The translations under genes and the position numbers were made by a program. A stretch of 53,252 bases of DNA, taken from Candidatus Gorgyraea atricola. GTDB lineage: Bacteria; Omnitrophota; Gorgyraeia; Gorgyraeales; Gorgyraeaceae. The stretch lies in assembly GCA_030765235.1 (NCBI GenBank), contig JAVCCW010000008.1:1-53252 (forward strand), read 5' to 3'. Positions 1 through 53,252 of this stretch are shown here, one piece after another; positions within the stretch are counted from its first letter, which is position 1, and every line of letters begins with the position of its first letter. The notes beneath the pieces were generated by a model. That model was not told the DNA's origin. It saw only the letters and a list, made by a program, of their open reading frames with translations, and ran no database searches.

Positions 1-76
1 ACCAAGCCCGTTAGTGAACTGACTTGTAAGGGACTGTCGTTTTACCTAAGGCACTGCGCGCCGACCCCGTTAAGGG

Positions 77-126
77 AGCGACTTTCTGAATAACCTATTA
101 GGTTATTTGGAAAGTCGCTTTTTTTT
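77..126 (+). terminator. Rho-independent terminator
   Basis: A ten-base arm AGCGACTTTC pairs perfectly with GAAAGTCGCT, an inner stem AATAACCT/AGGTTATT closes on an ATT loop, and a run of eight T follows. It ends a transcript entering from the left. The 76 bases before it contain no recognisable gene; they could be the 3' part of a structured RNA or of a leader, but nothing identifies them. Confidence 0.85.
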
Positions 127-148
127 GGATTAAAACTGGAGATAAGAA

Positions 149-475
149 ATGTCCCGATTCGTATTTGAGAAGAAGATAGGAAGTGTGGAGTTAGGCGAGC
201 CTAAAGAAATCATTGCTCGGCTAATACAGTATCATGACCAGAAAGAGAAAACTTTAGACTTACGTCTCTACATTAATGGAGACTTCTGTCGTTTTACCAG
301 AGCAGGTTTAACAATCCCAGTAGGGTTGTTGCCTGCTTTTTTTGATTTTATAGATGGAATTAAAACGAGCCTAAACGAGACGATACAAAAAGGAGTGAAA
401 AAAACAAATGTACGAGCAATTCTGGGAAGAGAGAATTCAAAATGTGGAAATAGTAGGCAATCAGATAAAAGGTGA
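149..475 (+). CDS. PC4/YdbC-like single-stranded DNA-binding protein
   Basis: Residues about 4-68 resemble the PC4/YdbC fold: a first strand with FEKKIG, then LDLRLYINGDFCRFTRAGLTI, matching the family pattern of a D-x-R strand followed by a charged turn and a K/R-x-GI-x-L strand, and a closing helix. Proteins of this family bind single-stranded DNA or act in transcription. The gene overlaps the following primase gene by 68 bases in another frame, so its last 20 or so residues (arginine- and serine-rich) are probably an unconserved tail. Placement before a primase suggests a role in element replication. The family assignment rests on pattern only. Confidence 0.55.
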   Translation: MSRFVFEKKIGSVELGEPKEIIARLIQYHDQKEKTLDLRLYINGDFCRFTRAGLTIPVGLLPAFFDFIDGIKTSLNETIQKGVKKTNVRAILGRENSKCGNSRQSDKR

Positions 476-2249
476 TTGTCCTATTTGTGACAAAGAAAGA
501 CATTTCTACGCAAGTATAGATACAGGTCAGTTTGACTGTAAGTCCTGTGGCATACAAGGTAATGCTATTACCTATCTAAGAGACTATGAGCATAAAAACA
601 ACAATCAGATTACGGAATGCCTGAAATCATGCGGAATAAATGGCAATGGTTATGTTTTATCCACATCCCGCAGCAATATTCCGTGTAAGTATTTTGATGA
701 GGGTTTAGTCGAGCGTTATGTTAATAATATTTCAAATGATAAACTAAAGGAATTTGCTCAAGAGCGAGGTTTGCCAGTGGAAGTCTTGAAAAAATATAAA
801 ATTGGAATAAACGAAAGAGGCGAGTTTTCCCTGCCTGTATATGATATAGAAGGCAAGATAAGAGACATTAGAAGAAAAAGAATAGGCTCGGATACTATTT
901 CTTCCGCAGGTGCGGAGGTGTTTCTATTTGGCATAGAGGATTTACTATTAAATAATCGGATATTTGTAACTGAGGGTGAATGGTCAAAGATGGCTTTAGA
1001 GGTGCAGGGATATCCTTCTATTGGCGTTCCTGGGGCTTCTATTTTAAAGGACGAGTGGGTTACTTATTTTATGAATAAAGAAGTTAATATTGTATATGAC
1101 TTGGATTCAGGCGGAGAAAATGGGACAAAGAGACTAATTAAAAAACTAAAGTCCATAGCCAAGGAAATAAAAGTTATTCACTTGCCGAAGGAATTAGGTG
1201 AAGGTAAGGATATCAGAGATTTTTTTAACAATGGTGGAAGTAAAGAACAGTTTGAGGAGTTGATAAGACAAGCAGAGATAGTAAAGTGCGGAGAGAGCAT
1301 CCCTCTTTCATTGTCAGAATTTATGAAACAGGATATCCCTCCTCTCGAGTTTTATATTTCAGACCTGCTTCCCAAAAAGGGCAAAGGAATGGTTTCAGCA
1401 CAAGCAAACATCGGTAAAAGCATATTGAGTCAAAATTTGGCTTTAGCAATGGCTTCTGGCAAAGAGAATTTTCTGGGTAAATTCAGCATTAGCCCTGCGA
1501 GAGTGCTCTACCTTGATTTGGAAATGGGCGAATCAGCCTTAAAGGAAAGATTTCAAAAGATGCGTGCACAGGAAAATCTTACTGTTGATAATCTCTTTGT
1601 TAAGTATTTACCTTCACTGAACCTTTTAAAGGTACAGGATAATCAGTTATTGGAAAGATGGATTACAGACCTGAAGATTGAGGTGCTTATTATTGACCCA
1701 TTAGGCAATGCTTGGCTTGGTAACGAAAACGAGCAAGAGCAGGTTAGCCGATTGACAGCATATTTGAATAATCTGATTGATAAGTATAAAATCTCTATTC
1801 TTATAAACCACCATTGGAGAAAATCCACAAAGGCCTTTAGAACTGGAGGTCAGATGGCAGCGGGTTCTTATAGATGGGAAGCTTGGCTTGATTGTCATAT
1901 AACCCTTGAGGGAACTTCTGCAGGCATTACCGTTTCAAACCAGAAAAACCGCAACAGGTCGAGATTTAGGCCCTTTATAACCAAGATTAACGAACAGAAC
2001 CTTTGGTTTGAGTTTTTGGCTGACTACGAGAATAAATTTGACGAAAATACCCTGCTTACGCTTTTTGACAGTTTTGGCTTGGAGAAAGTAGCGATTCCAA
2101 AACTTATTAAGCAAGCTAAAGAGCAAAGGATATGTTCAGAAACCACATTGAGGAAATTGCTTAAGGATATGACCCTGTTTAGAATAGATAAAGAAGGAAA
2201 GACTCATTATTTGATTAAAAAGGATTTATTAAATGATATTTCATCGTAG
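408..2249 (+). CDS. Primase-helicase: CHC2 zinc finger, Toprim, RepA/AAA_25 ATPase
   Basis: A replication protein of a mobile element. A DnaG-type zinc finger lies at residues 24-47 (CPIC, 16 residues, CKSC). A Toprim-like region follows near 180-260, with the glutamate of VTEGEWSK and a DLDSGG acidic motif. A P-loop ATPase like RepA/AAA_25 comes next: Walker A AQANIGKS near 330, a DLEMGES strand, Walker B VLIIDPLG near 425 and a sensor strand ILINHHWRKS. The C-terminal 80 residues look like a winged helix. AAGGAG lies 13 bases before the ATG. It would prime and unwind DNA at the element's own origin. Fused primase-helicases of this kind occur in integrative plasmids and phage satellites. Confidence 0.85.
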   Translation: MYEQFWEERIQNVEIVGNQIKGDCPICDKERHFYASIDTGQFDCKSCGIQGNAITYLRDYEHKNNNQITECLKSCGINGNGYVLSTSRSNIPCKYFDEGLVERYVNNISNDKLKEFAQERGLPVEVLKKYKIGINERGEFSLPVYDIEGKIRDIRRKRIGSDTISSAGAEVFLFGIEDLLLNNRIFVTEGEWSKMALEVQGYPSIGVPGASILKDEWVTYFMNKEVNIVYDLDSGGENGTKRLIKKLKSIAKEIKVIHLPKELGEGKDIRDFFNNGGSKEQFEELIRQAEIVKCGESIPLSLSEFMKQDIPPLEFYISDLLPKKGKGMVSAQANIGKSILSQNLALAMASGKENFLGKFSISPARVLYLDLEMGESALKERFQKMRAQENLTVDNLFVKYLPSLNLLKVQDNQLLERWITDLKIEVLIIDPLGNAWLGNENEQEQVSRLTAYLNNLIDKYKISILINHHWRKSTKAFRTGGQMAAGSYRWEAWLDCHITLEGTSAGITVSNQKNRNRSRFRPFITKINEQNLWFEFLADYENKFDENTLLTLFDSFGLEKVAIPKLIKQAKEQRICSETTLRKLLKDMTLFRIDKEGKTHYLIKKDLLNDISS

Positions 2250-2420
2250 TAAAAGGGGTAGTGTGTGATTTTATATTTAGGTAAAGGGACATCGTAGTAA
2301 TGTAGTAAAAGGGGGCTAATACAATTTTCCTTACAAAACAATCTGCAGAAGAATAAGCAGCAGTTTTACTGCTTATCTCTGCCGTTGTTGACAGTCGTAG
2401 TAACGTAGTAAGTATATATA
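2242..2420. repeat. Direct GTAGTAA repeats, iteron-like
   Basis: The spacer after the primase gene repeats CGTAGTAA and GTAGTAAAAGGGG: once across the primase stop codon, twice near 2289-2315 and twice near 2396-2411. The block lies right beside the replication gene, where plasmid origins often carry iterons. An origin or Rep-binding role is inference. Confidence 0.45.
2353..2376. repeat. Short hairpin in the putative origin region
   Basis: ATAAGCAG pairs perfectly with CTGCTTAT across an eight-base loop. No T-run follows, so it is not a standard terminator. It sits among the GTAGTAA repeats. Confidence 0.4.
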
Positions 2421-2521
2421 AAGAGTGTGCGATTCTACTAAGATGATTTTTAGAGATTGAAAGACAGCAAAAGTTGACTTGATGTATGGTGACACAGAGC
2501 TATAATCACGGAGGTTATAAA

Positions 2522-2701
2522 ATGACAGATAACGATATGATGTGTGTAGAGGATATTGCACGGCTGCTTCGCATTTCACCGAATACAGTTCGGCGGCGGT
2601 CGTGGAGAACTCGTACAACTATACCGCTGAGACGAATTGGTAAGCGGCTGTATGGATTGAGGCCAGAAATAGAAAAATGGTTCAGGGGACTTAATGGCTA
2701 A
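2522..2701 (+). CDS. AlpA/excisionase-like helix-turn-helix protein
   Basis: A 59-residue DNA-binding protein. The start at ATG 2522 is chosen because GGAGG lies seven bases upstream; a longer frame has an in-frame ATG at 2486 without a ribosome site. The sequence VEDIARLLRISPNTVRRRSW is a clear helix-turn-helix of the MerR/AlpA helix_17 type, followed by a basic wing IGKRLYGL and an EIEKWF helix. The end overlaps the recombinase start by eight bases, so the two are co-translated. Excisionases and AlpA regulators occupy this place in integrative islands, where they steer recombination direction or activate the recombinase gene. Confidence 0.8.
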   Translation: MTDNDMMCVEDIARLLRISPNTVRRRSWRTRTTIPLRRIGKRLYGLRPEIEKWFRGLNG

Positions 2702-3797
2702 GAAATGTAGGGGCATAACGCATATTAAAGGTAAGACTTATCTCTTCGACCTGCAGGTTAATGGTATAAGAAAGCAAGTCCGTGGTGAGGCAGATTCTCT
2801 TAAAGAGGCACGGCATGTAAGAGATGAGATGAGGGTGGAGCTAAGGAAGCAAGTATCTATGCCTCAAGGAGTCCAGGAAAGATTGAATGCACCTTTTGAA
2901 GAAGTACGTGAAAAGCTTTTCGCTGATTTGCTTTCCGACAAGCTTTCCCATAGCAACATGTTACGCCATGAAATAATCTTCAGGCGTCTATTTGGAGATT
3001 TTAGAACTTTGAGATTTCCTCATATAAAAAGCGTTAGCCAAGTGACTCTGCCGTTCTTCCTTGAATACAAGGCATATTTTGTAAACGACTTACGACATAG
3101 CCCTACAGGTGGCTGGCGGTCAGAGCTTACTTGCGTAAAATCCATGATGAGGCGTTTTAGAAAACTTGGCTATTGTAGTAAGGAAATTATAGAAGATTTA
3201 GCAGAGATAAAAAGACCACCACACAATAAGAAAGACTATCCAGATATTTCTAATAGTAAGCTTAAGGAGCTGTTGGATTTTATCAAACGGGATAGACCCG
3301 ATTATTATCCCTTGATTTACTTTATATCCAGGACAGGCAGGAGAATTAAGGAGACTACCTTGATAGAGAGAAAAGATATAAACTGGCTTGGCTTAAATCC
3401 TATCAGGATAAATATCAGGGCCGAGACCACAAAGGCAAGGGTGAAGGCTCCGATTGAGACATTTGATGAGGGTTTAAAAGATGCAGTGAAACAGGCGTAT
3501 AATCTTGGCTCACGACACAAAACGATTTATTTATTCTGCAACAGACTGGGCAATAAATGCTCCAAGAACAGCGTAAGGACTTATCTGAAAGAAGTAAGTA
3601 GTAAAATTTTAGGAGTGAAAATAACGCCACACTATTTTCGCCATCGTTTTCTAACTATCTGCGGTAAGGAGAATGCACCTATAGTTGATATTATGAACAT
3701 AGCAGGGATTAAAGATATAAAAGTTGTTATCGGCTATTATAGCCACACTACAAAAGAAGGGCAAAATAAAGTTCTTGCGGCAACAATGGTGGTGTGA
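2694..3797 (+). CDS. Tyrosine recombinase (site-specific integrase)
   Basis: A 367-residue phage-type integrase. The N-terminal part resembles an arm-binding and SAM-like core-binding region (roughly 1-170). The catalytic domain shows the first arginine in SRTGRRIKE near 211, the HxxR box in HYFRHR near 313, and a terminal tyrosine in VIGYYSHTT near 348. It would cut and rejoin DNA between the element and its chromosomal site. It overlaps the HTH gene by eight bases and is the last gene of the element, close to a putative tRNA-Leu 3' end. The gene appears intact, so the element could still be mobile. Confidence 0.9.
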   Translation: MAKKCRGITHIKGKTYLFDLQVNGIRKQVRGEADSLKEARHVRDEMRVELRKQVSMPQGVQERLNAPFEEVREKLFADLLSDKLSHSNMLRHEIIFRRLFGDFRTLRFPHIKSVSQVTLPFFLEYKAYFVNDLRHSPTGGWRSELTCVKSMMRRFRKLGYCSKEIIEDLAEIKRPPHNKKDYPDISNSKLKELLDFIKRDRPDYYPLIYFISRTGRRIKETTLIERKDINWLGLNPIRINIRAETTKARVKAPIETFDEGLKDAVKQAYNLGSRHKTIYLFCNRLGNKCSKNSVRTYLKEVSSKILGVKITPHYFRHRFLTICGKENAPIVDIMNIAGIKDIKVVIGYYSHTTKEGQNKVLAATMVV

Positions 3798-3885
3798 TAT
3801 GATAAAAACGAAATTAAGTCAGAAAAAACGTGATGAAAAATGTGATTCGAGGGTCATTTTGGCTATAAAAAATAGTCATTCTGGG

Positions 3886-3896
3886 CCTCGGCACCA
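3886..3896 (+). other. Possible attachment site: 3' end of a tRNA-Leu-like gene
   Basis: CCTCGGCACCA equals the 3' acceptor strand, discriminator and CCA of many tRNA-Leu genes (5' partner GCCGAGG). The preceding CTGGG could be the T-stem 3' strand, but no T-loop or further tRNA body is present. Tyrosine recombinases often use tRNA 3' ends, leaving such a fragment at one border. Confidence 0.4.
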
Positions 3897-4003
3897 CCCT
3901 ACGCTCATATGGGGCTAATCTTCGAAGCATGCTTCGGGTGGCAAGCCACACATAACATGCTACGAAGAATCGCTATATGTGAGTGGCGGGTGGTAAACCA
4001 CCT
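3897..4003. repeat. REP-like palindromic repeat, copy 1
   Basis: Starts directly after the tRNA-like CCA with CCCTACGCTCATATG. It contains the hairpin CGAAGCATGCTTCG and the arm CATGCTACGAAGAATCGCTA, then GTGGCGGGTGGTAAACCACC. The second half is almost identical to the block after tRNA-Thr at 10254-10327. It fills the spacer between the integrase and the next gene. Confidence 0.8.
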
Positions 4004-4019
4004 AAAAAAAGGAGGGGTT

Positions 4020-4700
4020 ATGAAGAAGTTTCGTTTGGTGATGTTGGTTGTAGTTGGAATGATATGTATTGCTACTCTTGCATTTGCTGATGTTCCCCGC
4101 GTTATTAATTATCAGGGTAAATTTACTGATAAAGACGACAATCCTCTTGCTGGAAATTATTTAACGACATTCAGGTTCTATGATGTGGCTTCAGGAGGCA
4201 ATATTCTCTGGGAGGAAGGCCATATTCTTACCATACAAAATGGACTTTTTAACGCGCTTTTAGGTTCGATAAAGCCTATTGATGTAGATTTTAATAAGAA
4301 TCTTTGGCTGGGTATAGAGATCGCGAGTGATGGCGAGATGTCGCCGCGCATAAAGCTGGCAAGCTCTGCCTATGCGATGAATGCTGAAAGCATTGATATG
4401 CTGGATTCAAGCCAGCTATTACGAAATGATATAGATTCAGTCATGTCAGGTTCTCTCATCCTAAAAAAGGACCTGGTCTTGACTGATGGCCAGGGTCAAG
4501 AGTATTTCTTGTGGATAGACTCTACTGGAAGCTTGCGCCTGAAACAGGGAAAACCCACCTCTGATAAAGACGGCGACCTTATCGCAAAACAAGGCTCTGG
4601 TAAGATCTCCAGCGCTTTTATGCAGAATGCCAGCGTGCTTCTTCTGATCGTGGCTATTTTGATATTTGGCCTTGTGCTTTATTCGCTGAAGAAGAAATAG
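4020..4700 (+). CDS. Exported, membrane-anchored protein with tail-fibre-like N-terminal domain
   Basis: The start at 4020 is set by AAAGGAGGGG directly upstream. A signal peptide (about residues 1-21, ending ATLAFA) is followed by VPRVINYQGKF, the opening of a beta-rich domain often seen at the N-terminus of phage-tail-fibre-like and cell-surface proteins; LASSAYAMNAE near 120 closes it. The C-terminus has one membrane segment (about 203-223) and a lysine tail, so the protein is probably held in the inner membrane with the body outside. It precedes a pilin and an orphan HAMP gene on the same strand. Function unknown. Confidence 0.7.
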   Translation: MKKFRLVMLVVVGMICIATLAFADVPRVINYQGKFTDKDDNPLAGNYLTTFRFYDVASGGNILWEEGHILTIQNGLFNALLGSIKPIDVDFNKNLWLGIEIASDGEMSPRIKLASSAYAMNAESIDMLDSSQLLRNDIDSVMSGSLILKKDLVLTDGQGQEYFLWIDSTGSLRLKQGKPTSDKDGDLIAKQGSGKISSAFMQNASVLLLIVAILIFGLVLYSLKKK

Positions 4701-4704
4701 ACCT

Positions 4705-5076
4705 ATGTTCCGACCAAAAGGATTTACCTTAATAGAGCTTTTGATAGTTGTTATAATCCTGGGCATACTTGTTGCCATTGCTATACCTGTCTATACTAAA
4801 ACCATTGAAAAAGGAAGGGCAGGGGAGGCTTTAAGCACTCTTAGATTGATCCAGGTGGAAGAGAAGAGATTCTTTTCCAGGAATGGCTCGTTTACCTATG
4901 ACATAAATGATTTGGAGATGGATGATCCAAATGCAGATGCCAGTAGATATTTTGATTATTCTGTACACGAATATTTAACAGATCTCCCGAATTTTGAGGC
5001 AAAGGCAAAGAGAAGACCTGGTGGCACGCCTTTATATACAATACACAAGGATGGTGTAGTCTCAGGGCCTATGTAG
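4705..5076 (+). CDS. Type IV pilin-like protein
   Basis: A 123-residue prepilin. The leader MFRPKG is followed by FTLIELLIVVIILGILVAIA, the classical N-methylated helix with Glu at +5, so a PilD-type peptidase should cleave after Gly6. The globular part is short and has the pattern of major pilin or PulG-like proteins, with no cysteine pair. It lies four bases after the exported-protein gene. A pilus or pseudopilus subunit is clear; the specific system is not. Confidence 0.85.
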   Translation: MFRPKGFTLIELLIVVIILGILVAIAIPVYTKTIEKGRAGEALSTLRLIQVEEKRFFSRNGSFTYDINDLEMDDPNADASRYFDYSVHEYLTDLPNFEAKAKRRPGGTPLYTIHKDGVVSGPM

Positions 5077-5092
5077 TTTTAAGGAGGAAGGT

Positions 5093-5509
5093 ATGGTTAA
5101 GAGAACAAGAAGCCTTTTTACGATAAAAAGCAAACTGCAATTTAAGTATGCAGTGGTGCTCTTGTTTTGCATGTTGGTGCCGAGTGTATTTATAGGTATC
5201 TGTATGTATTATTTTATGTTTATGATAGTGAGCCAGGGCATGGGCGCTCGCGGGCCTATCGCATATAACTTATTTCCCTTATTGCAAAAGGTGAATTTGA
5301 TGATGTCAGTCGGGCTTTTCTTTATACTTGTTGTTTTTCTAATGATAGGGGTCTATATTTCGCAGAAGCTTATTGGACCTGTTGAGCGCATCAAGAAGGA
5401 CTTAAAGCAGATCGCGGATGGCGATATAAATCACAGGATAAGAATGCGTAAGAGCGATGATTTCGCGTTTATAGCTGAAGCAGTGAATAAGATATTAGAT
5501 AAGAAGTGA
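5093..5509 (+). CDS. Membrane protein with a HAMP domain and no output domain
   Basis: AAGGAGG lies just before the ATG. Two membrane segments (about residues 17-45 and 65-88) frame a very short outer loop of about 20 residues, and the segment from ISQKLIGPVERIKKDLKQI to the C-terminus has the HAMP pattern (proline after the second helix, coiled amphipathic helices). The protein ends within or right after HAMP, so no kinase, cyclase or methyl-accepting domain follows. It may act as a partner for another signalling protein or tune pilus function; this is inference from the neighbouring pilin gene. Confidence 0.75.
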   Translation: MVKRTRSLFTIKSKLQFKYAVVLLFCMLVPSVFIGICMYYFMFMIVSQGMGARGPIAYNLFPLLQKVNLMMSVGLFFILVVFLMIGVYISQKLIGPVERIKKDLKQIADGDINHRIRMRKSDDFAFIAEAVNKILDKK

Positions 5510-5510
5510 T

Positions 5511-5861
5511 CTAGAACTCTTCGATTTCCCCGTCGGTATTTATAGTAAAACCTCTATCCTCATCTTTTAAGGTAGCTGTTATCTCCACATCATTATAGGT
5601 GGCTTCTGTTATCTCGTAAGCGTATTTTTCATCCACGGGTTTTTTTACAGATAGAAGATTCCACTCGTCAGTAAATCTTGCATGGTATCCATAGAAGTCT
5701 TTTTCATCCTCAAGTAGGAGTTTGAGATTGAGCTTTGCCTTTTTTTCCCAAGAGGTCTCTATGTATTTTGAGATACCTACGAGTGTTATAGAGGATAGTA
5801 TTCCAATGATTATTACAGAGATGATGATCTCGATCAGGGTTAAGCCAGAGTTTTTTTTCAT
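5511..5861 (-). CDS. Pseudopilin (PulG/GspG-like)
   Basis: The leader MKKNSG is followed by LTLIEIIISVIIIGILSSIT, with Glu at +5, so it is a prepilin peptidase substrate. After the helix comes a region resembling pilins of this window (EKKAKLNLKLLLEDEKDFYG, compare STLRLIQVEEKRFF in the gene at 4705), suggesting a shared origin. It is the last gene of a minus-strand operon running from 9914; its start overlaps the previous gene by four bases (ATGA). Confidence 0.85.
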   Translation of the reverse strand: MKKNSGLTLIEIIISVIIIGILSSITLVGISKYIETSWEKKAKLNLKLLLEDEKDFYGYHARFTDEWNLLSVKKPVDEKYAYEITEATYNDVEITATLKDEDRGFTINTDGEIEEF

Positions 5862-6208
5862 ATGCCGCTGCTAAAATGCGTATGGCCTGTGACTTTCCAC
5901 TCTGTAACTACCAGGTCAGATGAAATGGTAGCGCCGGGCGCACCGGTGGCGGGGTTAGGTGGAATAGAATAGGTTGGAGGGCTTCCTGTTGTTCCAGGGG
6001 TAGATGTAGATGTGTATTTAAGGCTATCTGTCCCAGGCACCCTAGTAGTACGATAGAAACGCGCAGCCTCCCAGGTCTCGTCATACCAGGCTTTTATAGT
6101 ACTCTTTGATTTAGAAGAGGGGGGATTTCCTGCGTCATCTCCTTTCGCGTCATTTACAAATGCCAGGACTATCATGCTGCAAAAAATAATTGTTATTAGC
6201 GTCTTCAT
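5858..6208 (-). CDS. Exported protein of unknown function, WKV-GH-HF family, copy 2
   Basis: The start at 6208 is chosen for GAGGTGATT just upstream. An N-terminal signal segment (about 1-22) is followed by a Ser/Pro/Thr-rich body. Two parts match the protein encoded at 6413-6751: WYDETWEAARFYRTT and the C-terminal DLVVTEWKVTGHTHF. The conserved Gly-His-x-His-Phe end could bind a metal, which is speculation. I do not recognise a named family. Its place among pseudopilins suggests a periplasmic or surface partner of that system. Confidence 0.6.
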   Translation of the reverse strand: MKTLITIIFCSMIVLAFVNDAKGDDAGNPPSSKSKSTIKAWYDETWEAARFYRTTRVPGTDSLKYTSTSTPGTTGSPPTYSIPPNPATGAPGATISSDLVVTEWKVTGHTHFSSGI

Positions 6209-6215
6209 AATCACC

Positions 6216-6446
6216 TCACTTGTTTAAGGCCGGAGTATATCCGACCTCAAATTCATATTCTGTTTTTCCCTCTTTAAGGGCCTTTTCTATTGCTTGAAAT
6301 CTTTGCCTGGGTATAGAACTCAACTTTTTTTTAGAGGCCTCATCATGATCTTTACGCGCAATAACGCCTTTACCTAACGCGAATCCGCATGCAAAGAGCG
6401 CTATCAGTAATATTATTCGAAATGTATATGGCCGTGAACTTTCCAT
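6216..6446 (-). CDS. Small membrane-anchored protein of the pseudopilin operon
   Basis: A 76-residue protein starting MESSRPYTF, with one membrane helix (about residues 9-25, IILLIALFACGFALG) and a charged C-terminal half. A longer start at 6479 is possible but less likely. The start overlaps the 3' end of the upstream exported-protein gene by 34 bases. It has no prepilin motif and no recognised domain. Confidence 0.55.
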   Translation of the reverse strand: MESSRPYTFRIILLIALFACGFALGKGVIARKDHDEASKKKLSSIPRQRFQAIEKALKEGKTEYEFEVGYTPALNK

Positions 6447-6751
6447 TTTGTTATCACCATGTCTGGTTGGAGAATACAATAAGGACCTTCTGGTGTTCTT
6501 TCTATCTCACCCGTTACTGGTGTATCCATGCGGCTAGATGGATCAAAAGAAGCATAACCATTTTTTGTAGCCACGTATGATTGTGTGGCCTTCCAGTGCT
6601 CGTCATAGTAGACGCTGGCTGGCTGTTCTCCGCCAGAGACCTCTCCTTCAGGCGGAGAGGCCTGCAGGTTATTAGAAAAAATCCCTAAAACTCCGCCCAA
6701 AACAAATAATGCAATAGATGCTGCTAAAAACAATGACTTGTGAAGTTTCAT
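6413..6751 (-). CDS. Exported protein of unknown function, WKV-GH-HF family, copy 1
   Basis: AAGGAGGGTAAAG precedes the ATG. The signal or anchor segment spans about residues 6-28. YYDEHWKATQSYVATKNG and the C-terminal DMVITKWKVHGHIHFE match the paralogue at 5858-6208 in the same order and spacing, although the linkers differ. The two genes are separated by one small gene, so this is a local duplication that has diverged. Function unknown. Confidence 0.65.
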   Translation of the reverse strand: MKLHKSLFLAASIALFVLGGVLGIFSNNLQASPPEGEVSGGEQPASVYYDEHWKATQSYVATKNGYASFDPSSRMDTPVTGEIERTPEGPYCILQPDMVITKWKVHGHIHFE

Positions 6752-6771
6752 CTTTACCCTCCTTGTTTTAG

Positions 6772-7209
6772 TTATTTTCCTCCTGCGCCTCCAAATCCTC
6801 TGATATATAAAGGAAATGCCCTTGGGCCAGAAGCAGTCATATAATAAGTCCTATCCAGGCCAAAGGGAGATTTTACCATGCTGAGTATTTTATAATTTGC
6901 AGAGCCAGGGGCCTTTGTTATATTATAATAAATAGCATAAGGTTTGCCATCTATTTCGAATTCCAGATTTCTTTCTGTCCACTGCCTTCTGGAAGGACCT
7001 ATGTTCCCTTCGCCAAAATCAAGCATGGCAATGGATATGCCTGTCTCGCACAGGTAATACGCGAGAAATCTGTCTTTATAACCGTGTATTGAGTCTATTC
7101 TTGCATTGATGAGTATATAGAGATATAGTACAGCCAGTGTAAGCACGATCGTTATGCTCGAGACAAGCATAATAGCCACACTACCTTTTGGATTTCGCAG
7201 CTTCATCAT
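6772..7209 (-). CDS. PilX-like minor pilin / pilus assembly protein
   Basis: The N-terminus LRNPKGSVAIMLVSSITIVLTLAVLYLY has the Lys-Gly-Ser-x-x-x-Met leader and hydrophobic helix seen in PilX/GspK-like minor pilins rather than the usual F-T-L-I-E motif. The helix continues into an amphipathic part typical of PilX (FLAYYLCETGISIAML; compare the family's AxxxAExG box). It ends glycine-rich. It lies between two pseudopilin genes and the small exported proteins, with three bases to its upstream neighbour. Two adjacent ATG codons make the start uncertain by one residue. Confidence 0.7.
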   Translation of the reverse strand: MMKLRNPKGSVAIMLVSSITIVLTLAVLYLYILINARIDSIHGYKDRFLAYYLCETGISIAMLDFGEGNIGPSRRQWTERNLEFEIDGKPYAIYYNITKAPGSANYKILSMVKSPFGLDRTYYMTASGPRAFPLYIRGFGGAGGK

Positions 7210-7212
7210 GGT

Positions 7213-7770
7213 TTAGTTGATTATTGCTTTTGGGTTTACCCTATTTCTTCCCACAAGAGACGTTCTTAGTTTTATAGGATATGACTCCTCGTGCTTGGCC
7301 TCTATCTCTATGGCCAAACGCTGTTCAGTAGGATTTCCATCAACATCTCTTGCAACAACCTCTTCAATGAACTTTAGACTTTCAATATCTGTCAAGAATG
7401 CCTTTGCTGGCGCGCCATCATCTATATCATAGTCATACAGGACTTCTTTTGTATTATCATTGTAGTAGATCCTGGCTGTCCTTTTCTTCCCGCCATAGAG
7501 CACATCAAACTTTACATCTTTTCCACTCATGCTGACTATTGGATCATTGTCACTGCGCAGTACCCTCTGGACCATATATTCAAGGCCACTGCCTAATTTA
7601 GACATGGACATCAATACATTTTTGTCCACGTCTCTCTGGATGATGCCGATGTATTTTCCATAGAGCGACGCAGTCGCTACTATAAACCCCAGCAACAGCA
7701 CTGAGAGTATCAGCTCTATTAACATGAAACCTTTTGTTTTTAATGGAGATGGAGTCGCTTTGTGTGACAT
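7213..7770 (-). CDS. Pseudopilin (PulJ/GspJ-like)
   Basis: A long leader ending KTKG precedes FMLIELILSVLLLGFIVATA, a type III signal with Glu at +5. The remaining 150 residues have the GspJ/PilW-like feel of a minor pseudopilin, with strands such as KDVKFDVLYGGKKRTARIYY. It lies two bases downstream of the PKD pseudopilin gene. No strong ribosome site is visible, which fits translational coupling. Confidence 0.75.
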   Translation of the reverse strand: MSHKATPSPLKTKGFMLIELILSVLLLGFIVATASLYGKYIGIIQRDVDKNVLMSMSKLGSGLEYMVQRVLRSDNDPIVSMSGKDVKFDVLYGGKKRTARIYYNDNTKEVLYDYDIDDGAPAKAFLTDIESLKFIEEVVARDVDGNPTEQRLAIEIEAKHEESYPIKLRTSLVGRNRVNPKAIIN

Positions 7771-7772
7771 TA

Positions 7773-9914
7773 TTAGTTAGTTTGTATCTTTATCTTCTTA
7801 AAGTGGACGCTTCCTCCAAGGTACCATGTCCAGTCGTTAGCGTCGTAGCCTGGGGCGTCAGGGTTCCAGTCGTGCCAGTCTCCGGGGCCTTTGTCATGAT
7901 CCCTGTCTGGCTGACCTCCATAACGGAAGGTGATAGTGTTGCTGCCTTTTTTTAGGTCATAAGAACCATGAGATACCCATACTTCCTTTGGACCATTAGA
8001 GCCGTTATATTTATCCGAGATTATAGAACCAGTAATGCCATTATTTACTTGCAGACAATATTTTTCTCCGATCTGCGCTTCGCCTGTGTATTGAGCAAGG
8101 ATCAATAACTCATAGGTATCTTCTCTGGGGACATCAATGGCGATTGGTAGTCTTTCTTTGTACTTATCATTTACCCATGTTGATACACCAAATTCTTTAG
8201 TTATTGGCCCGGATTCAATAACCTCTATGTCAACACTTGCTGTGTCTATCTCCCCATCATCGTCAGTTACTTTGAGCTCGGCGGTATATGCTCCTTCAGA
8301 GTTATAGATGTGGCTGGTGGTTGAGCCAGTGGCATTTTCTCCATCACCAAATGTCCATTTATAAGAGGCAATGCTTCCTGAGGATCCTGAGCCGTCAAAG
8401 GCTACTGTTAAAGGTTCTGGTCCAGATGTAGGGGTAGCGATAATGTCAGCTTCAAGTGATTCTCCTGAAGCAGGAGAGACTGTTATAGTGACACTTTTTT
8501 TGCCTGTTTTGCCATCTTTGTCAGTGACTGTAAGACTGACAGGGTACTCAGCCTGGCTTGTTCCGCAGGTAAAGCTGCGTGTATCTTGTGCCTTGCTACT
8601 TGTTCTAGTATGTCCAAAATCCCAGAAATAAGAGAGATTGCTTTTATTTGCATCATCAGGGTCGTAGGATCCAGAGGCGTCAAAGGCTACTTCTAAAGGT
8701 GTTTCTCCAGAAGTAGGGATGGCGCTGATGACAGCTACAGGTGATTCTAATGTAGGAGGAGTACCAGCATAGACTGTTATAGTGACACTTGCTGTGTTCT
8801 TTTTACCATCTTTATCAGTGACTTCAAGACTGACAGGGTAATTACTAACAGTCTGGTTTGTTCCACAGGTAAAGCTGCGTGTATCTTGTACACTGGTAGT
8901 TGTTCTCCCATGTCCAAAATCCCAGAAATAAGAGAGATTGCTTTTATTTGCATCATCAGGGTCGTAGGATCCAGAGGCGTCAAAGGCTACTTCTAAAGGT
9001 TCTGGTCCAGATGTAGGGGTGGCGATAATAACAGCTACAGGTGGCTCTAATGAAGGAGGGGCTTCAGTGACACTGATTTCAATAGTTTCTGTATCTGTCG
9101 CGCCCTCATCATCAGTGACTGTGAGACTGGCAGTATATGTTCCTTTAGAGTTATAGACATAGGTTACAGTTATGCCCCTAGCTGTATCGCCAGTTCCAAA
9201 TTTCCAAAAATAGTCGATAATCTCTCCATCAAGGTCTTCAGAACCAGCTCCGCTAAAAGTTACTGTTAAAGGCGCGTCTCCGGAAGTGCGGTTGGCACTA
9301 ATATTAGCTATAGGTGCTTTATTAAGAGGCGGTGGAGGCACAACTGGCAGATCCTTGCCTTTTTCCCACCAGAAATCCTGTATCTCTAATTTAAGCTGGT
9401 TATTTGTGGTTATGGGTATTGCAGCGACTTTTATCTCATCCTGTTCCCCGTCCTTAACATTCCACGAGACATTTATGTCTTGCCTGTAGGCCTTGTAGAA
9501 GTTTGTATCTTCTTTGACTTCGTAAGAGATCTCTACGCTCTCAGGAGTTTCAGTAGGGACAAGTTCTTTTTCCTGGATCTCTCCCATGAGCGCAAATGGA
9601 TGGATGGAGCTGGCAGGGTCAAAGTTTTCCCATTCCTTTAGTCCGTAACCTTCTGAAGTATCTACTCCGCTGCCGTAATCTTTTTCTCCAGGCGCATGTT
9701 TATATAGCATCTTAAATGGATTAGCAAAATCCACGCTTTCCCCGAATTCTATCACATCCCTTGCCAGGTTCGTGGCAGTATAAAAGTAGGAACTTGTAAC
9801 CATTCTCTCGTCAAGCACTGCGAATAGCTTTAAGGACGCAGCTATCCCAAAGCTCAGAATGAGCATTGCTACGATTATTTCAATTAAGGTAAGGCCTTTA
9901 TTATGTCTACTCAT
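7773..9914 (-). CDS. Minor pseudopilin (PilV/GspI-like) with four PKD domains and a C-terminal beta domain
   Basis: The start at 9914 is chosen because MSRHNKG leads directly into LTLIEIIVAMLILSFGIAAS with Glu at +5; a longer frame would run into tRNA-Thr. The pilin head (about 1-190) is followed by four PKD (immunoglobulin-like) domains at about 200-285, 290-385, 388-480 and 485-570, each opening with a P-x-A-x-I strand and carrying a W-x-F-G core. PKD 2 and 3 share a 90-base identical stretch. The last 140 residues contain Trp- and Asp-rich loops (DWHDWNPDAPGYDANDW) like carbohydrate-binding or calcium-binding beta domains. At 713 residues it is about five times a normal pseudopilin, so it probably sits at a pilus tip as an adhesin or substrate binder. 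Confidence 0.85.
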   Translation of the reverse strand: MSRHNKGLTLIEIIVAMLILSFGIAASLKLFAVLDERMVTSSYFYTATNLARDVIEFGESVDFANPFKMLYKHAPGEKDYGSGVDTSEGYGLKEWENFDPASSIHPFALMGEIQEKELVPTETPESVEISYEVKEDTNFYKAYRQDINVSWNVKDGEQDEIKVAAIPITTNNQLKLEIQDFWWEKGKDLPVVPPPPLNKAPIANISANRTSGDAPLTVTFSGAGSEDLDGEIIDYFWKFGTGDTARGITVTYVYNSKGTYTASLTVTDDEGATDTETIEISVTEAPPSLEPPVAVIIATPTSGPEPLEVAFDASGSYDPDDANKSNLSYFWDFGHGRTTTSVQDTRSFTCGTNQTVSNYPVSLEVTDKDGKKNTASVTITVYAGTPPTLESPVAVISAIPTSGETPLEVAFDASGSYDPDDANKSNLSYFWDFGHTRTSSKAQDTRSFTCGTSQAEYPVSLTVTDKDGKTGKKSVTITVSPASGESLEADIIATPTSGPEPLTVAFDGSGSSGSIASYKWTFGDGENATGSTTSHIYNSEGAYTAELKVTDDDGEIDTASVDIEVIESGPITKEFGVSTWVNDKYKERLPIAIDVPREDTYELLILAQYTGEAQIGEKYCLQVNNGITGSIISDKYNGSNGPKEVWVSHGSYDLKKGSNTITFRYGGQPDRDHDKGPGDWHDWNPDAPGYDANDWTWYLGGSVHFKKIKIQTN
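8611..8700 (-). repeat. 90-bp direct repeat in PKD-coding sequence, copy 1
   Basis: Identical over all 90 bases to 8911-9000, exactly 300 bases away (100 codons, one PKD unit). It encodes the core of the third PKD domain. Flanking sequence differs, indicating recent duplication or gene conversion. Confidence 0.95.
8911..9000 (-). repeat. 90-bp direct repeat in PKD-coding sequence, copy 2
   Basis: Partner of the repeat at 8611-8700; encodes the core of the second PKD domain, residues about 305-334. Confidence 0.95.
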
Positions 9915-9999
9915 AGGCAATATTAAGGGAAAATCCCCTATACTATAAGTATACCATATATATTTGAGATATTCTAATATGAAAATGTGAAAAATTTGC

Positions 10000-10028
10000 T
10001 TTATATTTTGAGAGAAAGCCTCTATAAT
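10000..10028 (+). promoter_or_regulatory. Probable promoter of tRNA-Thr
   Basis: TATAAT at 10023-10028 ends 14 bases before the tRNA. TTTATA lies 17 bases upstream as a weak -35. Confidence 0.45.
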
Positions 10029-10042
10029 AAAGAGAATAATAC

Positions 10043-10116
10043 GCCGATGTAGCTCAGTTGGTAGAGCAGGGCTTTCGTAAAGCTCAGGTCGGAGGTTCAA
10101 ATCCTCTCATCGGCTC
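10043..10116 (+). tRNA. tRNA-Thr (anticodon CGU)
   Basis: Acceptor strands GCCGATG and CATCGGC pair fully. The D arm is AGCTCAGTTGGTAGAGCA, the anticodon loop TTCGTAA gives CGU (reads ACG), and the T arm GGAGGTTCAAATCCTCT is standard. The discriminator is T and CCA is not encoded (CCG follows). A REP-like block starts right after. Confidence 0.95.
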
Positions 10117-10118
10117 CG

Positions 10119-10330
10119 TCCTACACTCACATGTGGTGAATCTTCGAAGCATGTTTCGGACGGTAAACCACCTTTAGTCTCCGAAGCATGCTTCGGAGAC
10201 TAGCAGCACATGAGCGTAGGAGACCTACGCTCAAATATAGCGATTCTTCGTAGCATGCTTCGGGTGGTAAACCACCCATAACATGCTACGAAGAATCGCT
10301 ATATGTGAGTGGCGGGTGGCAAGCCATCAA
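10119..10330. repeat. REP-like palindromic repeat block after tRNA-Thr
   Basis: Two large hairpins lie side by side. The first pairs CCTACACTCACATG with CATGAGCGTAGG around inner CGAAGCATGCTTCG units. The second has a perfect 23-bp stem starting ATATAGCGATTCTTCG, with an inner GGGTGG/CCACCC hairpin. Its second half matches the block at 3897-4003. It contains no gene. Confidence 0.9.
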
Positions 10331-10335
10331 TCTAA

Positions 10336-11568
10336 ATGACCCGACTACGCGATCTTCTAAAAGATAAAGATTTTTCACTTCTCTGGGTTTCGCAGATCAT
10401 CTCTAATTTTGGGGATAGGCTTAATCAGATGGCATTGATAGGTCTTGTGTATGCCCGTACGCCAGGGTCTACGATAGAGCTTGCCAAACTCCTTTCCTTT
10501 ACAATCATCCCTGTTTTTATTATAGGACCAATAGCTGGCATATATGTAGATAGATGGAATAGAAAGCGCACTATGATATTCTGTGATCTATTAAGGGGGA
10601 TATTGGTGCTTTTCATCCCTTTTGTTATTATGCATTCTAAAAGTATGCTGCCTGTTTATATGATGGTATTTATTGTGTTTTCTGCGACTCGGTTTTTTCT
10701 GCCATCAAAGTTTTCCATAATACCTGATATTGTGCATAAGGATAAACTCTTGCTGGCAAATTCTCTGACATCCACTACCATGATGATCGCCACTATAGTA
10801 GGATTTGGGTTTGGCGGCATAATAGTGGGACTGGTGGGCGCAAAGGGCGGGTTTTATGTGGATTCAGTTACATATTTTGTTTCTGCAGTAATGATCTCTT
10901 TTGTTGTAATGAGGTTTAGGGGCGCGGCAAAGGGCTCAGGACCAAGGGAGAAACTCAGGAAACTTATAAAAAAGACAGTGCTGGACGATATAAAGGAAGG
11001 GATTTTATACATCAAAGGCCATAAGGATATAAGGATGGTGGTGAATACCATGTTTTTGCTTATGGCAGGTGTGGGCTCTATCTATATTATCATAATAGTC
11101 TTTGTGCAGGAGGTGTTGCGTTCTTCAACAGAACATCTGGGGCTTCTTGCCATGTGTTTGGGCGCAGGGTTATTTCTGGGATCTATAGTGTATGGGAAGT
11201 TTGGGACGAGGTTTTGTAAAAGAAGGGTAATAAATCTTGGACTGTGTTTCACTGGTCTTATTATAGTTCTCTTTTCTGTAGGACTTATGTTCTGGCCGTC
11301 TTTTTTAGTAGCAGGTATTCTCTCAGCGATTCTTGGAATGTTTGCTTCACCGATCGTGGTCTCGGCAAATACCTTGCTTCATGAGGTGATGAAGGACGAT
11401 ATGAGGGGCAGGATCTTCAGCTCGCTCGATGTAATAATGCATGTAGGATTTTTGGTATTTATGCTTTTGACTTCAATGATCGCGGAATGGGTGGACAAAG
11501 GATTGATACTTGCAGGGGTAGGAATAATATTTTCTTTTATTGGATTAGTGAAGCTCATTAAAAAATAA
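10336..11568 (+). CDS. Major facilitator superfamily transporter (MFS_3 type)
   Basis: A 410-residue integral membrane protein with about twelve hydrophobic segments. The loop after segment 2 carries GPIAGIYVDRWNRKRTMI, the MFS signature (G-x-x-x-D-R-x-x-R-R), and the N-terminus DFSLLWVSQIISNFGDRLNQMA is typical of the EntS/MdtV-like drug or siderophore exporters. Substrate cannot be read from sequence. No ribosome site is visible between the REP block and the ATG. It ends two bases before the convergent small cysteine-rich gene. Confidence 0.85.
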   Translation: MTRLRDLLKDKDFSLLWVSQIISNFGDRLNQMALIGLVYARTPGSTIELAKLLSFTIIPVFIIGPIAGIYVDRWNRKRTMIFCDLLRGILVLFIPFVIMHSKSMLPVYMMVFIVFSATRFFLPSKFSIIPDIVHKDKLLLANSLTSTTMMIATIVGFGFGGIIVGLVGAKGGFYVDSVTYFVSAVMISFVVMRFRGAAKGSGPREKLRKLIKKTVLDDIKEGILYIKGHKDIRMVVNTMFLLMAGVGSIYIIIIVFVQEVLRSSTEHLGLLAMCLGAGLFLGSIVYGKFGTRFCKRRVINLGLCFTGLIIVLFSVGLMFWPSFLVAGILSAILGMFASPIVVSANTLLHEVMKDDMRGRIFSSLDVIMHVGFLVFMLLTSMIAEWVDKGLILAGVGIIFSFIGLVKLIKK

Positions 11569-11570
11569 AT

Positions 11571-11744
11571 CTATTTTTGTTTCTTTTTTTGTTTCTCTTT
11601 CCAGTTCTTTTGACATTCGGTGTAGTAGTTACAGATATTGCAGCAGATGTTTTCCTCATGGCGTTCGCCTCTATACCACTTGGTTTCGCAGGTCCAGTAG
11701 ACCTGGCAGTCAGTACAGCAATGTCCAAAATCTCCTTTACCCAT
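11571..11744 (-). CDS. Small cysteine-rich protein with two CC-x2-C-x5-C units
   Basis: A 57-residue frame read from the sequence: GAGGTGATATAAC precedes its ATG, giving a good ribosome site. The protein has eight cysteines in two matching units, CCTDCQVYWTC (residues 9-19) and CCNICNYYTEC (34-44), joined by a charged linker, and ends with a lysine/glutamine tail. The pattern suggests a zinc- or Fe-S-binding knuckle pair. It has no signal peptide. It faces the MFS gene tail to tail and is divergent from rnfC. I do not know a named family, and the function is unknown. Confidence 0.75.
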   Translation of the reverse strand: MGKGDFGHCCTDCQVYWTCETKWYRGERHEENICCNICNYYTECQKNWKEKQKKKQK

Positions 11745-11787
11745 GTTATATCACCTCTTAACTCAAGTATGCCTTAATGTAAAAGAG

Positions 11788-11816
11788 TTGTCAAGGACCC
11801 CACTTTTTTGTATAAT
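11788..11816 (+). promoter_or_regulatory. Promoter of the rnf operon
   Basis: TTGTCA, 17 bases, TATAAT. The -10 ends ten bases before the rnfC ATG, and no Shine-Dalgarno sequence lies between, so the message should start about three to five bases before the start codon. Confidence 0.8.
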
Positions 11817-11826
11817 AATATAAGTC

Positions 11827-13107
11827 ATGCCAAAAATGAACTTTATCCACCCTACAGAGTTTAAAGAATCAACGCGTCATAAGAAGATAGAGGCAGCTCC
11901 TTTACCTAAGAAGGTAGTTATCCTTTTATCTCAGCATACGGGCGCGCCTTCAGAGCCTCTAGTAAAGGTAGGAGATCTTGTTCAAGCAGGCACGCTCATT
12001 GGCCGTTCAAAAGGTTTTATCTCTAGTAATCTTCATTCGAGTATTTCTGGGAAGGTAGTTGCTGTTGATAATAGAGCAGGCATTTCTATAGAATCTGATG
12101 GCCAGGATAAAAAAGAGTTTTCTGAGATGCGCAGAGATGTCTCTAGTCTATCCATCAAAGAGATCATAGATATAGTTAAAGAAGCGGGAATTGTGGGTCT
12201 TGGCGGGGCTGCGTTTCCAACTCATGTAAAGCTTAGTCCGCCTCCTGGAAAAAAGATAGACACCTTGATCATAAATGGCGCTGAGTGCGAGCCGTTTTTA
12301 AGCTGTGATCATCGCATGATGCTCGAGAGGCCCAAAGAGATACTCTTGGGGATCGGGCTAATCGCAAAGGTCCTGGGCGTAAAGGATGTTATAGTGGGGA
12401 TTGAAGAGAATAAGATGGATGCGATAGAGGCGCTTGGGTCAGCTTTATTTAGCGATAAGGGACAAGGGACAAGGGACAAGGTAAGGGTAGTGAAGCTAAA
12501 GACGCGGTATCCGCAGGGAGGAGAGAAGCAGCTTATTAAGGTGCTTCTTAATCGCGAAGTGCCTTCGGGTGGTTTGCCTCTTGATATAGGATGTGTGGTC
12601 AGCAATGTGCAGACAGTGTTCAGTATTTACGAGGCAGTATATTTTGGAAAGCCATTATACGAAAGGGTTGTTACAGTTGCTGGAAGCTTCTTAAAAGAAC
12701 CAAAGAATATTTTAGTAAGGATCGGTACACCTATAAAGGATCTGTTGGAATTCTGCGGGTTTAATGAAACAGTCGATGTCTATAAGATAGTCATGGGCGG
12801 GCCCATGACAGGAGTTGCGCAATATAGCCTGGATGTACCTATAATAAAGGGTACGTCAGGGATTTTGGTTTTGGGTAAAGAGTTTGAAGCTGGTGCAGAG
12901 CTTGACTGTATAAGATGCGGGCGCTGCATTGACGGGTGTCCAGCTGGTCTTATGCCATGCATGATCGGAATAGGAGTACAGAACAATAGATTTGATATAG
13001 CAAGTTCGTATGAACCTAAGGATTGCATAGAATGCGGCGCATGCGGTTATGTGTGCCCGTCAAAGATACCACTTGTACAGCTCATAAAACTGGCGAAAAA
13101 GAGATGA
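11827..13107 (+). CDS. rnfC: Rnf complex subunit C (NADH-binding, Fe-S)
   Basis: First gene of a complete rnf operon. RnfC is the peripheral subunit that exchanges electrons with NAD. Present are the N-terminal barrel-sandwich segment (GDLVQAGTLIGRSKGFISS), the nucleotide/FMN region GLGGAAFPTHVKL and LIINGAECEPFLSCDHR, a YPQGGEKQLI motif, and two 4Fe-4S clusters near the C-terminus (CIRCGRCIDGCPAG and CIECGACGYVCPSK). At 426 residues it is the short form without the long alanine-rich tail of some proteobacteria. Residues near 211-219 (DKGQGTRDK) come from a GGGACAA tandem repeat inside the gene. The promoter lies so close that the transcript is probably leaderless. Confidence 0.95.
   Translation: MPKMNFIHPTEFKESTRHKKIEAAPLPKKVVILLSQHTGAPSEPLVKVGDLVQAGTLIGRSKGFISSNLHSSISGKVVAVDNRAGISIESDGQDKKEFSEMRRDVSSLSIKEIIDIVKEAGIVGLGGAAFPTHVKLSPPPGKKIDTLIINGAECEPFLSCDHRMMLERPKEILLGIGLIAKVLGVKDVIVGIEENKMDAIEALGSALFSDKGQGTRDKVRVVKLKTRYPQGGEKQLIKVLLNREVPSGGLPLDIGCVVSNVQTVFSIYEAVYFGKPLYERVVTVAGSFLKEPKNILVRIGTPIKDLLEFCGFNETVDVYKIVMGGPMTGVAQYSLDVPIIKGTSGILVLGKEFEAGAELDCIRCGRCIDGCPAGLMPCMIGIGVQNNRFDIASSYEPKDCIECGACGYVCPSKIPLVQLIKLAKKR
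12457..12484 (+). repeat. GGGACAA tandem repeat inside rnfC
   Basis: Three successive seven-base units, AAGGGAC AAGGGAC AAGGGAC, read in frame as part of a surface-loop region. The same sequence type occurs inside korA near 49356-49380. Confidence 0.8.
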
Positions 13108-13147
13108 AGTAATAGTAGGCCAGGTTTAAACCTGGCCTACTATTACT
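13108..13147. repeat. TTTAAA-centred palindrome, copy 1
   Basis: Perfect palindrome with 20-base arms centred on GGTTTAAACC. The core GTAGGCCAGG is shared with other copies; the outer AGTAATA is specific to this site. It lies between rnfC and rnfG. Confidence 0.95.
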
Positions 13148-13168
13148 CATAAAAATAGCAAAGGAAAG

Positions 13169-13762
13169 ATGAAGAGTGTTTTGAGATTTGTGATAGTTTT
13201 GTTCCTGGTGAATCTTGTGGCAGCGTCTATTTTGGCAGGGGTGTATAGGCTTACAAAGCCAAGGATAGAGGCTCAGGAGGCATTGGTCAGAGAAAAGGCC
13301 CTAAAAGAAGTCATGCCTGAGTCAGTAGGCGATAGAATCGAAGCTGTTAGTGAAGAATACTGGAAGGTCTATAAAGGTTCAAGCAGCAAAGCGAGAGGGT
13401 ATATATTTATTGCCAGGAAATACGGCTATTCAAGTGTTATTGAGACAATGGTGGGCATGAAAAGAGATGGCACCATAACAGGCGTAGCTATATTAAATCA
13501 TAACGAGACACCTGGTCTGGGCGCAAAGATAGTAGAGATAGTATCTGATAAAACTATTACTAAAGCTATCAAAGGTATTTTTTCAAAAGAAAAAGCGCCT
13601 GAAAAAGAATTATCACCTTATTTTACAGAGCAGTTTAAAGAGCGCAGCGTAAAATCAATAGATGTTTCAAACATTGACGCTATTACAGGCGCGACCATAT
13701 CCAGCAAGGCTGTGGTGGATTCAATAAAGTCAAAGGGATCGGAGATATTAAATGCCAGATAA
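13169..13762 (+). CDS. rnfG: Rnf complex subunit G (covalent FMN)
   Basis: One N-terminal membrane helix (about residues 5-28) is followed by an outward-facing FMN-binding domain. The flavinylation motif TGATIS lies at 173-178, with Thr176 expected to carry FMN; ApbE, which attaches it, is not in the window. HNETPGLGAKI is also typical of RnfG. It follows rnfC after a palindrome and overlaps rnfD by 11 bases. Here rnfG precedes rnfD, whereas in clostridial clusters the usual order is C-D-G-E-A-B. Confidence 0.93.
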   Translation: MKSVLRFVIVLFLVNLVAASILAGVYRLTKPRIEAQEALVREKALKEVMPESVGDRIEAVSEEYWKVYKGSSSKARGYIFIARKYGYSSVIETMVGMKRDGTITGVAILNHNETPGLGAKIVEIVSDKTITKAIKGIFSKEKAPEKELSPYFTEQFKERSVKSIDVSNIDAITGATISSKAVVDSIKSKGSEILNAR

Positions 13763-14678
13763 GAATCTTACAGTATCGTCATCTCCGCATATTCAGTCGA
13801 AACAGACCACGCAGAAGATAATGTATATTGTGACACTGTCGCTTTTACCAGCTGGTATTGCAGGCATATACATATTTGGCATGTGTAGTCTGAAAGTAAT
13901 GCTTCTTTCTATGCTCTCGTGTGTTATTAGCGAAGCCATATTTTTGAAATTTAGGAAAAAAGACCTAAAGGCTGTTTTAGACGGCAGCGCTTTATTAACA
14001 GGACTGCTTCTGGCATATAATCTTCCGCCAGAGACTCCGTTCTGGATACCTATAATAGGAGGCATAGTCAGTATTGTCATAGGAAAGCAGATATTTGGCG
14101 GGCTCGGGCATAATATTTTTAATCCTGCTCTTGTAGGCAGGGTGTTTTTACAGATCTCCTGGCCAGTTTACATGACTACATGGAAGAATCCTAGATGGCT
14201 AGTGGATGCTGTCTCAACTGCTACGCCGCTTGCCAAGGAGGGCGCGCGTTCATTTAGTTACATGGATCTTTTCCTGGGAAATCAGGGTGGCTGTATCGGA
14301 GAGGTATGTATATTGGCGCTACTTATAGGCGCGGCAATTTTACTTTTTACAAATATTATCTCTTTTCATGTGCCCGGAAGTTACATAGGCACTGTTTTGG
14401 TGCTGAGTTTGATCTTTAGAGAAAATTTTATGTTTCATTTGTTGGCGGGCGGGTTGGTTTTAGGCGCATTCTTTATGGCAACAGATTATGTGACATGCCC
14501 TCTTACGAAAAAAGGTAAGATAATTTTTGGAATCGGGTGCGGGGTGCTGACTGTTTTAATCAGGCTCAAAGGCGGTTATCCAGAGGGTGTTTCATACGCA
14601 ATACTTTTCATGAACGCCGTGGTGCCAATAATAGATAGATATACAAAGACGAGAAAGTATGGATTTGTAAAAAAATGA
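13752..14678 (+). CDS. rnfD: Rnf complex subunit D (covalent FMN)
   Basis: A polytopic membrane subunit of 308 residues related to NqrB. The FMN motif STATP lies near 153-157 (VDAVSTATPLA), with the third residue position Thr expected to be flavinylated. Further family marks are NIFNPALVGRVFLQISWP and FFMATDYVTCPLTKKG near the C-terminus. It forms part of the ion path. Overlaps at both ends (11 bases with rnfG, four with rnfE) show tight coupling. Confidence 0.95.
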   Translation: MPDKNLTVSSSPHIQSKQTTQKIMYIVTLSLLPAGIAGIYIFGMCSLKVMLLSMLSCVISEAIFLKFRKKDLKAVLDGSALLTGLLLAYNLPPETPFWIPIIGGIVSIVIGKQIFGGLGHNIFNPALVGRVFLQISWPVYMTTWKNPRWLVDAVSTATPLAKEGARSFSYMDLFLGNQGGCIGEVCILALLIGAAILLFTNIISFHVPGSYIGTVLVLSLIFRENFMFHLLAGGLVLGAFFMATDYVTCPLTKKGKIIFGIGCGVLTVLIRLKGGYPEGVSYAILFMNAVVPIIDRYTKTRKYGFVKK

Positions 14679-15265
14679 AAAAACTATTTCAGGAATTCTC
14701 AAAAGGTATTTTTATAGAAAATCCGACATTCAGACTCGCTCTGGGACTGTGCCCCACACTTGCTGTATCAACAAGTGTAGCAAATGGTTTTGGCATGGGT
14801 GTGGCAGCGACATTTGTATTGTTGGGATCAAACATAATCGTCGCCAGCATTAGAAATTTTATCCCCGCTAAGATAAGGATCCCTTGTTTCATTGTTATAA
14901 TAGCGACATTCGTGACCATAGTCGAGCTTACAATGAAGGCATATTTTCCAGCGCTCTCAAAATCACTTGGGATATTTGTGCCTCTTATAGTCGTAAACTG
15001 CGTTGTCCTGGGCAGGGCAGAGGCATTTGCTTCAAGGCACGGCGTTTTGAAGTCGATCTTAGACGGCCTGGGCATGGGCGCTGGTTTTACATTGGCGCTT
15101 GTGCTTATATCAGCGATAAGAGAGGCATTGGGCAATGGTACTGTGCTGGGCCTTACGATTGTAAAAGGATTTGATCCAGCGCTTTTATTTATACTCGCGC
15201 CAGGCGCGCTTTTGGTTATAGGGATCTTAATAGGTATTGTGAATTACGCATCAGAGAAGAGGTAG
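14675..15265 (+). CDS. rnfE: Rnf complex subunit E
   Basis: A 196-residue membrane protein of the RnfE/NqrD family with six predicted helices. LFQEFSKGIFIENPTFRLALGLCPTLAVS at the N-terminus and NCVVLGRAEAFASRHGV are family signatures; the conserved cysteines in LGLCP and NCVVLG match those that hold a membrane 2Fe-2S cluster between RnfA and RnfE. It sits between rnfD and rnfA. Confidence 0.95.
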   Translation: MKKLFQEFSKGIFIENPTFRLALGLCPTLAVSTSVANGFGMGVAATFVLLGSNIIVASIRNFIPAKIRIPCFIVIIATFVTIVELTMKAYFPALSKSLGIFVPLIVVNCVVLGRAEAFASRHGVLKSILDGLGMGAGFTLALVLISAIREALGNGTVLGLTIVKGFDPALLFILAPGALLVIGILIGIVNYASEKR

Positions 15266-15267
15266 GC

Positions 15268-15876
15268 ATGGAATTTAATCAATTATTGATGATAGTGATA
15301 AGCGTCATATTCATCAATAATTTTATTCTATCTAAATTTCTAGGGCTCTGTCCTTTTATAGGTGTATCTAAAGAGACTCGCTCTGCATTTTACATGGGAC
15401 TTGCAGTGACATTTGTCATGACAGCGTCTTCTATCATCACATGGGCAGTGTATATCTTTTTATTAAAACCATTTCATATAGAATATCTGAGGACGCTTTC
15501 ATTCATACTTGTAATCGCGAGTTTTGTGCAGCTCATAGAGATGTTTATACAGAAATTTAGCCCTGCATTGTATAGAGTATTTGGCATATATCTCGCGCTT
15601 ATTACAACGAACTGCGCTGTATTTGGTGTGGCAGTCTTAAATAGCGAGATGTTTCTTAAGGCAGCAGACAATGTTTATAGCGCGCTTCTATTTTGTGTGA
15701 CGCAGGGATTTTGCGCAGGCGTAGGTTTTACTATAGTGCTACTTTTCATGTCAGGTATACGCGAACGGCTCGAGCTGTGCGATGTGCCGCGTCCTATGAG
15801 AGGCATGGCAATAGCGTTTATCGTGGCGAGTCTTATGTCCATGGCCTTTATGGGCTTTGCCGGGTTTAGATTTTAA
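15268..15876 (+). CDS. rnfA: Rnf complex subunit A
   Basis: A 202-residue membrane protein of the RnfA/NqrE family, homologous to RnfE with opposite topology. NNFILSKFLGLCPFIGVSK and TTNCAVFGVAVLN carry the paired cysteines for the shared 2Fe-2S cluster. It begins two bases after rnfE and ends two bases before rnfB. Confidence 0.95.
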   Translation: MEFNQLLMIVISVIFINNFILSKFLGLCPFIGVSKETRSAFYMGLAVTFVMTASSIITWAVYIFLLKPFHIEYLRTLSFILVIASFVQLIEMFIQKFSPALYRVFGIYLALITTNCAVFGVAVLNSEMFLKAADNVYSALLFCVTQGFCAGVGFTIVLLFMSGIRERLELCDVPRPMRGMAIAFIVASLMSMAFMGFAGFRF

Positions 15877-15878
15877 TT

Positions 15879-16676
15879 ATGCTGATAGCGATAATTGTAA
15901 TGTCAATGATGGGGATTTTGTTTGGTCTAGGCCTGGCCTTTGCTTCAAAGATTTTCAGGGTCGAGGTAGATCCGAAGATGGAAAAAGTCCTTGCTGTTTT
16001 GCCTGGATCTAATTGCGGCGCATGTGGAAAGGCAGGATGCGCAGCTCTTGCAGAGGCAATCGCAGCAGGGGATATGAGTCTTACTAGTTGCCCAGCAGGA
16101 GGCGAGGAAGTATCTCATAAATTGGCCGAGATATTAGGCGAGGAGAAGTCTAGTGTTGCTAAAAAGATCGTACGTGTAAGATGTGGCGGTGGAAAGAATG
16201 CAAAGGATAAGTATATTTACGAGGGCGTTAAGACTTGTGCTGGAGCAGCTCTTATCTCAGGCGGCCAGAAATTATGCGGCTTCGGATGTCTTGGTTTTGG
16301 CGATTGTGTTGCGGAATGCCCTTTTGATGCGGTCCACATGGGAGAAGAAGGCGTGCCTGTGATCGACGCTGATAAGTGTACCTCATGCGGAAAATGCGTT
16401 GGGGCGTGTCCAAAAAATATTATATCCCTCGGGCATATTTTAGAGAGATATTATGTAAAGTGTATGTCCCAGGATAAGATAACTTTTGTAAAAAATGCTT
16501 GCAAGGCTGGTTGTATAGGATGTAAAATCTGTGAGAAGCTTTCAAAGGGTGCATTCGTTATAGAAAATAATCTGTCGCGATTGGATTATAGTAAAGTAAA
16601 CGATACTACAGCTTTAAAGCTGTGTGTTGATAAGTGCCCTACCAAATGTATAAAGGCAGAGACCTTTAATAACTAG
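15879..16676 (+). CDS. rnfB: Rnf complex subunit B (Fe-S, ferredoxin entry)
   Basis: RnfB accepts electrons from reduced ferredoxin. A membrane helix (about 1-22) is followed by the RnfB 4Fe-4S domain with Cys46, 49, 54 and 71 (NCGACGKAGC...SCPAGG), then cysteine-rich ferredoxin-type clusters (CLGFGDCVAECPFDAV, CTSCGKCVGACPKNI, CKAGCIGCKICEKL, CVDKCPTKC). Last gene of the operon. Its TAG stop codon is the TAG inside the following TTTAAA-centred palindrome, and its last coding bases reappear inverted downstream. Confidence 0.95.
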   Translation: MLIAIIVMSMMGILFGLGLAFASKIFRVEVDPKMEKVLAVLPGSNCGACGKAGCAALAEAIAAGDMSLTSCPAGGEEVSHKLAEILGEEKSSVAKKIVRVRCGGGKNAKDKYIYEGVKTCAGAALISGGQKLCGFGCLGFGDCVAECPFDAVHMGEEGVPVIDADKCTSCGKCVGACPKNIISLGHILERYYVKCMSQDKITFVKNACKAGCIGCKICEKLSKGAFVIENNLSRLDYSKVNDTTALKLCVDKCPTKCIKAETFNN

Positions 16677-16714
16677 GCCAGGTTTAAACCTGGCCTACAG
16701 GAAAGGTCTCTGCT
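16653..16714. repeat. TTTAAA-centred palindrome, copy 2, with outer arms
   Basis: Inner perfect palindrome at 16672-16695 (TAGGCCAGGTTTAAACCTGG...). Outer arms GCAGAGACCTTT and AAAGGTCTCTGC frame it; the left arm is rnfB coding sequence and the right arm its inverted copy. Confidence 0.85.
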
Positions 16715-16737
16715 ACAACATGTAGGGCATACAATAG

Positions 16738-16778
16738 CAGTTTATAACAGCTGTAGGTCACACTTTAGTGTGACAGAG
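16738..16778. repeat. CACACTTTAGTGTG repeat, copy 1
   Basis: AACAGCTGTAGG is followed by the hairpin GTCACACT-TT-AGTGTGAC. A second copy lies before glyA, and the window's last ten bases AACAGCTGTA look like the start of a third. Confidence 0.8.
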
Positions 16779-16815
16779 CCTTTGCCCGTCAAAAGCAGTG
16801 AATAAGGGAGGTTAC

Positions 16816-17133
16816 ATGCTTGAATTGACTAATGAGAATTTTGAACAAGAGGTTTTAAGTTCTGATGTGCCTGTACTTGTGGATTTTTGGGCAACATGGT
16901 GCATGCCATGCAAGATGATAGCGCCCATTATAGAAGAGATCAGCAAGGAATACGATGGAAAATGCAAGGTCGTAAAGCTAAATATAGACGATGCAATGGA
17001 GATAGCAACAAAATTTGGCGTAATGAATATACCTACGGTGATTTTCTTTAAAGGCGGAGGCGAGTTTACAAGAGTGGTAGGAGTGGCTTCCAAGGATACC
17101 TTTATAGATAAAATAGAGGAGGTCTTAGCCTGA
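16816..17133 (+). CDS. trxA: Thioredoxin
   Basis: GGGAGG lies six bases before the ATG. The 105-residue protein has a single thioredoxin fold: FWATWCMPCK with the redox pair Cys29 and Cys32, the cis-proline in NIPTVIFF near 73, and a GxxS end. The active site is WCMPC rather than the usual WCGPC, which is rare and could change redox potential. It is cytoplasmic. It overlaps purN by one base (TGATG). Confidence 0.92.
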   Translation: MLELTNENFEQEVLSSDVPVLVDFWATWCMPCKMIAPIIEEISKEYDGKCKVVKLNIDDAMEIATKFGVMNIPTVIFFKGGGEFTRVVGVASKDTFIDKIEEVLA

Positions 17134-17732
17134 TGAAGATCGCAATATTTTGTTCAGGGAGCGGGACAAATCTGCAGGCAATAATCGATAGCCAAAAGCA
17201 GGGTTATATAAAGGCTGAGATAGCGCTTGTAGTTTCGGATATGCCTGATTGTTTTGCGCTTAAAAGGGCAAAAAAGGCAGAGATCCAGACTCTTGTGTTT
17301 GAAAAGAAAAATTTTAAATCACGAGCGGAATTTGATAAGGCGATTATTAAGAAGCTGAAGGCAGAGAAAATAGACTTAATAGTGCTTGCAGGATACATGA
17401 GGCTACTCTCGCGAGATTTTATAAAGGAATACAAGAATAGGATCATGAATATACATCCCGCGCTTCTGCCGTCATTTAAAGGTACGCATGGCATAAAGGA
17501 TGCATTTGAATATGGCGTAAAGGTCACGGGCGTAACAGTGCATTTCGTGACAGAAGATATGGACGCGGGCCCTGTAATCTTACAGGCAGCTGTTATTGTA
17601 ACAGAAGATGATACAGAAGAATCTCTTGCTGGGGCCATTCACAAGGAAGAGCACAAGATATATCCTAGGGCAATACAGCTTTTTGTAGAAGGAAGGTTAA
17701 AGGTAGAAGGCAGAAGAGTAAGGATCAAATAA
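17133..17732 (+). CDS. purN: Phosphoribosylglycinamide formyltransferase (GART)
   Basis: Third step of purine synthesis: transfers formyl from 10-formyl-THF to GAR. Visible are the N-terminal FCSGSGTNLQAII loop, the catalytic NIHPALLPSFKGTHG (Asn and His), and HFVTEDMDAGPVI with the catalytic Asp. Length (199) is usual. It is coupled to the thioredoxin gene and ends overlapping the convergent lipoprotein gene by eight bases. Other pur genes lie at 22545-30451. Confidence 0.95.
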   Translation: MKIAIFCSGSGTNLQAIIDSQKQGYIKAEIALVVSDMPDCFALKRAKKAEIQTLVFEKKNFKSRAEFDKAIIKKLKAEKIDLIVLAGYMRLLSRDFIKEYKNRIMNIHPALLPSFKGTHGIKDAFEYGVKVTGVTVHFVTEDMDAGPVILQAAVIVTEDDTEESLAGAIHKEEHKIYPRAIQLFVEGRLKVEGRRVRIK

Positions 17733-18957
17733 GATCTTTTATTTTTAAGCGACCCCTTCTAAATCTTTCCAGGTCATCTCTTGATAAATATATCTTTTTC
17801 CCATCAGGGAGTGCATTTATAAGCTCGACACCTTCAAAATCTTCGAAATAATACCTGCTTAGAATACCCCCGACAAGTTTCAGGATCTTTGAGAATATGA
17901 CTTCAGTGTCATCTTCAGATGCCTCTTCCGAGAGAATCGAAAACTTAAACTGGAATACGCGATCTTCCACAGCACCTTCAGAACTTTGGACTATAAATCT
18001 ATTCTTTAGACGTTTTTCCTCCTCAAAGGTCATCTTGATCCTTCTTGCAATCTGCCGGCTTAAAAACCATCCTTCGTCCAGATCTTTTTTAGGAAGACCA
18101 TTTTGGCCAATGTATCCAAGATCTTTATACTGAGAAAAAGTCTTTTCTAGATCTCTTTGTCTTATCTCATTGCCAGAATAGAAATATTTTGCAACGATCT
18201 CTTTTATTGGGTTCGGGAGCATTGATATATTGACGAGAAGCAGGTATTCATTCTGGAATCCCGGGGGAAATATTGCCCTGTATGGTTCAAAATCAGGTCT
18301 TGGCTGGTAAAATTCCCTTGTTTTTATATAGAAAAGCGCTTCCTGTTCCGAGATCTCTTTTGAATCAATGTCTATTATCTCGATTTTTTGACTGCCTTCT
18401 TGGCCAAAGGCATAGATAGGATAAAAGATATGCTTAATATTTTGCGCCAAAGGTGAATTTTCATTTAAGCCTTGAAAGAGTTCCTCTATTTTTGCTTGGC
18501 CAACTGTGACAGGGTTAAACCTAAAGTCTCTAAGGATCCTTTTGTGATATTCACCCCTTGAGATGTCTAGCAGCCTCACACGCACTACGTCGTAAGTATA
18601 GCCTGTCAGCACAAATTCCGCGCCTGGCATGTCGATATCTCTGGCACTAAGTGTGTAAAATTTTAAGGGCCTGTCAGTACTCATACTGACTCGGTGTATG
18701 GATAGCGCAACATCTTCTATTTTTTCACCTGCATCTGGGTCGAGTTTTAGATCTTTGTCTATAAGGCCTTCTACGGGAATATATACGCCGAGTGTAGAGC
18801 CAGTAATCTTTGTAGTTACATCCAGATCGTATTCTTTTTTACAGAGATCTCTTATGGATTCTTCTACTTTTTCTTTAGAGTAGGTTGCTGGCGTACAGGA
18901 AGATAAAGTAATAAGAAGCGCAACTGCTAATAAAGATTTTAATAGGCGGGTGTTCAT
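17725..18957 (-). CDS. Lipoprotein of unknown function
   Basis: Lipobox LSSC with Cys21 after a 20-residue signal peptide. The 410-residue mature protein is mixed alpha/beta, with no domain I recognise. It overlaps the preceding FtsH-like gene by four bases (ATGA), so the two form one operon. Perhaps it is an envelope protein connected with membrane quality control, but that is inferred only from the neighbour. Confidence 0.75.
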   Translation of the reverse strand: MNTRLLKSLLAVALLITLSSCTPATYSKEKVEESIRDLCKKEYDLDVTTKITGSTLGVYIPVEGLIDKDLKLDPDAGEKIEDVALSIHRVSMSTDRPLKFYTLSARDIDMPGAEFVLTGYTYDVVRVRLLDISRGEYHKRILRDFRFNPVTVGQAKIEELFQGLNENSPLAQNIKHIFYPIYAFGQEGSQKIEIIDIDSKEISEQEALFYIKTREFYQPRPDFEPYRAIFPPGFQNEYLLLVNISMLPNPIKEIVAKYFYSGNEIRQRDLEKTFSQYKDLGYIGQNGLPKKDLDEGWFLSRQIARRIKMTFEEEKRLKNRFIVQSSEGAVEDRVFQFKFSILSEEASEDDTEVIFSKILKLVGGILSRYYFEDFEGVELINALPDGKKIYLSRDDLERFRRGRLKIKDLI

Positions 18958-20579
18958 TTAGACTTGGAATAATGAGTTTTACCGTATTCCTTAAATATAG
19001 CCTCTATCTCGTCATATTCTAATTCTTCTTTTTCGAGCAGTTCTTTGACAAAGCGTTCTACTATTGTCCATTCTTTTTTCAGGAGCTCTTCGACATCTTT
19101 AAGGCAAGCCTTCATTATCTTACTTGTCTCAGCGTTAAGTTTTTCTTTAAGCGACTCGGATATCTGGGTCGGAGGTATTACGCTGTAGTCGCCTACAAAT
19201 CCAGCATCGCTCATGCCTAGTCTCCACACCATGGTGTGGGCCCTTTGCATTACCTTATTAAAATCAGAACTCACACCGCTACTTGTAGTGCCAGAGTGCA
19301 TTTTTTCAGATACATATCCACCAAGACTTACCTTTATATCCGCGAGCAAGGCTTCTTTGCTTCGTGTATAAAGCTCTTCTCTGGGTTGGCCATATACTAC
19401 GCCAAGCGCTTCTTTGCGAGATATGATCGAGGCCTTAAAAACATCTTCTGTAGGATGTAATATATACATTGTAACCAGATGGCCGGATTCGTGGAACGCT
19501 ATCATTTTTCTTTCTTCCTTAGTCATTTGCTTCTTGTGTTTCATGCCCATGTCAATGCGTTCCATTGCCTCAGATAACTCTTTATGGCTTACTGTATCTT
19601 TTTTATTCCTTGTGGCTATGAGAGCAGCCTCTTTTATTATATTATCGATTTCAGCAGGTGTTTTATATACTGCCTTTCGCGCGAGCCTGCCTATGTCTAT
19701 ATTTTTATCATAGTTTACTTTTTTAAGATAATATTCAAATACCTTTTGTCTTCCTTCGAGACTTGGCCTGTCAATATAGATCTTCCTGTCAAATCTGCCA
19801 GGCCTTAAGAGTGCTGTGTCCAGCACACCTTCCGCGGCATTTGTCGCGCCTATTACAATAACGTTAAAATCTTTTTCTTTCAGGCCGTCCATCTCTACAA
19901 GGAGCTGGTTCTGTGTTGCGTTTGTCTCCTGACCGCCGCCCATATGACTAAACGAGCGCGCCCTGCCTATGGCGTCCAGCTCGTCCAGAAATACAATGCA
20001 TGCCCCGTGTCCATACGCAAGATTCTGGGCTCTTTTAAATAGTTTTCTTACGCGGGAAGCGCCCACGCCTACAAATATCTCAGTAAATTCACTTCCTGAC
20101 ATGGATATAAAAGGGATGTTTGCTTCTGTTGCAATGGCCTTTGCGAGATATGTCTTACCACAGCCAGGAGGCCCTACCATAAGAAGTCCGCGTAGTATTC
20201 TTCCGCCGATCTTAAGAAGCAGTGTGCGGTCTTTTATGAGCTGCACCACTTCCCATGCCTCTTGTTTTGCCTCGTCTATGCCGATAACGTCATCCCAGTG
20301 TATATTTACTTTTTGACCTTTTATTGTCGTCTGCTTGATCTTCGTGAACCCACCTCTTAAAAACACCATATACATAAATACAAATATGCCAGCATGGACT
20401 CCTGATAAAAGCAGGGTTATGGGCATTTGCGCAAGGGTGAGATGGCGATAGAAGGATTCCAAAGATGACAAGCCCCATACAGCTAATACTAATAGAGAGC
20501 TGACTGCAAAGATTATGATGATCTTGACCTTATGCATCGCGAGGTGCATCTTGAATCTACGAAGTGTTAAAATATCCAT
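18954..20579 (-). CDS. FtsH-like membrane AAA+ zinc metalloprotease
   Basis: Two membrane helices (about 18-36 and 53-74) with only some 17 residues between them; classical FtsH has a periplasmic domain of about 70. The AAA+ module shows Walker A GPPGCGKT (136-143), Walker B CIVFLDELDAIG and the second region of homology GATNAAEGVLDTALLRPGRF. The protease domain has HESGH near 361-365 and a later acidic ligand in SSDFNKVMQRA. It degrades membrane and cytosolic proteins. AGGAGA precedes the ATG. Because of the short outer loop it may be a paralogue rather than the housekeeping FtsH. Confidence 0.88.
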   Translation of the reverse strand: MDILTLRRFKMHLAMHKVKIIIIFAVSSLLVLAVWGLSSLESFYRHLTLAQMPITLLLSGVHAGIFVFMYMVFLRGGFTKIKQTTIKGQKVNIHWDDVIGIDEAKQEAWEVVQLIKDRTLLLKIGGRILRGLLMVGPPGCGKTYLAKAIATEANIPFISMSGSEFTEIFVGVGASRVRKLFKRAQNLAYGHGACIVFLDELDAIGRARSFSHMGGGQETNATQNQLLVEMDGLKEKDFNVIVIGATNAAEGVLDTALLRPGRFDRKIYIDRPSLEGRQKVFEYYLKKVNYDKNIDIGRLARKAVYKTPAEIDNIIKEAALIATRNKKDTVSHKELSEAMERIDMGMKHKKQMTKEERKMIAFHESGHLVTMYILHPTEDVFKASIISRKEALGVVYGQPREELYTRSKEALLADIKVSLGGYVSEKMHSGTTSSGVSSDFNKVMQRAHTMVWRLGMSDAGFVGDYSVIPPTQISESLKEKLNAETSKIMKACLKDVEELLKKEWTIVERFVKELLEKEELEYDEIEAIFKEYGKTHYSKSK

Positions 20580-20604
20580 AGTATTATCTCCTATTGTGAA
20601 ATAG

Positions 20605-20627
20605 AGTATATCATATTAGTAAAAGAG

Positions 20628-20633
<6 letters not shown>
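20605..20633 (-). promoter_or_regulatory. Promoter of the FtsH-like gene, -35 in the palindrome arm
   Basis: On the minus strand: TTGACA, 17 bases, TATACT. The TTGACA is the left tip of the large palindrome at 20628-20747. Confidence 0.8.
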
Positions 20634-22342
<1,709 letters not shown>

Positions 22343-22368
22343 AAATCCTATCCTTCTGCACTTTTCCC

Positions 22369-22397
22369 TTGCCCCGTCTTTTATATTGTAGTAATAT
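22369..22397 (+). promoter_or_regulatory. Possible promoter of purL
   Basis: TTGCCC, 17 bases, TAATAT, leaving a leader of about 140 bases before purL. Both boxes are imperfect. I see no purine riboswitch core in the leader. Confidence 0.4.
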
Positions 22398-22544
22398 ATG
22401 TGGGACTACAATGATGTAGTTATCTGTCAGACAAAGATGTTTATTTCAGCGCAAAGAAGAAACGCAGCAAGACACAGAGAAGTGCTTGTTTTTTTGGTAT
22501 TTTTTTGTAAAGAATAATCGTAATAGAAAAGAGAGGACTGTGTC

Positions 22545-24779
22545 ATGACAACAAAAAATACTATTAAAGTAGACGCTGCATTAGCAAAAGAGATGGGACT
22601 TACAGAGCAGGAATTTGACAGCATAAAAAAATTGCTCGGGAGGACGCCAAACACAACGGAACTTGGAGTTTTTTCAGCTATGTGGTCAGAGCACTGCAGC
22701 TATAAAAATTCCAGAAAATTATTTAGGATGTTCCCGACAAAAGGAAAGCAGGTCCTGGTTGGCGCAGGCGAGGAAAATTCTGGCATCGTCGATATCGGGG
22801 ATGGGTTAGGGGTCGCGTTTAAGATAGAATCGCACAATCATCCTTCTGCAGTGGAGCCATTTGAGGCTTCTGCGACAGGTATTGGCGGATGCGTGCGCGA
22901 CATATTTACAACCGGGGCGCGGCCTATTGCTGTTCTTGGCGGGTTGAGATTCGGTACGCTGGAAAACAAGAAGGTGAAATTTTTATTCAAGGAAGTATTC
23001 AGGGGCCTTGCTCATTATGCTAATGTCGCAGAGATAAGCGCTGTGGGCGGGGATGCGTATTTTGATGAGAGCTATGAAGGCAATCCTCTGGTGAACGCGT
23101 TTGTCGTCGGGGTAGTGAAGCATGGAGATATTGTAAAAGGTGTGGCGTCAGGTAAGGGTAATCCCGTGTACTATATCGGCGGGGACACCGGGAGAGACGG
23201 CGTAGGCGGCGCGAGTTTTGCGTCTAAGGAGATCACGGAGGATTCAGGTTCAGATCCTAATGCTGTAGCTATCGGAGATCCAGAGCTTGGCAAGCGTTTG
23301 CGCGAGGCATGCCTGGAGTTGATCAATAAAAAACTCGTGGTGGGCATGCAGGATATGGGCGCGGCAGGGCTTACATGTTCTTCGTGCGAGACAGCAGCGA
23401 GGAGCGGCACAGGCATAGAAATAGACGTGGCGCTTATTCCACAGAGAGAAAAAAACATGACGCCATATGAAATCCTTCTTTCAGAATCTCAAGAAAGGAT
23501 GCTCGCTATCCTTAAAAAGGGATCTGAAAAAGATGCGCTTTCTATTTTGGGCAAGTGGAAGATAAAGGCTGTTGAGATCGGCAAGGTAACAGATGACGGT
23601 ATCATGCGAGTCAAGGAAAACGGCGTTACTGTATGTGAGGTGCCTGCAGAGGCATTGACAAAAAAGGCGCCGCTCTATGACAGGGAGATCAAAGAACCTG
23701 CTTATTTAAAGGAGACAAAGTCAGCTTCTTTTAAGAATTTGCCGGAGCCGGATGATTACAATAAGGTGTTGCTGCAGCTCCTGGATATCCCTACCATTGC
23801 CAGCAAAGAATCAGCGTATAAAAAGTTTACATTCGTGAAAAAAGATGAGGTCATGCAGGGCGCTGGCTCAGACGCCGCGATCGTTAAAGTAAAAGGAACG
23901 AAAAAGGCGCTGGCAATAAGCGTGGACTGTAATGGCAGGTTCTGCTACTTAAATCCTTATAATGGCGCGCAGATGGCTGTGGCAGAGGCAGCGAGGAATG
24001 TTGTATGCGCTGGCGGAAGGCCGCTCGCGATTACTGATGGATTGAATTTCGGAAACCCCATGAAGCCTGAGAATTATTGGCAATTCTACAAGTGCATAGA
24101 AGGACTTTCTGACTCGTGCAAGGCGCTGGGTACACCTGTTATAAGCGGCAACGTGAGTTTTTACAATGAAAATCCTAAGGGAGCAGTTGACCCGACTCCG
24201 ATGGTGGGAATGGTCGGATTGATCGAGGATGCGACAAAGGCCGTGACGCAGGATTTTAAGAACGACGGCGATGAAATAATGCTTCTGGGCGAAAACACGC
24301 CAGGCCTTGGAGGCAGTGAATACCTCTATCATGTACACAAACAGAAAAAAGGAGACCCGCAGATTGACATGAAAGCGGAAAAGGCAGTACAGGACGCATG
24401 CCTTGAGGCAATACACTCAGGCATTATCCAGAGCGCTCACAATACTTCAGAGGGCGGATTGGCTGTGTGTCTGGCAGAGTCTTGTATCGCGAATGGCTCT
24501 ACTATGAAAGGCGCTGTCATAGATTTGAGCGCGACTAAAGCTGGCATGAGGCTGGATGATCTTTTATTCGGCGAGGCGCCTTCAAGGATAGTGGTTTCTG
24601 TGAAAAGCGCTGATTCAGGAAAGCTCGAAGAGATAGCAAAGAAGTACTCAGTTGCGTGCTATAAGCTTGGTAAAGTTGGCGGAGACAAGCTTGTCATCAA
24701 GGATGCAATAGACACTCCTGTGAAGAATCTGAGTGATGCGTGGAGGAACGCTATTCCTAACAGGACAAATATTGATTGA
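22545..24779 (+). CDS. purL: Phosphoribosylformylglycinamidine synthase subunit PurL
   Basis: Fourth purine step: FGAR to FGAM. At 744 residues this is the small type of PurL, which works with separate PurS and PurQ subunits; neither is in the window. Marks include LGRTPNTTELGVFSAMWSEHCSYKNS, SHNHPSAVEPFEASATGIGG (metal and substrate), GGDTGRDGVGGASFAS, and the second half repeat DGLNFGNPM with NTSEGGLAVCLAES. The tRNA-fMet promoter overlaps its stop codon. Confidence 0.97.
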   Translation: MTTKNTIKVDAALAKEMGLTEQEFDSIKKLLGRTPNTTELGVFSAMWSEHCSYKNSRKLFRMFPTKGKQVLVGAGEENSGIVDIGDGLGVAFKIESHNHPSAVEPFEASATGIGGCVRDIFTTGARPIAVLGGLRFGTLENKKVKFLFKEVFRGLAHYANVAEISAVGGDAYFDESYEGNPLVNAFVVGVVKHGDIVKGVASGKGNPVYYIGGDTGRDGVGGASFASKEITEDSGSDPNAVAIGDPELGKRLREACLELINKKLVVGMQDMGAAGLTCSSCETAARSGTGIEIDVALIPQREKNMTPYEILLSESQERMLAILKKGSEKDALSILGKWKIKAVEIGKVTDDGIMRVKENGVTVCEVPAEALTKKAPLYDREIKEPAYLKETKSASFKNLPEPDDYNKVLLQLLDIPTIASKESAYKKFTFVKKDEVMQGAGSDAAIVKVKGTKKALAISVDCNGRFCYLNPYNGAQMAVAEAARNVVCAGGRPLAITDGLNFGNPMKPENYWQFYKCIEGLSDSCKALGTPVISGNVSFYNENPKGAVDPTPMVGMVGLIEDATKAVTQDFKNDGDEIMLLGENTPGLGGSEYLYHVHKQKKGDPQIDMKAEKAVQDACLEAIHSGIIQSAHNTSEGGLAVCLAESCIANGSTMKGAVIDLSATKAGMRLDDLLFGEAPSRIVVSVKSADSGKLEEIAKKYSVACYKLGKVGGDKLVIKDAIDTPVKNLSDAWRNAIPNRTNID

Positions 24780-24804
24780 CGTATAGGTCGTAGTTCTTTA
24801 TAAT
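24776..24804 (+). promoter_or_regulatory. Promoter of tRNA-fMet
   Basis: TTGACG, 17 bases, TATAAT, near consensus. The -35 overlaps the purL stop codon; the -10 ends 19 bases before the tRNA. Confidence 0.85.
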
Positions 24805-24823
24805 ATAGCACACAAGTAAATAT

Positions 24824-24900
<77 letters not shown>

Positions 24901-24904
24901 TTTG

Positions 24905-24949
24905 AAGCCAGCTTTTCAAGTTAGAAAAGCTGGCTTTTTTATTTTTTTG
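24905..24949 (+). terminator. Rho-independent terminator after tRNA-fMet
   Basis: AAGCCAGCTTTTC pairs perfectly with GAAAAGCTGGCTT across a six-base loop, followed by two T-runs. Confidence 0.92.
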
Positions 24950-24960
24950 AAAATTTTTGA

Positions 24961-25060
24961 CCCCGTTCCAAATTCTAATCGATAATCAATTTATTGTTTG
25001 TAGCTAATTGCAGCCAATTCTGACAAATTATTTGATGATATTTAAGAATTTGGAACGGGG
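24961..25060. repeat. 100-bp inverted-repeat element, copy A
   Basis: Ends are CCCCGTTCCAAATTCT and AGAATTTGGAACGGGG, a perfect 16-bp terminal inverted repeat. It is exactly 100 bp, like copies at 38598 and 45467. The interior is more diverged but keeps CAATTCTGA and ATTTGATGAT-TTTAAG in the same places. No open frame. Confidence 0.93.
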
Positions 25061-25106
25061 TGAAAGAAAATAGGCCTTTCAATGTGTCTAATATATACCC
25101 CATAGT

Positions 25107-25459
25107 GTCATTTCCGCGAAAGCGGGAATCCATAAATAAAGAAATATGAACACTTATTATGTTTACATATTAGCAAGCAAGAAAAGCGGTACTCTCTATA
25201 CCGGCATAACAAGTAATTTAATAAAAAGAGTATATGAGCACAAGACTAATATCATTAAAGGATTTACAGAGAAATATAACGTATACAGCCTTGTATATTA
25301 TGAAGAATCCAATGATACCCTAGAAGTTATTACTAGAGAAAAGCGAATAAAAAAATGGAATAGGCAGTGGAAGATTAAATTGATAGAGGGGCTTAATGCT
25401 GAGTGGAGGGATTTGTATTATGAGATTATTAATTAGATTCCCGCTTTCGCGGGAATGAC
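25107..25459. mobile_element. GIY-YIG cassette framed by dRS3-like inverted repeats
   Basis: The left repeat (25107-25130) and right repeat (25436-25459) are 24-base inverted copies with one mismatch. Each carries the pattern T-x-CCC/ATTCCC-N8-GGGAAT, as in the neisserial dRS3 repeats. Between them is only the GIY-YIG gene. A further partial copy with GGGAATGACATATGGTTG follows at 25474-25499. Confidence 0.75.
25146..25436 (+). CDS. GIY-YIG single-domain nuclease (UPF0213/YhbQ-like)
   Basis: A 96-residue stand-alone GIY-YIG domain. The core strands are YYVYILASKKSGTLYTGIT (Y-V-Y ... Y-T-G), then RVYEHK and the EKYNVYSLVYYEESNDTLEVITREKRIKKWNRQWK segment (written here as separate strands and helix), containing the catalytic Arg and Glu region. 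Such proteins cut DNA. The gene fills the space between two inverted repeats, and its coding sequence ends at the right repeat, so it may have moved as a unit. Confidence 0.88.
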   Translation: MNTYYVYILASKKSGTLYTGITSNLIKRVYEHKTNIIKGFTEKYNVYSLVYYEESNDTLEVITREKRIKKWNRQWKIKLIEGLNAEWRDLYYEIIN

Positions 25460-25536
25460 ATATGGTTGTTCTTGCTTTCGCGGGAATGACATATGGTTGA
25501 GAATGACACTAGGACGCTATATCTAGCTCTTTTCTA

Positions 25537-25566
25537 TTGACTCTATTCATCTATATATGGTATATT
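25537..25566 (+). promoter_or_regulatory. Promoter of purB
   Basis: TTGACT, 18 bases, TATATT. The -10 ends nine bases before the ATG at 25576, predicting a nearly leaderless message. Confidence 0.7.
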
Positions 25567-25575
25567 ATGCCTGCT

Positions 25576-26868
25576 ATGATACCGAGATATTCGCTTCCTA
25601 AGATGGCTAGTATCTGGAGCGAGGAGAACAAGTTTCAGAAGATGCTGGATGTTGAGATCCTTGCTTGTGAGGCAATGGCTGATCTGGGCAAGGTGCCGAG
25701 GAAAGAACTACAGAAAATCAAGTCTAAGGCAAGGTTTAACGTAAAGCGAATAGAGAAGATAGAGAAGAAGACCCGCCACGATGTAATTGCATTCCTACAC
25801 AATATAGCAGAGCATGTTGGGAGCGCTTCAAGGTTTGTGCACCAGGGGCTTACCTCAAGTGATGTGCTGGATACTGCCTTGTCTTTGATGATGAAAGAGG
25901 CAGCTGGGATACTGCTCGATGACCTCAAGAAGTTAAAGTCCGAACTGCGCAAAAAGGCAAAGAAATACAAGAAGACCATAATGGTTGGCAGGAGTCATGG
26001 TGTACATGCTGAGCCAACTACATTTGGGTTAAAGATTGCCCTATTTTTTGACGAGATAAATAGATGCATTGATAGGATTGAAAAGGCGAAGGACATAATA
26101 AGCGTTGGCAAGATCTCAGGGCCTGTTGGTACGTATTCTAATGTCGAGCCCTACGTAGAGAATTATGTGTGTAAGAAATTAGGCTTAAAAGCTGCTAATA
26201 TCTCGACGCAGGTTTTACAGAGAGATAGACACGCAGAATATATGTCGCAGATCGCTGTGGTAGGGGCGACGCTTGAGAAGATAGCAGTAGAGATACGTAA
26301 TCTTCAGAAGACAGAGGTGCGCGAAGTTGAAGAGCCGTTTTCAAAGGGGCAAAAAGGCTCGAGTGCAATGCCGCACAAACGTAACCCTGTCATGTGCGAG
26401 AGGATTACAGGGCTTGCAAGGGTCTTACGCACAAATGCGCTGGCAGCAATGGAAAATGTCGCGCTATGGCACGAGAGAGATATAAGTCACTCTTCTGTTG
26501 AAAGGGTTATTGTACCTGACAGCACTATTTTATTGGATTACATGCTGAATGACATGATATTTATCATAAAGAACATGCATGTCTATCCACAGAATATGAG
26601 AAATAACCTGGCTAAGACGCGAGGCCTTATATTTTCAGCAAGGATTTTAGTAGAGCTTGAGAAGCGAGGCGTTGAGAGGCGCAAGGCCTATGACATTATC
26701 CAGCGATGCGCAATGGAGGTCTGGAAGAAGAATGAGAATTTCAAGGCAGCGCTGTGGATGGACAAGGATTTTAGGAAGGTAGTAAAATCAAGGGAGCTCG
26801 AGCGATTTTTCGACCTGGGGTATTACACGAAACACGTGGATAGAATCTTTAAGAAAGTGGGTATATAG
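25576..26868 (+). CDS. purB: Adenylosuccinate lyase
   Basis: Splits SAICAR to AICAR and adenylosuccinate to AMP, each with release of fumarate. The start at 25576 (MIPRYSLPKM) matches the usual N-terminus and gives 430 residues, the normal length; earlier in-frame codons fall in the promoter. Marks: TRHDVIAFLHNI, VHQGLTSSDVLDTA, MVGRSHGVHAEPTTFG, and the fumarase-superfamily loop SSAMPHKRNPV. It heads a run purB-purC-(gap)-purM-purD-purE. Confidence 0.96.
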   Translation: MIPRYSLPKMASIWSEENKFQKMLDVEILACEAMADLGKVPRKELQKIKSKARFNVKRIEKIEKKTRHDVIAFLHNIAEHVGSASRFVHQGLTSSDVLDTALSLMMKEAAGILLDDLKKLKSELRKKAKKYKKTIMVGRSHGVHAEPTTFGLKIALFFDEINRCIDRIEKAKDIISVGKISGPVGTYSNVEPYVENYVCKKLGLKAANISTQVLQRDRHAEYMSQIAVVGATLEKIAVEIRNLQKTEVREVEEPFSKGQKGSSAMPHKRNPVMCERITGLARVLRTNALAAMENVALWHERDISHSSVERVIVPDSTILLDYMLNDMIFIIKNMHVYPQNMRNNLAKTRGLIFSARILVELEKRGVERRKAYDIIQRCAMEVWKKNENFKAALWMDKDFRKVVKSRELERFFDLGYYTKHVDRIFKKVGI

Positions 26869-26869
26869 C

Positions 26870-27574
26870 ATGAAAAAAGGTAAACAGATCTACGAAGGCA
26901 AGGCAAAGAAAGTCTATGAAACTGACAAACCTGATTTATTTATTCAGGAGTTTAAGGACGACGCGACCGCGTTTGACGCTACAAAGAGAGGCACTATAAA
27001 AGAAAAAGGCGTGATAAATAACGAGATCTCATGCGCGATTTTCCAGCTTTTGGAATCAAAAGGCATCCCCACGCATTTTGTGAAGAAATTGAGCGACAGG
27101 GATATGCTTATTAAAAAGCTGAATATCGTGCTTGTCGAAGTGACGATTCGCAATGTTTCAGCAGGCGGGCTTTCAAAGCTTCTTGGTATTGATGAGGGTA
27201 TTTCTTTAAAGAAGCCTGTCCTGGAATATCATTATAAAAGAGATGATCTGCATGATCCATTGATAAACGATTATCACATAGAGATGCTTGGCCTTGCCAG
27301 TGCCAAGGAGATGCAGAAGATAAAAGATTATTCTTTTAGCATCAATGAGATACTCAAGGATTTTTTTAATAAGGCTGGCTTAAAGCTAGTTGATTTTAAG
27401 CTCGAATTTGGGAGGCATAAGGGGAAGATGTTGCTTGGAGATGAGATATCTCCTGATACATGCAGGCTATGGGATAAGAAGACGAATGAAAAGCTTGATA
27501 AAGACCGTTTCAGGCGGGACCTTGGGCGAATCGAAGAGGCCTACCAGGAAGTTCTTAAAAGGATAAAAGCTTAA
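26870..27574 (+). CDS. purC: SAICAR synthase
   Basis: Joins CAIR and aspartate using ATP. It starts one base after purB. KQIYEGKAKKVYETD at the N-terminus is the ATP loop, EVTIRNVSAGGLSK and LLGDEISPDTCRLWD with LDKDRFRRDLG are signature motifs. The 234-residue length is typical of the bacterial enzyme. Confidence 0.97.
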   Translation: MKKGKQIYEGKAKKVYETDKPDLFIQEFKDDATAFDATKRGTIKEKGVINNEISCAIFQLLESKGIPTHFVKKLSDRDMLIKKLNIVLVEVTIRNVSAGGLSKLLGIDEGISLKKPVLEYHYKRDDLHDPLINDYHIEMLGLASAKEMQKIKDYSFSINEILKDFFNKAGLKLVDFKLEFGRHKGKMLLGDEISPDTCRLWDKKTNEKLDKDRFRRDLGRIEEAYQEVLKRIKA

Positions 27575-27601
27575 GATAGAAGTGATAAAAAGAGAGATAT
27601 T

Positions 27602-27644
27602 AAAGACCTGGCAATGTATTTGAAATCAAACCAGGTCTTTATTA
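27602..27644 (+). other. Hairpin between purC and purM
   Basis: AAAGACCTGG pairs with CCAGGTCTTT across 19 bases; only a weak TATTATTT tail follows. It could be an attenuating terminator or an RNA processing site inside the operon. Confidence 0.45.
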
Positions 27645-27668
27645 TTTCATCTGAGGGAGGGGCGAGAG

Positions 27669-28631
27669 ATGATCGACTATAAAAAAGCAGGTGTGGATAT
27701 AGATAAATCAAATAGGTTTGTAAAGGATATTTCGAAGATGGTTGGCGGCATCGGTGGGTTTGGCGCATTTACAAGGATTCCCAAGAAATATAAAAATCCT
27801 GTACTTGTTTCGTCAACTGATGGCGTGGGTACAAAGCTAATGATCGCAAATCTATTAGATAAGCACACTACAGTGGGAATAGACCTTGTTGCCATGTGCG
27901 CAAATGATATAGTAGTCTGCGGGGCTGAACCGCTTTTCTTCTTAGATTATTTTGCAACAGGAAAACTTAATAGAAAAAAGGCCAAAAATATTGTTAAGGG
28001 CATTTTTGATGGCTGTAGTCAGGCAGGCTGCGCTCTTATAGGCGGAGAAACAGCAGAGATGCCAGATATGTATAAGAATGAGGACTATGACCTGGCTGGT
28101 TTCTGCGTGGGCGTGGTTGAAGAGAAAAGAATCATAGACGGAGACTCTGTAAAACCTGGGGATAGGATTATCGGGATTCAATCAAGTGGCCTGCACTCGA
28201 ATGGATTCAGTCTTGCCAGAAAAGTCTTTAAGAAAAGCGAATTAGAAGGTAAAGCCGGAAAGACACTTTTAACGCCTACGATAATTTATGTTAAGGTGAT
28301 TCAGAAATTATTAAAGAAAGTTAAAGTAAAATCTATTGCCCATATAACAGGCGGCGGTTTTTATGACAATATCCCACGCGTATTGCCGAAACAAACATCA
28401 GCGCTCGTATATAAATATTCATGGCATGTCCCTGGCATATTCAGGGAGATCCAACGTCGGGCAAAGATAGACGATAAAAAGATGTATCGCACATTCAATA
28501 TGGGCATTGGTATGGCAATTGTAGTGAATAAGAAAGATCTAAGCAAGGCACACGCTGTCATTAAGAGTCTAAAGCTTAAATCATGGACAATAGGCGAGAT
28601 AATTAAAGGAAAAGGGGAAGTTGTAATATGA
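27669..28631 (+). CDS. purM: Phosphoribosylformylglycinamidine cyclo-ligase (AIR synthase)
   Basis: Fifth purine step. GAGGGAGGGG lies just upstream. Family motifs: DYKKAGVDIDKSN, VSSTDGVGTKL, DLVAMCANDIVVCGAEPLFFLDYFA, GGETAEMP and HITGGGFYDNIPR. Length 320 is slightly short of the usual 340. It overlaps purD by four bases. Confidence 0.97.
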   Translation: MIDYKKAGVDIDKSNRFVKDISKMVGGIGGFGAFTRIPKKYKNPVLVSSTDGVGTKLMIANLLDKHTTVGIDLVAMCANDIVVCGAEPLFFLDYFATGKLNRKKAKNIVKGIFDGCSQAGCALIGGETAEMPDMYKNEDYDLAGFCVGVVEEKRIIDGDSVKPGDRIIGIQSSGLHSNGFSLARKVFKKSELEGKAGKTLLTPTIIYVKVIQKLLKKVKVKSIAHITGGGFYDNIPRVLPKQTSALVYKYSWHVPGIFREIQRRAKIDDKKMYRTFNMGIGMAIVVNKKDLSKAHAVIKSLKLKSWTIGEIIKGKGEVVI

Positions 28632-29902
28632 AGGTTTTGGTAATTGGCTCAGGCGGCAGGGAACATACATTGGTATGGAAGATCAGCCAGAGCAAAAAGG
28701 TAGATAAGGTATTCTGCGCGCCTGGCAATGGCGGCATAAAAGAAATCGCCGAGCTAGTCAATATAAGCTCAGATGATATTAATGGTCTTTTAGGGTTTGC
28801 AAAGGAAAGTAAAATAGATTTAACTGTGGTCGGGCCTGAGGTAGCGCTTGTCCAGGGCATAGTCGATAGATTTAACGAACAAGGACTAAAGGTATTCGGT
28901 CCATCTAAAGAGCTTGCCATGCTTGAGGGCAGCAAGATTTTTGCAAAAGAGGCCATGAAGAAGTTTGGTTTGCCTACAGCAGATTTTAAGGTCTTTAGTG
29001 ATGCGCCCAGCGCGAAGAAATATTTAAAAGAAAAGGGCACACCTATAGTTATAAAAGCAGACGGCCTTGCAGCAGGTAAAGGTGTTGTGGTGGCACAGAG
29101 TATTGAAGAGGGAGAATCTGCTATAGATAGCATGCTGGTAAAAAAGATATTTGGCGAAGCAGGAGACAGGATTATTATCGAAGATTGCCTTGAAGGCGAA
29201 GAGGCATCCATCCTTGTTTTTAGCGACGGGAAAACAATAGCGCCACTTGTCTCCTCACAGGACCATAAAAGGATCTTTGACAATGATAAGGGCCCTAATA
29301 CTGGCGGCATGGGAGCGTATTCTCCAGCGCCAGTTGTCTCGCAGGAATTATTCAATGAGATAATAGAGATGGTTTTTAGGCCTATTATTGATGGTTTTGC
29401 AAAAGAAGGAAAGTTTTTTAAGGGTGTTTTATACGGCGGTATTATGATTACAAAAAAGGGACCAATGGTCCTGGAATTCAATGTGAGATTTGGTGATCCT
29501 GAGACGCAGGCCATTTTACCAAGATTAAAATCTGATTTAGTAGATGTGATGCTGGCGTGCATTGATGGAAGACTTGATAAGATAAGACTCGAGTGGGATA
29601 ATAGAACCTGTATAGCAGTTGTTGCCGCGTCTGGGGGATATCCTGGGACATATGAGAAACATAAAGAGATAATCGGGACAGGGAATTTCAAGGATAAAAA
29701 AGATATAGTTGTGTTTCATGCAGGCACTGTAGCCCAGGACGGAAAGATTTTTACAAGTGGAGGCAGGGTCCTGGCTGTCACAGGTTTTGGAGAAGGCATT
29801 AAAACTGCAAAACAAAATGCATACACAGCAATAGAGAAGATAAAATTTGACGGCATGTATTATAGAAAAGACATAGGAGATAAGGCAATTAGAAAACTCT
29901 AA
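28628..29902 (+). CDS. purD: Phosphoribosylamine-glycine ligase (GAR synthetase)
   Basis: Second purine step; an ATP-grasp enzyme. KVLVIGSGGREHTLVWKI is the N-terminal domain signature, VVGPEVALVQGI, GLAAGKGVVVA and the metal-binding EFNVRFGDPETQ follow. Length 424 is standard. It starts inside the purM stop (ATGA) and is followed by an AT-rich inverted repeat. Confidence 0.97.
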   Translation: MKVLVIGSGGREHTLVWKISQSKKVDKVFCAPGNGGIKEIAELVNISSDDINGLLGFAKESKIDLTVVGPEVALVQGIVDRFNEQGLKVFGPSKELAMLEGSKIFAKEAMKKFGLPTADFKVFSDAPSAKKYLKEKGTPIVIKADGLAAGKGVVVAQSIEEGESAIDSMLVKKIFGEAGDRIIIEDCLEGEEASILVFSDGKTIAPLVSSQDHKRIFDNDKGPNTGGMGAYSPAPVVSQELFNEIIEMVFRPIIDGFAKEGKFFKGVLYGGIMITKKGPMVLEFNVRFGDPETQAILPRLKSDLVDVMLACIDGRLDKIRLEWDNRTCIAVVAASGGYPGTYEKHKEIIGTGNFKDKKDIVVFHAGTVAQDGKIFTSGGRVLAVTGFGEGIKTAKQNAYTAIEKIKFDGMYYRKDIGDKAIRKL

Positions 29903-30021
29903 ACACTAAACTCTAAATACTAAACAAACTACAAACCCTAAACTCAAATTCTCCAAACAGCTGTTTATAGTTTGGGATTTAGTGTTTGTTTAGAGTTTAG
30001 TGTTTCGGATTTAGGGTTTGA
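29900..30021. repeat. AAACACTAAAC-type imperfect inverted repeat before purE
   Basis: The left half repeats AAACTCTAAACACTAAACTC and AAACCCTAAACTC; the right half is the inverse, with GTTTAGAGTTTAGTGTTT and TTTAGGGTTTG, joined near CAGCTGTTTATAG. The repeat unit resembles telomeric CCCTAAA but is irregular. It would form a long, AT-rich hairpin. Confidence 0.85.
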
Positions 30022-30034
30022 TAACGGAGGCGAT

Positions 30035-30451
30035 ATGGTTACTAAAAAGAGACCAGTGGTAGGTATACTGATGGGTAGTAAATCTGATGCAGAGACAATG
30101 GCTGAAACAGAGAAGATCTTAAAGGAGCGCAAGATTCCATATGAGATAAATGTTATTTCAGCTCACAGGAATCCTGAAAAAGTACGTTCTTATACCAAGG
30201 CTGCTAAGAAAAAAGGCATTAAGATCTTGATATGCGGGGCAGGCATGTCTGCGGCCTTAGCAGGAGTTGTCAGTGCTTATACGGACTTGCCAGTCATTGG
30301 TGTTCCAATGCACACCAAGGCTTTAAATGGAGTAGATTCTTTACTTTCTACTGTGCAGATGCCAGGAGGCGTACCTGTTGCATGCATGGCAATAGGTAAA
30401 GCAGGCGCCAAGAACGCCGCTATACTAGCCAGTCGCATTTTAGCATTGTAG
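30035..30451 (+). CDS. purE: N5-carboxyaminoimidazole ribonucleotide mutase (PurE)
   Basis: GGAGG lies four bases before the ATG at 30035. The 138-residue protein carries VGILMGSKSDAETM (phosphate-binding loop), NVISAHRNPEKV (catalytic His), GAGMSAALAGV and PVIGVPMHTKALNGVDSLLS, the class I pattern that uses N5-CAIR and normally needs PurK, which is not in this window. Last of the purine run. Confidence 0.95.
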   Translation: MVTKKRPVVGILMGSKSDAETMAETEKILKERKIPYEINVISAHRNPEKVRSYTKAAKKKGIKILICGAGMSAALAGVVSAYTDLPVIGVPMHTKALNGVDSLLSTVQMPGGVPVACMAIGKAGAKNAAILASRILAL

Positions 30452-30475
30452 CAACTTGCTCCCCCTGTGGGCTTT

Positions 30476-30525
30476 TTCCCCTCTGTAGTAGGCCAGGTTT
30501 AAACCTGGCCTACTACAGAGGGGAA
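30476..30525. repeat. TTTAAA-centred palindrome, copy 3
   Basis: Perfect palindrome with 25-base arms: shared core GTAGGCCAGGTTT, site-specific outer TTCCCCTCTGTA. A looser outer pair GCTCCCCCTGT / ACAGAGGGGGAGC surrounds it. Confidence 0.95.
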
Positions 30526-30560
30526 GTGTAAAGTTACAGAGGGGGAGCATAAAGTTAGGA

Positions 30561-31601
30561 ATGAGGATGAAGGTTGTAAAAGTAAATCCTAATTTTCCAG
30601 AGCCGCATGTTATAGAAGAAGGGGCTCGTCTCTTAAAAGAGGGAGGACTTGTTGCCTTTCCTACAGAAACTGTGTATGGGGTTGGTGCGAATCTTTTGGA
30701 TAAAAAGGCAATCGACAGGCTCTATAAGATAAAGAAAAGGCCAAAGGGTAAGCCGTTTACCATTCATATCGCAAGATTCGAGGCATTAAAGGAGCTAAAG
30801 GTTAATTTGTCGGAACGTGCAGAAAAGATCGTTAGAAAATTCTGGCCAGGTCCTCTGACAGTCCTGGTACTCAACAAGAAAAAGGAAAAAATAGGCATCC
30901 GCATGCCTAATAACAAAGTGGCGTTAGCGCTTATAGATAAGGCATCTCTACCTATAGTCGCGCCCAGCGCAAATCTCTCTGGGAAAAACCCGCCTACTTC
31001 AGCTAAGGAAATAATTCTTGATGTTGATATGGTATTAGACGGTGGAAATACGGCAATCGGCATAGAATCAACAGTATTAGACGTCACAGTAAATCCTTTT
31101 AAGATATTGAGAAAAGGCGCGCTTTCAGGAGAAGATCTTTTGGCTGACTACCACGTGCTTTTTGTATGCACTGGCAACAGCTGTCGCAGTGTCATGGCAA
31201 AGGGGATGCTGGAGAAGTTTCTAAAAGAGGCTGGCTTGTCTAAGAAGGTGCGTGTTGATTCTGCTGGCACAGGAGGATTTGCAGGGATACCTGCCGCGAC
31301 AAATACAATAGAGGTCATGAAGGAAGAGGGCGTGGATGTCTCAGCTCATAGAGGAAAACCAATAAGTCCTGCGCTATTGAAAAAATCAGATTTTGTCTTT
31401 GTCATGGAAGATGTGCACAAAAGATATATAGTGAATGCTTTACCAAAGACAGCCTTAAAGACAAGGCTTCTTAAAGAAGCTAGTGGTATACCTGATCCAA
31501 TAGGAAAGTCTATCGAAGAATACAGGCGCATCAGGGATATTATAAAGGATAGTGTTGAGAATATATTTTTAGAATTATTTAAAAAGGAGAATAAGGGATG
31601 A
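30561..31601 (+). CDS. Fusion: TsaC/YrdC threonylcarbamoyl-AMP synthase plus low-molecular-weight protein tyrosine phosphatase
   Basis: The first domain (about 1-195) is a YrdC/Sua5 fold: GGLVAFPTETVYGVGANL, the KKRPKGKPFTIHI nucleotide motif and PSANLSGKNPPTSAKEI. It makes threonylcarbamoyl-AMP for tRNA t6A37. The second (about 196-345) is a low-molecular-weight phosphatase: VLFVCTGNSCRSVMAKGML holds the C-x5-R loop, and IPDPIGKSIEEY the general-acid Asp. Both domains look intact. The link between them is functionally unexplained. The start could also be the second ATG, six bases on. It overlaps rpiB by four bases. Confidence 0.9.
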   Translation: MRMKVVKVNPNFPEPHVIEEGARLLKEGGLVAFPTETVYGVGANLLDKKAIDRLYKIKKRPKGKPFTIHIARFEALKELKVNLSERAEKIVRKFWPGPLTVLVLNKKKEKIGIRMPNNKVALALIDKASLPIVAPSANLSGKNPPTSAKEIILDVDMVLDGGNTAIGIESTVLDVTVNPFKILRKGALSGEDLLADYHVLFVCTGNSCRSVMAKGMLEKFLKEAGLSKKVRVDSAGTGGFAGIPAATNTIEVMKEEGVDVSAHRGKPISPALLKKSDFVFVMEDVHKRYIVNALPKTALKTRLLKEASGIPDPIGKSIEEYRRIRDIIKDSVENIFLELFKKENKG

Positions 31602-32020
31602 AGATAGCTATTGGCGCAGATCACGGCGGTTTTAATTTAAAACAAGGGCTTGTAAAGTTTTTAAAGAAGAAAGGTCACAGCGTAAAGGATTTTGGTACAT
31701 TTTCAAAAGAGAGTTGTGATTATCCGATTTATGGCTACAAGGTTGCAAGGGTAGTTGGCCGCGCTAGATTTCCTAAGGGAATACTTATCTGTACTACAGG
31801 CATTGGCATGTCAATGGTCGCCAATAAGGTCAAGGGCGTGCGCGCCGCGCTTTGCGATAGAACAGATATTGCGCGTTTAAGTAGAGAACATAATGATGCC
31901 AATGTTTTAGTATTAGCGTCAAAAGTCACTGCGCCCTCTAAAGCAAAAAGAATAGCAGCTGTCTGGCTTTCAACACGCGCCCTTGGCGGGAGACATCAAA
32001 GGCGCGTTCGAAAAATCTAA
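31598..32020 (+). CDS. rpiB: Ribose-5-phosphate isomerase B
   Basis: Interconverts ribose 5-phosphate and ribulose 5-phosphate, feeding PRPP and so purine synthesis. IAIGADHGGFNLK at the N-terminus, GILICTTGIGMSMVANKVKGVRAALC with the catalytic Cys, and the SREHNDANVLVL segment are diagnostic. Length 140 is normal. It overlaps the fusion gene and is followed by a CACACTTTAGTGTG repeat. Confidence 0.95.
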   Translation: MKIAIGADHGGFNLKQGLVKFLKKKGHSVKDFGTFSKESCDYPIYGYKVARVVGRARFPKGILICTTGIGMSMVANKVKGVRAALCDRTDIARLSREHNDANVLVLASKVTAPSKAKRIAAVWLSTRALGGRHQRRVRKI

Positions 32021-32021
32021 G

Positions 32022-32060
32022 CAGCTTATAGCAGCTGTAGGGCACACTTTAGTGTGCCAA
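32022..32060. repeat. CACACTTTAGTGTG repeat, copy 2
   Basis: GCAGCTGTAGG runs into the perfect hairpin GGCACACT-TT-AGTGTGCC, the same arrangement as at 16738-16778 with a C for T change mirrored in both arms. Confidence 0.85.
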
Positions 32061-32097
32061 AAACTGTGACAATAAGAGCGGAATTTTTGGAGGCGAC

Positions 32098-33345
32098 ATG
32101 AATTCATTAAAAAAAATCGATCCGGAGATCTACGAGGTTATCAAAAAGGAGTTAGTCAGACAGCGGGATAATGTTGAGCTTATAGCGAGCGAGAATTTTG
32201 CAAGCCTTGCCGCGCTGGAGGCTCAAGGGTCTGTCCTGACTAATAAATATGCTGAAGGGTACCCGTCAAAGCGCTGGTATGGTGGCTGCGAACATGTTGA
32301 CGAGGCAGAGCGTTTAGCGATCAAAAGGGCGAAAAAGGTTTTTGGCGCAGAACATGCCAATGTGCAGCCGCATTCAGGCACACAGGCAAACATGGCTGTG
32401 TATTTCGCATTGCTAAAACCAGGTGATACGATCCTTGCAATGGACCTTGCCTGTGGAGGGCATCTCTCGCATGGCCTGGGGCATAATTTCTCAGGGAAGT
32501 TTTATAATTTTATATCCTATGGGGTGAATAAAAAGACTGAGCAGATCGATTATGATGAAGTAGCTTCTCTTGCGAGCAAGAATAAACCACGGATGATCGT
32601 GGCAGGAGCAAGCGCGTATCCGCGCACCATAGATTTTAAGAAATTTAGACAAATAGCAGATTCTGTAGGCGCGTATCTCTTTGTGGATATGGCGCATTTT
32701 GCAGGACTTGTGGCCGCGGGCCTTCATCCAAATCCCGTAGCTTATGCAGATGTGGTGAGCGCTACCACGCATAAGACCTTACGCGGCCCAAGAGGTGGCC
32801 TTATACTTTGTCGCAAGGAATTAGCTAAAAAGATAGACACAGAGGTTTTTCCAGGTGTCCAGGGTGGGCCATTAATGCATGTCATAGCCAGTAAGGCAGT
32901 GGCATTTAAACAGGCGCAGGCAAAAGAATTTAAGGAATATCAAGCCCAGATCATAAAGAATTCAAAGACATTGGCGAAGTCTCTTGAAGATTCTGGTTTC
33001 AGGATAGTGTCTGGAGGAACAGATACGCATCTTTTGCTGGTGGATTTGGGACCGAAAGGCATTACTGGAAAAGAGGCAGTATTGATCCTCGATAAGGTGC
33101 ATATAACTGTTAATAAGAATCTAATACCTTTTGATAAAAAGAGCCCTGCTGTTACAAGCGGCGTAAGGCTGGGTACGCCTGCAGTCACGACAAGAGGTAT
33201 GCTTGAGAAAGAGATGAAAGAAATAGCAGCAATAATAGACTGCGCATTGACAGAGAAAAACGATACTTCAGCCTTAAATGAATGCGCAAAAAAGATATCA
33301 GCGCTTCTTAAAAAGTTTCCTCTTTACCGGGAGGTAAAATTATGA
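32098..33345 (+). CDS. glyA: Serine hydroxymethyltransferase
   Basis: Converts serine and THF to glycine and methylene-THF with PLP. Marks: [44 protein letters not shown], and the PLP-lysine loop [15 protein letters not shown]. The 415-residue length is standard. GGAGG lies seven bases upstream. It overlaps nrdR by four bases. It supplies one-carbon units used by PurN and MetV. Confidence 0.97.
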
Positions 33346-33800
33346 AATGTCCATTCTGCGGTCACAAGGAAGATAAGGTCATTGATTCGCGTTCTTCTGA
33401 AGAGGGTCGTTCGATCCGGCGTCGTCGGGAATGCCTCAAGTGCAAGAGGCGTTTCACAACATACGAAAATATAGAAGAGACGTCTCTCATGGTAATAAAA
33501 AAAGATGGCAGGCGCGAACCATTCGACAGGAAAAAAGTATTGGCGGGACTTAAAAAGGCATGCGAGAAAAGACCAATAAGCATGCAGCAGCTCGAAGACC
33601 TCGCGGAAAAAATAGAATATACACTTCAGAGTAAATTTGAAAAAGAAGTAGACGCTAGTCAGGTAGGCGAGCTGCTAATGGAGGAACTTTATAAATTAGA
33701 TGAGGTTGCCTACGTGAGATTTGCCTCTGTTTACAGGCAGTTTAAGGATATAAATCAATTTATGAAGGAGCTCAAGGGCCTCCTGAGCCATAGTAAGTAG
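33342..33800 (+). CDS. nrdR: Transcriptional repressor NrdR
   Basis: A zinc ribbon (CPFCGH near residues 3-8, CLKCKRRF near 31-38) is followed by an ATP-cone domain (about 49-139; [24 protein letters not shown]). NrdR represses ribonucleotide reductase genes by sensing dATP/ATP. glyA-nrdR is a common pair. It converges with the SurA/PpiD-like gene. Confidence 0.96.
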
Positions 33801-33801
33801 T

Positions 33802-35352
33802 TTATTCCGCGGTATAACTTACAAAATCCGACTTTTTCTTTAATTCCTCGAAATATTTATTAAAACTGTCTTGTTTCTTTTTTGCAAGAAGCTCTTCTTT
33901 AAAGCCTTCCTTTTCCTCAATAAACTTGATCTCATCCATGTCCTGATATTCATCAAGCCTTAATAGGGCCCATGTTTCTGCCATTTTTATAGGGCCTGGT
34001 ATTTCGCCTATTTTTAATGAGGCGCACGCTTTTACAAAGTCTTTGGCAGGGCCTAATGCAGGTATGTAGTCGTTTCTGGTTATAAGATCAGTCTCTTTGA
34101 TTTCCTTTCCGATACTCTCGAGGGTTTGCCCATTTTTTATTCTTGCGTGAATTTTCTTAGCTTCCTTCTCAGATAACCCTATGGATTTATTTTTTGTATA
34201 AGAGGTTATTACAGTATCGCGTGTTTCTGAAAACTCAGGTATATAAGAGGCCTTTCTCTCTTCCAACCCTATCATGTAAAAACCCTTATCAGTTTTAATA
34301 AGGACATTTGATATTTCTCCATCACCCAGCTCAAAACCCCTCTTTGTAAATTCATATGACCAGCCTATGTCTGGGATCTCCTCCTGCATATTAAAAAAGC
34401 CTGTTTCTTTTGCCTCAAGCGCAAACGCTTTAGCAGTTTTTTCCATATCTTTTTTATCCAAAAGACTATCCAGGACCCTATAAGACAGCTCTTCCGCAAG
34501 GCTGGTCTTTTTTTCCATGCCGAGTTTTTCAGATATACTCTTTTTTATTGTCTCGTCCAACACCGGCATTTCTTCTGAATCAGGTTTTTCATAATCCGCG
34601 ATATGCTCTTCGAAATATCTCTTAATAGCTTCTTCATCCACATAGACCTCTTTATCAAATTGAGAAAAAAGGACTTCTATATATTTTACATTGATTTCCT
34701 CAGGCTTTCTGAACAAGCCCCTGTTCTCTTTGTAGAATTTTATAAGATCTAGTTCTTGATAGTGTACATCCTTTTCAAATTCGCCAAACGGTATTGATAT
34801 ATAAGACGCCTTTATCTTCTCGAATTTTTTCCTGTACTCTTTTTTTACTTCTTCGTCAGTTATAGAGACGCTGGAGGTGGCTTTTTCTCTGAGTTTGGAG
34901 ATAAGGATATCATCGCGCAGTTTGTTTTCCCACGAACGCGCGGCCTGGCCAAGCATTGATTTATATAATTTTTTATCAAATTTACCATCGCGCTGGAAGG
35001 CAGGAGCTGAGGTGATCCTTTCTACTACTTCACTATCGTTAGCGGATATCTTCTCTCTTTTTGCCGCTTCCAATAAAAGCAAACGGTTCCATGCCATCTG
35101 GTCAATGAATTCAGCAGGCACATTGTTGCCAAATGTCCTTATGGCCTGATCTCTTGCGACGCGCCACATATCAGCATGTTTATCGAAAGAGATCTTTTTA
35201 TTAAAGATCTTTCCTGCGTAGTTTGGACCTTTGCCTCTTTTTTTTCCAGTCGAGCCAGCTCCCCATACGACAAAGGCAGGGATTATTATTATAGCCAGCC
35301 CCCAAACTATGCGCTTCATATTCTTTTTCTTGCGTAGGAATTTTAATAACAT
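33802..35352 (-). CDS. SurA/PpiD-like membrane-anchored periplasmic chaperone
   Basis: One N-terminal membrane helix (IVWGLAIIIIPAFVVWG) after a basic KFLRKKKNMKR, then a SurA_N/PpiD-type helical domain (QMAWNRLLLLEAAKREKIS, FDKKLYKSML) and a region in the place of the parvulin isomerase (about 330-450) with weak motifs, so isomerase activity is uncertain. It probably helps outer-membrane or secreted proteins fold. The start at 35352 is preferred because a TATAAT on the minus strand lies at the alternative start 35361; the message may be leaderless. Confidence 0.82.
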   Translation of the reverse strand: MLLKFLRKKKNMKRIVWGLAIIIIPAFVVWGAGSTGKKRGKGPNYAGKIFNKKISFDKHADMWRVARDQAIRTFGNNVPAEFIDQMAWNRLLLLEAAKREKISANDSEVVERITSAPAFQRDGKFDKKLYKSMLGQAARSWENKLRDDILISKLREKATSSVSITDEEVKKEYRKKFEKIKASYISIPFGEFEKDVHYQELDLIKFYKENRGLFRKPEEINVKYIEVLFSQFDKEVYVDEEAIKRYFEEHIADYEKPDSEEMPVLDETIKKSISEKLGMEKKTSLAEELSYRVLDSLLDKKDMEKTAKAFALEAKETGFFNMQEEIPDIGWSYEFTKRGFELGDGEISNVLIKTDKGFYMIGLEERKASYIPEFSETRDTVITSYTKNKSIGLSEKEAKKIHARIKNGQTLESIGKEIKETDLITRNDYIPALGPAKDFVKACASLKIGEIPGPIKMAETWALLRLDEYQDMDEIKFIEEKEGFKEELLAKKKQDSFNKYFEELKKKSDFVSYTAE

Positions 35353-35403
35353 GCTAACCATTATACACTTTATGTATTGAAAAATCTATGTTAAAATATT
35401 CAT

Positions 35404-37110
35404 ATGATGAAAAACCAAGAGATAGCTGAGGTCTTTAGACAGATTGCACAGATCCTTGAGGTAAGGGGAGAGAACGTATTCAGGGTTCGCGCGTATGAGC
35501 GCGCAGCACGCAACATAGAATCTATGCCTGAAGATATAGAGGTTTTTGTAAAAGAAGAGAGACTCACAGCCATACCTGGCATTGGAAAAGACCTGGAAGA
35601 AAAGATAAAAGAGATTGTTTCAAGCGGGAGGCTTGAGTATTTAGAAGATCTGAAGAAGAATACGCCAAAAGGACTTATTCAGATGCTATCTATACCGGGC
35701 GTAGGACCTAAGACAGCAAAGCTATTATACGATAAATTACAGATACAGGACATGGTGATGCTTGAGAGAATGGCTCACATGGGAAAGATAAAAGATGTCC
35801 CTGGCATAAAACAGAAGACCGTTGAAAATATACTGCGCGGCATAGAGCTTATTAAAAAAGGTAGAGACAGGATGGATCTAAAGACAGCAATGGACGCATC
35901 CCAGAATTTTATCGAGCAGCTTAAAAAGTTAAAGGAAGTAAAAAGGATAGATCCTGCTGGCAGCCTGAGGCGAATGAAGGATACAGTGAGGGATATTGAT
36001 ATATTGGTTTCCTCGAAGAGCCCTGGCAAGGTCATGGATAGTTTTACGAGGCTACCAGATGTGCGAGACGTACTTGCAAAAGGCCCAACAAAATCGTCAA
36101 TAGTTACAAAAGATGGCATACAAGTAGATGTAAGGGTAATAAAAAATGCTTCATACGGCGCCGCGCTTATGTACTTCACTGGTTCAAAGGAGCATAATAT
36201 AAAATTACGTCAGCTGGCGATAAAAAAAGGTCTGAAGCTGAATGAATATGGCTTATTCAGGAAGGAAAAGGCAATAGCAGGCAAGACCGAGATAGAAATA
36301 TGCAAGAAATTAGGCATTAGCTATATCTCTCCTGAGCTAAGAGAGGACAGGGGTGAAGTCGAGGCGAGCATAGAAGGGGATCTTCCAAAGCTCGTGGAGC
36401 TAAAGGACGTAAAAGGCGATCTGCACGCGCATTCTAAATGGTCTGATGGTGGGAGTTCCATAGAGGAGGTTGTTCTAAAGGCAAGAGAACTGGGTTATGA
36501 ATATATTGCTATTACAGATCATTCGCAGGGCCTTAAGATAGCACAGGGCTTAAATAGGGATGAACTAAAATCCAAGAAAAAAGAGATAGATAGCCTGAAC
36601 AAGAAGTATAAGGATATAAAGGTATTATATGGTACAGAGGTGGACATTGATTCAGATGGGAACCTGGATTATCCTGACGATATCTTAAAGGATATGGATA
36701 TTGTTATAGCTGCAATACATTCTGGGTTTAAGCAGTCAAAGGAGAAGATAACCGAGCGTATTATTAAGGCATGCCAGAACAGGTATGTTAATATCTTGGC
36801 GCATCCTACTGGTAGGCTCTGGGGCGCAAGAGAGCCGTATGAGATAGAGCTCGAAGAGATACTTAAGGTATGTAGGGATACAAATACAGCCATTGAGATA
36901 AATAGTTATCCCCAGCGGCTGGACCTAAATGACACAGGTTGCCGCATGGCAAAGGAAAAGGGCGTTAAAATAGCAATAAATACAGACGCGCACATTGCCG
37001 CAGAACTTGATAATATTAACCTAGGCATCTCCGTAGCCCGCCGAGGCTGGCTTGAGAAAAAGGATGTAATAAATACTTTGTCCTTTGAGAAATTGAGGGA
37101 TAGGCTTTAA
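35404..37110 (+). CDS. polX: PolX-type DNA polymerase/3'-5' exonuclease
   Basis: The N-terminal two thirds is a family X polymerase: helix-hairpin-helix segments (IPGIGKDLEEKI, IPGVGPKTAKLL, VPGIKQKTVENIL) and the nucleotidyltransferase core AGSLRRMKDTVRDIDILV (Gly-Ser and Asp-x-Asp) with a third acid in GIQVDVRV. The C-terminal PHP domain (about 335-568) has DLHAHSKWSDG, ITDHSQ and INTDAHIA metal ligands. Used in base-excision repair. TAAAAT seven bases before the ATG could be a -10 box, so its message may also be leaderless; it is divergent from the chaperone gene. Confidence 0.95.
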   Translation: MMKNQEIAEVFRQIAQILEVRGENVFRVRAYERAARNIESMPEDIEVFVKEERLTAIPGIGKDLEEKIKEIVSSGRLEYLEDLKKNTPKGLIQMLSIPGVGPKTAKLLYDKLQIQDMVMLERMAHMGKIKDVPGIKQKTVENILRGIELIKKGRDRMDLKTAMDASQNFIEQLKKLKEVKRIDPAGSLRRMKDTVRDIDILVSSKSPGKVMDSFTRLPDVRDVLAKGPTKSSIVTKDGIQVDVRVIKNASYGAALMYFTGSKEHNIKLRQLAIKKGLKLNEYGLFRKEKAIAGKTEIEICKKLGISYISPELREDRGEVEASIEGDLPKLVELKDVKGDLHAHSKWSDGGSSIEEVVLKARELGYEYIAITDHSQGLKIAQGLNRDELKSKKKEIDSLNKKYKDIKVLYGTEVDIDSDGNLDYPDDILKDMDIVIAAIHSGFKQSKEKITERIIKACQNRYVNILAHPTGRLWGAREPYEIELEEILKVCRDTNTAIEINSYPQRLDLNDTGCRMAKEKGVKIAINTDAHIAAELDNINLGISVARRGWLEKKDVINTLSFEKLRDRL

Positions 37111-37355
37111 CCCAAAAGGAAGCCTGGTCGCTCAGGTGAAAATTTCCCCTGCACCACTCAGACCAAGGGGTCTTGGGGACGCAAAATTTTCCCAGCGTGA
37201 AAATTTTGCTCTTTTTTTACGCTCGCTCGCTAAAGTAGACAAAACAGTCACTGACTGTTTTGTCTACTTTAGCACCGTGCCCGCTCGCGTAAAAGAAGCC
37301 CCAATACCCCTTGGTCTGAGTGGTGCAGGGGAGCGACCAGGCCTCCTTTTGGGTT
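37109..37355. repeat. Nested inverted repeat, about 250 bp, after polX
   Basis: Outer arms begin at the polX stop codon (AACCCAAAAGGAAGCCTGG with inverse CCAGGCCTCCTTTTGGGTT). Next come arms starting CCCCTGCACCACTCAGACC (37146-37178 against 37299-37331), and at the centre a perfect palindrome with 22-base arms (37229-37273, GCTAAAGTAGACAAAACAG...). A separate hairpin GCAAAATTTT/AAAATTTTGC lies in the left part. It contains no gene. Confidence 0.92.
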
Positions 37356-37396
37356 TAAGACACGTAAAAAACCTTTAATAATCACGCTTTTTATGT

Positions 37397-37402
37397 TATA
37401 AT
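37397..37402 (+). promoter_or_regulatory. Possible -10 box of the ALRIPM-protein gene
   Basis: TATAAT 46 bases before the ATG; TTTAAT 17 bases upstream is a weak -35. Confidence 0.35.
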
Positions 37403-37448
37403 AAAAACTAGTTAAGAGAAAGGCAAAGGCTATTTTTTTGGGTGGATT

Positions 37449-38396
37449 ATGAGGAAGTTTAGAAAAAGGTATAATTTTAGGTTGAGGGTTAATATAGCCT
37501 TAGTATTTATGACAATAGCAATACTGGCGTATCAGAGTTTTGCCTATGCATTAAGAATACCGATGATGTCCACTTTTAATCTAAGGGAAAATGTCAACAG
37601 TCTTGATTTTGCACGAGTGATTATGATTTCCTCTGGTTTAGAAGTAAAGTACGATCCTTATTTTGAAGTTAATAGGCTACGTGAAAGGATATTAGAAGGC
37701 GAAAACATTGATACTATGTCCGAACTCTCTGGCTATGAATATGGCTTAGGAGCTCTTGTTAGACTAGGTAAATTGAGAAGGTATATTTATGTTAAAGGTA
37801 GTGTAACCGGAGACGGGGATTATTATCACATCTCTATAGATTCTAAGGCGTTACCTCGGAAACGATTATCTTATATTTACGATAGCTTCGCAAAGGTAGA
37901 GTCTTACCCTCATCCAGATACAGAATGCAAGACAAAATTGTCATTTAGTATTTTGAAAGATAAAGAAGTGCATGAGTTTTATACTGAAATAGCTGGTGAG
38001 ATTTTGCTAGGAGCAGACTTTACTTCGATTTATCAAAACCGCGCTACTTTGGTTTTGAAGGAAGAAGCTCTAAGGCAACTATTGAAGGCATTGAAACAGA
38101 AAGATTTAATTGAGACAAAAGAAGCTCATCAAGCTGAAAAGGATGGCAGACTTGTTTTATCACTTAAAGTTAGCGAGCCTATAATAGATATACTTTTCTT
38201 GGTAAGTATTTTTGTTGGAGAAATTAATATCAGAAAACCATTTGAGTTGGTTATCTTTTCTGAAACAAATACAGACACAAAAGAAATCTTTGAGAGACAA
38301 AAAACTTTATTTGCAAAGAAAATATCAAAAAAACAGACAGAACAGATTGTAGAAGAAGTGGTTATCCCCGAAATACAAGTCAGAAAGGGGATGTAA
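37449..38396 (+). CDS. Signal-anchored protein of unknown function with ALRIPM leader end
   Basis: A basic N-terminus (RKFRKRYNFRLR) and a hydrophobic helix (about 14-30) are followed by SFAYALRIPMMSTFNLRE. Leaders ending in A-L-R-x-P-M recur, to my knowledge, in proteins of Omnitrophota. The 315-residue body is helical and charged, with no domain I recognise; the KSEPIIDILFL region near 240 is more hydrophobic. Codon use is AT-richer than in neighbours, and the gene lies between two large palindromic regions, so it may be a mobile or fast-evolving gene. Confidence 0.6.
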   Translation: MRKFRKRYNFRLRVNIALVFMTIAILAYQSFAYALRIPMMSTFNLRENVNSLDFARVIMISSGLEVKYDPYFEVNRLRERILEGENIDTMSELSGYEYGLGALVRLGKLRRYIYVKGSVTGDGDYYHISIDSKALPRKRLSYIYDSFAKVESYPHPDTECKTKLSFSILKDKEVHEFYTEIAGEILLGADFTSIYQNRATLVLKEEALRQLLKALKQKDLIETKEAHQAEKDGRLVLSLKVSEPIIDILFLVSIFVGEINIRKPFELVIFSETNTDTKEIFERQKTLFAKKISKKQTEQIVEEVVIPEIQVRKGM

Positions 38397-38412
38397 GCTT
38401 AATTTGTTTATA

Positions 38413-38543
38413 TTTGGCAGGGCTGGGGCCGTAGGCACATTAGGAAGGTTTTGGCAAATGTCCGCAAGGATCCGCCTAAGGCGGACCGTAGCGGACGGCA
38501 AAATCTCTCCAGTGCCGAAGGCCCTAGCCCGGCCCTGCCAAAA
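38413..38543. repeat. Nested GC-rich inverted repeat
   Basis: The outer arms TTTGGCAGGGC and GGCCCTGCCAAA plus AGGCAC/GTGCC surround an inner hairpin at 38460-38496 (GTCCGC...GCGGAC around GGATCCGCC/GGCGGACC). With the 100-bp element that follows it fills the 369-base gap; no gene is visible there. Confidence 0.85.
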
Positions 38544-38597
38544 CCTACTATTGACTACCTACTCTTGATTTGTTATAATGAATACAGATATAAGTTA

Positions 38598-38697
38598 CCC
38601 CATTCCAAATTCTGAGTGATGCGCGATTTATTTTTTGGAACTACTTGCGTGCAATTCTAATGGGTTATTCGATGATTTTTAAGAATTTGGAACGGGG
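38598..38697. repeat. 100-bp inverted-repeat element, copy B
   Basis: Starts CCCCATTCCAAATTCT and ends AGAATTTGGAACGGGG, exactly 100 bp. Interior closely matches copy C (GAGTGATGCGCGATTTATTT, then TTTGGAACTACT). A locus-specific hairpin GCAATTTACG/CGTAAATTGC follows before the next gene. Confidence 0.95.
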
Positions 38698-38765
38698 CAA
38701 ATTCGCACAGCAATTTACGTTCACGTTGTTCCGTAAATTGCGTGCTCATTTGAAAGAGGTGAATT

Positions 38766-38996
38766 ATGGCGAGAAGAGCATGGCTTTTGTCGCTTTTTCT
38801 GGCGATCATAATCTCTTTGGGGGTGTTCACTCTTAAGGGCTTTGGCAGGGAGCAAAAATCTTCCAGTGATGCCAAAGACATTAAAGAGCTCTCAGAGAAG
38901 ATAGATGAAGTTTTAAAGAATCAACAGGATATGATAGCGCGTCTCGAGGATGTACGGGCGCAGCAGGATATAATAAGGGTCAGGGCTTCGCGATAG
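38766..38996 (+). CDS. Small membrane-anchored coiled-coil protein
   Basis: AAAGAGGTGAATT precedes the ATG. A single N-terminal helix (about 5-24, LLSLFLAIIISLGVFTL) is followed by a coiled coil from about 37 to 70 (IKELSEKIDEVLKNQQDM). No domain is recognised. It sits directly before the ccdA-like gene and may be a membrane partner of that thiol-redox system, which is only inferred. Confidence 0.65.
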   Translation: MARRAWLLSLFLAIIISLGVFTLKGFGREQKSSSDAKDIKELSEKIDEVLKNQQDMIARLEDVRAQQDIIRVRASR

Positions 38997-39012
38997 AACC
39001 CAAGGAGAAACT

Positions 39013-39729
39013 ATGACTAGTACAAGCGAAGTCTCTATTATTGTATCTTTTGTGGCCGGGCTCTTGACGTTTCTTTCTCCGTGTGTCCTACCTCTTTTTC
39101 CCTCATATATAACATATATAACAGGGCGGTCTTTTGAGGATTTAAAGACTGGCGGATCTTCCTTTAATATAAGAAAGATCACTGTTTTACATTCCTTATT
39201 TTTCATACTCGGGTTTTCTATCGTATTTATGCTTCTCGGTATCACATTCGCGTACCTGGGAAGCTTCTTTGGCATAAGAAAGAGCTGGCTGGAAAAAGCA
39301 GGCGGGATACTCATAATTCTATTCGGCCTGCATATGGCTGGCGTGTTTAATCTGGGTTTTTTGAGTCGAGCGAAAAAAACAGCCCTTGCTAAAAGAAAAA
39401 CAGGTTATTTTAGCTCTTTGTTAATAGGTATGGCATTTGCTTTTGGCTGGACACCGTGTGTGGGCCCTATACTTTCAACAATACTTATATACGCGTCCAC
39501 GCTCGAGAGCCTGCCCAGGGCAATAATGCTTTTGTCGTTTTATTCAATGGGTCTGGGCGTACCGTTTTTGATCTCGAGTCTCTTGATAAACCAGTTTCTT
39601 TTTATATTTAACCGCTTCAAGGGTTTTATGAAATTCGTCCCGATAATTACAGGAGTATTCTTAATAGGCGTAGGCATACTGCTATTCTTAGGGATATTTT
39701 CAAAACTTGCAGGCATGCTTGCTGCATAG
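39013..39729 (+). CDS. ccdA: CcdA/DsbD-type transmembrane thiol-electron carrier
   Basis: A 238-residue membrane protein with about six helices. FVAGLLTFLSPCVLPLFPSY and AFGWTPCVGPILSTIL carry the two conserved cysteines in the C-V-L-P and P-C-V-G-P motifs of CcdA. It carries reducing power from cytoplasmic thioredoxin to the outside. AAGGAG precedes the ATG. The TlpA-like gene, its natural partner, starts 11 bases downstream. Confidence 0.93.
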   Translation: MTSTSEVSIIVSFVAGLLTFLSPCVLPLFPSYITYITGRSFEDLKTGGSSFNIRKITVLHSLFFILGFSIVFMLLGITFAYLGSFFGIRKSWLEKAGGILIILFGLHMAGVFNLGFLSRAKKTALAKRKTGYFSSLLIGMAFAFGWTPCVGPILSTILIYASTLESLPRAIMLLSFYSMGLGVPFLISSLLINQFLFIFNRFKGFMKFVPIITGVFLIGVGILLFLGIFSKLAGMLAA

Positions 39730-39740
39730 AGGGAAAGTTC

Positions 39741-40250
39741 ATGGGTAAGAAAACCATTATTATTATATCAGTCCTTGTTTTGACAGCTATTATTTTATTC
39801 ACCTGGTTCAGCGGGATCAATAAGGTGCCCGAGGTAGTTTATAGGCCTGCCCCTGATTTTGCGCTTCTGGATATAAATGGTAATGAAACTACTCTGTCTA
39901 ATTTGAAAGGCAATATAGTGATACTTGATTTTTGGGCAACATGGTGTCCGCCCTGCAAGGCAGAGATACCGCACTTTATAGAGCTTCAGGATGAGTATAG
40001 AGATGAAGGTCTTGAGATAATAGGTATTTCATTTGACTGGAATGCAGAGAGGATATTAGGCGGTTTTGCAGAAGAGAATGGCATTAATTACACGCTTTTA
40101 ATAGGGACAGACGAGGTCAGCGACCTATATGGCGGCATAATGTCTCTACCTACAACCTTTGTCATAGATAGAGATGGCGGCATAAGAAAAAGATATATAG
40201 GTTACAAGGGAAAAGAAGTATTTGAGAAAGACATAAAGGAGCTTTTATGA
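39741..40250 (+). CDS. Membrane-anchored TlpA/ResA-like thioredoxin
   Basis: One N-terminal helix (about 5-22) holds the thioredoxin domain outside. YRPAPDFALLDINGNETTLSNLKG is the AhpC/TSA-like opening, FWATWCPPCK has the redox pair Cys69 and Cys72, and LPTTFVIDRDG has the cis-proline. It would pass electrons from CcdA to periplasmic disulphides or cytochrome haem sites. It overlaps metV by four bases. Confidence 0.92.
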   Translation: MGKKTIIIISVLVLTAIILFTWFSGINKVPEVVYRPAPDFALLDINGNETTLSNLKGNIVILDFWATWCPPCKAEIPHFIELQDEYRDEGLEIIGISFDWNAERILGGFAEENGINYTLLIGTDEVSDLYGGIMSLPTTFVIDRDGGIRKRYIGYKGKEVFEKDIKELL

Positions 40251-40906
40251 TCGTCAGTCAAAAAAAACCCTTTGAAGAAATATTGAAAGCGTTGGGGTCA
40301 AAGAAGAATGTCTTTTTAGTTGGCTGCGGGGATTGCGCTACTACTTGCAAGACTGGTGGAGAAAAAGAAGTTTTGGAAATGAAAAAACTCCTGGAAGAAA
40401 ATGGCAAGACTGTTACTGGATGGGCAATACCTGATTCTCCGTGTATTGCAAGCCAGACAAAGATGGTCTTTGCAAAGAACAAGAAGGCAATCGACGCATC
40501 TGACGCGTTTTTAGTGCTTTCATGTGGTCTTGGAGTACAGTCTGTTCTGGATAATGACAGGGCAAAGAGACTTGTTTGTACGGGATGCGATACGCTGTTC
40601 GGATCTATAGTAGATAAGACTGGCGTTGGATTTTTCGAAAGATGCGCAATGTGCGGGGAATGCGTGCTTAATGTTACAGGAGGCATTTGTCCTGTTACAA
40701 GGTGCGCAAAGGGTCTTTTAAACGGGCCATGCGGTGGTTCAGATAAGGGAAAATGCGAAATAGATAAGGATCAGGACTGCGCATGGATATTGATCTATAA
40801 TAGGCTTAAGGAATTAGGCAGCTTAGAGAATATGAAGAAGCGAAGGCCAGCAAAGGATTATTCTAAGACTACTAAGCCGAGAAAACTTTTAGTAAAAGGA
40901 GAATAA
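40247..40906 (+). CDS. metV: MetV-type methylenetetrahydrofolate reductase C-terminal/zinc-binding protein
   Basis: The C-terminal half carries CAMCGECVLNVTGGICPVTRCAKGLLNGPCGG, split here as CAMCGECVLN, GGICPVTRCAKG and LLNGPCGG, the MTHFR_C signature; the N-terminal half has further cysteines (VGCGDCATTCKTGG) and an alternating fold. In acetogens MetV forms a complex with MetF to reduce methylene-THF to methyl-THF in the Wood-Ljungdahl methyl branch. No metF is in the window. Neighbours include NifU-like and MTHFS genes, which fits folate and Fe-S metabolism. Confidence 0.88.
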   Translation: MIVSQKKPFEEILKALGSKKNVFLVGCGDCATTCKTGGEKEVLEMKKLLEENGKTVTGWAIPDSPCIASQTKMVFAKNKKAIDASDAFLVLSCGLGVQSVLDNDRAKRLVCTGCDTLFGSIVDKTGVGFFERCAMCGECVLNVTGGICPVTRCAKGLLNGPCGGSDKGKCEIDKDQDCAWILIYNRLKELGSLENMKKRRPAKDYSKTTKPRKLLVKGE

Positions 40907-40910
40907 GGTC

Positions 40911-41309
40911 ATGGAAGGGTTTAACACTCAATACAGTGAAAAGGTGATGGAGCATTTCAGGAATCCCAGGAATGTGGGAGAGATTCTGGACGCAGATGGA
41001 ATTGGGAATGTCGGAAACGCAGTCTGTGGAGACATCATGAAGCTCTATATTAAGGTGAGAGACAATATAATTGTGGATGCAAAGTTTAAAACGTACGGAT
41101 GTGGCGCAGCTATTGCCACTAGCAGTATGGTGACAGAACTTGTCAAGGGAAAGACTGTCGACGAGGCACTGAAACTTTCTAACAGGGCTGTTGCAGAGGC
41201 GCTAGGGGGATTACCTCCTATAAAGATGCATTGCTCGCTGCTCGCAGAGCAGGCACTTAAATCAGCAATCGATGATTATTTAGAAAAGAGTGGCAAGAAA
41301 AAGGCATGA
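40911..41309 (+). CDS. NifU/IscU-like Fe-S scaffold protein
   Basis: A 132-residue single-domain scaffold. The three cluster-binding cysteines are Cys39 (AVCGD, with Asp41), Cys64 (YGCGA) and Cys108 (HCSLL); YSEKVMEHFRNPRNVGE at the N-terminus is typical. No cysteine desulphurase adjoins it in the window. Its context between MetV and MTHFS suggests general Fe-S supply for the Rnf, Kor and MetV clusters. Confidence 0.92.
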   Translation: MEGFNTQYSEKVMEHFRNPRNVGEILDADGIGNVGNAVCGDIMKLYIKVRDNIIVDAKFKTYGCGAAIATSSMVTELVKGKTVDEALKLSNRAVAEALGGLPPIKMHCSLLAEQALKSAIDDYLEKSGKKKA

Positions 41310-41866
41310 ATAGAAAAGAAGTCTTAAGGAAAAAAATGAGACAACTATTAAATCGTCAAACAAAGTTGGAAAGGAGAATCAAAAGCAAAGCTATACAAAA
41401 AAAGCTATTTTCACAAAAAGAATTTTTAACATCAAAGTGCGTGATGCTTTATGTTTCAAAGGGCACGGCCGAAGTAGAGGCAGGTCCTATAATAAAAAAG
41501 GCCCTTTCAATGGGCAAAAAGGTGGTTTTACCAGTTACCTTAGTGAGAGAGAAGAATTTGAGGCCTGTTTGTTTTACAGGTTTCAAGCAGGGCATGAAAA
41601 AAAGCCTGTATGGTATTTACGAACCAAGAGAATCTAAACCTGGAAAATCTTTTAATGCGAAGAAGGTAGATCTGATAATAGTACCTGGCGTAGCTTTTGA
41701 TAAAAAGAACAACAGGCTCGGTCGTGGTAAGGGCTATTATGATAGTTTTTTAAAACGCATACCCAAGGATACGCCTAAGATAGGCCTAGGCTTTAGATTT
41801 CAGGTTTTGGATAAAATACCTACCACTGCTCGCGACATCCCTCTCACTGCTGTCATCACTAACTAG
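41306..41866 (+). CDS. 5-Formyltetrahydrofolate cyclo-ligase
   Basis: Turns 5-formyl-THF into methenyl-THF with ATP. A basic N-terminus, [18 protein letters not shown], and the signature [14 protein letters not shown] with the preceding [14 protein letters not shown] identify it (YgfA/FAU1 family). Length 186 is typical. It overlaps the NifU-like gene by four bases. It feeds the same folate pool as GlyA and PurN. Confidence 0.93.
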
Positions 41867-41906
41867 GCAAGTCACATTTTACATATACAGTCAGGAGGTG
41901 TTTACA

Positions 41907-43478
41907 ATGGAATCGAATATTAAGACGATCATCTCTGTAATAGAGGTCCTGGTTTTTATCCTGGTGTTTTTCGCGGGATATTTTATAAGAAAGTTCTTTT
42001 CTGAAAAACATCTGAGAGAGAACGAGGAGAGGACGAAAAAGATCTTAGAGGAGTCAAAGAAGGAGCTGGATAATAGAAAGAAAGAGCTTGAGCTTGAGGC
42101 AAGGGATTCAAAATATAAGGTCCGTTCAGATTTTGAGCGCGAGACAAAGGAAAAGCGCCTCGAGATCACAAATCTTGAAAAGAAGCTCTTGCAAAAAGAG
42201 GAAAATATCGATCGCAAAGTAGATATACTTGATAAGAAGGATGGGGATATCTCGAAGAGAGAAGGCCTTCTTGTGGGTAAAGAGAAGTCTATTGAAACGA
42301 GACAAAACGATCTTTCAAGGCTCATCGCGGAGGAAAGGCAAAAACTTCAGAGGATATCAGGCCTTAGCGTAGAAGAAGCAAAGAAACTCTTTTTGCGCAG
42401 GGTAGAAGATGATGCGCAGCAAGAGGCGCAGAAGCTTTTCAAGGAGATCCTGGACAGATCCAAGGAGTCTGCGAACAAGAAGGCAAAAGAGGTCTTATCA
42501 AGCGCTATACACAAATGCGCCGCAGAGCATGTCACTAATACCACTGTGTCTGTGGTGCCTCTTCCGAATGATGAGATGAAAGGAAGGATCATAGGAAGGG
42601 AAGGCAGAAACATAAGGGCTCTCGAGGTCGCCACAGGTATTGACGTGATCAACGATGATACTCCAGAGGCAGTAATACTTTCTGGTTTTGATATGGTAAA
42701 GCGCGAGATAGCCAGGGCAAGCCTTGAGCGACTTTTGCAGGACGGCAGGATTCATCCAGGCCGCATAGAAGAGGTCGTAGGCAAGGTAAAGCACGAGATG
42801 GATAATACCATAAAAGAAGAAGGCGAGCATACTATTTTTGAATTAGGCCTTCAGCGCGTGCATCCTGAGATCGTCAGGCTTATAGGTAGGCTGAAATACA
42901 GGACCAGTTATGGCCAGAATGCTTTACAGCACATGAAAGAGGTAAGCATTATCATGGCTGTTATGGCCGGGGAATTAAATCTGGACGTGACTCTGGCAAA
43001 ACGCATAGGGCTTTTGCATGATATAGGAAAGGCAGTTACTCACGAAGTAGAAGGCCCGCACGCTGAGATAGGCGCAAAGCTAGCAAAGAAATATGGCGAA
43101 TCTCAGGAGATCGTGAACGCGATCGCCTCTCACCACGAGGAAGAAGAGCCAAGCTCTATCTACGCCATACTTTTACAGGCTGCTGACACAGTCAGCGCGA
43201 CAAGGCCTGGCGCGCGAAGAGAGACGCTTGAGAACTACATAAAACGCCTTGAGAAATTAGAGGCTATAGCGGATTCGTTCAAGGGTGTTGAAAAGGCATA
43301 TGCTATACAGGCAGGCAGGGAGATAAGAGTAATGATCCAGCCAGACAGGGTCAGTGACCTGCAGGCAATAGGCCTTGCCAGAGAGATAAGTAAGAAAATA
43401 GAAGAAGGCCTTGAATACCCTGGTCAGATAAGGGTGACTGTGATCAGGGAGACGAGAGCGATAGAGTACGCAAAATAA
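41907..43478 (+). CDS. rny: Ribonuclease Y
   Basis: The start at 41907 follows AGGAGGTG; a GTG three codons earlier lies within that site. The protein has an N-terminal membrane helix (about 7-25), a long coiled coil (about 30-190), a KH domain with [12 protein letters not shown] near 210, and an HD domain with [12 protein letters not shown]. It starts mRNA decay at the membrane. rny followed by a ymdB-type gene is a widespread pair, seen here. Confidence 0.96.
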
Positions 43479-43481
43479 AAT

Positions 43482-44276
43482 ATGAAAATTCTACTGATTG
43501 GTGACATAGTTGGTAGGCCTGGAAGAGAGGCTGTTAAGCGAATAGTGCCTGAGATTCGCAAGGATAGGTGTATAGATCTTGTCATTGCGAATGCTGAGAA
43601 TATTGCTGGCGGCTCAGGTCTTACTATTGATACTGCGGACGAGCTCTTAAACGCTAAAGTGGATGTATTGACTGCAGGAGATCATATATGGAAGAAAAAA
43701 GAGATATATGAGAAGTTAGAGAAAGATAAAAGGATCTTGCGGCCAGCAAATTATCCAGACGAATGTCCTGGTAGAGGGTCAACTGTTGTTAAACTGGGTT
43801 CTGGTAAAAAGGTAGGCGCGGTAAATGTGCTTGGCAGGGTTTTTATGAATAACATTGACGCGTGTCCTTTTAAGACCGCAGAAAGAAAAGTAAAAGAACT
43901 TTCTGAAGAGACAAAGATCATCCTGGTGGATATACACGCGGAAGCTACGAGCGAGAAAATAGCTTTAGGGAGATTTCTCGACGGAAAGGTAAGCGCGATA
44001 TTCGGGACCCACACGCATGTCCAGACAGCAGATGAGAAGATCCTGCCGTATGGAAGCGCTTATATAACAGATCTGGGCATGACAGGCGCTCAAGATTCAG
44101 TTATAGGTCGAAAGGTAGAGCCTATTGTAGAGCATTTTCTTACCTATATGCCAACGAAATTCGAGATGGCAGATAAGGATGTAGAGCTTCAGGGGGCGAT
44201 AGTTGAGGTAGATGAAAAGACAGGCAAGGCAGTCTCTATAGAAAGAGTGAAAGAAAAAATAGAAAGCTATTTATAA
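43482..44276 (+). CDS. YmdB-family metallophosphoesterase
   Basis: A calcineurin-like phosphoesterase of the TIGR00282/YmdB type (264 residues). KILLIGDIVGRPGRE, NAENIAGGSGLT, TAGDHIWKKKE and FGTHTHVQTADE carry the metal ligands. In Bacillus it hydrolyses 2',3'-cAMP. It begins three bases after rny, which is the usual context, and ends one base before xseA. Confidence 0.92.
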   Translation: MKILLIGDIVGRPGREAVKRIVPEIRKDRCIDLVIANAENIAGGSGLTIDTADELLNAKVDVLTAGDHIWKKKEIYEKLEKDKRILRPANYPDECPGRGSTVVKLGSGKKVGAVNVLGRVFMNNIDACPFKTAERKVKELSEETKIILVDIHAEATSEKIALGRFLDGKVSAIFGTHTHVQTADEKILPYGSAYITDLGMTGAQDSVIGRKVEPIVEHFLTYMPTKFEMADKDVELQGAIVEVDEKTGKAVSIERVKEKIESYL

Positions 44277-44277
44277 T

Positions 44278-45405
44278 ATGGTCAAAGAAGGAACCTTTGT
44301 ATACCAGGTAAGCGAATTAACCTCAGGCATAAGGACAGTTCTTGAGTCCTCTTTTTCCAATATATGGGTGGAAGGCGAGATCTCTAATTTTAAAAGTCAT
44401 TCATCAGGTCATTTTTATTTTACATTAAAGGATGACAGGAGTGAATTAAAATGCACATTTTTCAAAAATTGTAATGTAAAAAATAAATTTGAAATACAGG
44501 ATGGCATGCAGGTGATATGTTTTGGCAGGGTGAGTGTGTTTGAAAAGCGAGGCCAGTATCAGATGAATGTCATAAAGATGGAGCCCAAGGGCGTAGGGGC
44601 CTTGCAGCTGGCATTTGAACAATTAAAAGAGAGACTTTTTAAAGAAGGCCTGTTTGACCAGGCGCGCAAAAGACCAATACCAATGCTTCCGAACAGGATC
44701 GGTATAGTGACTTCTCCGACTGGCGCAGCTATCAGAGACATGCTTCATGTATTGGACAAGAGATTTTCAAATGTAGAAGTAGTGATAAATCCTGTAAAGG
44801 TGCAGGGCCAGGGAGCAAAAGAAGAGATAGTAAGGGCAATAGAGGGTTTTAATAAGCTGGGCAATATTGACGTAATGATAGTAGGACGAGGCGGCGGAAG
44901 CTTAGAAGATCTGTGGGCGTTTAATGAAGAGATAGTTGCCCGTGCCATACATGCTTCAAAGATACCTGTTATAAGCGCTGTGGGCCATGAGATAGACTGG
45001 ACGATCAGTGATTTTGTAGCAGACCTTAGGGCGCCAACACCTTCTGTGGCTGCAGAGCGCGCTATTGCGAATAAAGGGGAGATCGCTGAGAGATTGGAGA
45101 ATCTGGAAAGAAGGCTCAAGGAGTATCCTTTGAATATAGTAAAGGAATATGAGCAGCGATTAGATGATATAGAAGATGGATTGAGTCTGAGATTCAGGCA
45201 TTATATTGAGATCAAGGAAGGGAATTTTAGGCTGCTTTCTGAGAAATTAGAGATATTAAGCCCTCTGGGAATTTTAGGCCGCGGGTATAGCATTAGTTTT
45301 AAATTGCCAGAAGGAAAAGTCCTTAAAGACGTAAAATCTCTCAAGACAGGGGATATGATAGAGACGAGACTTTCAAAAGGAAACTTCAGAAGCAGAGTAG
45401 AGTAG
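44278..45405 (+). CDS. xseA: Exodeoxyribonuclease VII large subunit
   Basis: The N-terminal OB-fold includes VEGEISNFKSHSSGHFYFTLKD, and the catalytic core has PNRIGIVTSPTGAAIRDML, VGRGGGSLEDLWAFNEE and SAVGHEIDWTISDFVADLRAPTPS. At 375 residues it is shorter than the E. coli enzyme (456), lacking part of the coiled coil. The small subunit gene xseB lies 260 bases on, beyond a block of repeats. Confidence 0.95.
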   Translation: MVKEGTFVYQVSELTSGIRTVLESSFSNIWVEGEISNFKSHSSGHFYFTLKDDRSELKCTFFKNCNVKNKFEIQDGMQVICFGRVSVFEKRGQYQMNVIKMEPKGVGALQLAFEQLKERLFKEGLFDQARKRPIPMLPNRIGIVTSPTGAAIRDMLHVLDKRFSNVEVVINPVKVQGQGAKEEIVRAIEGFNKLGNIDVMIVGRGGGSLEDLWAFNEEIVARAIHASKIPVISAVGHEIDWTISDFVADLRAPTPSVAAERAIANKGEIAERLENLERRLKEYPLNIVKEYEQRLDDIEDGLSLRFRHYIEIKEGNFRLLSEKLEILSPLGILGRGYSISFKLPEGKVLKDVKSLKTGDMIETRLSKGNFRSRVE

Positions 45406-45416
45406 TCGAATGAGGA

Positions 45417-45452
45417 CATAAGTTACGAAAATCTATGATTTTCGTAACTTAT
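45417..45452. repeat. Hairpin before the 100-bp element
   Basis: ATAAGTTACGAAAATC pairs perfectly with GATTTTCGTAACTTAT across TAT. The same AAGTTACGAAAA/TTTTCGTAACTT sequence recurs as another hairpin near 45611-45642. Confidence 0.85.
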
Positions 45453-45466
45453 TAGTCCGAATTCGA

Positions 45467-45566
45467 CCCCGTTCCAAATTCTGAGTGATGCGCGATTTAT
45501 TTTTTGGAACTACTCGCGTACAATTCTGATAGGTTGTTTGATGATCTTTAAGAATTTGGAACGGGG
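45467..45566. repeat. 100-bp inverted-repeat element, copy C
   Basis: Perfect 16-bp terminal inverted repeat (CCCCGTTCCAAATTCT) and an interior about 90 percent like copy B by eye; exactly 100 bp. It separates xseA from xseB. Confidence 0.95.
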
Positions 45567-45570
45567 TTCA

Positions 45571-45656
45571 ATTCGCAGACGCCATTGGCATCTGCGATGC
45601 CAATGGCTACAAGTTACGAAAATTTTCAATTTTCGTAACTTGTCTGCTCATTGAAG
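45571..45656. repeat. Locus-specific hairpins between element C and xseB
   Basis: GCCATTGGCATC/GATGCCAATGGC and AAGTTACGAAAATT/AATTTTCGTAACTT stand inside an outer pair TTCAA-TTCGCAGAC / GTCTGCTCATTGAA. The same outer frame (CAAATTCGCAC ... GTGCTCATTTG) with a different interior follows copy B. Confidence 0.8.
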
Positions 45657-45665
45657 GGGGTTATA

Positions 45666-45887
45666 ATGGCAAAGGAATTAAAATTCGAAGAGATGATGAA
45701 AAATCTGGAGACAATCGTGAATGATTTAGAGAGTGGCGAGATGCCTCTGGATGAGTCATTGAAGAAATACGAGGATGGTGTTAAGCTTCTTCATCAATGC
45801 AGGAAGCGGCTAGACGAGACAAAACGCAAGGTCGAGGTCCTGGTTAAAAAAGGCGGCAAGCTTACAACGGAGCCATTCGAGGAATGA
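45666..45887 (+). CDS. xseB: Exodeoxyribonuclease VII small subunit
   Basis: A 73-residue helical protein; the start at 45666 follows GGGGG. KFEEMMKNLETIVNDLESGEMPLDESLKKYEDG and LLHQCRKRLDETKRKVE (each given in part) are the XseB signature. It binds XseA. Its stop overlaps ispA by four bases, the common xseB-ispA-dxs order. Confidence 0.95.
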   Translation: MAKELKFEEMMKNLETIVNDLESGEMPLDESLKKYEDGVKLLHQCRKRLDETKRKVEVLVKKGGKLTTEPFEE

Positions 45888-46666
45888 ACATCAAAAAATA
45901 TATTACGAATAAGAAAAAGGTTATAGATAAGGCATTGGATGGGTATTTGCCTTGCGCAACGACAAAGCCGGCAGTGATCCACAAGGCTATGAGGTATGCA
46001 GTGCTTCCGGGCGGGAAGAGGATACGGCCTATTTTGACTATTGCTAGTTTTGAGGCATGCGAGGGAAAAGGAAATGCTATTATGCCAGTCGCCTGCGCGA
46101 TAGAACTTATACATACGTATACGCTTATTCATGATGATCTGCCTTGCATGGATAATGATGATTATAGGCGTGGAAAATTGAGCTGCCATAAGAAATTCAA
46201 TGAGGCGATCGCGCTTTTGGCGGGAGATGCGCTATTGACACTGGGCTTTGAGTTAACAAGTAAGTCGGATATCGTAAAGGAAGTCTCAAGGGCCATAGGG
46301 AGCCAGGGCACTATAGGAGGCCAGGTCTTAGATATGGCCAAGGGTAAGAAGGATTTAGATTATGTTACAAGTCACAAGACAGGCGCGCTTTTTGAAGTTG
46401 CGCTAAAGGCCGGAGGCATGTTTAAAGGCGTTGGAAAGAAAAAACTAACCGCCCTTAGCAAGTTTGGTAGAGATATTGGTTTTACATTTCAACTCATAGA
46501 TGACCTGATAGATAAAGATGGTTATGTAAAAGTTTACGGGGCGCCTCACCTCAGAAAAATGACAGAGCTTTTGACAAGACGCGCAAAGGCCCACCTGGAT
46601 ATTTTTGGCAAAAAAGCCAAGATCTTACAGGAAATAGCAGATCTTATATTGAAAAGACATGACTAA
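45884..46666 (+). CDS. ispA: Polyprenyl (farnesyl/geranylgeranyl) diphosphate synthase
   Basis: Condenses IPP with allylic diphosphates. The first aspartate motif is HDDLPCMDNDD (DDxxxxD type, short-chain producing), the second FQLIDDLID. GGKRIRPILTIA and HKTGALFEVALKAGG also fit. At 260 residues it is shorter than the E. coli enzyme (299), mainly in the C-terminal part after the second motif. It overlaps dxs by eight bases. Confidence 0.93.
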   Translation: MNIKKYITNKKKVIDKALDGYLPCATTKPAVIHKAMRYAVLPGGKRIRPILTIASFEACEGKGNAIMPVACAIELIHTYTLIHDDLPCMDNDDYRRGKLSCHKKFNEAIALLAGDALLTLGFELTSKSDIVKEVSRAIGSQGTIGGQVLDMAKGKKDLDYVTSHKTGALFEVALKAGGMFKGVGKKKLTALSKFGRDIGFTFQLIDDLIDKDGYVKVYGAPHLRKMTELLTRRAKAHLDIFGKKAKILQEIADLILKRHD

Positions 46667-48551
46667 GTTGCTTGATAATATAAATAACCCAGTTGATTTA
46701 AAAAAGCTGAGCGTAGATGAATTGCCAGTTTTGACTCAGGAGTTAAGGGATGCTATTGTTGAGACAGTTTCCAATTCTGGCGGGCATCTTGCCTCGAGTC
46801 TTGGCGCGGCAGAGCTTATAACAGGCATACATTATTGTTTTAACGCGCCTGAAGACATTATTATATGGGATGTAGGGCATCAGGCATATGCGCATAAGCT
46901 GTTGACCGGCAGGAAGGACAGGTTTAAGACATTACGGCAGCTTGGGGGCCTGAGCGGATTTCCAAATAGATTTGAAAGCGAGTTTGATGTTTTTACTACA
47001 GGGCATGGATCTACGTCTATCTCTACCGCGCTTGGCATGGTCGCTGCCAGAGACCTGGAAAATAAATCGCATAGGGTGGTAGCTGTTATAGGTGACGCGT
47101 CTTTAGGAGGAGGCATGGCCTTTGAGGCGCTCAATCACGCGGGACATCTTCGCAAAAAATTTCTTGTAATACTTAATGACAATGAGATGAGCATATCTCG
47201 AAGCGTAGGCGCGTTAAGTAAATATTTAAATAGGATCATAACAGCCCCCAGATATAATAAGATCAGAAAAGATGTAGAGGCGCTTTTGAAACGCGTGCCA
47301 AGATTCGGTTTCGGGGTGATAAGGGCAGCCAGGCGATTAGAAGAAGGACTGAAGAGCCTTTTGGTGCCGGGTATGTTTTTTGAAGAATTAGGATTTAGGT
47401 ATTTTGGCCCCATTGATGGCAATGATGTGCGCGCGGTAGTCAGCACATTGAAGAATATAATCAATATGAATGAGCCAGTACTCTTGCATGTATTGACAAA
47501 AAAAGGCAAAGGTTATTCGTATGCGGAAGACGTGCCTGAAAAATTTCACGGCGTGGGAGCATTTGACGTGGCTACTGGCGCGAAAAAGCCAGCCAAAGAG
47601 AATTTTACCAATACATTTGGCGAAGCAATGATAGATGCCGCAAAAGCAAATAATAAGATCATTGCTATAACTGCCGCGATGCCAGAAGGTACAGGCCTGG
47701 ATAGATTTGCAAGTATCTTCCCTGATAGATTTTTTGATGTTGGTATGGCAGAGCAGCATGCAGTGGGTTTTGCGGCAGGCCTGGCAAGCGCAGGACTAAA
47801 GCCAGTCGTAGCGGTGTATTCTACTTTTTTGCAGCGTTCTTACGACCAGATAATACACGACGTGTGCCTGCAGAATCTCAATGTGATATTTATGCTGGAC
47901 CGGTCAGGTATTGTGGGTGAAGACGGGCCCACGCATCACGGCGTGTTTGATATCTCGTATTTAAGGAATATGCCAAATATGGTAGTGATGGCGCCTAAGG
48001 ATGAAGAAGAATTAAAAGAGATGCTTAAGTTTGCTATTTCCTATAATGATGGACCCATTGCTATCAGGTATCCCAGGGGAGGGAGCTATCGTGCCGAAAA
48101 AGCCGAGGTCCAGCCTCGGCTTTTTGAAAAGCCGAGGCTGGACCTCGGCTTTGGTAAAGGAGAGATATTGAGGGAAGGCAAGGATGTTACGTTGTTATGT
48201 GTTGGCTATATGTCTCGTGTTGCCTTGCACGCGGCAGAATTATTATCATCTCAAGGTGTGGATTGCGAAGTTATAAATGCCAGATTTATCAAGCCATTAG
48301 ACCTGGAATTAATATTAAACTCTATTTCAAAGACAGGGAGACTCTTTACAATCGAAGAAGGTATAGCGAGCGGGGGTTTTGGCTCTTTTGTTTCAGAATC
48401 TCTTATTGATAAGGCGCGGAAAAAGGTTATAATGGAGACAATAGGGCTTCCAGATAGATTTATTGAACATGGGGATAGAGACATTTTATTGGATAAATAT
48501 GGACTTTCCGCAGAGCGTATCAAGGAAAAGGTATTATTGTGCCTAAAGTAG
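46659..48551 (+). CDS. dxs: 1-Deoxy-D-xylulose-5-phosphate synthase, with a palindrome-coded insert
   Basis: First enzyme of the MEP isoprenoid pathway; thiamine diphosphate and Mg dependent. HLASSLGAAELITGIHY, VGHQAYAHKLLTGR, the TPP/Mg motif VIGDASLGGGMAFEALNHAG with NDNEMSIS, and the transketolase-type VGMAEQHAVGFAAGLA are present. Between YPRGGSYRAE and GFGKGEILREG the protein has about 18 extra residues (AEVQPRLFEKPRLDL) encoded by a perfect 54-bp palindrome. This falls at the surface linker before the C-terminal domain, so function is probably kept. It overlaps korD by 13 bases. Confidence 0.95.
   Translation: MTKLLDNINNPVDLKKLSVDELPVLTQELRDAIVETVSNSGGHLASSLGAAELITGIHYCFNAPEDIIIWDVGHQAYAHKLLTGRKDRFKTLRQLGGLSGFPNRFESEFDVFTTGHGSTSISTALGMVAARDLENKSHRVVAVIGDASLGGGMAFEALNHAGHLRKKFLVILNDNEMSISRSVGALSKYLNRIITAPRYNKIRKDVEALLKRVPRFGFGVIRAARRLEEGLKSLLVPGMFFEELGFRYFGPIDGNDVRAVVSTLKNIINMNEPVLLHVLTKKGKGYSYAEDVPEKFHGVGAFDVATGAKKPAKENFTNTFGEAMIDAAKANNKIIAITAAMPEGTGLDRFASIFPDRFFDVGMAEQHAVGFAAGLASAGLKPVVAVYSTFLQRSYDQIIHDVCLQNLNVIFMLDRSGIVGEDGPTHHGVFDISYLRNMPNMVVMAPKDEEELKEMLKFAISYNDGPIAIRYPRGGSYRAEKAEVQPRLFEKPRLDLGFGKGEILREGKDVTLLCVGYMSRVALHAAELLSSQGVDCEVINARFIKPLDLELILNSISKTGRLFTIEEGIASGGFGSFVSESLIDKARKKVIMETIGLPDRFIEHGDRDILLDKYGLSAERIKEKVLLCLK
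48099..48152 (+). repeat. In-frame palindrome inside dxs (GCCGAGG family)
   Basis: Two perfect 26-base arms with a two-base loop, total 54 bases, exactly 18 codons. Each arm is itself a small hairpin (GCCGAGG-TCCAG-CCTCGGC). The sequence CTGGACCTCGGCTTT is shared with the giant palindrome at 20628-20747. Confidence 0.95.
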
Positions 48552-48745
48552 AGATAGGTAGAGAAAAATGTAAAGGCTGCAGGCTTTGCGTGGTATTTTG
48601 TCCCAAGGCCTGCATTGAATCAGACGACTCTATTAATAAAAGAGGGGCTAATCCGGTTTTGTTTATAGATAAAGATAAGAAATGCACAGGATGTGGTTTT
48701 TGCGCGATTGTATGCCCGGACCTGTGCATAACAGTGTATAAATGA
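48539..48745 (+). CDS. korD: 2-Oxoacid:ferredoxin oxidoreductase, delta (ferredoxin) subunit
   Basis: A 68-residue protein with two 4Fe-4S motifs, CKGCRLCVVFCPKAC and CTGCGFCAIVCPDLC. The start codon is GTG inside the end of dxs. It passes electrons from the TPP subunit to ferredoxin. It opens the kor operon D-A-B-C, and a 50-bp palindrome separates it from korA. Confidence 0.92.
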   Translation: MPKVEIGREKCKGCRLCVVFCPKACIESDDSINKRGANPVLFIDKDKKCTGCGFCAIVCPDLCITVYK

Positions 48746-48747
48746 TT

Positions 48748-48797
48748 CCTTCTTCCTCTGTAGGCCGGGTTTAAACCCGGCCTACAGAGGAAGAAGG
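48748..48797. repeat. TTTAAA-centred palindrome, copy 4
   Basis: Perfect 25-base arms. The core here is GGCCGGGTTTAAACCCGGCC, with compensating changes in both arms against the other copies; outer CCTTCTTCCTCTGTA is site-specific. It lies between korD and korA, and its right tip AGAAGG adds to the korA leader. Confidence 0.97.
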
Positions 48798-48809
48798 TTA
48801 GGTGAGACA

Positions 48810-49901
48810 ATGGCTAAAAAAGTATTGATGTGTGGTAATGAGGTTTTGGCAGAGGCTGCGATAATGGCAGGATGCAGGTTTTACGCCGGCTACCCTATTA
48901 CTCCGCAAAATGAACTTCCAGCTTACATGTCGAGGCGCATGCCAGAATCAGGAGGCGTGTTTATGCAGTCAGAGAGTGAAATTTCCGCCATCAATATGGT
49001 CTTTGGCGCGTCACTTATAGGCGCGAGGGCAATGACATCTTCTTCAAGCCCAGGCATCAGCCTTAAGCAGGAAGGCATATCGTATCTTGCTGGCTGTGAA
49101 CTTCCTGCAGTAATAGTAAATGTAATGAGAGGCGGACCTGGCCTTGGGAATATAGCGCCGAGTCAAAGTGATTATTTTCAGGCTACAAGGGGCGGAGGCC
49201 ATGGCGATTATCGTCAGATAGTGCTGGCGCCAGCCTCGTTGCAGGAGATAGTGGATTTGACTGTGCTTTCGTTTGATCTAGCAGATCAATACAGGATGCC
49301 TGTTATGATTTTAAGCGATGGTATTTTGGGGCAGATGATGGAGCCGGTGATATTAGAGACAAGAGACAAGGGACAAGGGACCCCGAACCAGTCGCTTCGC
49401 TCCAGTACGGGGCAGGCAAAAAAGGATTGGGTCTTGGATGGATGTAAAGGCAGGAAGCCGCGGGTGATAAAGTCGCTTTTGTTGGGTGATGGCGAATTAG
49501 AAAGATTTAATGAGAAACTGCAGAAAAGATATGAAGAGATTAAAGAAAAAGAGGTGCGTTGCGAGATCTTGCACGGAGATGATAGTGAGATCATGATAGT
49601 CAGTTATGGCACGACCAGCAGGATCTGCAGGAGCGTTGTTGAAAAACTTCGCAGTGACGGAAAAAAAATAGGCATGGTCAGGCCCTTGACCCTGTGGCCT
49701 TTCCCAGAGAAACAATTGAAAGAGTTAGCCGAAAAGATTGAAAAATTTTTAGTAGTAGAGATGAACTGCGGACAAATGGTGGAAGACGTCAAGCTTGGCA
49801 TAGACTGTAAGCGCTCAGTTTATTTTTATGGACGTTCAGGCGGCGGGGTCCCTACAGAGGAAGACATAATCAGTTATATTTATGAAAAAAATATTCTGTA
49901 A
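48810..49901 (+). CDS. korA: 2-Oxoacid:ferredoxin oxidoreductase, alpha subunit
   Basis: Probably 2-oxoglutarate specific (KorA/VorB group). CRFYAGYPITPQNELPAYM, FMQSESEISAINMVFGASLIG (in part), GGPGLGNIAPSQSDYFQ and RMPVMILSDGILGQMMEPV are typical. After VILE there is an unusual segment TRDKGQGTPNQSLRSSTGQ encoded by GGGACAA repeats and a small CCCCG/CGGGG hairpin; related proteins go nearly straight to the W-x-L-x-G-x-KGRKP motif, present here as WVLDGCKGRKP. It overlaps korB by 20 bases. Confidence 0.93.
   Translation: MAKKVLMCGNEVLAEAAIMAGCRFYAGYPITPQNELPAYMSRRMPESGGVFMQSESEISAINMVFGASLIGARAMTSSSSPGISLKQEGISYLAGCELPAVIVNVMRGGPGLGNIAPSQSDYFQATRGGGHGDYRQIVLAPASLQEIVDLTVLSFDLADQYRMPVMILSDGILGQMMEPVILETRDKGQGTPNQSLRSSTGQAKKDWVLDGCKGRKPRVIKSLLLGDGELERFNEKLQKRYEEIKEKEVRCEILHGDDSEIMIVSYGTTSRICRSVVEKLRSDGKKIGMVRPLTLWPFPEKQLKELAEKIEKFLVVEMNCGQMVEDVKLGIDCKRSVYFYGRSGGGVPTEEDIISYIYEKNIL
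49356..49420 (+). repeat. GGGACAA repeat and hairpin inside korA
   Basis: GAGACAAGAGACAAGGGAC is followed by CCCCG ... CGGGG. It is read in frame and shares the GGGACAAGGGACAA word with rnfC. Confidence 0.75.
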
Positions 49902-50610
49902 GCCAAACAGCATGAGAGATATATCTACCCATTATTGCGCTGGATGCGGTCATGGTATAGTGCATCGTCTTGTCTGCGAGGCAATAGATGATCTTGGTAT
50001 AAGGGAAAAAGTCATAGGCATTGCGCCTGTTGGCTGCGCAGTTATAGCATATGACTACTGGGATTTTGATGTGACAGAGGCAGCGCACGGCAGGGTGCCA
50101 GCAGTTGCTACAGGTATAAAAAGGATGAGTCCTGAGAATATAGTGTTTGGATATCAGGGAGACGGGGACCTCGCGGCAATAGGCACAGCAGAGATCGTGC
50201 ACGCGGCAAACAGGGGAGAGAACATAACCATTATCTTTGTCAATAACGCGGTTTACGGGATGACAGGCGGCCAGATGGCGCCGACCACGATGCTTGGACA
50301 AAAAACAGCTACTTCACCTTTTGGCAGGGATCAGAAACGAGATGGTTTTCCACTCAAGGTATGCGAACTCATATCTACACTGCCAGGTGTTTCATATGCA
50401 GAGAGGGTGTCCACGCATTCTCCTCAAAATATTTTAAAGGCAAAAAGAGCGATAAAAAAGGCGTTTCAAAGTCAGCTTGATGGTCAGGGCCTTTCTATTG
50501 TTGAAGTGCTTTCAGCATGCCCTACTTATCTAGGACTTTCATCTGAAGAGGCTGTCAAGTGGATGGGCGAGACCATGATAAAAGAATATCCTTTGGGAGT
50601 ATTTAAGTGA
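49882..50610 (+). CDS. korB: 2-Oxoacid:ferredoxin oxidoreductase, beta (TPP) subunit
   Basis: The TPP-binding subunit. THYCAGCGHGIVHRLV at the N-terminus and GYQGDGDLAAIGTAEIVHAA with FVNNAVYGMTGGQMAPTT hold the cofactor and Mg. Cysteines near residues 19-22 fit a 4Fe-4S site. Length 242 is normal. It overlaps korC by four bases. Confidence 0.95.
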   Translation: MKKIFCKPNSMRDISTHYCAGCGHGIVHRLVCEAIDDLGIREKVIGIAPVGCAVIAYDYWDFDVTEAAHGRVPAVATGIKRMSPENIVFGYQGDGDLAAIGTAEIVHAANRGENITIIFVNNAVYGMTGGQMAPTTMLGQKTATSPFGRDQKRDGFPLKVCELISTLPGVSYAERVSTHSPQNILKAKRAIKKAFQSQLDGQGLSIVEVLSACPTYLGLSSEEAVKWMGETMIKEYPLGVFK

Positions 50611-51146
50611 GAGAAGAAATCGTCTTTGCGGGATTTGGAGGCCAGGGCATAATGCTGATGGGGAAGGCCCTTTCTTGTGCCGCGATGAAAGAAGGAAAGT
50701 TTGTTACATGGATGCCTTCTTATGGCGCGGAGGTAAGAGGCGGAACTGCGCATTCCATGGTGGTTATTTCAGATAAAGAGATCGCTTCTCCTATTGTACG
50801 GGAGCCAAGCATTTGCATAGTCATGAACAAGCCTTCGCTTTTGAAATTTGAGGCCAAGGTCAAAGAAAAAGGGATTTTACTCATAAATAAATCTTTGGCA
50901 GAAGATGGATCAAAGAGAAACGATATAGAGGTATTAGATATCCCTGCCACAGATATGGCTTCTAAATTAGGGAGCCAGCGCATTGCAAACATGATCATGC
51001 TTGGCGCGCTTCTATCAAAGAAGGGCATATTGCCGGTGCAGGCATTGATAGATTCTTTAAAAGATGTTATTCCGAAATCTCGTCACAGCATGATACCTTT
51101 AAATGAAAAGGCAATAAGAGAGGGTTACGAATATGGTTCGCGTTAG
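50607..51146 (+). CDS. korC: 2-Oxoacid:ferredoxin oxidoreductase, gamma subunit
   Basis: EEIVFAGFGGQGIMLMGKAL, MPSYGAEVRGGTAHSMV and a C-terminal NMIMLGALLSKKG are the gamma-subunit signature. It completes a four-subunit enzyme making reduced ferredoxin or, in reverse, fixing CO2. It overlaps gltX by 14 bases. Confidence 0.94.
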   Translation: MREEIVFAGFGGQGIMLMGKALSCAAMKEGKFVTWMPSYGAEVRGGTAHSMVVISDKEIASPIVREPSICIVMNKPSLLKFEAKVKEKGILLINKSLAEDGSKRNDIEVLDIPATDMASKLGSQRIANMIMLGALLSKKGILPVQALIDSLKDVIPKSRHSMIPLNEKAIREGYEYGSR

Positions 51147-52410
51147 GTTTGCGCCAAGCCCCACAGGGAATTTGCATGTAGGAAGCGCCAGGACAGCGCT
51201 TTTTAACTGGCTATACGCAAGGGCGCAGTCAGGGAAATTTATTCTCAGGATAGAAGATACAGATAAGAAGCGCTCAAGCGAGGCGTACCTAAAAGAGATC
51301 ATTTCCAGCCTCGAGTGGCTGGGCATGAACTGGGATGAAGGCCCATATTTTCAGAGCAAACGCCAGGATATATATCTTTCGCACGCTGAGAAATTGGTCA
51401 AAGAAGGAGCCGCGTATAAAGACGGCGAGGCGATCATATTTAAGGTGCCTGCTGAAAAGATAAAGATGTACGATATTGTCCATGGCGAGATAGAAATAGA
51501 CAATGCCCTTATCGGCGAACTTGTTTTGATAAAATCAGACAGGACACCTGCCTATAATTTTGCGTGTGTAATCGATGACATGGATATGAAGATCACGCAT
51601 ATAATAAGAGGGGATGACCATATTTCCAACACGAACAAGCAGATCGCCGTGTACAACGCGCTCAAGGTAAAACCTCCGAAATTTGCGCATATTCCATTGA
51701 TACTCGCGTCAGATAAGTCTCGGCTTTCCAAGAGATTCGGCGCAGTGGCGATCTCTGAATATAGAGAAAAAGGATATCTTCCAGACGCAATGGTTAATTA
51801 TCTTGCGCTATTAGGGTGGGCTCCTGGAGATAACAGGGAATTCATGGAAACGCCAGAGATAATAAAAAAGTTTGGCCTTAAACGCGTCAATAAGCGCGGG
51901 GCTGAGTTTGATGAGGATAAACTACGCTGGCTTAATGGCGAGCACATAAGGAAAATGGATGTAAATAGATTTATAGAGGTGGTTACACCTTTTGTTAAAG
52001 GCGAATATGACGCGGCATGGTTTAAAAAGCTTGCCCAGCTTTACCACCCTCGGGTGAAGACCCTTGTTGAATTTAAAGAAGAACTCGATATCTTTGTATC
52101 TGACGAGGTGAATTATAGAGAAGAGGCAAAGGAAAAGTTTTTGAAAAAAGAGGGAGTTTTAGATATACTAAAGTTAGCTAGAGAACGCCTGGAAAGAATA
52201 GAAGATTTCAGCCCTGAAAAAATAGAGGCTGAGATGAGGGCCCTCATGAAGGATTTGAATATCAAGGGCGGGGATTTAATACATCCTTTAAGAGTCGCAG
52301 TTACAGGCAAGAGTGTTTCAGCAGGCATCTTTGAGGTCCTGGCGATTTTAGGTAAAGAGAAAACCATAAGAAGACTAGAGAAAGTTATCCACACAGTAGG
52401 GCAGGTTTAA
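51133..52410 (+). CDS. gltX: Glutamyl-tRNA synthetase
   Basis: Class I synthetase. The HIGH-type motif is APSPTGNLHVGSARTALFNW, the KMSKS-type motif DKSRLSKRFGA. At 425 residues it is at the short end for bacteria (about 470). It may be the non-discriminating type, since tRNA-Gln is present and no glnS is seen here; not testable from this window. Its last codons and stop lie inside a TTTAAA-centred palindrome, which therefore wrote the C-terminus (VGQV). Confidence 0.95.
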   Translation: MVRVRFAPSPTGNLHVGSARTALFNWLYARAQSGKFILRIEDTDKKRSSEAYLKEIISSLEWLGMNWDEGPYFQSKRQDIYLSHAEKLVKEGAAYKDGEAIIFKVPAEKIKMYDIVHGEIEIDNALIGELVLIKSDRTPAYNFACVIDDMDMKITHIIRGDDHISNTNKQIAVYNALKVKPPKFAHIPLILASDKSRLSKRFGAVAISEYREKGYLPDAMVNYLALLGWAPGDNREFMETPEIIKKFGLKRVNKRGAEFDEDKLRWLNGEHIRKMDVNRFIEVVTPFVKGEYDAAWFKKLAQLYHPRVKTLVEFKEELDIFVSDEVNYREEAKEKFLKKEGVLDILKLARERLERIEDFSPEKIEAEMRALMKDLNIKGGDLIHPLRVAVTGKSVSAGIFEVLAILGKEKTIRRLEKVIHTVGQV

Positions 52411-52421
52411 ACCTGCCCTAC
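52396..52421. repeat. TTTAAA-centred palindrome, copy 5, at the gltX stop
   Basis: Perfect 13-base arms GTAGGGCAGGTTT. The gltX stop TAA... frame ends within it (GTTTAA). The arms hold G in place of C relative to copies 1-3, changed on both sides. Confidence 0.95.
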
Positions 52422-52433
52422 AATAGGTATATT

Positions 52434-52787
52434 ATGCAAGAGAAGAGAAGGTTTGTAAGGATCCAGTGGCCAGTTATCGTGCTTTACACTACGCTTGAGG
52501 AGCCCTTTACCGAGGATCAGATTGTTGGCAAAGATATAAGTGAAGGTGGGGTCTCTTTTGTTGTCTATGAGAGACTTGCTAAAGGCACAAAACTCAACAT
52601 GCAGATCCAGACTCCTTTTGATTCATTGCCTATATTCGCAAATGGCAAGGTAGCATGGATTAGAAATACAGGCCAGGAACACGAGAAGACATTTGAGGTA
52701 GGTGTGGAGTTTACCAGGGTCGACCCAAAAGACCAAAACCGCCTTAAGATATATATAGCGAATGAGATAAGGGAAAGAAAGCAATAG
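52434..52787 (+). CDS. PilZ-domain protein
   Basis: A single-domain, 117-residue PilZ protein. The c-di-GMP motif R-x-x-x-R is EKRRFVRI near residues 3-10, and D-x-S-x-G-G is KDISEGGVSF near 33-42. Such proteins bind cyclic-di-GMP and often control pili or motility, which fits the many pilins in the window though those are far off. It follows gltX after a palindrome. Confidence 0.9.
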   Translation: MQEKRRFVRIQWPVIVLYTTLEEPFTEDQIVGKDISEGGVSFVVYERLAKGTKLNMQIQTPFDSLPIFANGKVAWIRNTGQEHEKTFEVGVEFTRVDPKDQNRLKIYIANEIRERKQ

Positions 52788-52792
52788 TAAGA

Positions 52793-52853
52793 TTTGGTCC
52801 CTCGACGCACCAAATAATGCTTCGCATTATTTGGTTTGCTCGGGATCAAATTT
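52793..52853. repeat. Nested hairpin before tRNA-Gln
   Basis: The inner arms ACCAAATAATGC/GCATTATTTGGT pair perfectly around TTC; the outer TTTGGTCCCTCGA/CGGGATCAAA pair less well. A further GCTTCGC unit follows. It fills most of the gap between the PilZ gene and the tRNA. Confidence 0.8.
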
Positions 52854-52865
52854 GCTTCGCAAAAT

Positions 52866-52939
52866 TGGAGGATCATCTAATGGTAGGATGCGAGTCTCTG
52901 GAACTCGTCGTGATGGTTCGAATCCATCTCCTCCAGCCA
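52866..52939 (+). tRNA. tRNA-Gln (anticodon CUG)
   Basis: Acceptor TGGAGGA/TCCTCCA, discriminator G and encoded CCA. The D arm is ATCTAATGGTAGGAT, the anticodon loop CTCTGGA gives CUG (reads CAG), the T arm GATGGTTCGAATCCATC. U at position 1 is usual for tRNA-Gln. Confidence 0.93.
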
Positions 52940-52975
52940 CATAAATCTCTCTAATTCCAGAGGGAGAGATAACGC

Positions 52976-53010
52976 AAGCCCTGATAAGTAATTTTCGTCA
53001 GGGCTTTTTT
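52976..53010 (+). terminator. Rho-independent terminator after tRNA-Gln
   Basis: AAGCCCTGA pairs with TCAGGGCTT around a 13-base loop and runs into TTTTTT. Confidence 0.85.
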
Positions 53011-53052
53011 ATCTTCGCATGTTCCAAAGGGTTAGGGAAATTATTCCGCCAT

Positions 53053-53090
53053 GTCATTGCGAGGCCTGCAGAGCAGGCCGAAGCAATCTC
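53053..53090. repeat. GTCATTGCGAGG-type REP sequence
   Basis: GTCATTGCGAGGCCTGC and GCAGGCCGAAGCAATC form an imperfect palindrome (GTCATTGCGAGG ... CCGAAGCAATC), a repeat type found in many unrelated bacteria. The remaining bases to the window end show no gene; TATAAT at 53211 is present without a good -35. Confidence 0.7.
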
Positions 53091-53252
53091 GATTTTATAC
53101 AAAAATACCCAAAAAAATCTCATCGAACCATCTCTTTATCTCCATATTGCGGTTTAGTAAAGGAGCTGTAGTAAATGGCTATTAAGGGATATTTTTATGA
53201 CAGTTTGTGATATAATTAATTAGCATAAAAACAATCTGCACCAACAGCTGTA

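Follow-up and report, generated by a model that had tools for sequence, protein, structure and literature searches.

The gene for 1-deoxy-D-xylulose-5-phosphate synthase (dxs) in the window, by which the whole analysed stretch of 53,252 nucleotides is meant, carried a perfect palindrome in frame between two domains of the encoded enzyme, and this palindrome belonged to a dispersed repeat family, named family A. Taken as a whole, the results were best explained by family A being a short, dispersed and non-autonomous palindrome of the REP or Rickettsia palindromic element (RPE) type, which is probably restricted to this lineage and occupies protein linkers. We propose, tentatively, that palindromes in Omnitrophota overwrite the linkers of essential proteins repeatedly, at near-constant length and with unrelated sequences, and that variable linkers may in part be successive mobile hairpins.

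The dxs palindrome and family A

The dxs product showed matches to DXS structures in the PDB, and its nearest named relative was from a Candidatus Omnitrophota MAG (72%). The gene and the family A features of the window were as follows.

46659..48551, + strand: dxs (1-deoxy-D-xylulose-5-phosphate synthase), 630-aa ORF with the Pfam domains DXP_synthase_N, Transket_pyr, and Transketolase_C
48099..48152, + strand: in-frame dxs palindrome, a family A pair in +- arrangement, encoding KAEVQPRLFEKPRLDLGF, residues 481-498
48099..48123, + strand: family A unit 1 of the dxs palindrome, loop TCCAG
48128..48152, - strand: family A unit 2 of the dxs palindrome, inverted
20628..20747, no strand: palindrome upstream of eno (ORF 20721-22088), 59-nt arms, family A half-units in -+ arrangement, extended GGCAAG.. 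arm

A repeat search confirmed the original prediction of a perfect palindrome, with 26-nt arms (48099-48124 and 48127-48152) that were 100% complementary around a 2-nt centre. The 54 nt corresponded to 18 codons, the frame of the 630-aa ORF was kept, and the expected interdomain position was borne out by Pfam, as the insert lay exactly between Transket_pyr (ending at residue 474) and Transketolase_C (starting at residue 499). A single 30-nt hairpin, present twice and in opposite orientations, made up the palindrome, whose folding z-score against shuffled sequences was -11 as RNA and -10.9 as DNA. Rfam analysis of the window revealed three tRNAs and nothing else. Modelling of the insert on DXS, which had been suggested as a check, was carried out with AlphaFold (48 aligned sequences, mean pLDDT 84.5); the fold was that of known DXS structures, and residues 479-492 had a pLDDT of <50. 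The model suggests that the insert is probably a disordered interdomain loop, which at the protein level is likely a neutral tether.

The family A unit was a 30-nt hairpin, AAAAAGCCGAGG(TCCAG)CCTCGGCTTTTTT. Counting sites with the whole or half of the core GCCGAGG-TCCAG-CCTCGGC revealed 32 places in the draft genome (G000, 1.74 Mb, 30 contigs), of which 12 held single units and 20 held pairs (15 in -+ and 5 in +- arrangement). The pairs were 54-60 nt long, and one extended copy reached 120 nt. The motif claimed to be common to the dxs palindrome and the palindrome before eno was real. AAAGCCGAGGTCCAGCCT occurred 4 times in the window vs 0.02 expected from shuffles, and the family A 25-mer had 31 genome matches at <=3 mismatches vs 0 for a reversed control; on both grounds, the repeats were not due to chance. 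When the single copies were aligned on the loop, their ends were sharp at A5/T6 (AAAAAGCCGAGGTCCAGCCTCGGCTTTTTT) and the sequence beyond was random; in the flanks, where a target-site duplication of the MITE type would lie, no bases were conserved outside the A/T tracts, and the genomes used for comparison were all from other genera. Searches of 84,980 GTDB genomes and of viral contigs with the exact 21-mer core gave no match, and one near copy was found outside the genome, in the relative G004. A long variant with identical outer arms (ACTTTACTTGGCAAGG / CCTTGCCAAGTAAAGT) was present in G000 at C4:14862, C18:110081, C29:86093, and C29:111965; it has the look of a subfamily that spread recently and lies outside genes.

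Eight of the 32 family A sites were interior to genes and in frame (dxs, leuS, valS, queA, DUF362/ferredoxin, GH94, pfkB, and beta-propeller), and the remaining places, the majority, were intergenic or at gene ends. No gene-breaking copy was seen among the 32 places. As read from its sequence, the unit was free of stops in all six frames, and the in-gene copies that were compared with relatives were all located in variable linkers.

Family B palindromes and Y1 transposase genes

A second palindrome, family B (GTAGGCCAGGTTTAAACCTGGCCTAC), was distinct from family A, ended in GTAG/CTAC, and had about 78 copies in the genome. The following copies were located in the window.

13115..13140, no strand: family B palindrome GTAGGCCAGGTTTAAACCTGGCCTAC
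16673..16698, no strand: family B palindrome, 1 mismatch
30488..30513, no strand: family B palindrome
48760..48785, no strand: family B palindrome separating the ferredoxin ORF from the gene that follows
52396..52421, no strand: family B palindrome from which the preceding gltX-like gene takes its final codons, stop codon included

Family B contained stops in two of three frames on each strand, and none of the 27 copies examined was intragenic, vs 8 of the 32 family A sites (p=0.006). Open frames thus accompanied survival inside genes, as noted earlier for other small repeats (PMC2229807).

The genome contained six Y1_Tnp genes. One of them, a RAYT-like Y1 gene at C29:67582-67914 (L158), was directly preceded by two palindromes of family B and followed by a partial one. 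Such flanking repeats around the gene are the usual layout of REP-associated transposases. No Y1 transposase was found near any family A copy; the one repeat-flanked gene of the six was flanked by family B instead. A GTAG/CGTC tag near the stem base was found in none of the 12 single family A units; TnpA-REP enzymes use this tag to differing degrees (PMC8266576).

Three further sets of repeats were observed in the window. An imperfect inverted-repeat cluster around CGAAGCATGCTTCG at 10119-10309, directly after a tRNA, had a related copy near 3888-4013 and formed another repeat family. Two 49-nt repeats at 16736-16784 and 32020-32068 were 84% identical with a palindromic core CACACTTTAGTGTG, and a 101-nt repeat was present three times (24960-25060, 38597-38697, and 45466-45566; 78-92% identical).

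The linkers of relatives and the origin of the palindromes

The comparison with DXS from relatives showed that 15 of the 16 other dxs genes of the same bacterial family (L062-L077) had no palindrome in the linker, and the relatives did not all carry the same residues encoded by ordinary DNA. A different palindrome, family C (TGTCCAAGG-CTAAG-CCTTGGACA), was found at the very same dxs linker of the relative G006. Family C was related to family A but distinct; the cores CCGAGG-N5-CCTCGG (A) and CCAAGG-N5-CCTTGG (C) were a paired change apart (common CCRAGG-N5-CCTYGG). It had 32 matches in G006, 6 in G003, and 0 in the other genomes searched, and was in frame in dxs, queA, valS, uvrA, proS, and a heptosyltransferase gene of G006 as well as in valS of G003. 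The copy in G006 uvrA (L315:747-2999) was an in-frame pair, and uvrA has been reported as a REP target gene in other bacteria.

Linkers from a class-wide sample were then scored, those with a score of 10 or more being taken as palindromic and those not cut by the pattern being left out (10 of 111 dxs and 3 of 95 valS). Palindromic dxs linkers were found in 2 of 101 cases, G000 and G006 only, vs 0 of 695 windows, so dxs was not a general hotspot. For valS, 7 of 92 linkers were palindromic vs 0 of 400 windows from the same gene (p=6.6e-6), and 4 of 89 when the three palindromes known beforehand were omitted (p=0.001). The four newly found valS palindromes (G020, G048, G105, and G136) were unrelated in sequence, with no further full copies among the loci examined. 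Only weak palindromes (score 7) were found in the dxs linker of G004 and in queA of G003 and G009, where the linkers were long.

The palindromes in dxs, queA, and valS could be old shared insertions whose ancestral sites were converted by concerted evolution to the current family of each genome, an explanation that we regard as having a minor chance of being right. The likeness of the A and C cores would fit it, and so would the four-gene tree, in which G000 and G006 were close with weak support at these nodes. Three genes were common to the lists of G000 and G006; the chance of this was 2e-6 for 1500 genes and 0.03 for 60, which is improbable unless few genes tolerate palindromes. The pairs of these two genomes also had the same arrangement at dxs (+-) and at valS (-+). 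Because the dxs pairs agreed and were confined to G000 and G006 among the 101 linkers, the dxs palindromes may descend from a common ancestor and have since undergone sequence turnover. However, the queA pair was -+ in G000 and +- in G006, and the valS pair of G003 was +- at a shifted place, so these were not one inherited copy without rearrangement. Moreover, G001, which was about equally close, lacked all three palindromes, and valS of distant families was hit repeatedly by unrelated palindromes. A decayed family A-like hairpin was found at the same spot in leuS of G004, and genomes with more similar leuS had no hairpin, a pattern that independent events would explain only if they favoured this spot.

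The original prediction that the palindrome adds residues held only in part, as the dxs linker was 21 aa vs 12-25 in palindrome-free relatives, and in valS and leuS replacement predominated. Palindromic linkers were 21-23 aa in dxs vs 12-25 in palindrome-free relatives, and 19-23 in queA vs 10-36. In valS of the same bacterial family, palindrome-free linkers were 16-27 aa and that of G000 was 22 aa, and the linkers of G006 and G003 were 17 aa and almost wholly palindrome. Over the class, the mean valS length was 25.0 aa for palindromic linkers vs 23.8 aa for the rest, and subtraction of the element left 4-13 aa vs 19 aa for the shortest palindrome-free linker (n=85, same counting). As the palindromic valS linkers were no longer than ordinary ones, the palindrome had probably replaced linker sequence. 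The plain leuS linker was 9 aa in the palindrome-free G007, G005, G003, and G002 and 13 aa with the hairpin, so that a hairpin of ~11 aa gave a net gain of 4. These ancestral lengths were inferred from other genera, and since dxs and queA linkers were naturally variable, replacement was clear only for valS and leuS. The length data would call for insertion with deletion, for overwriting of an older element, or for quick selection on length.

Plain insertion of the RPE kind, in which the whole mobile palindrome adds 10-20 residues and later unrelated deletions mimic length conservation, appears unlikely on these data. The palindromic dxs and queA linkers did exceed those of many relatives, and linker lengths do vary, but the valS remainders fell below every palindrome-free linker, and several palindromes were still perfect, which left little time for independent deletions that spared the palindromes.

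It is distinctly improbable that the palindromes are functional RNA hairpins, that is, elements for intrinsic termination or mRNA stability which are retained, even within genes, for their regulatory role. The unit was shaped as a two-way intrinsic terminator, with an A-tract, a GC-rich stem of 10-11 bp, and a T-tract, and most family A copies were intergenic; however, a mid-gene terminator in leuS, valS, and dxs would truncate essential transcripts, and the sites were not conserved, the relatives mostly having no hairpin or one of another sequence. An assembly or binning artefact, in which chimeric metagenome joins made the palindromes, can be dismissed, since even in a draft of 30 contigs with metagenome-assembled nearest named relatives, joins would hardly produce one sequence 32 times over many contigs and in frame where it lies within genes, and an independent genome had a parallel family in the same linkers.

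For the preferred reading, a dispersed non-autonomous palindrome that occupies linkers, a possible course of events can be outlined from the sequences. Family A may spread as a folded single strand that is copied or transposed, and a Y1 (HUH) transposase of its own genome could be the mobiliser, acting in trans. The move would delete or overwrite target DNA, or overwrite an earlier element already occupying the site, and selection would afterwards retain only in-frame and nearly length-neutral outcomes.

Comparison with known systems

No title or abstract on in-gene palindromes was found in a search of the literature on Omnitrophota with palindromes or transposases. The Rickettsia elements named in the original prediction remained a valid analogy, as both are dispersed and in frame in genes, but were not the sole parallel, because intragenic REPs occur in many species (PMC3733652). 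RPEs are dispersed palindromes that are open in the frame used and lie in frame in conserved genes, where the protein tolerates them (PMC10969869), and the protein-coding palindromes of Wolbachia are comparable to them (PMC2229807). Family A was likewise in frame in conserved protein genes (8 interior sites), and like RPEs it had no mobiliser tied to it; it differed in being a 30-nt unit or a 54-60-nt pair, vs about 105-150 bp for RPEs (PMC2229807). Thus, the analogy holds and membership does not.

The intragenic GTAG/CGTC REPs are palindromes of 20-40 bp that occur singly or as HH/TT pairs (Di Nocera et al. 2013, PMC3733652). Some of them lie inside ORFs, including uvrA and tRNA synthetase genes, and encode 20-30 aa; that survey makes no mention of Omnitrophota (PMC3733652). 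Family A resembled them as a dispersed, hairpin-sized palindrome in single (12) or inverted paired (20) form, but lacked both tags, GTAG and CGTC. It was similar to the REPIN/BIME systems (RAYT, TnpA-REP) in its inverted hairpin pairs and in a genome with Y1 genes, one of them flanked by family B, and differed in having no nearby Y1 transposase and no tag. The terminator-shaped pneumococcal repeat, described among intergenic MITE clusters and compared here by description alone, is also dispersed and short with a GC-rich stem followed by a T-run, which is the predicted shape of family A. We know of no in-frame use of this repeat.

Neither linker replacement nor the occupation of a single linker by more than one family was described in the RPE literature surveyed, which did not include the original RPE papers. 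If the repeated overwriting proposed above is true, it would be a replacement-type mobility for which the REP and RPE literature surveyed held no description. The valS series provides natural linker swaps, which offer a test of mobile DNA as a supplier of protein sequence and of whether small hairpins move by DNA replacement and not by insertion alone. It also calls for caution, as hypervariable linkers in such genomes may originate from repeats. The present results extend coding palindromes to an uncultured phylum, in which several lineages had unrelated palindromes in the same linker of one essential enzyme, valine-tRNA ligase.
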